Under the pieces are notes generated by a model. It was not told the origin of the DNA. It did no database searches and was given only the letters and a program-made list of their open reading frames with translations. The position numbers were made by a program, and so were the translations under genes. This document shows, piece after piece, positions 1-25,731 of a stretch of 25,731 bases of DNA (position 1 is its first letter; the number at the start of each line of letters is the position of its first letter). This stretch comes from a virus: positions 1 through 25,731 of IMG/VR virus record IMGVR_UViG_3300012936_005754. One strand, 5' to 3'.

Positions 1-258
1 AAGTACTCGACCATACTTACCCTTACCGAATGATTGAATAGTAAAATTACCATCATTCATTTCTAAGTATCTTTTAGTAAAAGCAGTAGCTGCTAATCCT
101 TTAGCTTTTTCTGCTTTATCTCTAGTTCTTTTTTCCCAGGTATCTACTCCTTTAAATCTTAATCTTGCTTTTACCCAAGTATCAAATCCTAAGTCGATCA
201 TTACATCTGCTGTATCTCCATCGACTACTCTTAGTAATTTTGCTCCGTATTTATACAT
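1..258 (-). CDS. Staphylococcal nuclease-like (SNase/thermonuclease) protein, 3' part cut by window edge
   Basis: The reading frame opens with ATG at 258 and stays open to the window edge, giving the first 86 residues. They match the N-terminal half of the SNase (OB-fold, calcium-dependent phosphodiesterase) family: VVDGDT at residues 11-16, then ARLRFKGVDTWE at 31-42, then GKYGRVL at 80-86. By eye, D15, R34, D39, E42 and R84 fall on the calcium ligands and catalytic Arg/Glu/Arg of staphylococcal nuclease, so the enzyme looks active. No signal peptide is visible, which suggests a role on DNA or RNA inside the cell, for example host DNA breakdown. The start overlaps the stop of the upstream kinase gene by 8 bases, so the two are translationally linked. 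The family call is firm; the substrate is unknown. Confidence 0.85.
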   Translation of the reverse strand, partial: MYKYGAKLLRVVDGDTADVMIDLGFDTWVKARLRFKGVDTWEKRTRDKAEKAKGLAATAFTKRYLEMNDGNFTIQSFGKGKYGRVL

Positions 259-772
259 TTATAAATTTTAATATTTGTTCTACTCTTTGCATAGGAGAAC
301 CAGTTACCGTCAAATAAGGCTGACGTACACCTTCTAATACTGCTTTAAATTCTTCATCAATATCTTTTCTCCATACTTCATTTATACTTCTTACTCCATC
401 ATCTACAGAATTAAATTCTATAGGAAAATAAATATAATGAGTATATTCATGCTTTATTCTATTCCAAGTATCTTCAATATAATTATAAGTCATTGCTCTA
501 ATATTTTCCATAAACTTAGTATAAACTACTACATCCATATAACATCTATCTAATACTAGATTATTAGGCTGTAACAAAGCTTCTAAATGAAAACTACTAA
601 TAGCTAACTGAGTAGCATCAGTTCCTTCTTCATTTATAGGAAATCCATACTCTCCAACTGTACGAGTAGATTCATTAACAAACTCATACTTAGAAAGTTT
701 ATTTTTAAGTAATTCATATACAGTAGTTTTACCTGTACTACTTGCTCCTACTAAAGCTATTCGTTTTACCAT
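251..772 (-). CDS. NadR/AAA_28-type P-loop kinase or ATPase
   Basis: A 173-residue P-loop NTPase. Walker A is GASSTGKTT at residues 9-17, at the extreme N-terminus as in small nucleoside and nucleotide kinases. A DRCYMD segment near residues 75-80 resembles the lid/DRx region of NadR-like and thymidylate-kinase-like proteins, and VDDGVRS near 123-129 is a conserved element of the AAA_28 family. Phages carry such proteins as putative nicotinamide riboside or nucleotide kinases, but the substrate cannot be read from sequence. The gene overlaps the formyltransferase gene upstream (738-772) and the nuclease gene downstream. An exact TCGTATATTA element lies 50 bases before its ATG, inside the preceding gene, so it may have its own promoter. 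Confidence 0.75.
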   Translation of the reverse strand: MVKRIALVGASSTGKTTVYELLKNKLSKYEFVNESTRTVGEYGFPINEEGTDATQLAISSFHLEALLQPNNLVLDRCYMDVVVYTKFMENIRAMTYNYIEDTWNRIKHEYTHYIYFPIEFNSVDDGVRSINEVWRKDIDEEFKAVLEGVRQPYLTVTGSPMQRVEQILKFINV

Positions 773-1319
773 ATAAAGCTGCTTTTAAAAAATTACACCA
801 CATATAAAAACTTCTATCTCTTAATATACGAAATAAATCGTCTAATTCCAAATTAAATACATTAAAAAATTCTTTCATTATTACCTTTCCTTCATCTACT
901 CCTGGAGATACTCTATGTAGAACTGCTCCTGCAATACTATACTTACCTTCTTTAATTCCTTGAAAAGCTCTTATTTGAGGATCTTTACCTTTAAGTTCAG
1001 GATATTCAGTTATTAATCCTGGATGACCATTAAATATATTAAATTTTTCGCATATTTCAGGAGGCATAATTCTTAACCAACCGTGCAACGTTATTAATGC
1101 TTCCGGAAAGTTAACTAATAATTCTTCATAATCTTCTAAAGAAGGTTTATTAGGAAAAGTAAAGTAACCTTGTTTTTCAATACGAGGATCTATAGTACGA
1201 AGATGTTCAGGTCTTTCGTTAGTAATTATCCTATCTGGCCATCTACCGATAGATTCTGCTATATCAGCTATTTCAGATCCTGTCTGACTAAAGAACGTTA
1301 TCCAATGCATGTCTCCCAT
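738..1319 (-). CDS. PurN-like formyltransferase, candidate dPreQ1 formyltransferase (DpdN-like)
   Basis: A 193-residue formyltransferase of the folate-dependent formyl_trans_N fold. The N-terminal WITFFSQTGSEIADI aligns with the first strand and substrate loop of PurN. FNGHPG at 96-101 carries the catalytic Asn97 and His99 of the N-x-H motif, KGKDPQ lies at 110-115, and GAVLHRVSPGVDEGKVI at 131-147 holds the catalytic Asp142. PurN itself makes formyl-GAR in purine synthesis. Here the gene overlaps dpdA by 32 bases and shares the region with FolE, QueD, QueE and QueC. Published work on phage 7-deazaguanines proposed a formyltransferase, DpdN, that makes 7-(formylamino)methyl-7-deazaguanine in DNA, and this gene fits that role. 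An ordinary phage PurN is the alternative. An internal ATG at 1310 is another possible start. Confidence 0.72.
   Translation of the reverse strand: MGDMHWITFFSQTGSEIADIAESIGRWPDRIITNERPEHLRTIDPRIEKQGYFTFPNKPSLEDYEELLVNFPEALITLHGWLRIMPPEICEKFNIFNGHPGLITEYPELKGKDPQIRAFQGIKEGKYSIAGAVLHRVSPGVDEGKVIMKEFFNVFNLELDDLFRILRDRSFYMWCNFLKAALYGKTNSFSRSK
822..831 (-). promoter_or_regulatory. Candidate phage promoter element TCGTATATTA (internal copy)
   Basis: An exact 10/10 copy of the element found before folE, the thioredoxin gene and ssb, here preceded by TT to read TTTCGTATATTA. It lies inside the formyltransferase gene, 50 bases upstream of the ATG of the P-loop kinase. As an in-gene copy it is the least certain of the four; it could drive the kinase and nuclease genes or be chance. 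Confidence 0.35.
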
Positions 1320-2112
1320 TTGTAAACCATCTAAATTTTTGAATATTATTTTTAATTGTATTTAACTGATCAATATCAATATCTGAGTTTATCAGTTCAA
1401 ATAACTTCTGTCTTTCCTTACTCCAAAGTCCTTCCTGAGCATAAGTAATTCCTTTTATTCCGTGAACTACAGGATTAGAAGTATCTAATGAATATAGCCA
1501 ATCATAATCAGAATGCTTATAAAAAGAAAATTCTTGAGGTAATCCACATCCTAATAAATGATGTTTTCTATCTACATCTATTACTCCGTCTTTAACTAAA
1601 TCTCCAAGTAACTTAACACGTCCTAACATCCAACTAACGTATTTATTAGCATGCGGTACTGATTTATTATAATACGAATAATCAAACGATATTGCAATCA
1701 TATCAACATTAGCTTCATTCTTCATATAATTATAACAATCTACTATTTCATCGTAAGTTTTACCTTGAACTACTCCTATCTTCCCACTATGCTTATAACC
1801 TAATCCTTTATTATTCCAATCTTCCATTTTATCAATAGTAGCATAACCGTCTTCTAAAACATCAGGTACTATATACCATGTAGGTTTTAACTCATTTACC
1901 CAGTAGTTAAATCTGTCAGCATCAAAAGCCTCCTCTAATTCAAATATAGAATTATCTAATATTATTTCTCTACCTTTCAATGCTGCTGCTTTAAACTGTT
2001 TTAAATATTCTTCATCTTCTTCAAATAAATGAACTAAAGCGTAGTCATAATCGGTAAATCTTTGTATCTCTTCAAAAATACTTTTAGGAGCTTCGTGTGC
2101 TATTTTAATCAT
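1288..2112 (-). CDS. dpdA: DpdA-type DNA guanine transglycosylase
   Basis: A 274-residue TIM-barrel protein that keeps the tRNA-guanine transglycosylase (TGT) motifs in order: DNSIFE at 53-58 (TGT DSGGFQ, base-recognition Asp), GVVQGK at 113-118 (TGT VQGG), LLGCGLPQEF at 186-195 (TGT MGVGYPED) and SLDTSNP at 208-214 (TGT FDCVLPTR, nucleophile Asp, here D210). The C-terminal zinc motif of tRNA-acting TGT (CxCxxC...H) is absent, and the protein is shorter than the roughly 370 residues of TGT. This suits the phage DpdA group, which exchanges guanine in DNA for a 7-deazaguanine base after replication. It is flanked by the formyltransferase (32-base overlap) and lies near four preQ0 synthesis genes. 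The DpdA subfamily cannot be assigned by eye. Confidence 0.8.
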   Translation of the reverse strand: MIKIAHEAPKSIFEEIQRFTDYDYALVHLFEEDEEYLKQFKAAALKGREIILDNSIFELEEAFDADRFNYWVNELKPTWYIVPDVLEDGYATIDKMEDWNNKGLGYKHSGKIGVVQGKTYDEIVDCYNYMKNEANVDMIAISFDYSYYNKSVPHANKYVSWMLGRVKLLGDLVKDGVIDVDRKHHLLGCGLPQEFSFYKHSDYDWLYSLDTSNPVVHGIKGITYAQEGLWSKERQKLFELINSDIDIDQLNTIKNNIQKFRWFTNGRHALDNVL

Positions 2113-2311
2113 CTTTTAAATCTATATTATTATCTACATTAGCTATTTCTTCTGATAGTTTTGCTATTGCTTCATCTAATTTATCTAAAACTTCATTTTC
2201 ATTTTGTACCTTTTTTACTGCTTCTTTTATAGCTTTTATTGCAATAATATAAGGTACCATATCCATATCATGTGACTGAACGTATACTTTATGATCTTCT
2301 AAATTTATCAT
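2105..2311 (-). CDS. Small charged coiled-coil protein, unknown
   Basis: A 68-residue protein not recognised. Residues about 22-60 form a long amphipathic, Lys/Glu-rich helix (AIKAIKEAVKKVQNENEV and onwards) with heptad-like spacing, probably a short coiled coil, and the tail is acidic. There is no transmembrane segment and no cysteine. Its stop overlaps the dpdA start by 8 bases and its start lies one base after the stop of the membrane protein gene, so it is co-transcribed and probably translationally coupled. It could be a small partner of a neighbour, but nothing in the sequence shows which. Confidence 0.6.
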   Translation of the reverse strand: MINLEDHKVYVQSHDMDMVPYIIAIKAIKEAVKKVQNENEVLDKLDEAIAKLSEEIANVDNNIDLKDD

Positions 2312-2312
2312 T

Positions 2313-2606
2313 TTAATTACCTATTTCGTGTTTATTTAATTCTCCTAATTCTTTAATAAAGGTTAAAACCTTATGACCTAATGCAGCAAATATTGCTAGA
2401 CCTATTCCTCCTACCATTGACTTCATTTCAGTTACAAAGATATTAGCAGTAAATGTATATCCTAAAGTAGCTATAGTATCTAAGCCTATCATTACTGAAG
2501 CCATAGATAAGATATGTTTAGGGAAAAACTTACATAAAGCTAAAACAATATAATTGACTAATATCAAAATAGGTAATAAGCCTACTCCTATAACAAAATC
2601 ACTCAT
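2313..2606 (-). CDS. Small integral membrane protein, possible holin
   Basis: A 97-residue protein with three hydrophobic stretches at roughly residues 3-25, 33-55 and 64-82, and a short charged C-terminus (KELGELNKHEIGN). Size and three-segment layout match class I holins, but many phage membrane proteins look alike and no endolysin gene is adjacent, so holin is only a suggestion. The ATG at 2606 is preferred over an in-frame TTG six bases earlier because it gives an 8-base ATGAGTGA overlap with the stop of the upstream MazG-like gene, the coupling style used throughout the region. Confidence 0.55.
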   Translation of the reverse strand: MSDFVIGVGLLPILILVNYIVLALCKFFPKHILSMASVMIGLDTIATLGYTFTANIFVTEMKSMVGGIGLAIFAALGHKVLTFIKELGELNKHEIGN

Positions 2607-3135
2607 TATCAAAGAATTTTTTTAAGTTTGGTCTATAATAGTTATTACTTTTCATTACTTTTTTATCTCGTGTTCTATAGACAACAAAATGTTCTCCAAC
2701 CTTTTCATAGTGACACGGTTCGCCTTGCTCTTTAGTACGTGATTTAACGGTAGCTTGTGCTTCCTCTTCGCTTGAGCAAGCCTTAGACATATTCGACCCT
2801 TGTACTTCGAGATACGCTGGCCATATTTTATCTTTAAGACCATGTAGCATAGTTCCGTTACCCAACGAAACGTAGGCAATATCACATAAAGCATCAAGCA
2901 CTTCAACAATATTGCCCTCTTCGCAGGCAACTTTATACTCTTCAAGTTCTTCAAGAATAAAATCGTATACGAATTGCCAATCTTTTTTAGAAGGTATTGT
3001 AGGTTCATAATTATTAGGTTTACCAAATGTACTATTAAATTCTTCAACTTCAGATACAAAAGGTACGTATCCTTCTTTTGACTGTACTTTATACTTTTCA
3101 GTATCTACCGGAAATAAAGATAATTGTTTACCCAT
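2599..3135 (-). CDS. MazG-like nucleotide pyrophosphohydrolase
   Basis: A 178-residue all-alpha NTP pyrophosphatase. The central helices carry ILEELEEYKVACEEGN (about 55-70) followed by VEVLDALCDIAYV (about 72-84), the ExxE...ExxD magnesium-binding pattern of the MazG/HisE/dUTPase-2 superfamily. SNMSKACSSEEEAQ (about 114-127) is a recognisable feature of phage and HisE-like members. The family hydrolyses NTPs or dNTPs to the monophosphate and pyrophosphate. Phages use it to shape nucleotide pools or to lower ppGpp-type alarms. It lies between FolE and the membrane protein. A role in steering the guanine nucleotide pool for the 7-deazaguanine pathway is possible but not shown. The ATG at 3135 sits just after the folE stop. 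Confidence 0.75.
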   Translation of the reverse strand: MGKQLSLFPVDTEKYKVQSKEGYVPFVSEVEEFNSTFGKPNNYEPTIPSKKDWQFVYDFILEELEEYKVACEEGNIVEVLDALCDIAYVSLGNGTMLHGLKDKIWPAYLEVQGSNMSKACSSEEEAQATVKSRTKEQGEPCHYEKVGEHFVVYRTRDKKVMKSNNYYRPNLKKFFDNE

Positions 3136-3138
3136 AGT

Positions 3139-3840
3139 TTAATGTTTACAAACTCCTGCGAGTTCTATATTCTTATAAAATTCAGCTCTAGCAGAAGACT
3201 CATTTAAGAAACATCCTGAAAGTTTAGCTGTTTGCATTGAAGCTCCGTGATGTTTAACTCCTCTACAGCTTACACAGTTATGAGTAGCATCTATCATTAC
3301 TGCAACTCCAATATTACCTTCACATATTTTATCTACTGCATGATGGATAGCTACTGTTAGTTGTTCTTGAATAGCTCCTCTTCTACCAAAATGCTCTACT
3401 ATTCTATTTAATTTAGATAAACCTACTACTAAACCATCTTTAGAAGGAACATAAGCAATACTTACTCTTCCTCCAATAGTTTGATGATGATGAGAACACA
3501 TAGAAGTAACAGGTATATTACTTTCTTGAACTATACCGTCATATCCATCAGAAGGAAAAGCAGTAATTTTAGTTAAAGGTTCAAACCTTCCTGCCCATAA
3601 ATCATTTACGTATGCTTTAGCAACTCTCATAGGAGTATCTTCTGAGTTAGGATCATTCTGCCAATCACAACCTAATGCTTCTAAGAATCGAGCATAAGCT
3701 GCTGCTGCATTATTTATAATTTTTTGTTTTTCAGAAGTAGATAATTCTCCTCCTTCACCTTTCTCGGCTAACTGTAAAGATATACCGTTCGCATATCCAG
3801 CTTTTACAAGTTCAGTACCTTTTATTGCTTTTTTTGCCAT
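3139..3840 (-). CDS. folE: GTP cyclohydrolase I
   Basis: A 233-residue GTP cyclohydrolase IA, which converts GTP to 7,8-dihydroneopterin triphosphate, the first step to both folate and preQ0. The catalytic core is complete: VTSMCSHHHQTIGG (111-124) supplies zinc ligands C115 and H118 and the neighbouring catalytic His; LSKLNRIVEHFGRRGAIQEQ (141-160) is the GTP-binding signature; IDATHNCVSCRGVKHHGA (183-200) supplies the third zinc ligand C189. The N-terminal 40 residues are lysine-rich and variable. With QueD, QueE and QueC nearby, it most likely feeds 7-deazaguanine synthesis rather than folate. It is the first gene after a TCGTATATTA element that sits 18 bases from its ATG, so it probably heads a transcript running to the left edge. 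Confidence 0.95.
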   Translation of the reverse strand: MAKKAIKGTELVKAGYANGISLQLAEKGEGGELSTSEKQKIINNAAAAYARFLEALGCDWQNDPNSEDTPMRVAKAYVNDLWAGRFEPLTKITAFPSDGYDGIVQESNIPVTSMCSHHHQTIGGRVSIAYVPSKDGLVVGLSKLNRIVEHFGRRGAIQEQLTVAIHHAVDKICEGNIGVAVMIDATHNCVSCRGVKHHGASMQTAKLSGCFLNESSARAEFYKNIELAGVCKH

Positions 3841-3857
3841 TTATTTACTTTATTAAT

Positions 3858-3867
3858 TAATATACGA
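3858..3867 (-). promoter_or_regulatory. Candidate phage promoter element TCGTATATTA upstream of folE
   Basis: An exact copy of the repeated element, in the 35-base gap between the phosphoribosyltransferase stop and the folE ATG, 17 bases before that ATG. No Bacteroidota TAnnTTTG promoter is visible in the gap. The position suits a -10-like element read by a host or phage-encoded sigma factor. Confidence 0.55.
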
Positions 3868-3875
3868 TTTTTAAT

Positions 3876-4280
3876 TTAATTATCCAAATAATTTTGAATA
3901 GTTTTTGAATCTTTCCTTTCCCACGGATATACTATCCATCCGTAATCTTCTTCTATTTTTTTTGCAAAAATATCGGGCTCAACTATAGAAATACTTTTGT
4001 AGTGTAGAGTAGCAAAAATGCTATCTTTAAAATCATTTTGCCAAAGTTTTAAAGTTTCACCTGAATCTGCAATATCATCTATTATAAGTTGGTTTGGATC
4101 TCCTACTATAGGTGCACTTCTATATTTAATATTATATCTATGAGAATATAAAATAGCTAGTAAACTACCTCCTCTTGGGATACCTGAAACGCTTGTTATA
4201 TTATCGTTAATTCCATTTGCTATTTCATCTAGCATCTTATAGACTTCATCCCAAGAAATATAAACTTTTTTTACTCCCAT
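3876..4280 (-). CDS. Xanthine-guanine phosphoribosyltransferase-like protein
   Basis: A 134-residue type I phosphoribosyltransferase. The PRPP loop LIIDDIADSGETL lies at 65-77. The N-terminal VYISWDEVYKMLDEIA, the PRGGSLLAILYS segment (35-46) and the C-terminal PD...WIVYPWE pattern (107-121) follow the layout of bacterial Gpt (YVTWD..., SRGG..PGA..A, WI..PWD). Gpt transfers guanine or xanthine to PRPP to give GMP or XMP. It sits inside the 7-deazaguanine block, between FolE and QueE/flavodoxin. DpdA base exchange releases free guanine, so a salvage role is attractive, but other purine bases cannot be excluded. The protein is shorter than E. coli Gpt (152 residues). Its ATG overlaps the preceding 57-codon gene by 10 bases. 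Confidence 0.75.
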   Translation of the reverse strand: MGVKKVYISWDEVYKMLDEIANGINDNITSVSGIPRGGSLLAILYSHRYNIKYRSAPIVGDPNQLIIDDIADSGETLKLWQNDFKDSIFATLHYKSISIVEPDIFAKKIEEDYGWIVYPWERKDSKTIQNYLDN

Positions 4281-4444
4281 GAATTATTCATAACCCAATT
4301 TCCAGTAGAATAATCTGCATATGAAGTTTTATCTACTGTTCCTAAAACCTCTTTTAAATAGTCCCATTGAGCTGGGGTAATGCTATAATGATGTACTCCG
4401 GAAACAAATCCTCGTAACCAATCTACAAACTCTTTTTCATTCAT
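4271..4444 (-). CDS. Small 57-residue phage protein (FxxWLxGF-type)
   Basis: A short frame from ATG 4444 to TAA 4271-4273 fills the whole space between two genes. It starts in an ATGA overlap with the flavodoxin stop and ends 10 bases into the phosphoribosyltransferase gene, strong positional evidence that it is real. The 57 residues include FVDWLRGFVSG (6-16) and TPAQWDYLKEVL (22-33). This helix-turn-helix-sized pattern (hydrophobic-WLxGF, then TxxQW..I/LK..L) recalls small conserved proteins of unknown function seen in many tailed phages. No catalytic motif, cysteine pair or membrane segment is visible. Function unknown. Confidence 0.75.
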   Translation of the reverse strand: MNEKEFVDWLRGFVSGVHHYSITPAQWDYLKEVLGTVDKTSYADYSTGNWVMNNSWE

Positions 4445-4968
4445 AACTTAAATTCTTTTTTAATCTGTAAAACCCATTTTTGTAATCTCTCTTCTGTTAA
4501 CTCTTGCTGGTTATCTTCATCTAAGGCAAGTCCGTAAAATGTATTTTCGTCTACTAATGCTAATGAAGTCTCAAAATCATAAGTTTCATCTTTTTCAGTA
4601 TAACCTATTAATTTACCTCCTCCTTCTATAACTACTTTTCCTAATATACCTATACCGTCACAAAACCATTCATCATATCCTAATTGATCTCCCAAACCAA
4701 ATATAGCTACTTTTTTCCCTGTAAAATCAAGAGTTTTAAAATCTTCAAAATAATCTTCCCAATCACTCTGTAACTCACCATCATACCAAGTAGGAATACC
4801 TAAAATATAATTTTCATGAGTTTTCCAATCTTCATCAATAAGATCAGCTACTTCTGTAACAGTAACGTCATCAGGTTCTGCTGCTGATCCATCAAGTAAT
4901 CTAACTAAATCTTCTTTTATTAATTCGGTATTACCCGTATCTGTTCCGTAAATTAATTTTATACGCAT
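4441..4968 (-). CDS. Flavodoxin (long-chain type)
   Basis: A 175-residue flavodoxin. The FMN phosphate loop is GTDTGNTE at 8-15; the first FMN-stacking loop is GIPTWYDGELQSDWEDYFED (about 57-76); the second is FGLGDQLGYDEWFCDG (about 90-105), with an aromatic Tyr on the isoalloxazine side. Length and an insertion in the last third match the long-chain class. Flavodoxin is a soluble one-electron carrier. It overlaps the queE stop by 10 bases, and QueE is a radical SAM enzyme whose cluster is reduced by flavodoxin in known systems, so a dedicated QueE reductant is the best guess. Supply of electrons to another redox enzyme is an alternative. The protein is very acidic, as usual for the family. 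Confidence 0.92.
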   Translation of the reverse strand: MRIKLIYGTDTGNTELIKEDLVRLLDGSAAEPDDVTVTEVADLIDEDWKTHENYILGIPTWYDGELQSDWEDYFEDFKTLDFTGKKVAIFGLGDQLGYDEWFCDGIGILGKVVIEGGGKLIGYTEKDETYDFETSLALVDENTFYGLALDEDNQQELTEERLQKWVLQIKKEFKL

Positions 4969-5735
4969 CTTTCAGTATTAAAAGCCATTATATGTGATCT
5001 ACCTGTAAATCTCCATCCTCTATCTCTAACAAAATCCATTACTACTGGATACGATTCCATTAATGATTCTCTGTCATCACCAGCAGGCATAGCCCATACT
5101 TTCTCATTAGGAATATTTAATGTATCTAATAATTCTTGTACTTCTTCAACCATAGATAATTCTTTATCTAGAACTGGTTTAATATGATAATCGGAATGAT
5201 ATTCTATAGACTTTTTTATAGCATCTACATTAACTCTTTTAGAATTATGTTTCCTTATCATTCTTTCATCTACTATATCGCCTTGAGGCGTTTTAACGCC
5301 AAGAACGGGAATGCTATTAGAAAACTTGGGACTAATAGAAAGCAAGTTAATAGGGTAATCAGTAGGAAGAAAATGACTACCTTCAGTTTCAATAGTAATA
5401 AAAATATTTCTTTCATTTGCAAAATGTGTTAATTCATTAACTAAAGCAGGGTGCATAGTAGGAGAACCTCCAGTAAGCATCATTTCTGATATATGAGGAT
5501 GTTTATCGTACATATCTATTATATCTTGAAAACAATATGTTCCTTTTTCTGGATGGATACTTGTATACCAAGAATCACACCATCCTCCTTCACCAAAATA
5601 ACATCTATGAGTACATCCTGAAGTTCTAACTACTATCGTAGGATAACCTGCTCTACTACCTTCAGATTGAACTGCTGTATAAAGTTCTAATACTGCAAGA
5701 GTTTTGTTATAATCTTTTACTCTTTTAAGCCCCAT
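4959..5735 (-). CDS. queE: 7-carboxy-7-deazaguanine synthase (radical SAM)
   Basis: QueE converts 6-carboxytetrahydropterin to 7-carboxy-7-deazaguanine using SAM and a 4Fe-4S cluster. From ATG 5735 the protein has 258 residues. LELYTAVQSEGSRAGYPTIVVRTSGC (16-41) is the QueE N-terminal signature (family pattern: F.S.QGEG...G.P..F.R..GC); MLTGGSPTMH corresponds to the radical SAM TGGEP strand; LSISPKFSNS is the QueE S..PK segment. The cluster cysteines are C41, C45 and C53, i.e. CX3CX7C, longer than the usual CX3CX2C. The frame is open upstream to 5846, but the ATG at 5735 is chosen because it overlaps the queD stop by 11 bases and restores the family's N-terminal length. The gene's stop overlaps the flavodoxin start. 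Confidence 0.9.
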   Translation of the reverse strand: MGLKRVKDYNKTLAVLELYTAVQSEGSRAGYPTIVVRTSGCTHRCYFGEGGWCDSWYTSIHPEKGTYCFQDIIDMYDKHPHISEMMLTGGSPTMHPALVNELTHFANERNIFITIETEGSHFLPTDYPINLLSISPKFSNSIPVLGVKTPQGDIVDERMIRKHNSKRVNVDAIKKSIEYHSDYHIKPVLDKELSMVEEVQELLDTLNIPNEKVWAMPAGDDRESLMESYPVVMDFVRDRGWRFTGRSHIMAFNTERCV

Positions 5736-6189
5736 ATGTTGCTGCGTTTTTACCATGTTCCATAAACTTAACTTTGGTAACTTTAACTCTACCATCAGTT
5801 TCAGTTTGAACAAATTTATTAAGTTTATTGAATATGAATTCAGCAAATTTTTCAGCTCCTGTTGCAGGAATAATTCTGATTTGAGCTACTCCCGACTCTC
5901 CCATCTGTTGGAAAGCTTTTATAAATGGATCATCTTCAGCTATAATCATAGTATGATCAAACATATAATCCATCCACTCTTTTGGAGATTTACCATCAAT
6001 TTTAGTTTTAGCTCTTTTCATTCCTCCGAAATCCCAAACCCAATTTCTTTCATCTAATTCACCTTCAAAATATACTTTAAATGATATTCCATATCCATGA
6101 ACAAATCTACAGTGTGTTTCTTTAGCTTTCCATTGACGAAACACTGTACTAAATCCGTCAAAAACTTTACTTGATTGAAATATTCCCAT
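5725..6189 (-). CDS. queD: 6-carboxy-5,6,7,8-tetrahydropterin synthase (variant metal site)
   Basis: A 154-residue member of the PTPS/QueD family, which turns dihydroneopterin triphosphate into 6-carboxytetrahydropterin, step two of preQ0 synthesis. Visible landmarks are THCRFVHGYGISF (25-37; catalytic Cys27), WVWDFGGMK (50-58, family pattern VxDFxxLK), MFDHTMI (76-82, LDHxxLN), PATGAEKFAEFI (108-119, PTxENLAxxI) and KFMEHG (141-146, substrate-binding Glu). In E. coli QueD zinc is held by three His; here the first is Phe17 (STVFRQW) and the third is Tyr33 (HGYG), leaving only His31 clearly conserved. I recall similar FRQW...HGY variants in other phages, so this is probably a working subfamily rather than a broken gene. 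It overlaps queE by 11 bases. Confidence 0.88.
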   Translation of the reverse strand: MGIFQSSKVFDGFSTVFRQWKAKETHCRFVHGYGISFKVYFEGELDERNWVWDFGGMKRAKTKIDGKSPKEWMDYMFDHTMIIAEDDPFIKAFQQMGESGVAQIRIIPATGAEKFAEFIFNKLNKFVQTETDGRVKVTKVKFMEHGKNAATYGA

Positions 6190-6200
6190 TTTATAATAAT

Positions 6201-6398
6201 TTAAACTAATTCTTCAATTATACCAATAACCTCACTAAAAACTAATACAATAGCAGCAGATATTAAACTAATAGGTATTAAGATATATCCAACTATTCTA
6301 ATAGCTGATTTTATGAAACTAAGTAATTGGTGTAATTTAGGATCTGGTATTCTATGACCATTAACCGATACTGAAGTATCTTCTTTTTTGTTTTGCAT
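6201..6398 (-). CDS. Small single-pass membrane protein, unknown
   Basis: A 65-residue protein: a polar N-terminus (residues 1-30, NKKEDTSVSVNGHRIPDP...), a basic turn, then one long hydrophobic stretch at about 34-58 (IRIVGYILIPISLISAAIVLVF) and a short acidic tail. This predicts a single membrane pass. It is not recognised as a known family. It stands between queD, whose start is 11 bases downstream of its stop, and the glycosyltransferase. A 64-base leader (6399-6462) precedes it, and TTGTATATTA at 6469-6478, one base off the repeated promoter-like element, lies about 70 bases before its ATG. There is no evidence for a direct role in the modification pathway. Confidence 0.55.
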   Translation of the reverse strand: MQNKKEDTSVSVNGHRIPDPKLHQLLSFIKSAIRIVGYILIPISLISAAIVLVFSEVIGIIEELV

Positions 6399-6462
6399 AT
6401 ATTTGTTTTTAAAGTGGTGCTACGACACTATTGTCTATAAATATAATCTAAGATAAGAAAAA

Positions 6463-7170
6463 TTACCTTAATATACAACTTTTTTCGTGACCAATTATTA
6501 AATTTTTATTAACGTAAATAAAGTGACCTTCTTCCCTTAAAGATTTACATATTCCAGCATCTTCAGAAGTAAACTCTTTAATATTTTTATCAAAATTATA
6601 CCAATAAGGTCTAAACCAAGGGTACTTTAAAGTTTCTAAAACTCCTTTTTTAAATAGTATCCATCCAAATCCTGTATAATCAACTCTAAAGATATCTGGA
6701 AGTATGTTTAATGTTTTATCATCTAAAAAATCGTAATGACCGTTTTGCATATAATCATTTTTTTCCATTTTAATTACTGTTGCATAATTATGATTATTTT
6801 GCATTTTGTATATTCCTGAAGCAATTGGTTTGTCCATATCTAATAAAGTCGAAAAATCAGAAGGAGAAAAAACCATATCTGAATCTATCCACATAACATA
6901 ATCATAATCAATATCACCTTGGAAAGGTTTTTGATTTACACCTTTTAAGGTATTTCCTCCTAAACATTTATTACGAGCGTAGTAAACTACAGCATCATAA
7001 CCATTACTAAATACAGGAGTAATATTATTTTTAGAGCACCATGCAAGGAGCTCAGTCCAAGATTGTAAAAAATGATTTGAAAAAACTCTACCTGGTATAC
7101 AAAATACTACGGTTTTGTTTTTTACTGATTTTAAATCTATACTCTGTCTATAAATTTTTCTTCTTCTCAT
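6463..7170 (-). CDS. GT-A fold glycosyltransferase
   Basis: A 235-residue glycosyltransferase-like protein. TVVFCIPGRVFSNHF (20-34) is a typical first strand; YDAVVYYARNKCLGG (58-72) carries the ARN element seen in GT2-like enzymes; YVMWIDSDMVF (91-101) supplies the metal-binding DxD motif (D96-S-D98) that ends the nucleotide-sugar domain; FTSEDAGICKSLREEG (about 202-217) resembles the ED/catalytic-base region; IIGHEK near the end gives a possible third metal ligand His. No signal peptide or membrane segment is visible, so it is probably cytoplasmic. Its acceptor is unknown: DNA bases, surface glycans and virion proteins are all used by phages. It lies between the tRNA-like gene and the queD/queE block, so sugar addition to modified DNA is conceivable but unsupported. 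Confidence 0.78.
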   Translation of the reverse strand: MRRRKIYRQSIDLKSVKNKTVVFCIPGRVFSNHFLQSWTELLAWCSKNNITPVFSNGYDAVVYYARNKCLGGNTLKGVNQKPFQGDIDYDYVMWIDSDMVFSPSDFSTLLDMDKPIASGIYKMQNNHNYATVIKMEKNDYMQNGHYDFLDDKTLNILPDIFRVDYTGFGWILFKKGVLETLKYPWFRPYWYNFDKNIKEFTSEDAGICKSLREEGHFIYVNKNLIIGHEKSCILR

Positions 7171-7177
7171 ACTTAGT

Positions 7178-7289
7178 TACCCCAGGAGGGACTCGAACCC
7201 TCGACCTCTTTGACCTCTTAGCTTTTCACGATCGTATCTATTTTGCACCGAGTTAAGCCAAAGCGAGCTACCTACTGCTCCACTGGGAA
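7178..7289 (-). tRNA. tRNA-like gene with about 39 extra bases in the anticodon loop
   Basis: Read on the minus strand from 7289: acceptor TTCCCAG (7289-7283) with CTGGGGT (7185-7179), six pairs counting one T-G plus a first-position T-T mismatch; D arm GAGC/GCTC (7280-7277/7268-7265) around AGTAGGTA; T arm GAGGG-TTCGAGT-CCCTC (7202-7186); five-base variable loop AGGTC (7207-7203). The only match for the anticodon stem is CTTTG (7263-7259) with CAAAG (7212-7208), but 46 bases lie between instead of 7. CTTAA after the stem would place anticodon TAA (Leu) if the insert were removed, but this is not secure. The body resembles bacterial Met/fMet-type tRNAs (GGAGCAGT.GGTAGCTCG, AGGTCG). CCA is not encoded. 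It may be a tRNA with an unusual insert or a tRNA pseudogene. Confidence 0.65.
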
Positions 7290-7293
7290 AATT

Positions 7294-7437
7294 TTAAATA
7301 GTACGGTTAGATCTTTTATTATCCCACTGTACTCTTTTACTCTGCCCTAAATATTTAAATTTAGAGATTCTTTTGTTAACACTCTCTCTTTCAGAATTTA
7401 ACTGAGTATTACCGTTTCTTTGTTCCTTACTTGACAT
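7294..7437 (-). CDS. Small basic protein of 47 residues, unknown
   Basis: A short frame from ATG 7437 to TAA 7294-7296, filling the gap between queC and the tRNA-like gene. Its ATG overlaps the queC stop by 11 bases (GTCAAGTAAGG), the same coupling used by the certain genes nearby, which is the main support. The 47 residues are hydrophilic and basic (for example SVNKRISKFKYLGQSKRVQW, 19-38), without cysteine or membrane segment, suggesting a nucleic-acid-binding or structural peptide. It is not recognised as a known family. Confidence 0.55.
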   Translation of the reverse strand: MSSKEQRNGNTQLNSERESVNKRISKFKYLGQSKRVQWDNKRSNRTI

Positions 7438-8257
7438 AGTCTGCTAATAATTTTTCTACGTGATTTTTAGCTACTTCATAATCTACAGGACCAGTTTCAT
7501 TAGCATAAGCAACTGGATCAGGTCTTCCTAATTTTATAAAAGCTTCAATTCTTTCTACTGAAGAAGCTGATTTATAATCTGAATACCATTTCCAAGCGTT
7601 AGTTTCAGGTCTATGATAATGTTTGATAGGTTTATATGAAGTGTTAGTTCTTGAATAAACTTCATTAAAATCAATACCTAATTTATCACACAATACTTCT
7701 CCATCTTTTAAGATATCAAATTTATCACCTTCTAAATAAGGAGTAAAGTAACCTACTTTATCAGCATCCCAGTTACCCTCTCTAAATGCATGATCATCTG
7801 CATCTCTAAAGTCTTGTCTACAGTCAGGATAAATAGCATGATCTCCTGCATGTATTCCTAAAGCAATATCAGTATCATTTCCATTAGCATTAGCAGCAGA
7901 TAAAGCTACTGCTTGTACTAAAGAAGCAAATATTTTATTACGATTAGGTACTACTGTAGCTTTCATATTATCTTCTTCATAATGACCTTCCGGAACATCA
8001 TCTCCTCCTTCAACAAGATTAGAATTTAATAAGTTAACTAAACCATCTAATTTAATAACTTGATAATTTACAGTATGACCATTTTTTGCTAAATAATCTA
8101 CTAATTCTTGAGCTCTATCTAACTCTACTTTATGCTTTTGACCATAATCAAAAGACATTGCTGTTACATTATCATACTCAGATAAACATCTAAGTAATAA
8201 GGTTGAGGAGTCCATCCCTCCTGATAAGGACACTACTACGTTTTTCGCTATTTTTAT
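7427..8257 (-). CDS. queC: 7-cyano-7-deazaguanine (preQ0) synthase, zinc-motif-less, non-ATG start
   Basis: QueC makes preQ0 from 7-carboxy-7-deazaguanine, ATP and ammonia. The PP-loop SGGMDSST, the SFDYGQKHKVEL segment, VVPNRNKIF and GIHAGDHAIYPDCRQDF are all QueC landmarks. The C-terminal region keeps VERIEAF and G.PDP..Y, but the four zinc cysteines of canonical QueC (SCY...HCGxCGTCVER) are replaced: TSYKP has Ser, and SDYKSASSVER has Asp/Ser/Ser. No ATG exists at the 5' end. A stop at 8264-8266 bounds the frame, and the only codons resembling starts are ATA at 8257 or 8251 and GTG at 8233. GTG would remove the first strand (KNVVVSL) needed for the PP-loop fold, so ATA 8257 is preferred (276 residues). 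A sequencing error for ATG is possible. Confidence 0.9.
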   Translation of the reverse strand: MKIAKNVVVSLSGGMDSSTLLLRCLSEYDNVTAMSFDYGQKHKVELDRAQELVDYLAKNGHTVNYQVIKLDGLVNLLNSNLVEGGDDVPEGHYEEDNMKATVVPNRNKIFASLVQAVALSAANANGNDTDIALGIHAGDHAIYPDCRQDFRDADDHAFREGNWDADKVGYFTPYLEGDKFDILKDGEVLCDKLGIDFNEVYSRTNTSYKPIKHYHRPETNAWKWYSDYKSASSVERIEAFIKLGRPDPVAYANETGPVDYEVAKNHVEKLLADYVK

Positions 8258-8271
8258 ATAATTTTAAATTT

Positions 8272-8305
8272 TTGCCAGGTATTATAAAGCGTATAGGCAA
8301 ACGCT
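8272..8305 (-). promoter_or_regulatory. Possible H-type pseudoknot in the queC leader
   Basis: On the minus strand AGCGT (8305-8301) pairs with ACGCT (8292-8288), and the hairpin loop bases TTGCC (8300-8296) pair with GGCAA (8276-8272) further on. The two stems form an H-type pseudoknot, or two competing hairpins if only one forms at a time. It begins at the stop codon of the upstream gene and ends 14 bases before the proposed ATA start of queC, followed by an A/T-only tract. It does not match the preQ1-I riboswitch consensus I know. Strict geometry would need the first stem-2 pair opened, as no linker base lies between the two 5' strands. Confidence 0.35.
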
Positions 8306-8600
8306 ATTCTATTACGTTACTAATTTTTTCTTGTATAACTCTATATTCATCTATATACTCTTTCAAGCTAGTAAATCTTTTACTTGTGTTTAATAACTCT
8401 TCTGATGCTTTTTTTAATGCATAATTAAAATTAGAAGGGTAACAAACAGTTTTAATATATTCTGTATTATTTTCTCCTTTGATTACTCTTTCATATAAAG
8501 TAAAACCTCCTGATGGAGATCTTGTAATGAAAAAAGGTTCTAATACTGGATCTTCTATCACAGTATCGCTTGAGGGTATTGAATCTGGTTTACGTAACAT
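8304..8600 (-). CDS. Conserved phage protein of unknown function
   Basis: A 98-residue soluble protein. LEPFFITRSPSGGFTLYERVIKG (21-43) looks like a beta hairpin domain, followed by a helical half (NYALKKASEELLNTSKRFTSLKEYIDEY, in part about 59-86). I recall similar small proteins in other T4-like and marine phages but no function. There is one cysteine, no membrane segment and no catalytic motif. It lies between thioredoxin, from which it is separated by 12 bases, and the queC leader whose possible pseudoknot begins at its stop codon. It is probably in the same transcript as thioredoxin and queC. Confidence 0.65.
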   Translation of the reverse strand: MLRKPDSIPSSDTVIEDPVLEPFFITRSPSGGFTLYERVIKGENNTEYIKTVCYPSNFNYALKKASEELLNTSKRFTSLKEYIDEYRVIQEKISNVIE

Positions 8601-8612
8601 TTTTTATAACTT

Positions 8613-8870
8613 TTAATTATTAATTAACTTTTTTAATTCTTCTTGGGTTAAAAGACCAACTTTAGATGAAGTTACTCCATCTCTATTAACTACAGTATAA
8701 GGTATAGATCTTACTTTATATTTATCCGATAATCCTGAGTCATCTTTATCAACATTAATATCGATAAATTCTACTTTATCTTCTAATTCTTTTTTTACTT
8801 CATCCCATATTTTACTATATTCTTTACAGGGACCGCACCAAGTTGCGTAAAATTTTATAGCTTGTACCAT
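8613..8870 (-). CDS. Thioredoxin-like protein
   Basis: An 85-residue thioredoxin-fold protein with the active-site WCGPC (residues 11-15, FYATWCGPCKEYSKIW) and the cis-proline loop SIPYTVV (about 55-61). It is shorter than standard thioredoxin (about 105), lacking part of the first strand and helix, as phage thioredoxins often do. It should reduce disulfides in the cytoplasm. The neighbouring ribonucleotide reductase, whose alpha chain ends in a CxxC tail, is the obvious client. The ATG at 8870 lies only 4 bases after an exact TCGTATATTA element, so if that element is a promoter the message may have almost no leader. Confidence 0.92.
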   Translation of the reverse strand: MVQAIKFYATWCGPCKEYSKIWDEVKKELEDKVEFIDINVDKDDSGLSDKYKVRSIPYTVVNRDGVTSSKVGLLTQEELKKLINN

Positions 8871-8874
8871 ATTA

Positions 8875-8884
8875 TAATATACGA
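8875..8884 (-). promoter_or_regulatory. Candidate phage promoter element TCGTATATTA upstream of thioredoxin
   Basis: An exact copy of the repeated element in the 47-base gap between the serine hydroxymethyltransferase stop and the thioredoxin ATG. It ends only 4 bases before the ATG, so a start site 6-8 bases downstream would give a leaderless or nearly leaderless mRNA. Flanking TTT on the 5' side matches the ssb copy. Confidence 0.5.
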
Positions 8885-8917
8885 AAATTATTTTAATTAT
8901 ACAACTAAAATTTGTAC

Positions 8918-10060
8918 TTAATTATTTATTAAAATACTTATTTTATTTGCTAGTTCTTTAAACCATTCTTTATTATGACCTTTAGTCGTCTCTGCTGCTG
9001 TTCCAATTCTAATACCGCTAGTTTCAACAAAGCTTCTAGGATCATTAGGTATTCCATTCTTATTAACTGTAATACCGTTCTCCTCTAATCTATCAGCTAC
9101 TTCTCTTCCGCTATATTTCTTATCAGATAAATCTATAAGTATTAAATGAGAATCTGTACCTCCTGTAAGAACTGATATGTTATTTTGATTAAATACTTCA
9201 CACATAGCCTTAGCATTCTCTACTACTCTACTACAGTATCCTTTAAATTCAAGAGTATTAGCTTCTATAAAACATTGAGCTTTAGCTGCTATTATATGCA
9301 TTAAAGGACCTCCTTGAGTACCTGGAAAGATAGCTCCGTTAATCTTTTTAGTATACTTTTCACTATTCCATAATATTATTCCTCCTCTAGGACCTCTTAA
9401 AGTTTTATGAGTAGTAGAAGTAACTACATCAGCATAAGGAAAAGGACTAGGATATACTCCTCCTGCTATTAATCCTGAATAATGAGCCATATCTACTAAT
9501 AATATAGCTCCTACTTCATCTGCTATTTCTCTAAATCTTTTCCATTCTATAACTCTAGAGTAAGCACTTGCTCCTGCTATAATTAATTTAGGTTTAACTT
9601 TTAAAGCAATATCTCTTATATTAACATAATCTAAAAGACCGTTATTATTAACACCGTAGGAATAAGCATCATATATCTTTCCTGATATATTAGGTTTACT
9701 TCCATGAGATAAATGGCCTCCACTAGCTAAATCCATTCCAAGTATTTTATCGCCTGGTTTTAAAAATGCTTGAAAAACTGCAGTATTAGCGTTAGCACCG
9801 CAATGGGGCTGGACATTAGCGAAGTTACAACCATATAACTTTTTTAATTCTTCGATAGCGAGATTTTCTATTTCGTCCATGTGTTCACACCCATTATAGT
9901 ATCTCTTACCTGGATATCCTTCTGCGTATTTATTGGTAAGGATTGATCCTGCTAAATCCATTACTGCTTTACTAGCAAAATTTTCACTAGCTATAAGTTC
10001 AATAGTATTATCCTGTCTTTTACTTTCTTTAGCTAATATATCTGTTATTCTTTTATACAT
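8918..10060 (-). CDS. glyA: Serine hydroxymethyltransferase
   Basis: A 380-residue PLP enzyme that interconverts serine plus THF with glycine plus 5,10-methylene-THF. Landmarks: [11 protein letters not shown] (19-29), [21 protein letters not shown] (43-63, in part), GANANTAVF (88-96), [14 protein letters not shown] (about 190-203), [14 protein letters not shown] with the PLP lysine (about 217-230), the [11 protein letters not shown] substrate loop, and RIGTAA near the C-terminus. It is about 35 residues shorter than E. coli GlyA, the difference being mainly terminal and loop trimming. It follows NrdA by 12 bases, consistent with thymidylate and nucleotide supply. It could also feed 10-formyl-THF to the formyltransferase at 738-1319, through host FolD. 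Confidence 0.95.
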
Positions 10061-10072
10061 TTTAACTTAAAT

Positions 10073-11791
10073 TTATCCTTCGCAAGCACTACAAGTTAGT
10101 AATTCTTGAGAAAATTGTTGAGCTGCATTTAAATTATACTGGTAATAAAGAGATTTAATACCTTTTTCAAAAGCATCTAAATGTAATTTTATTACATCTC
10201 TAGGAGGTGAAGATGGATGTATTGCTAAATTGATAGACTGTCCCATATCTATATACTCCTGTCTTTGAGCTGCTAAATTAACTACATCTACTTGAGAAAT
10301 TTCGTGAAATACTTTAAAAACTGATTTTTCATGATCAGATAAAAAGTCTAAATGCTGTACTGAACCACCGTAAGTTAGTATACTATTCCATACTTCCTCT
10401 GTATCTTTATCTTTTTCTTTTAATAATGCTTCTAATTCTCGATTTTTCCATTCTACTTGAACTTTAGCAACCATTTTCTCACCGTAGTTTATTTTATGAG
10501 GTTCTATACCTTCACTGAAAGCCATTGTAACTCCTCCATCTATAAAACTAGTAGATTTTTTAGGAGCTTGTGCCATTCTACTTGTATTACGTTCTCCATA
10601 ACCTTCAAGCATTTTTGGTTCTCCAAAATGTTTAGCCATCCATTTAGAAGCTCTATCTCCTTCAGCTCTCATAGTAGAAAATATATCTGCATTGATTTGA
10701 AAAGATTTTATTGATCCAAATTCTACTAAATTCTTCTGTAGGTATGAATGAAATGCTGATATTCCTAATCCTATTGCTCTATGTTCCTTTGCAAATTTAA
10801 TTGCTGCAGATATTCCAGGAATTTTTTCTCCTTTTTCAATATACTCTTCAATTACACAATCAAGCATAATATTCATATCAAATAAAAAGTTAGGATCTTC
10901 TTTAATTTCATCCCAATGGTAAGCTACTATAGAAGATAAACAACATGCAAAAGTTTTATCGTAATCGGTATACTCAATAGCTTCAGCACATATATTTGCA
11001 TTACGTATTTCTAATCCTTTATCTATATAAGCTTGACATATACCTTTATTTGAATTTTCAATATCTAAAATATAAGGAAATCCTGCTTCTTTTCTTGTAT
11101 TTAAAATCTTAGTAAATATTTTTCTTTTTTGCTTATCTCCTTCCTTTAATGCTTTTCTGAATCCTTTAGGTAATACAACTGCGGTAGTAACTGTTGTTAA
11201 AAATCTCTGTTTATCTTTAGGTATTCTTTCAGTACCTATATCTAAAAAATCCATAATTTCAGGATGGTCTGCATTACAGTAAAATGTTATAAACCCTCTT
11301 CTTTGAGAATTTTGAGCAGTTTTACTCATCATATCTGCGTAAAGCTCAATCCATTCCATTATACTATTTGCTTCACCGCCTGATCTTATAGGAGAACCAA
11401 TCTCTCTAATATCAGAAACATTTACAGCAGTGCCTGCTCCCCTACTAGCTAATATACCAGTTTCATAAAATCTTTTATAAATTCCATCTATAGAATCTTC
11501 TATGACTGAATGGTTACAACTAATAGGTAGATTATATTCAGAACCAAAAGATCTTAAAACAGGAGTAGAAAAAGAAGTCCATCCTTTAGACACATATTCT
11601 TCGAACCTTTTTCCTATATCCTTTACATATTCTTTAGATTCTTTAGTAGTAGCTAACTTATTAGCATATTTTTGAACTGTGTTACAAATTGTTTGAAATC
11701 TTTCTTCTGCTGTTTCTCCTTTTTCTAAATAACCTCTCTCTAACATTTCTATTTGCTCAGTATCTTTGAGCCATTGTAACTTTAGTCCCAT
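10073..11791 (-). CDS. nrdA: Ribonucleoside-diphosphate reductase class I, alpha subunit
   Basis: A 572-residue catalytic subunit reducing NDPs to dNDPs. Conserved residues are in order: STPVLRSFGSEYNLPISC with the first redox Cys (C92); NICAEAIE (266-273) with the catalytic Asn-x-Cys-x-Glu triad (N266, C268, E270); CCLSSI with the second redox Cys (C284); the LYYQ tyrosine pair (Y549, Y550) of the radical path; and a C-terminal CSAC (567-570) for thioredoxin-linked reduction. It lacks the N-terminal ATP-cone of about 90 residues found in E. coli NrdA, so dATP inhibition at the activity site should be absent. The ATG overlaps the nrdB stop by 10 bases, a coupled nrdB-nrdA pair. Confidence 0.95.
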   Translation of the reverse strand: MGLKLQWLKDTEQIEMLERGYLEKGETAEERFQTICNTVQKYANKLATTKESKEYVKDIGKRFEEYVSKGWTSFSTPVLRSFGSEYNLPISCNHSVIEDSIDGIYKRFYETGILASRGAGTAVNVSDIREIGSPIRSGGEANSIMEWIELYADMMSKTAQNSQRRGFITFYCNADHPEIMDFLDIGTERIPKDKQRFLTTVTTAVVLPKGFRKALKEGDKQKRKIFTKILNTRKEAGFPYILDIENSNKGICQAYIDKGLEIRNANICAEAIEYTDYDKTFACCLSSIVAYHWDEIKEDPNFLFDMNIMLDCVIEEYIEKGEKIPGISAAIKFAKEHRAIGLGISAFHSYLQKNLVEFGSIKSFQINADIFSTMRAEGDRASKWMAKHFGEPKMLEGYGERNTSRMAQAPKKSTSFIDGGVTMAFSEGIEPHKINYGEKMVAKVQVEWKNRELEALLKEKDKDTEEVWNSILTYGGSVQHLDFLSDHEKSVFKVFHEISQVDVVNLAAQRQEYIDMGQSINLAIHPSSPPRDVIKLHLDAFEKGIKSLYYQYNLNAAQQFSQELLTCSACEG

Positions 11792-12759
11792 GCGTCTTCT
11801 GTAATTAAATTTTGTTTATTATAATCTGTGCTTTTCTGTGCGAAGAAATCGAAAGCTATAGGTGCTTTTGCCATTCTATCGAAATATTCTGTTGGTCTTA
11901 ATAGTTCCTTATCTACTTCATATTCTTTTTCATAACCTATTAACTCCAGTCCATGATTTAATCTTTGTTTAGTATATTCTTTTATAACAGCTTTAGGCAT
12001 GAAGTCTAACTCTCCATTCTCAAATACCCAATCTATTAATTCTTCTTCTGCTTTTAGAGCTTTTCTTATATTTCTACGGATTTTATTTTCCATTTCTAGA
12101 TCAAACCATTCAGGATTTTCTTCTCTAATAATTTTAATTAATTCAGCTCCAAACTGTGCATGTATTGCTTCTTCTTTACTTGTAGCGTTAACAACAGTGG
12201 TAAAATTAGTAAACATATTTTTATACTTACCAAATGCAGATATTGTTAAAAAATTAGAAAATAAACTTGCGTTTTCAACTAAAAGAGAAAATAAAATTAG
12301 AGATTTAGTAAATTCTTTATTAGATCTAGATGTATAACCTTCTAAGTATCTATTTAGGTACTTTACTCTACCGGCTATTTGCGGTATTTCCATTACGTTT
12401 TCAAATACATCTTCTAAACCTAATAGATCTAATCCTTGTTTATATGTTCTTCTATGAACTACTTCATTTCCGGCAAATACAAAACCTGCATCTGCTATTT
12501 CAGTTTTCGGTAACCTAATATCAACTCTAGCCCAAGATGTTTTAACTTTATTTTCTACTACTCCTATACACAACATTGACCTTTTCATTGCTTCCTGTTC
12601 ATGAGGTTTAAATTTAGTTTTAAAATCTCTTACATCTCTATCGTAATCAAAATGTTCAGGGGTCCAGAAAGCTTCCCAAATCACATTTGCATATCTAAGT
12701 AAATGTGGGTAGTCGTTTCCTCTCACATCTTCGCTGGGTTCGAATATGTCTTTTTTCAT
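11782..12759 (-). CDS. nrdB: Ribonucleoside-diphosphate reductase class I, beta subunit
   Basis: A 325-residue radical-generating subunit. Metal and radical residues by eye: E69 (VVEN) as probable first carboxylate, E99, H102 and Y106 in NEVVHRRTY (E-x2-H-x3-Y, Tyr106 being the expected radical tyrosine), E162 in LLVENASLF, and E197 with H200 in KEEAIH. The C-terminal ITEDAWD is acidic, consistent with docking on NrdA. The first ligand is Asp84 in E. coli but appears to be Glu here. Tyr is kept, so it is not the tyrosine-less class Ic form. Whether iron or manganese is used cannot be told. It is the first gene after the structured gap downstream of the helicase; GTATATATAAAG at about 12836-12847 might serve as a weak promoter. 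Confidence 0.94.
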   Translation of the reverse strand: MKKDIFEPSEDVRGNDYPHLLRYANVIWEAFWTPEHFDYDRDVRDFKTKFKPHEQEAMKRSMLCIGVVENKVKTSWARVDIRLPKTEIADAGFVFAGNEVVHRRTYKQGLDLLGLEDVFENVMEIPQIAGRVKYLNRYLEGYTSRSNKEFTKSLILFSLLVENASLFSNFLTISAFGKYKNMFTNFTTVVNATSKEEAIHAQFGAELIKIIREENPEWFDLEMENKIRRNIRKALKAEEELIDWVFENGELDFMPKAVIKEYTKQRLNHGLELIGYEKEYEVDKELLRPTEYFDRMAKAPIAFDFFAQKSTDYNKQNLITEDAWD

Positions 12760-12866
12760 AATATTTTATTTTCTTTTTAGGTTACTGTTTATAAATTAGT
12801 TGATAATGTTTTAAAGTCTTAAAACCATATATCTTTATATATACTTTTTGTTATTAGATAAAATAT

Positions 12867-12919
12867 CCCCAAGAGTATCGAAGTAAATCTCTTGAGGACA
12901 TCTCATATAAATATGTCCT
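12867..12919 (-). terminator. Two adjacent RNA hairpins between the helicase and nrdB genes
   Basis: Directly after the helicase stop the minus strand reads AGGACAT...ATGTCCT (stems 12919-12913 and 12901-12895, 7 pairs, 11-base loop), then CCTCAAGAG...CTCTTGGGG (12897-12889 and 12875-12867, 9 pairs counting one G-T, 13-base loop). The two share bases 12895-12897, so they either stack with fraying or compete. The second is followed by ATATTTTATC rather than a clean U-run, so it may be a weak terminator, a processing site or an mRNA-stabilising structure. The remaining 100 bases up to nrdB are A/T-rich without further structure that I can see. Confidence 0.5.
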
Positions 12920-14281
12920 TTAAGCACTATCTCCTTGTTCAAGACTAAAAAACTTTTTAGCCAGTTCTCGATGAGTAGGAGTTACTCCATTTTCGTTAAT
13001 AGAATCAAGAGAATCTAAATCAGCTTCACCTTGAAATTCAATATGTCCATTGTTAGTGTCCATCTTAACGTGATAAGTCATACCGTCCATTCCGTATCTA
13101 TTTTTCATTACGTGAACTCTTCCGGTACCCAGAACCTTATCTTCTTTTTGTCTAGAGAGAGATAAACAAATATCAGCAATCATCATTTTATCGTATGATC
13201 CTGCTGCTTTATCTCCTTCAATTATACTATCTTTAGCTCCCATTCTATTTACTTGAGAAGGAGTTAAAATAGGTATTTTTAAATCTTTTGCTAAACCTTT
13301 AGTAGCTATAAACACATCATCGACTTCATGCTTTCTTTCTGCATGTTTGCCTTTAGAAGGTGCTTTTAAATAATCTACATAATCTATTATTACTAAGTCA
13401 GGTTTATGCTCCATATCCATACACTTTTGTATATGAGCTTTTACTGTGTTAACGCTTGCTTGTTTAGGTGCATATTCTTTAACTATTAACCTACCTTTTA
13501 AATTATCAACATGCGTCTGAACATCTTTACGATGTTTATTAACTTCGTCGATAGAGTATCCTGTAAAGTAGCAATCGAATCTCTTACCAACATAGTCTTC
13601 TCCGAGTTCAAGAGTATAGTAGTTAACTTTATAGCCCAACTTAACAGCATGAGCAGCAATTGCAACCATAGTCCAAGACTTACCACCACCGGGACTACCA
13701 AAAATAATCCCAAGATCGCCAGGACCAAACCCACCTTGTAAACCATCATTAAGGATAGGCCAAGGAGAAGGAATAGTAGGCCTGTAATCCTGTCTATACC
13801 TGCTTTCAACATCTTTATTATATTCATGTCCAATATTTTTATCCATACCTGCTTTCATAGCTTTTTCAACCATATTCCTTATACCGTCGAAGTCTCCTTC
13901 TTTAAGTAAATCAGCTGAACTAAGAATAGCTTGTTTCATTTCTTGATTTTTACAGAACGTTTGAAACTCTTCTTGAACATACTCTAAGTCATCTTGAGAT
14001 GCTTGATAAGAGTTTCTTAATTCTTCTTTTAAGGCTACCTGCAAGACTTCATTCTCAAGTTTTTGTAACTCTACTTTTAATACGTCCATAGTAATAGTAG
14101 TATGGTACTTATCAAAATAATTAATAATCTGAGTAATAATCCATTTATGAGAATCAGCATCAAAGTAAGTATCGTGAAGTACGTCTCTTACGTTTAATAA
14201 AAACTTTTTATCCGTTAGTAACGATCCTAACACTTTTAATTGAAATGCTTTACCGTATGCTTGAAGTGACTTTAATGTCAT
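12920..14281 (-). CDS. Replicative DNA helicase (DnaB / T4 gp41-like)
   Basis: A 453-residue RecA-fold hexameric helicase. The N-terminal helical domain (about 1-150) is followed by the helicase core: Walker A GSPGGGKS at 195-202, the YTLELGEDYVGKR segment, Walker B PDLVIIDYVDYL (about 276-287), the LTPSQVNR motif with the sensor Gln-Val-Asn-Arg, and GRVHVMKNRYGMDG near the C-terminus, the DnaB arginine-finger region. It should unwind the lagging-strand template ahead of the phage polymerase and recruit primase. No primase gene is in the window. It lies six bases after the FEN-like nuclease, in the ssb-uvsX-nuclease-helicase run, and ends before a pair of hairpins. Confidence 0.93.
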   Translation of the reverse strand: MTLKSLQAYGKAFQLKVLGSLLTDKKFLLNVRDVLHDTYFDADSHKWIITQIINYFDKYHTTITMDVLKVELQKLENEVLQVALKEELRNSYQASQDDLEYVQEEFQTFCKNQEMKQAILSSADLLKEGDFDGIRNMVEKAMKAGMDKNIGHEYNKDVESRYRQDYRPTIPSPWPILNDGLQGGFGPGDLGIIFGSPGGGKSWTMVAIAAHAVKLGYKVNYYTLELGEDYVGKRFDCYFTGYSIDEVNKHRKDVQTHVDNLKGRLIVKEYAPKQASVNTVKAHIQKCMDMEHKPDLVIIDYVDYLKAPSKGKHAERKHEVDDVFIATKGLAKDLKIPILTPSQVNRMGAKDSIIEGDKAAGSYDKMMIADICLSLSRQKEDKVLGTGRVHVMKNRYGMDGMTYHVKMDTNNGHIEFQGEADLDSLDSINENGVTPTHRELAKKFFSLEQGDSA

Positions 14282-14287
14282 TATAAC

Positions 14288-15316
14288 CTATTTTTTAAAA
14301 ACTGTTAAACCCCTGAAATTTTCTAACCAACCTTCAGTATTCTTTGTTATACCTTCAATCTTATCTTGATCTAAAAGGTGTAAAAAAGCTCCTGTCTGTA
14401 AGTCAGGTATTTCACTTTTTATTATATCTAATATATGATCTTTTTCTTTAATATCCAACACAGATTCATGTAAATTCATCATTTCATAATTTTTCGTTAC
14501 TCTATCCCATTCATGAAGTATTTTAGCAAATATCTTCTTAGGTTTTTTTGTATCTAACTGTGTCTCACAATGGTCCCATATATCTTGTAAAGATGCTAAA
14601 GGATCGTATGTAAAGCTTTTCCATTCCGCTAATATAGTTTTTATCCCTAATCCTTTTACTCCGGGAAGATTATCAGAATTATCTCCTAATAATGCTTTAA
14701 CTATGTTATAGTTCTCAGGTAAAACTTTAATTTCATCTAAAATATTATCTTTAGTAAAAGTAGTTTTTTTAACAGGAGCATACACTTCAATATTATTATT
14801 TACTAACTGTAAAAAATCCTTATCAGATGAAACGATAGTAATTTTTTTATCAGTTTGAGCTGCTTGTTTTGCTAAATATGCTATAATATCATCAGCCTCT
14901 AATTTTTCCATAACTATTTGCTGCATTGGTAAACAATCTAAATAGTCCTGAACTCTTAGTAACTGATTAATTAAAGATTCTTGCTCCTCTTCTCTACTAT
15001 CGTATAAACCCCAGTGAGTTATTCTAGCTGTAGCTCTTTGAGCTTTATAATTAGGATCTATATTCTTACGATTTCCGGAACCTCCTTTACCGTCCCATAC
15101 TACTACTACTCTTGTAGGATCAAATATTCTAGTAACATACCCTAAAGAACGAAGAAACCCTACCAGGCCCCCGATATGGGCACCTGATGGGTTCATCGCT
15201 TTGAGAAGTGAAAAACTACGTATCAACATATTCATTGCATCTATTACAAGAATATGATCGTTTAACTTTCTCGGAGGGGTTTCTTTTAAGTTCTTTAAAA
15301 TATTTTCGTATGCCAT
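14288..15316 (-). CDS. 5'-3' exonuclease / RNase H (FEN family, T4 Rnh-like)
   Basis: A 342-residue FEN-family nuclease that removes RNA primers and 5' flaps. Metal-binding acidic residues sit in the expected segments: LVIDAMNMLIRS (23-34) near the N-terminus, VVVVWDGKGG (about 69-78), KLEADDIIAYLA (about 138-149), IVSSDKDFLQLV (about 160-171), and LLGDNSDNLPGVKGLGIKT (about 208-226), the helix-hairpin-helix DNA-binding motif with its pair of Asp. The C-terminal 100 residues are variable. The ATG overlaps the uvsX stop in TAATG. The match to T4 Rnh-type enzymes and its place in a replication operon are both strong. Confidence 0.92.
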   Translation of the reverse strand: MAYENILKNLKETPPRKLNDHILVIDAMNMLIRSFSLLKAMNPSGAHIGGLVGFLRSLGYVTRIFDPTRVVVVWDGKGGSGNRKNIDPNYKAQRATARITHWGLYDSREEEQESLINQLLRVQDYLDCLPMQQIVMEKLEADDIIAYLAKQAAQTDKKITIVSSDKDFLQLVNNNIEVYAPVKKTTFTKDNILDEIKVLPENYNIVKALLGDNSDNLPGVKGLGIKTILAEWKSFTYDPLASLQDIWDHCETQLDTKKPKKIFAKILHEWDRVTKNYEMMNLHESVLDIKEKDHILDIIKSEIPDLQTGAFLHLLDQDKIEGITKNTEGWLENFRGLTVFKK

Positions 15317-16386
15317 TAATCTAATAAATTAGGAGTTATGGGTGTTTCCTCTAAATCTCCTTCTTCTATTAGATCGAAGTCTACTGAACCAACTAATTTT
15401 AACCAATGGTCCTTATGAGCATCTTTATACTTATCGATTGCTCTTTTATCATCAGGTATAAATCCATGTTGAGTCATAACAATTCTACCTCTAGATTGTA
15501 CTCCTCCAATATGGTTCTTTTCTACCTGTACATTAGTTCTTTTAGCAAACTCTACTTGCATACCATTTTTAATAGCTTTAATTTTAGATGTTCCTGGATT
15601 AGTGATATTACCAAAAGTTATTACTAACGTAGAATCGTACCACATAGACATACCTCCTTTATTTTGAAGTTTAGGCATACCCATAGGCGATTCAGGTTTC
15701 ATCGTCCATACTTTATTAATAGCTACTAAGGTATTAGTATAAGGTGAATTTTCTTTTCTAGATAATAATATCTTTTGATTTAAGTTATTACCAAATTGAG
15801 TAGACATAGCTCCTGCATTCCATTCATTATTATTCTTATTAGAACGTACTGATAGATCACAAGGAACAGAACCAATACTATCCCAGAAGAAACACATATC
15901 GAAAGGTAAGTTACCTTTTGCTTGTTCATCCATAAGATCAGCAATATATACTGCTACATCTTCAATAGTATTTAGCTGTCCTCTATCTGCATATAAAAAG
16001 TGACCTTCGTAATCAGTAACGTTACCATTTGCATCAGTAACCTCATCAAACTGTAGTCCCATTTCTTTAGCATGTTCCCATGACCATTTCATCTCTGTTA
16101 TAATAAAAACAGGTAGAATGCCCAGTTTTTGAGCATTCACCGCTGCTTCTATCAAAGCCGTAGTTTTTCCTGTATCACTATGACCTCTTAATAGAGTTAT
16201 ATGGCCAGTTGGTATACCTGGTAAAGAAGTTATATCTTGAAAAGCTTGAGATAAAGGAATCCATCCTTGAGGTTTAAACTTAACTGAAGCGTTAGAAAAA
16301 CCTTTCTTCTTTTTAAAATTACTTAGATTGAACGACTTACGTACCGAAGCGGTCGCTCTTTGCTGTACTTCTTTCTTTTTTGCCAT
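15316..16386 (-). CDS. uvsX: UvsX/RecA-like recombinase
   Basis: A 356-residue RecA-family strand-exchange protein. The basic N-terminus (1-35) is followed by GIPTGHITLLRGHSDTGKTT, with Walker A GHSDTGKT at 68-75; FFWDSIGSVP is Walker B; VAINKVWTMKPE and NKGGMSMWYDSTLVITFG match the L1/L2 DNA-binding region and following strand of T4 UvsX. It should coat single-stranded DNA and start recombination-dependent replication and repair, working with the gp32-like protein encoded two bases upstream. The acidic C-terminus (DLIEEGDLEET) is typical of the family. No UvsY mediator is recognisable in the window; the unknown 151-residue protein at 17236-17691 has no clear similarity to it. Confidence 0.93.
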   Translation of the reverse strand: MAKKKEVQQRATASVRKSFNLSNFKKKKGFSNASVKFKPQGWIPLSQAFQDITSLPGIPTGHITLLRGHSDTGKTTALIEAAVNAQKLGILPVFIITEMKWSWEHAKEMGLQFDEVTDANGNVTDYEGHFLYADRGQLNTIEDVAVYIADLMDEQAKGNLPFDMCFFWDSIGSVPCDLSVRSNKNNNEWNAGAMSTQFGNNLNQKILLSRKENSPYTNTLVAINKVWTMKPESPMGMPKLQNKGGMSMWYDSTLVITFGNITNPGTSKIKAIKNGMQVEFAKRTNVQVEKNHIGGVQSRGRIVMTQHGFIPDDKRAIDKYKDAHKDHWLKLVGSVDFDLIEEGDLEETPITPNLLD

Positions 16387-16388
16387 TT

Positions 16389-17186
16389 TTATTCGTTAAA
16401 TAAGTCATCAAATTTACTCACAGTATCTTTATTGCCCCCGGTAGCATTTTCTAACGTAAAGTCAGATTTAGCTGCTGGAGTGCTATTATCTGTACCACCT
16501 GGTAAAGCAGCTGGTTGATCTTCTTCAGCTGAACCTGGGTTAAGGTAATTTTGAAGTTGTTTTTTAACGAAATCGTAATCGTACTGAGTAAATGACTCTA
16601 CAGGGTTAGGTTGAGTTTTCAACCAACTTTCTACTAAATCATTATTATCAGATAATGGTGTTTGTTTAGGTTTGATTCTTACAGTCGTAGTAGGGTAAGG
16701 ATTGCCTGGTTGTTGCTCTACAATTAAGTCCCATCCATTCAATACATCAGTAAAATCACCTACATCTTCATCTTCAGCAAGAGCTAATAAAGCTTTATAA
16801 ATAGTTACTCCGAATCCCCATAATCTTACTCCTTTATCTTCTTCTCCTCTAACTACTACAGGTGCAAAGATTCTAGTCTTAGGTGATATTTTACCTGAAA
16901 GAGACCAATTATCTTTATCGTTAGTCTTACGTAACTCTTTTACAAATTCTTCAATAGGATCTTGCTTACCAAAATTAGATAAGGCAATCATAGGATACTT
17001 TCCTATACCGTAATGAAATTTTAATTCCTTAAAAGGAAATGAAGGATCGAAAACAGAAGGAACTATTCTAACAGTTTGTTTACCTTGCTCAGGTTTCCAA
17101 AATATTTTAGAGTAGTCTGTCTTTTCTCTATCCTGTCCGTTGTTGTTTAAGGCATCTAGCTTAGCCTTGATAGCGTTTAAATCCAT
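16389..17186 (-). CDS. gp32-like single-stranded DNA-binding protein
   Basis: A 265-residue protein with the layout of T4 gp32: a basic N-terminal cooperativity segment (DLNAIKAKLDAL), an OB-fold core starting at FWKPEQGKQTVRIVPS (29-44), with FPFKELKFHYGIGKYPMI and the RLWGFGVTIYKALL strand-helix, then a disordered acidic tail ending in SKFDDLFNE, which in this family docks helicase, polymerase and UvsX-type partners. T4 gp32 has a zinc knuckle (His and three Cys) inside the OB fold; this protein contains no cysteine at all, so that zinc site is absent. It is preceded by a TCGTATATTA element 31 bases from its ATG and followed directly by uvsX. Confidence 0.88.
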   Translation of the reverse strand: MDLNAIKAKLDALNNNGQDREKTDYSKIFWKPEQGKQTVRIVPSVFDPSFPFKELKFHYGIGKYPMIALSNFGKQDPIEEFVKELRKTNDKDNWSLSGKISPKTRIFAPVVVRGEEDKGVRLWGFGVTIYKALLALAEDEDVGDFTDVLNGWDLIVEQQPGNPYPTTTVRIKPKQTPLSDNNDLVESWLKTQPNPVESFTQYDYDFVKKQLQNYLNPGSAEEDQPAALPGGTDNSTPAAKSDFTLENATGGNKDTVSKFDDLFNE

Positions 17187-17217
17187 ATAACATTTATTTT
17201 AAAATATAACTTATTAA

Positions 17218-17227
17218 TAATATACGA
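17218..17227 (-). promoter_or_regulatory. Candidate phage promoter element TCGTATATTA upstream of the ssb gene
   Basis: An exact copy of the repeated element in the 49-base gap before the single-strand binding protein gene, 31 bases from its ATG and preceded by a run of T. The distance suits a short A/T-rich 5' leader. It would drive the ssb-uvsX-nuclease-helicase run. Confidence 0.55.
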
Positions 17228-17235
17228 AAAAAATA

Positions 17236-17691
17236 TTAACGATCCAACTCTATTATGTTAAATAGTTTGGTGTTAATTCTTTTCAATTCTGGTCCTTTCG
17301 TTAATAGAATACAATTTCTGTAGTCTGACCAGTTTACTTTGTAGGAAGTATCTAATTGGCCATTATTTAGTTCTTTTATTAATGTATTTAAAGCATTAAT
17401 AGTATATAATGTATTAGTTTCTTTCTTCCTATGTACTAGAATAGTATTTTCAAGAAATGTAGACACATTTCCAAAGTCGACATTGTATGTACAAATATAT
17501 TCATTTTGACTTTTAGAATAAAGTACGAATATTTTATTATATACAATGCGATATTTCTCTTTTATAGAAGTAAGTACATCGTCTAAAGATTCCTCTGTTG
17601 AAAATGTACAGAACAGTTTGTTGCTCATATCATCGTTTAAATAAACTTCGTCGAGATCATAATTCAACGAAAAATCTGTAACTGTTTGCAT
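17236..17691 (-). CDS. Unknown protein between polymerase and ssb
   Basis: A 151-residue soluble protein, not recognised. It is a mix of predicted strands and helices with an acidic N-terminus (SLNYDLDEVYLNDDMSN, 8-24) and a helical middle (TLYTINALNTLIKELNNG, about 94-111), with three cysteines that do not form a CxxC pair. It has no transmembrane segment or NTPase motif. It follows the polymerase start region by 23 bases and precedes ssb, so a replication or recombination accessory role is a reasonable guess from position only. It is likely co-transcribed with the polymerase gene, while the ssb promoter-like element lies just after its stop. Confidence 0.6.
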   Translation of the reverse strand: MQTVTDFSLNYDLDEVYLNDDMSNKLFCTFSTEESLDDVLTSIKEKYRIVYNKIFVLYSKSQNEYICTYNVDFGNVSTFLENTILVHRKKETNTLYTINALNTLIKELNNGQLDTSYKVNWSDYRNCILLTKGPELKRINTKLFNIIELDR

Positions 17692-17714
17692 TTTATATAA
17701 ATATTAAACTGTTT

Positions 17715-19040
17715 CTATAAAACTAAATCTTTACTAAATTTAAACTTAACTGGAAATTTTTTATCGTTTTCTAAAATTTCTTGTATTTCCTGTAAAGTCT
17801 CTTTTCCATCTTCTTTAGAAAAGTCAAAAAGTATTGCATCATATGTATAAAGTGCTACTTTTGTTTTTTTCTTTTGTAAATACTTTAGTACTTTTTTTAA
17901 TATAAGAATATTATTTGAAGTTTCCAACGATTGCATCATATAATTCATAAGTTTAGCTGGATGCATATCTTTTAGTTCTTTTGTGAAAGGTTTTTTTGAT
18001 TGTGGATTACAAACAAATCCATTATCGTTAAACTTACTCCACATACTATCAATATACTCTTGTATTTTTTTAAAAATCTTTAAATTCTTGTGTTCTTCCG
18101 GTATTTTACCGTATATTGCATGAAAATTAATTTGTTTTGCTTCTTTATACTGTTGTTCGCTAATATCATCAGTACTAAAGTAGTTTTTAGCAAGTTGTTT
18201 ATGAGCAGATTCATCAGTTAGTTTGTAGTTTATCTCATCACAAAGTAAACGAAGGTGGTATCCATCGAAATCAAACTCTACAAAATAATCGTTTAACGGG
18301 TTAAAAAGTTTTCTATGTCCTTCAGTATGAGGTATTGCTGCAAAGTTTACACTATTATAAGAATTAGTAGGTCTTGAAGTAGCATTATAAAGGTTATACG
18401 ATGTTAATACTACGTTATTTTCTATATTATAACGTGGCTCTCTTGGATTAAACTTTTTTATAAATTCTTCATTATCTATACCTAAACCTTGTTGCTCTAA
18501 CAAATAAAATACTGAAGTTGCTGTATTATTGTAGAAGTCAAAACCGGAAGGTTGTTCAATTTTAATATGTTCTTTTATTTTTTCATACAACTCCTCACAA
18601 GATTCATAAAGTTTTGAAAGAGGTATTAGCTGATTAATATTATTTTGGGTTCTAAATTTATTGTAGAAGTAGTTTAATTTATTATCCAACTTAGTAAATT
18701 CTAATCTTTGAAAATACTTCATAGAGTATAATAAAGATAAATCTATAGCTTCAGGTAAACTAAAATGATAGAGCAACTCTTTCTTATCTAATGTATATAG
18801 TTTACCGGCTGATTTTAATATTGTAGAGACACGTTTTTTAGCTACATTTATTCCTTCATCGTGTTCGATTGGAATTATAAATCCATGGTAACTGTTTAAT
18901 AATCTTATATAAACAGCAGTAGTTTTAGTTAATTTAGGATGAAAATTATAATCTGAAGGTATTATATTTACATAACAACCGAGTTTTACTAATTTTTCAA
19001 GATGTTGTAACTTATTTTCCTCTTCTACAATATAAAACAT
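17715..19040 (-). CDS. Divergent family A (Pol I-like) DNA polymerase
   Basis: A 441-residue protein with family A polymerase motifs in order: ATSRPTNSYNSVNFAAIP (220-237, E. coli TGRLSSTDPNLQNIP), motif A DFDGYHLR (257-264, canonical DYSQIELR; Asp257 kept, Glu changed to His), motif B KQINFHAIYG (302-311, canonical KAINFGIIYG; Lys, Phe, Tyr, Gly kept) and motif C TYDAILF (399-405, canonical VHDEI; Asp401 kept, His and Glu changed). The N-terminal 160 residues look like a worn 3'-5' exonuclease domain without clear catalytic Asp/Glu, so proofreading is doubtful. No family B polymerase is in this window. It heads the replication block; a variant promoter-like element sits 17 bases before its ATG. 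Confidence 0.85.
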   Translation of the reverse strand: MFYIVEEENKLQHLEKLVKLGCYVNIIPSDYNFHPKLTKTTAVYIRLLNSYHGFIIPIEHDEGINVAKKRVSTILKSAGKLYTLDKKELLYHFSLPEAIDLSLLYSMKYFQRLEFTKLDNKLNYFYNKFRTQNNINQLIPLSKLYESCEELYEKIKEHIKIEQPSGFDFYNNTATSVFYLLEQQGLGIDNEEFIKKFNPREPRYNIENNVVLTSYNLYNATSRPTNSYNSVNFAAIPHTEGHRKLFNPLNDYFVEFDFDGYHLRLLCDEINYKLTDESAHKQLAKNYFSTDDISEQQYKEAKQINFHAIYGKIPEEHKNLKIFKKIQEYIDSMWSKFNDNGFVCNPQSKKPFTKELKDMHPAKLMNYMMQSLETSNNILILKKVLKYLQKKKTKVALYTYDAILFDFSKEDGKETLQEIQEILENDKKFPVKFKFSKDLVL

Positions 19041-19057
19041 TTATATAACCTTTTATA

Positions 19058-19067
19058 TAATATAGTA
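19058..19067 (-). promoter_or_regulatory. Variant promoter-like element TACTATATTA upstream of the polymerase
   Basis: Eight of ten bases match TCGTATATTA, preceded by TTT as in other copies, in the 50-base gap before the polymerase gene and 17 bases from its ATG. Position is good; the sequence match is weaker than at the four exact sites. Confidence 0.35.
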
Positions 19068-19090
19068 AAAAAATATTAAAAAAGCAACTA

Positions 19091-20125
19091 TTAGTAACCT
19101 CCGCCGTAGCTGCCTCCACCGCCTCCACTACTACTTCCGCCGCCTCCGGAAGAACTACCTCCTGAAGAAGGCTCTGAATATGTGCTTGTTTGAGGTTGAG
19201 AACCTCCTGTTGAATTTAAATTAGTAGTAGGAGTAGTAGTACTTGTGTAAACTGGTGCAATATCAGGAGAATTGACATCCATAGTGGTACTGATAGGAAC
19301 TAACTTTCTATGAAACTCTTTTTTATGTACTGCTCCTTCCATTGCTCCTTTTTCAGGATGAATATGGTAAAAACCTTTATATTCTTGTTTTGATCCTTTT
19401 ATCATAAACCTACCTCCTGGGGTGTATAGGTTCGATTTAGCTTTTACTTTAACATCTTTTAATTTAGTAAATCTAGGAGCTGCTTTTTTTAAAGGAGCTT
19501 CTTGAAAATTAGGTCTAACTTTTTTGATAAGTCTTTCTTGTTCTTTTCTAGGAAGTTCTTCAAATTTAAAACCTTCAATATCAGATTCTATTTCTACAAA
19601 TTGACCATAATCTGTGATATATTCTTTTAGGTTAGGAATTTCTAAAGATGCTTCATTAACATTCTCTATATTTCTCGTTGCAGCACCTTTATACAAAAAT
19701 CCGCTCATAAAAATATCTTTTAAAGGTTTTTCTAATATCCATTTTACTGTAGCACCTTTTATATATAATTCTTTTGTATAACGTTTATAACTTCCTTCGT
19801 TAACTTCTACTATACTATCATTTCTGGTATCATTTAAAAAATATCTAGTAAAAAATCCTTTTTTATAATTTTCAGGAACAGGGTAAACTAATTCTACTCT
19901 TGCTTTTTTTAAATCATTATGAGTATCTACAAATGGATCTGATGCAGCTATTCTTTCAAGAGTAGGTTTAAGTGCTCTTGAATCTTTACTAGGTTCAGAA
20001 CCTGTAAAATTACCGTTATCAGCAGTAGAGTGGTATGGACCGACATAGTCAGAGCCGTCATCAAGTGTAAATTGACCTGATACTGCAAATAATCCTTTTA
20101 TTATTTTAAATGGAGGTAACCACAT
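19091..20125 (-). CDS. Virion-associated protein with Gly/Ser-rich C-terminal tail
   Basis: A 344-residue protein, probably part of the baseplate or tail. It holds two related segments: YVGPYHSTADNGNFTGSEPS (27-46) and YKGFYHIHPEKGAMEGAVHK (249-268), both of the Y-x-G-x-YH...G...G type; I recall this pattern recurring in phage structural proteins. Residues 307-344 are low-complexity: runs of Gly and Ser ending in YGGGY, likely a flexible, surface-exposed tail. The gene overlaps nothing but starts one base after the stop of the hub gene (TAATATG), so the two are coupled. No enzymatic motif is visible. Possible roles are baseplate decoration or receptor contact; neither is shown. Confidence 0.65.
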   Translation of the reverse strand: MWLPPFKIIKGLFAVSGQFTLDDGSDYVGPYHSTADNGNFTGSEPSKDSRALKPTLERIAASDPFVDTHNDLKKARVELVYPVPENYKKGFFTRYFLNDTRNDSIVEVNEGSYKRYTKELYIKGATVKWILEKPLKDIFMSGFLYKGAATRNIENVNEASLEIPNLKEYITDYGQFVEIESDIEGFKFEELPRKEQERLIKKVRPNFQEAPLKKAAPRFTKLKDVKVKAKSNLYTPGGRFMIKGSKQEYKGFYHIHPEKGAMEGAVHKKEFHRKLVPISTTMDVNSPDIAPVYTSTTTPTTNLNSTGGSQPQTSTYSEPSSGGSSSGGGGSSSGGGGGSYGGGY

Positions 20126-20126
20126 A

Positions 20127-23100
20127 TTATATATTCCTTTTAACTATACTTCCTTTTTCTGCTTTTTTTATTGCAGCTGCAAGTTCTTTCTTCCCTTCAC
20201 TTCCTTTACCCCAAGAAATATGAAAATGTGCTCCTGTACCTTGAGCTGTAAGTTTTTTATACTCATCTTTAAACCTTACCTGATCATTTTCCCCAGCAGC
20301 AAAAGACTCTATTATAGATAGTACTTTTTTGTAAGATTCAGCACTATAAGGACTAATTACAAAGTCTAACGCTCTACCTGATGCATGTCTACTAACATAG
20401 TCCCAATCAGGATTATGATGATACTTATCATTACCACCAGTGAATGTTAAAGTAATACCCGGTATTTCTCTTTTGACTGCTCGAATGACTGCAATTCCTA
20501 AATCTGCTACTTCTGGTATAATATCGACTACACCGGTAGTGTTAGGAGATGCATCTGTAGCACTGGTAAGCTCTCCTGTTGTATAACCTTTCTTTTTCTT
20601 TTCTCTGTATCCTGCTGCTGCTATTGCAGCTCTTAATCTATTAGCATTAGGAGTTTCTTTAGGTCCTTCAATAGGAGGTGCTTCTTCAACTTTATAAGGC
20701 TCTTCGTACTCATCTTCTATAGGTATTTCAGTATCTGGTAAATTGTACATAGCAGTAGTAATGTTAGTTGTCCATTCATTATTAATAGATATACTATGAT
20801 CGATACCTGTAATGGAAAAACCAATTTTACCCCTACTTCTTTGAGGTAATAAAACTTCATTAATTACAAAAGCTTCACCTATTTTCATTCCTGTTATTCC
20901 TCTTATAGTAAAACTCAATTCGATAGGTAATAACCCGCCGTTGAATGATTTTTTGATTCCTGCTTCTCTATTTTTTCCTTGTCTTTGATCATTTAAAGCT
21001 GACATATACTGAGCATGTGCTGGTTTCATTGCATCAAAAGCTTCTTGACTATAAAACTTCTTTTGTACTTTATCCCCTTCTACAGATCCATTAATATACC
21101 TATGCCAAGGTTTTGATATTGCTTTTGGACCTACTTCTTTTGCTTCTTTCCAATTAGTAGAAGAAGTTTTCTTATTAGTCTTTTTTTCAGGTTTTACAAA
21201 AGGTTCGTATCTATCCGATACGTTAACATTATATCTGGTAAAATTATCTATACTTTCTTCAACTTTTTGACCGCTTGCAGTAGCTGTTATAGCTAATTGA
21301 TTAAACATTTGGTTAGATATTTTACTTTGTATATCTAATGAAGATATTTCAGTTTTTAAACCTATTATATTTAATAAAGGAGGTTCAGTAGAAGGTTTAT
21401 CAGTTGAAGCTCCAGCTGCTAAATCAAAACAATTATGATCAATTATAATCCATTCACTATTATCTTCATCAAAAAAACAAGCTAAATTATTAATACCTCC
21501 CAATGAAGAATTTATATCGGATAAAAGTTTGTTAAAAAACTGGGATACTACTGCTTTGACTTCACGATCTTCGTTTTGCTGATCTCTAAAAGATTCTTGT
21601 ATGTTTATTAAATGATCTATATTAATTAAAATCTTATAAGGAGTATCATCAGAGTATTCATCTTTAAATTTTTCAGGTAAAAAAGTAGCTGCTTGACCTG
21701 CTTCTAAAGGAACTTTTTTTCCTTTTCCCTCTCCAAAATTAGCATATTTTCTAGGATTAGGTCTCGGTAAATATAACGGTTCCGGTGTCATTGGTGCTCC
21801 AAAAAATGTTCTTTTAGCTGGTTTTGTTAAACCCCCGTAAAGATTAACTTCTTTTGTAAAATCTATATCTGAAGTGCTAGGATTAGGTGTGTAGGGAAGT
21901 CCTTTCCTAAAAGGCATCACACATACACCGGGATCGTTAGAAATATGCCCAGGAAAGGTAGTCATAACTGATCTATCCATTTTAGTATTAAATTTAACAT
22001 CTATATTACCAGTATTTTGACCTTCTAATATAATTTTATTAAATACAACACAAAAATCTCTTAATGTTAAGAAGTAAAATTTATCATCTATATATTTAGC
22101 TTCTTCTTCTTCAGCTTCCTCATTTTCAACCATAAAATGGTCACTGTAGTATACATCCATTTTATTATCTCCATATACTTCTTTTATATATTCTTTTCTT
22201 GTAGTTTTATCGAGCTTAAATGCCTCTAAAGCATCTATCAATATATCATCACTAGTTGCAGAAGTTTCAGCAGTATCTTTAGTTTTAAATTTTTCTAATT
22301 CTGAATTAGAATTTGGAGTAAAAGTAGTTTTTACTGCATCAATAACATTACCTTCCGATAATACATCAATTGTACAATCATAACTTTGATCGTTTGCTAA
22401 TTTCCAACTAAAGTTTACTACTTTACCGATTACACCGTCATAATTACCTCCAGAAAATTCTCTATTTTCTTTGATCATAGACTTCATTTGCTGGATAGCA
22501 GTAATTATTACTTCTTTTCCATCAACTGTTTCTTTCTTATCTTTTATATTTCCTTCGGCAAAAGTTTTTGAAATACCTAAATTATAACTACTTATTTCTC
22601 CATTTACATCTATATAAGAAGAGTTACCCCATTCTATTAACATTGTAAATCCAGGTCTGAAATATAAAGTTTCTAATATAGATAGTTGATCGGGTGTAAA
22701 TGCTTTTATAGTTATAGTAGCTTTCCTTAAAGTACCAAATGCTGACTGAGTAACTATTTTAAAATCAGTTATTCCCATCATAGGTTGGAAACCAAATTCT
22801 GGGTTATGCTCATAACTGCTTTCATTGCCTAAAGGACTGTATGGTTTATCAAAACTTATACCTTTTCTTCTATTATATTTTAATTTACCATCTTCTATTC
22901 TTCCATAAAGCACTCCTCCGGTCAATACGTTTGCCTGAGCAAGTTGATTACCCATTGTAGACTTATCTCCTAAAACTTTTTCTACAAGTTCATTATTTTT
23001 AAAAATTTTTAATGTATTTTTAAGTTTAACTGTTTCTTCACTTAAGGTTTGTGCACCGGATGTTAAAGTAACCCAAGCACCACGGTTATTGCTAACCATA

Positions 23101-23210
23101 AGATCTTGAACATCTTTATCTTTAGACACTAAATTTTTAGCTCTATATGCTATTTGATTACGTACCCCTATATTTAATGGTACTCCGTATAATTTACCTG
23201 AGTCTGCCAT
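20127..23210 (-). CDS. Baseplate hub / tail protein with C-terminal M15-like DD-peptidase domain
   Basis: A 1027-residue tail protein. The N-terminal part carries structural segments such as FKIVTQSAFGTLRKATITIK and LSILETLYFRPGFTMLIEWG (about 150-195), typical of baseplate hub proteins of Bacteroidota and marine phages; middle segments (GMKIGEAFVINEVLLPQR, KIGFSITGIDHSI) resemble gp27/late-control D beta domains. The C-terminus (about 895-1015) is a Hedgehog/DD-peptidase (M15 family) domain: HASGRALDF gives zinc ligands H942 and D949 (H-x6-D) and GAHFHISWG gives H997, after TFTGGNDKYHHNPDWDY. It should cut peptidoglycan cross-links as the tail crosses the cell wall. The gene is followed by the Gly-rich protein and preceded by the LysM protein in TAATG overlap. 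Confidence 0.82.
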   Translation of the reverse strand: MADSGKLYGVPLNIGVRNQIAYRAKNLVSKDKDVQDLMVSNNRGAWVTLTSGAQTLSEETVKLKNTLKIFKNNELVEKVLGDKSTMGNQLAQANVLTGGVLYGRIEDGKLKYNRRKGISFDKPYSPLGNESSYEHNPEFGFQPMMGITDFKIVTQSAFGTLRKATITIKAFTPDQLSILETLYFRPGFTMLIEWGNSSYIDVNGEISSYNLGISKTFAEGNIKDKKETVDGKEVIITAIQQMKSMIKENREFSGGNYDGVIGKVVNFSWKLANDQSYDCTIDVLSEGNVIDAVKTTFTPNSNSELEKFKTKDTAETSATSDDILIDALEAFKLDKTTRKEYIKEVYGDNKMDVYYSDHFMVENEEAEEEEAKYIDDKFYFLTLRDFCVVFNKIILEGQNTGNIDVKFNTKMDRSVMTTFPGHISNDPGVCVMPFRKGLPYTPNPSTSDIDFTKEVNLYGGLTKPAKRTFFGAPMTPEPLYLPRPNPRKYANFGEGKGKKVPLEAGQAATFLPEKFKDEYSDDTPYKILINIDHLINIQESFRDQQNEDREVKAVVSQFFNKLLSDINSSLGGINNLACFFDEDNSEWIIIDHNCFDLAAGASTDKPSTEPPLLNIIGLKTEISSLDIQSKISNQMFNQLAITATASGQKVEESIDNFTRYNVNVSDRYEPFVKPEKKTNKKTSSTNWKEAKEVGPKAISKPWHRYINGSVEGDKVQKKFYSQEAFDAMKPAHAQYMSALNDQRQGKNREAGIKKSFNGGLLPIELSFTIRGITGMKIGEAFVINEVLLPQRSRGKIGFSITGIDHSISINNEWTTNITTAMYNLPDTEIPIEDEYEEPYKVEEAPPIEGPKETPNANRLRAAIAAAGYREKKKKGYTTGELTSATDASPNTTGVVDIIPEVADLGIAVIRAVKREIPGITLTFTGGNDKYHHNPDWDYVSRHASGRALDFVISPYSAESYKKVLSIIESFAAGENDQVRFKDEYKKLTAQGTGAHFHISWGKGSEGKKELAAAIKKAEKGSIVKRNI

Positions 23211-23512
23211 TATCTATTAGCATTTAACTTATTATACTCTTCTACTATAGAATCTTTATCCATAGGGATTCTCATTTGAACTCCAGGTTTTACTGAAAGT
23301 GAATCCTTGTTACGATTATTAGCTCCTGCTATAATCCACCAAAGAGTAGAATCATCATAATAATTTAATGCTAATGTATCGTACCTATCACCTGCAGTTG
23401 TTATAACGTATATATCGTTAGGGCTAGGTGGAATTGTTGGAAAAATAACATTTCTAACGTAACGTTTACCTGTTTTTGTTTCAAATAATCCTATTCTGCT
23501 ATATCTATTCAT
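23210..23512 (-). CDS. LysM-domain baseplate wedge-like protein (T4 gp53-like)
   Basis: A 100-residue protein in which residues 34-82 form a LysM-like module: YVITTAGDRYDTLALNYYDD (35-54), STLWWIIAGANN and PGVQMRIP. The pattern of a threonine/glycine turn, a WW-I-x-xAN segment and a final P-G-x-x-xRIP strand is common in small tail proteins (T4 gp53, P2 gpX type) that join the baseplate hub to wedge or tail tube. The N-terminus (RYSRIGLFETKTGKRYVRN) is an arm likely to make contacts. It lies between the tail-tube/baseplate protein and the hub, as expected for a baseplate operon, and shares a TAATG junction with the hub gene. Confidence 0.8.
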   Translation of the reverse strand: MNRYSRIGLFETKTGKRYVRNVIFPTIPPSPNDIYVITTAGDRYDTLALNYYDDSTLWWIIAGANNRNKDSLSVKPGVQMRIPMDKDSIVEEYNKLNANR

Positions 23513-23518
23513 CTTTTA

Positions 23519-25042
23519 CTAAGCTATTTGTGGAGCTGGACCTGTATCATTTAAAGTAAGAGGTTCGTTTGCAGGTGCAGGACGAGCAACAATATCCGAA
23601 TCTTTAAGTACTAAATCGTCTTGACCTATAAAAATCATATCGTTAGTAGGAGCATTTCTATGTATTGGCTGGTAAGAACAAGCAACATCTAATATCATTG
23701 GTAATTCTCCTCCTCTTTCTGAGTCTGACCATGAATAATCTTTATTCCAGGTTAAAGAAATAGAGCTAAAGAATCCTGGCATGTTAATTAAATAATCTCC
23801 TATCGTAATCATATTAAAAGTACCTCTCATGTAAGTTTCATTCATATAATTAGGAGCTGTAGTACCTACTAATTTATTTAGTTTATTATATAAAGGTAGT
23901 AATTCTCTTTCAGAATGTGCAGCTACTTTGAAATTAAATTGTATAGCTCGTTTAAATCCTTTATAACTATAAAGTTCTTCTGCTCTTCCTATATAACTAG
24001 TATTTCCCCATTCCCCTGTATAAGCGTCACTAAATGAATCTATATAAGCTCTAAAATCTAATCTAGTAATTAGAGGTCCATCTTCATTACTACTTCGAGG
24101 TGATACTGTTTTTATATTAAATTTTACTAAATCTTTAGAAGAATATAATTCAGGAAATTTATCAGCTTCTTCTTGCATTCTTGCAGCAAAATCTCCTAAA
24201 GAAGATGATACAGGTTGACGAACGGTTATATTATCCCCGTTATTTACAAATCCTATAGGTGTCTGTAAAGTAGGGGATTTTTTACCCCAACTTTCTTTCG
24301 CTAATCCTCTAGATTCAGCATTACGTGAATGAGTACCTATAACTGTGAAATTTGAATCTTCTTCTATAGCGTTAGATTGGTACTCTAATTTTTCAGTAGG
24401 ATCATTTCCTCCGCCAAATACATCTTGAATAAAAGTTTTTTTAGTAGGAGCTGAACCGCTAATAACATATTGATTTAGTCTAGTATCAAATCTCTTTTTA
24501 CTTCCTCGTTGTACATATTTAGATAATACTCTTGAACCAATATTTAAAGTTTCAGGTGGACCTTCTTCTGGAAATGAGGTATTTTCTAAAATATTAGTTG
24601 TAGGTATAAAACCTCCATTTCTAGCTAATACATGGCCTTGTACTCCTTTTAAATATCCATTTTTACCTCCAAAACCTTCCACAAAATGTGTCCCTGTACC
24701 GTTAACGGGTATTTGTGCTGCAGTAGAAGCTATTAGTTTAGCTGTTGACCATCCACCGGATAGTATTTGTCCTGCAAAACTTCTAGATCTACCGTCAGGA
24801 GAAGATTTAATCTGTGCTTCAAGTACATTTAATGCTCCTTGATTAGCTACCCACCTTACTCCTTTACCAGATGTTAAAAATTTACCAAATCTCTGCAAAT
24901 CATCTATACGATGAGTGGTTGCTTTTTCTATACCTCTTTCATTTGGTGGATTATTTATATCCTTTGTAATAAAAGGAGCTTCTCCACCAAAATCTTGGTA
25001 TTTTAAATCTTTAAGATTAGTTTGTAAATTAATTAACGCCAT
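23519..25042 (-). CDS. Tail-tube cap / baseplate structural protein (gp48/gp54-like)
   Basis: A 507-residue structural protein. The N-terminal half is Gly/Ser/Asn-rich with long loops (for example NGTGTHFVEGFGGKNGYLKG, about 114-133). The C-terminal half, from about 320, holds a compact beta domain: LDFRAYIDSFSDAYTGEW, YSYKGFKRAIQFNFKVAAHS, LLPLYNKLNKLVG, GTFNMITIGDYLINMPGFFS and SLTWNKDYSWS. This order recalls the tube-initiator/cap proteins of contractile tails and related late-control domains. There is no enzyme motif. It is located between the tape-measure-like gene and the LysM wedge protein, which supports a baseplate position. The exact T4 counterpart is uncertain. Confidence 0.65.
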   Translation of the reverse strand: MALINLQTNLKDLKYQDFGGEAPFITKDINNPPNERGIEKATTHRIDDLQRFGKFLTSGKGVRWVANQGALNVLEAQIKSSPDGRSRSFAGQILSGGWSTAKLIASTAAQIPVNGTGTHFVEGFGGKNGYLKGVQGHVLARNGGFIPTTNILENTSFPEEGPPETLNIGSRVLSKYVQRGSKKRFDTRLNQYVISGSAPTKKTFIQDVFGGGNDPTEKLEYQSNAIEEDSNFTVIGTHSRNAESRGLAKESWGKKSPTLQTPIGFVNNGDNITVRQPVSSSLGDFAARMQEEADKFPELYSSKDLVKFNIKTVSPRSSNEDGPLITRLDFRAYIDSFSDAYTGEWGNTSYIGRAEELYSYKGFKRAIQFNFKVAAHSERELLPLYNKLNKLVGTTAPNYMNETYMRGTFNMITIGDYLINMPGFFSSISLTWNKDYSWSDSERGGELPMILDVACSYQPIHRNAPTNDMIFIGQDDLVLKDSDIVARPAPANEPLTLNDTGPAPQIA

Positions 25043-25059
25043 TATTTCAAGGGTTTAAT

Positions 25060-25251
25060 TTATGCAGTTTTGCTAGGGTCTAAATCTGATATAAGAGTAC
25101 TATAATCAGGTTTAGGTGTTTCACCTTTCATACTTAAAGGAGTATTTTTTACAGTAGGTTTTAAAGCATCTATTGCTCTACCATCTCTTTTAGGTATATC
25201 TACTCCTCCTAGTGATAATGATGTATTTTTTAATGAATTTTTTAGTGACAT
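25060..25251 (-). CDS. Small hypothetical protein in the tail operon
   Basis: A 63-residue protein with an internal near-repeat: LKNTSLSLGG (7-16) and VKNTPLSMKG (34-43), each followed by a charged/proline stretch. No transmembrane segment, cysteine or catalytic motif is present, and it is probably mostly disordered. It lies between the tape-measure-like gene and the tail-tube protein, where phages often encode small assembly helpers or chaperones. The repeat suggests a peptide that binds the same site twice, but no function can be assigned. An AACTATATTA sequence (25288-25297) about 37 bases before its ATG, itself overlapping the previous stop, is a weak relative of the promoter-like element. 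Confidence 0.55.
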   Translation of the reverse strand: MSLKNSLKNTSLSLGGVDIPKRDGRAIDALKPTVKNTPLSMKGETPKPDYSTLISDLDPSKTA

Positions 25252-25295
25252 AATTTTACGTTTTTAATTATAAATAGTTTAAAATGTTAATATAG

Positions 25296-25731
25296 TTAGC
25301 TATTTTTTATAGTAGTATCTGATAATCCTTGTATTTCTCCTATTACGAATCCATCTAACTTAATATCTTGACCTGAAGTTATTTTAACAGTTTCAATTAG
25401 TTGTTCTAATAATGATTCAACATTACCTCCTAATCTAGTACCGCCTGCCATAACAAGAGTATCTCTAGGGTTAGTACTTAGAGTAAAGTCATCAACTTCA
25501 ACATTACCTCCACCAACAGATAATGAACCTCCATCCAATCCTGTATATCCTCCTGCATCTGAAGCCATCAAAGCTGCGTCTATACCCATAGAAATACCTG
25601 TACCTATACCGGGGAATAAAGAAGCTACACCAGAACCAATTTCTCCTAATGCACCTAATATATCACCTGACATTGCTCTTTTTACTGCTAAACCTACTCC
25701 TACTATTAAACCTATAATAGGTATTTTTTTC
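25296..25731 (-). CDS. C-terminal end of a large tail protein, probable tape measure (5' part outside the window)
   Basis: The frame is open to the right edge, so the first ATG inside it (25673) need not be the start. The 144 visible residues begin with a hydrophobic, Gly/Ala-rich stretch (KKIPIIGLIVGVGLAVKRAM), then LGALGEIGSGVASLFPGIGTG, then a Gly/Ser-rich region, and end in a short acidic/hydrophobic domain (SLLEQLIETVKITSGQDIKLDG...). Glycine-zipper membrane-like segments near the C-terminus are typical of phage tail tape-measure proteins, and this gene stands exactly where one is expected, just before tail-tube/baseplate genes. The call rests on position and composition, not on a diagnostic motif. 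Confidence 0.6.
   Translation of the reverse strand, partial: KKIPIIGLIVGVGLAVKRAMSGDILGALGEIGSGVASLFPGIGTGISMGIDAALMASDAGGYTGLDGGSLSVGGGNVEVDDFTLSTNPRDTLVMAGGTRLGGNVESLLEQLIETVKITSGQDIKLDGFVIGEIQGLSDTTIKNS

Follow-up and report, generated by a model that had tools for sequence, protein, structure and literature searches.

At positions 738–8251 of the window, by which we mean the whole 25,731-nucleotide stretch of viral DNA analysed here (IMG/VR record IMGVR_UViG_3300012936_005754), lies a 7-deazaguanine cassette comprising FolE, QueD, QueE, QueC, DpdA and a PurN-fold formyltransferase. It is encoded on the minus strand, as are the other genes for which coordinates are given below. Every gene that a preliminary description had named is present, at or very near the position first assigned to it. 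The preQ0 pathway is complete. FolE, the GTP cyclohydrolase I that would convert GTP to dihydroneopterin triphosphate, is found at 3139–3840 (Pfam E 1e-42; PHROG E 1e-60); QueD, a 6-carboxytetrahydropterin synthase of the HGY variant, at 5725–6189 (Pfam PTPS 7e-16; PHROG QueD 1e-40; alignment); QueE at 4959–5735, with its start most likely at 5735 (PHROG QueE E 1e-49; PDB QueE 5tgs E 3e-7; alignment); and QueC, the preQ0 synthase, at 7427–8251 (Pfam QueC E 1.5e-36), with its start most likely at 8251, where the codon is ATA in place of the ATG of relatives. None of these proteins reaches its NCBIfam equivalog cut-off, which marks them as divergent members of their families. A near-identity DNA search against phages returned a single 72-bp match, within FolE, and a scan for promoters and terminators gave a signal no greater than chance. 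The source phage is probably of a marine Bacteroidota type, Immutovirus-like, with a Bacteroidota (Flavobacteriia) host. The hits from PADLOC were confined to its QueC model and, weakly and as a viperin type, to QueE; they were not taken to indicate a defence system.

The predicted DNA guanine transglycosylase DpdA, at 1288–2112, had no match in sequence searches of Pfam, NCBIfam and the PDB; its assignment comes instead from its 72.5% identity to a protein annotated as DpdA in Flavobacterium phage immuto and from its predicted structure. The AlphaFold model (pLDDT 89) matches a tRNA-guanine transglycosylase (TGT) with Z 17.9 over 238 residues, and the top 50 Foldseek matches are all TGTs (best E 2e-9), which indicates a TGT-type TIM-barrel fold; structure comparison thus places the protein among the TGTs and not among other TIM barrels. 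The TGT motifs that had been read in order along the protein hold up across 21 sequences, including that of Campylobacter phage CP220, with D53-N54-S55, D84, Q116-G117, G188 and D210, which would represent the TGT-like catalytic aspartates and base-binding motifs, all invariant, their correspondence to TGT residues being drawn from motif order as opposed to residue-level superposition. With the CP220 protein, which may be the published DpdA3, it shares 43.6% identity over 94% of its length, and we place it in an immuto/CP220 subfamily. The DpdA3 subfamily reportedly brings about complete guanine replacement, according to Cui et al. in 2023, and the question of DpdA-independent insertion in Campylobacter phages is likewise said to have been addressed in 2023. 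For these phages, insertion of the modified base independently of DpdA had been suggested (PMC6884629), and the CP220-type DpdA offers an answer to that proposal.

Overlapping dpdA, as had been noticed at the outset, and doing so by 32 bp, is the gene for the PurN-fold formyltransferase (738–1319; Pfam PF00551 E 2e-7), predicted to be a preQ1/dPreQ1 N-formyltransferase of the DpdN type; its structural model (pLDDT 87.5) has PurN enzymes as its top matches. Next comes a P-loop kinase of the AAA_28/NadR-thymidylate kinase type (251–772; Pfam AAA_28 E 8e-18), and then, at 1–258, the beginning of a thermonuclease (SNase)-like gene (NCBIfam thermonuclease E 2e-5) that the end of the contig truncates. 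Where relatives carry the SNase-like gene, QueF starts ∼370 bp past the SNase gene start, so in the source phage QueF would be expected ∼120 bp beyond the contig end; in other words, the module very probably ends in a QueF just outside the window, which would make its product preQ1-based. The relatives' QueF proteins match V. cholerae QueF with E 5e-68, and they retain both catalytic residues, a Cys and an Asp, along with the ESKSxKLY motif.

The synteny of related loci allows the constant parts of the cassette to be separated from the incidental ones. Among 20 non-redundant loci picked by DpdA, all but one of the 19 with flanking sequence carry the formyltransferase (18 of 19), and 17 of 18 carry QueF; a single locus, L030, has neither, and FolE, QueD and QueC were not found in its 188 kb record. 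When 78 environmental loci were instead chosen by the formyltransferase alone, DpdA adjoined it in every one (78/78), and QueF followed in all 74 for which 1.2 kb or more of sequence was available downstream. The DpdA–formyltransferase–QueF linkage persists even where the remaining cassette is rearranged (L095 and L117), and the kinase, which sits between the formyltransferase and QueF, occurs in every formyltransferase locus with flank. These surveys fix DpdA, the formyltransferase, the P-loop kinase and QueF as the constant core, in which the formyltransferase is an almost constant companion of DpdA and QueF, and the kinase an almost constant, unexplained partner. Since dozens of divergent contigs repeat this gene order, chance is ruled out as its source; the formyltransferase loci all come from related phages, and common descent may therefore explain part of the co-occurrence.

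It had also been proposed that the functional unit may extend beyond the published core, to the genes interleaved with it. Of these, a Gpt-like enzyme, discussed below, and a MazG/PRA-PH-like nucleotide pyrophosphohydrolase (2599–3135; Pfam PF01503 E 1.6e-9; PHROG E 4e-27), which travels with the cassette, are conserved partners, and the P-loop kinase can be added to them, whereas the flavodoxin and the glycosyltransferase put forward in the same proposal are not conserved. The flavodoxin (4441–4968; Pfam E 6e-20) occurs in the window and in one related locus, L019, and is a plausible electron donor for QueE; the glycosyltransferase-like protein (6463–7170; PHROG 1574 / 34859) is found in a minority of relatives and so probably lies outside the functional unit. 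Other candidates for core parts were discarded as well: SHMT occurs in the window only, and thioredoxin and ribonucleotide reductase (RNR) are neighbours, the window's RNR being unlike that of relatives.

What, then, would this set of genes do? The gene identities, folds, conserved catalytic residues and synteny described above lead us to infer a sequence of enzyme activities in which FolE, QueD, QueE and QueC would turn GTP into preQ0, QueF would reduce preQ0 to preQ1, and DpdA would put the 7-deazaguanine into phage DNA and take guanine out. With 10-formyl-THF as donor, the formyltransferase would then formylate the aminomethyl arm, either on the free base or following insertion, to give formyl-preQ1 (fdPreQ1) in DNA. 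We consider it highly likely that the locus is a cassette of this kind, with formyl-preQ1 as its predicted product. The broader reading offered at the outset, of a module that produces preQ0 and puts it, or a compound derived from it, in the place of DNA guanine, is supported by the family matches, by the TGT fold modelled for DpdA and by the conserved synteny with immuto, a phage with an annotated DpdA. The cassette very probably replaces guanine in the phage's own DNA with a modified 7-deazaguanine and would thereby confer resistance to host restriction, the modified DNA being expected to withstand host nucleases that recognise guanine. In phages, preQ0 genes together with DpdA are known to lead to 7-deazaguanine in DNA and to restriction resistance (PMC6884629).

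Replacement of this kind would release free guanine, and the gene next to FolE suggests where that guanine might go. The Gpt-like purine phosphoribosyltransferase (PRT) at 3876–4280 belongs to the XGPRT family, with profile matches of E 1e-20 to an archaeal XGPRT (1vdm) and 3e-10 to the E. coli enzyme, and its PRPP motif IDDIADSG and purine-binding YPWE (PW[ED]) are conserved. Among ∼50,700 phage records, its relatives occur in phages with queuosine-pathway genes, in at least six lineages, the exceptions being entries that lack annotation, namely two human-gut records and two short fragments; in two lineages, Sphingomonas phages and Vibrio phages, it is fused to FolE itself. This recurrence of the Gpt-like enzyme across 7-deazaguanine phages, with its fusion to FolE in some, is what is new here, and the titles and abstracts searched held nothing relevant on a link between Gpt and 7-deazaguanine DNA modification. 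The recurrence and the fusion suggest that displaced guanine is recycled. We tentatively propose, as a reading that could well be right or wrong, that 7-deazaguanine phages have a dedicated route in which guanine freed by DpdA would be converted by the Gpt-like enzyme to GMP and on to GTP, the substrate of the pathway; the conserved P-loop kinase may complete this loop or serve another dedicated step. Alternatively, the enzyme might serve general nucleotide scavenging, outside the modification cycle and in the cassette by accident of position. Purine salvage genes are common in phages, the Gpt-like gene is missing from 6 of the 63 formyltransferase loci with 5 kb of upstream flank, and phage 9g has no PRT–FolE fusion; against these points, the concentration of its relatives in queuosine-pathway phages and the two FolE fusions make incidental scavenging rather unlikely.

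A second alternative concerns the formyltransferase, which might be a GAR transformylase that boosts the purine (GTP) supply, leaving plain preQ1 as the DNA mark. Its nearest structures are, after all, PurN enzymes, the PurN catalytic triad N97/H99/D142 is invariant in 20 of 20 sequences, GTP is the substrate that the pathway uses up, and other nucleotide-metabolism genes (RNR, MazG-like) are found in the phage. The PurN loop that binds the GAR phosphate is not retained, however; in the same 20 sequences S12 is variable and N13 is replaced by an invariant Glu, an alteration that fits an unphosphorylated substrate. Additionally, the protein scores 35.8 bits, far under the PurN equivalog cut-off of 150.1, and its linkage to dpdA and queF in the locus survey is complete, so that we regard this alternative as distinctly improbable. 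Supply of preQ1 to the host's tRNA queuosine pathway, with the transglycosylase acting on tRNA and not on phage DNA, would draw on the TGT fold, on FolE-QueDEC-QueF being the standard tRNA-Q precursor pathway and on such a role having been suggested for pathway-bearing phages without DpdA (Hutinet et al., PMC6884629), but it is scarcely credible for a 274-residue protein whose only two cysteines, C126 and C189, imply that the zinc-binding Cys/His site of the tRNA-binding TGT subdomain is absent, whose kin belong to Campylobacter phages with highly modified DNA (PMC6884629), and in whose annotated neighbourhood neither QueA nor QueG was recognised.

The formyl-preQ1 reading has implications beyond this contig. 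At least 557 IMG/VR stretches encode a relative of the formyltransferase, and a type of modification linked to one cultured phage genus would thus be common in environmental phages. The recycling proposal is open to testing and suggests what becomes of the guanine set free in phages where much of it is replaced; if true, it would add an unrecognised part to a known DNA-modification system.

Among known systems, the archaeosine system of Enterobacteria phage 9g and the Queuovirinae resembles the cassette in joining the preQ0 pathway to DpdA, and its Vibrio members carry the PRT–FolE fusion, but it has another DpdA subfamily and another tailoring enzyme, which in 9g is Gat-QueC (PMC6884629); its annotated regions contain no formyltransferase. 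Campylobacter Firehammervirus CP220, whose DNA is highly modified by dADG (PMC6884629), has a DpdA of the same subfamily adjoining the same type of P-loop kinase, with FolE, QueD, QueE, QueC and a Gpt-like PRT scattered elsewhere in its genome; QueF and the formyltransferase were not found in its system. The fdPreQ1/DpdN system combines DpdA, QueF and a formyltransferase, as the cassette would with its expected QueF, and formyl-preQ1 in DNA is the product predicted here. This DNA modification and its DpdN formyltransferase were reportedly described by Cui et al. in 2023; our literature search for DpdN and DpdA3 returned nothing relevant among titles and abstracts. The closest sequenced relative is Flavobacterium phage vB_FspM_immuto_2-6A (NC_055915). 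Gene content and order agree, QueC in immuto lying upstream of a run QueD-QueE-PRT-FolE-MazG-DpdA-formyltransferase-kinase-QueF, and identity is 52% for the formyltransferase and 72% for QueE. To this arrangement the window adds the flavodoxin, the glycosyltransferase, a nearer QueC and the SNase gene before the expected QueF. The cassette type is already known from a Flavobacterium phage, but it seems to have an extra part, the putative guanine-recycling enzyme, which none of the descriptions consulted mentions.

The window is an entire virus record, a phage fragment of 25,731 bases with a GC content of ~0.31, and all of its main genes lie on the minus strand. From 8251 down to 251, the order is QueC, a glycosyltransferase-like gene, QueD, QueE, flavodoxin, a Gpt-like phosphoribosyltransferase (PRT), FolE, a MazG-like gene, DpdA, a PurN-fold formyltransferase and a P-loop kinase, after which an SNase-like gene is interrupted by the record end. 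The preliminary description had named QueC, QueD, QueE, FolE, DpdA and the formyltransferase as a phage 7-deazaguanine DNA-modification module; family matches, and for DpdA the fold, confirm that these genes are present, and the proposed interpretation is right in essence. Outside this cassette are RNR, thioredoxin and SHMT genes and, from reading of translations, T4-type replication and tail genes. At 8918-12759, thioredoxin and RNR genes flank the SHMT gene; because SHMT is not in relatives and NrdA/NrdB share only 25-34% identity with the same-place proteins of relatives, sequence comparison suggests that the RNR block was exchanged.

DpdA (1288-2112; 274 aa) has no sequence match in Pfam, NCBIfam or PDB. 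Its best phage-record match is a protein annotated DpdA (72.5%) from Flavobacterium phage immuto, the closest sequenced relative, followed by Campylobacter Firehammervirus proteins (43%) labelled 'hypothetical'. The proposed TGT-type fold held up in an AlphaFold model built from 19 homologues (pLDDT 89): all top 50 structure matches are tRNA-guanine transglycosylase, with Z 17.9 across 238 residues. Across 21 aligned sequences, neither of the aspartate motifs (D53-N-S, S-L-D210-T-S-N-P) varies, and there is no true-TGT zinc site; together with the model matches, these features indicate a predicted TGT-fold protein that is no standard tRNA TGT. A 57% identical DpdA is encoded in a 187.8 kb record (IMGVR_UViG_3300001528_000621) in which FolE, QueD, QueC, QueF and the formyltransferase are not recognisable; this phage may rely on host-made preQ0/preQ1.

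How conserved is the cassette? In immuto, QueD-QueE-PRT-FolE-MazG-DpdA-formyltransferase-kinase-QueF form a single row, with QueC upstream. A search of IMG/VR with the window DpdA gave 31 loci, 20 of them non-redundant, and among these the formyltransferase follows DpdA in 18/19 flanked loci, QueF is found in 17/18 flanked loci and the PRT lies upstream in 15/17. As a check without DpdA selection, a formyltransferase-profile scan of IMG/VR yielded at least 557 related stretches, from which 78 new loci were retained, possible duplicates included. DpdA adjoins the formyltransferase in all 78, the kinase is in every locus with flank, QueF is in 74/74 with at least 1.2 kb downstream and, where 5 kb or more of upstream sequence is available, the PRT is in 57/63; none of the 78 has flavodoxin or SHMT. 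Two loci (L095, L117) have preQ0 genes in altered order and an intact DpdA-formyltransferase-kinase-QueF block. In two other cassettes (L019, L024), FolE was not found near DpdA, nor anywhere in the 89 kb record of L024. A relative of this AAA_28 kinase adjoins DpdA in the Firehammervirus CP220; none of the kinase's PDB relatives indicates a substrate.

In SNase-bearing relatives, QueF starts ~370 bp past the SNase gene start, which in the window would fall ~120 bp outside the contig end. The relatives' QueF is a complete two-module nitrile reductase (E 5e-68 against the V. cholerae enzyme) that retains the ESKSxKLY motif and the catalytic Cys and Asp, and the modification is therefore likely preQ1-based. 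The formyltransferase has a predicted PurN fold, by structure matches of its model, and a complete N/H/D triad; at residues 12-13, in the GAR-phosphate-holding loop of PurN, position 13 is replaced by an invariant Glu and position 12 is variable. This altered loop and the strict QueF/DpdA linkage point to the aminomethyl group of preQ1 as the predicted substrate, which would be N-formylated. Cui and colleagues reportedly described 2'-deoxy-7-(formylamino)methyl-7-deazaguanine in phage DNA in 2023, and are said to have predicted a formyltransferase, DpdN, and to have defined DpdA3 as permitting complete guanine replacement. Cui et al. 2023 is among the references of PMC12783734.

By profile comparison, the PRT family matches xanthine-guanine phosphoribosyltransferases of archaea and E. 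coli. Across ~50,700 phage records, PRT relatives occur in immuto, Campylobacter Firehammerviruses, Cellulophaga phiST-type phages, Brevundimonas StAshley and MaInes, Sphingomonas MMDA13, Synechococcus BUCT-ZZ01, Vibrio Queuovirinae, two human-gut records and two short unannotated fragments. One representative of each named group carries queuosine-pathway genes; QueD and QueC were not found in the longer human-gut record. For scale, the window QueE matches only 113 phage records at E 1e-3, a lower bound for QueE carriers. In MMDA13 (L041:7941-8828; the weakest match), Vibrio 033B (L045:7821-8723) and Vibrio 1.117.O (L046:7800-8723), the PRT domain occupies the N-terminus of FolE, unnoted in annotation, and it is unmentioned in the MMDA13 paper and in Hutinet 2019. 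A guanine PRT would make metabolic sense, since DpdA would free one guanine per exchange and the PRT sits beside, or is fused to, FolE, the first enzyme of a GTP-consuming pathway; preQ0 or preQ1 may instead be the substrate. This guanine-recycling hypothesis is the part that merits following up.

QueC starts with ATA (8249-8251) where relatives have ATG (MAKNVVVSLSGG); either the start codon is non-standard or the difference arose in sequencing. QueD (5725-6189) reads HGY at the typical zinc-site HGH, a variant common to the aligned immuto, MMDA13 and BUCT-ZZ01 phages, whereas phages 9g, Dp-1 and Vibrio 033B retain HGH. QueE (4959-5735) has cysteines spaced C-x3-C-x7-C, as in the five cassette members aligned, in contrast to CxxxCxxC of the B. 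subtilis type. Phage 9g has a short FolE with no PRT domain, unlike the fusions of Vibrio 033B and 1.117.O. The system type is already known; what is new here is an environmentally widespread member.
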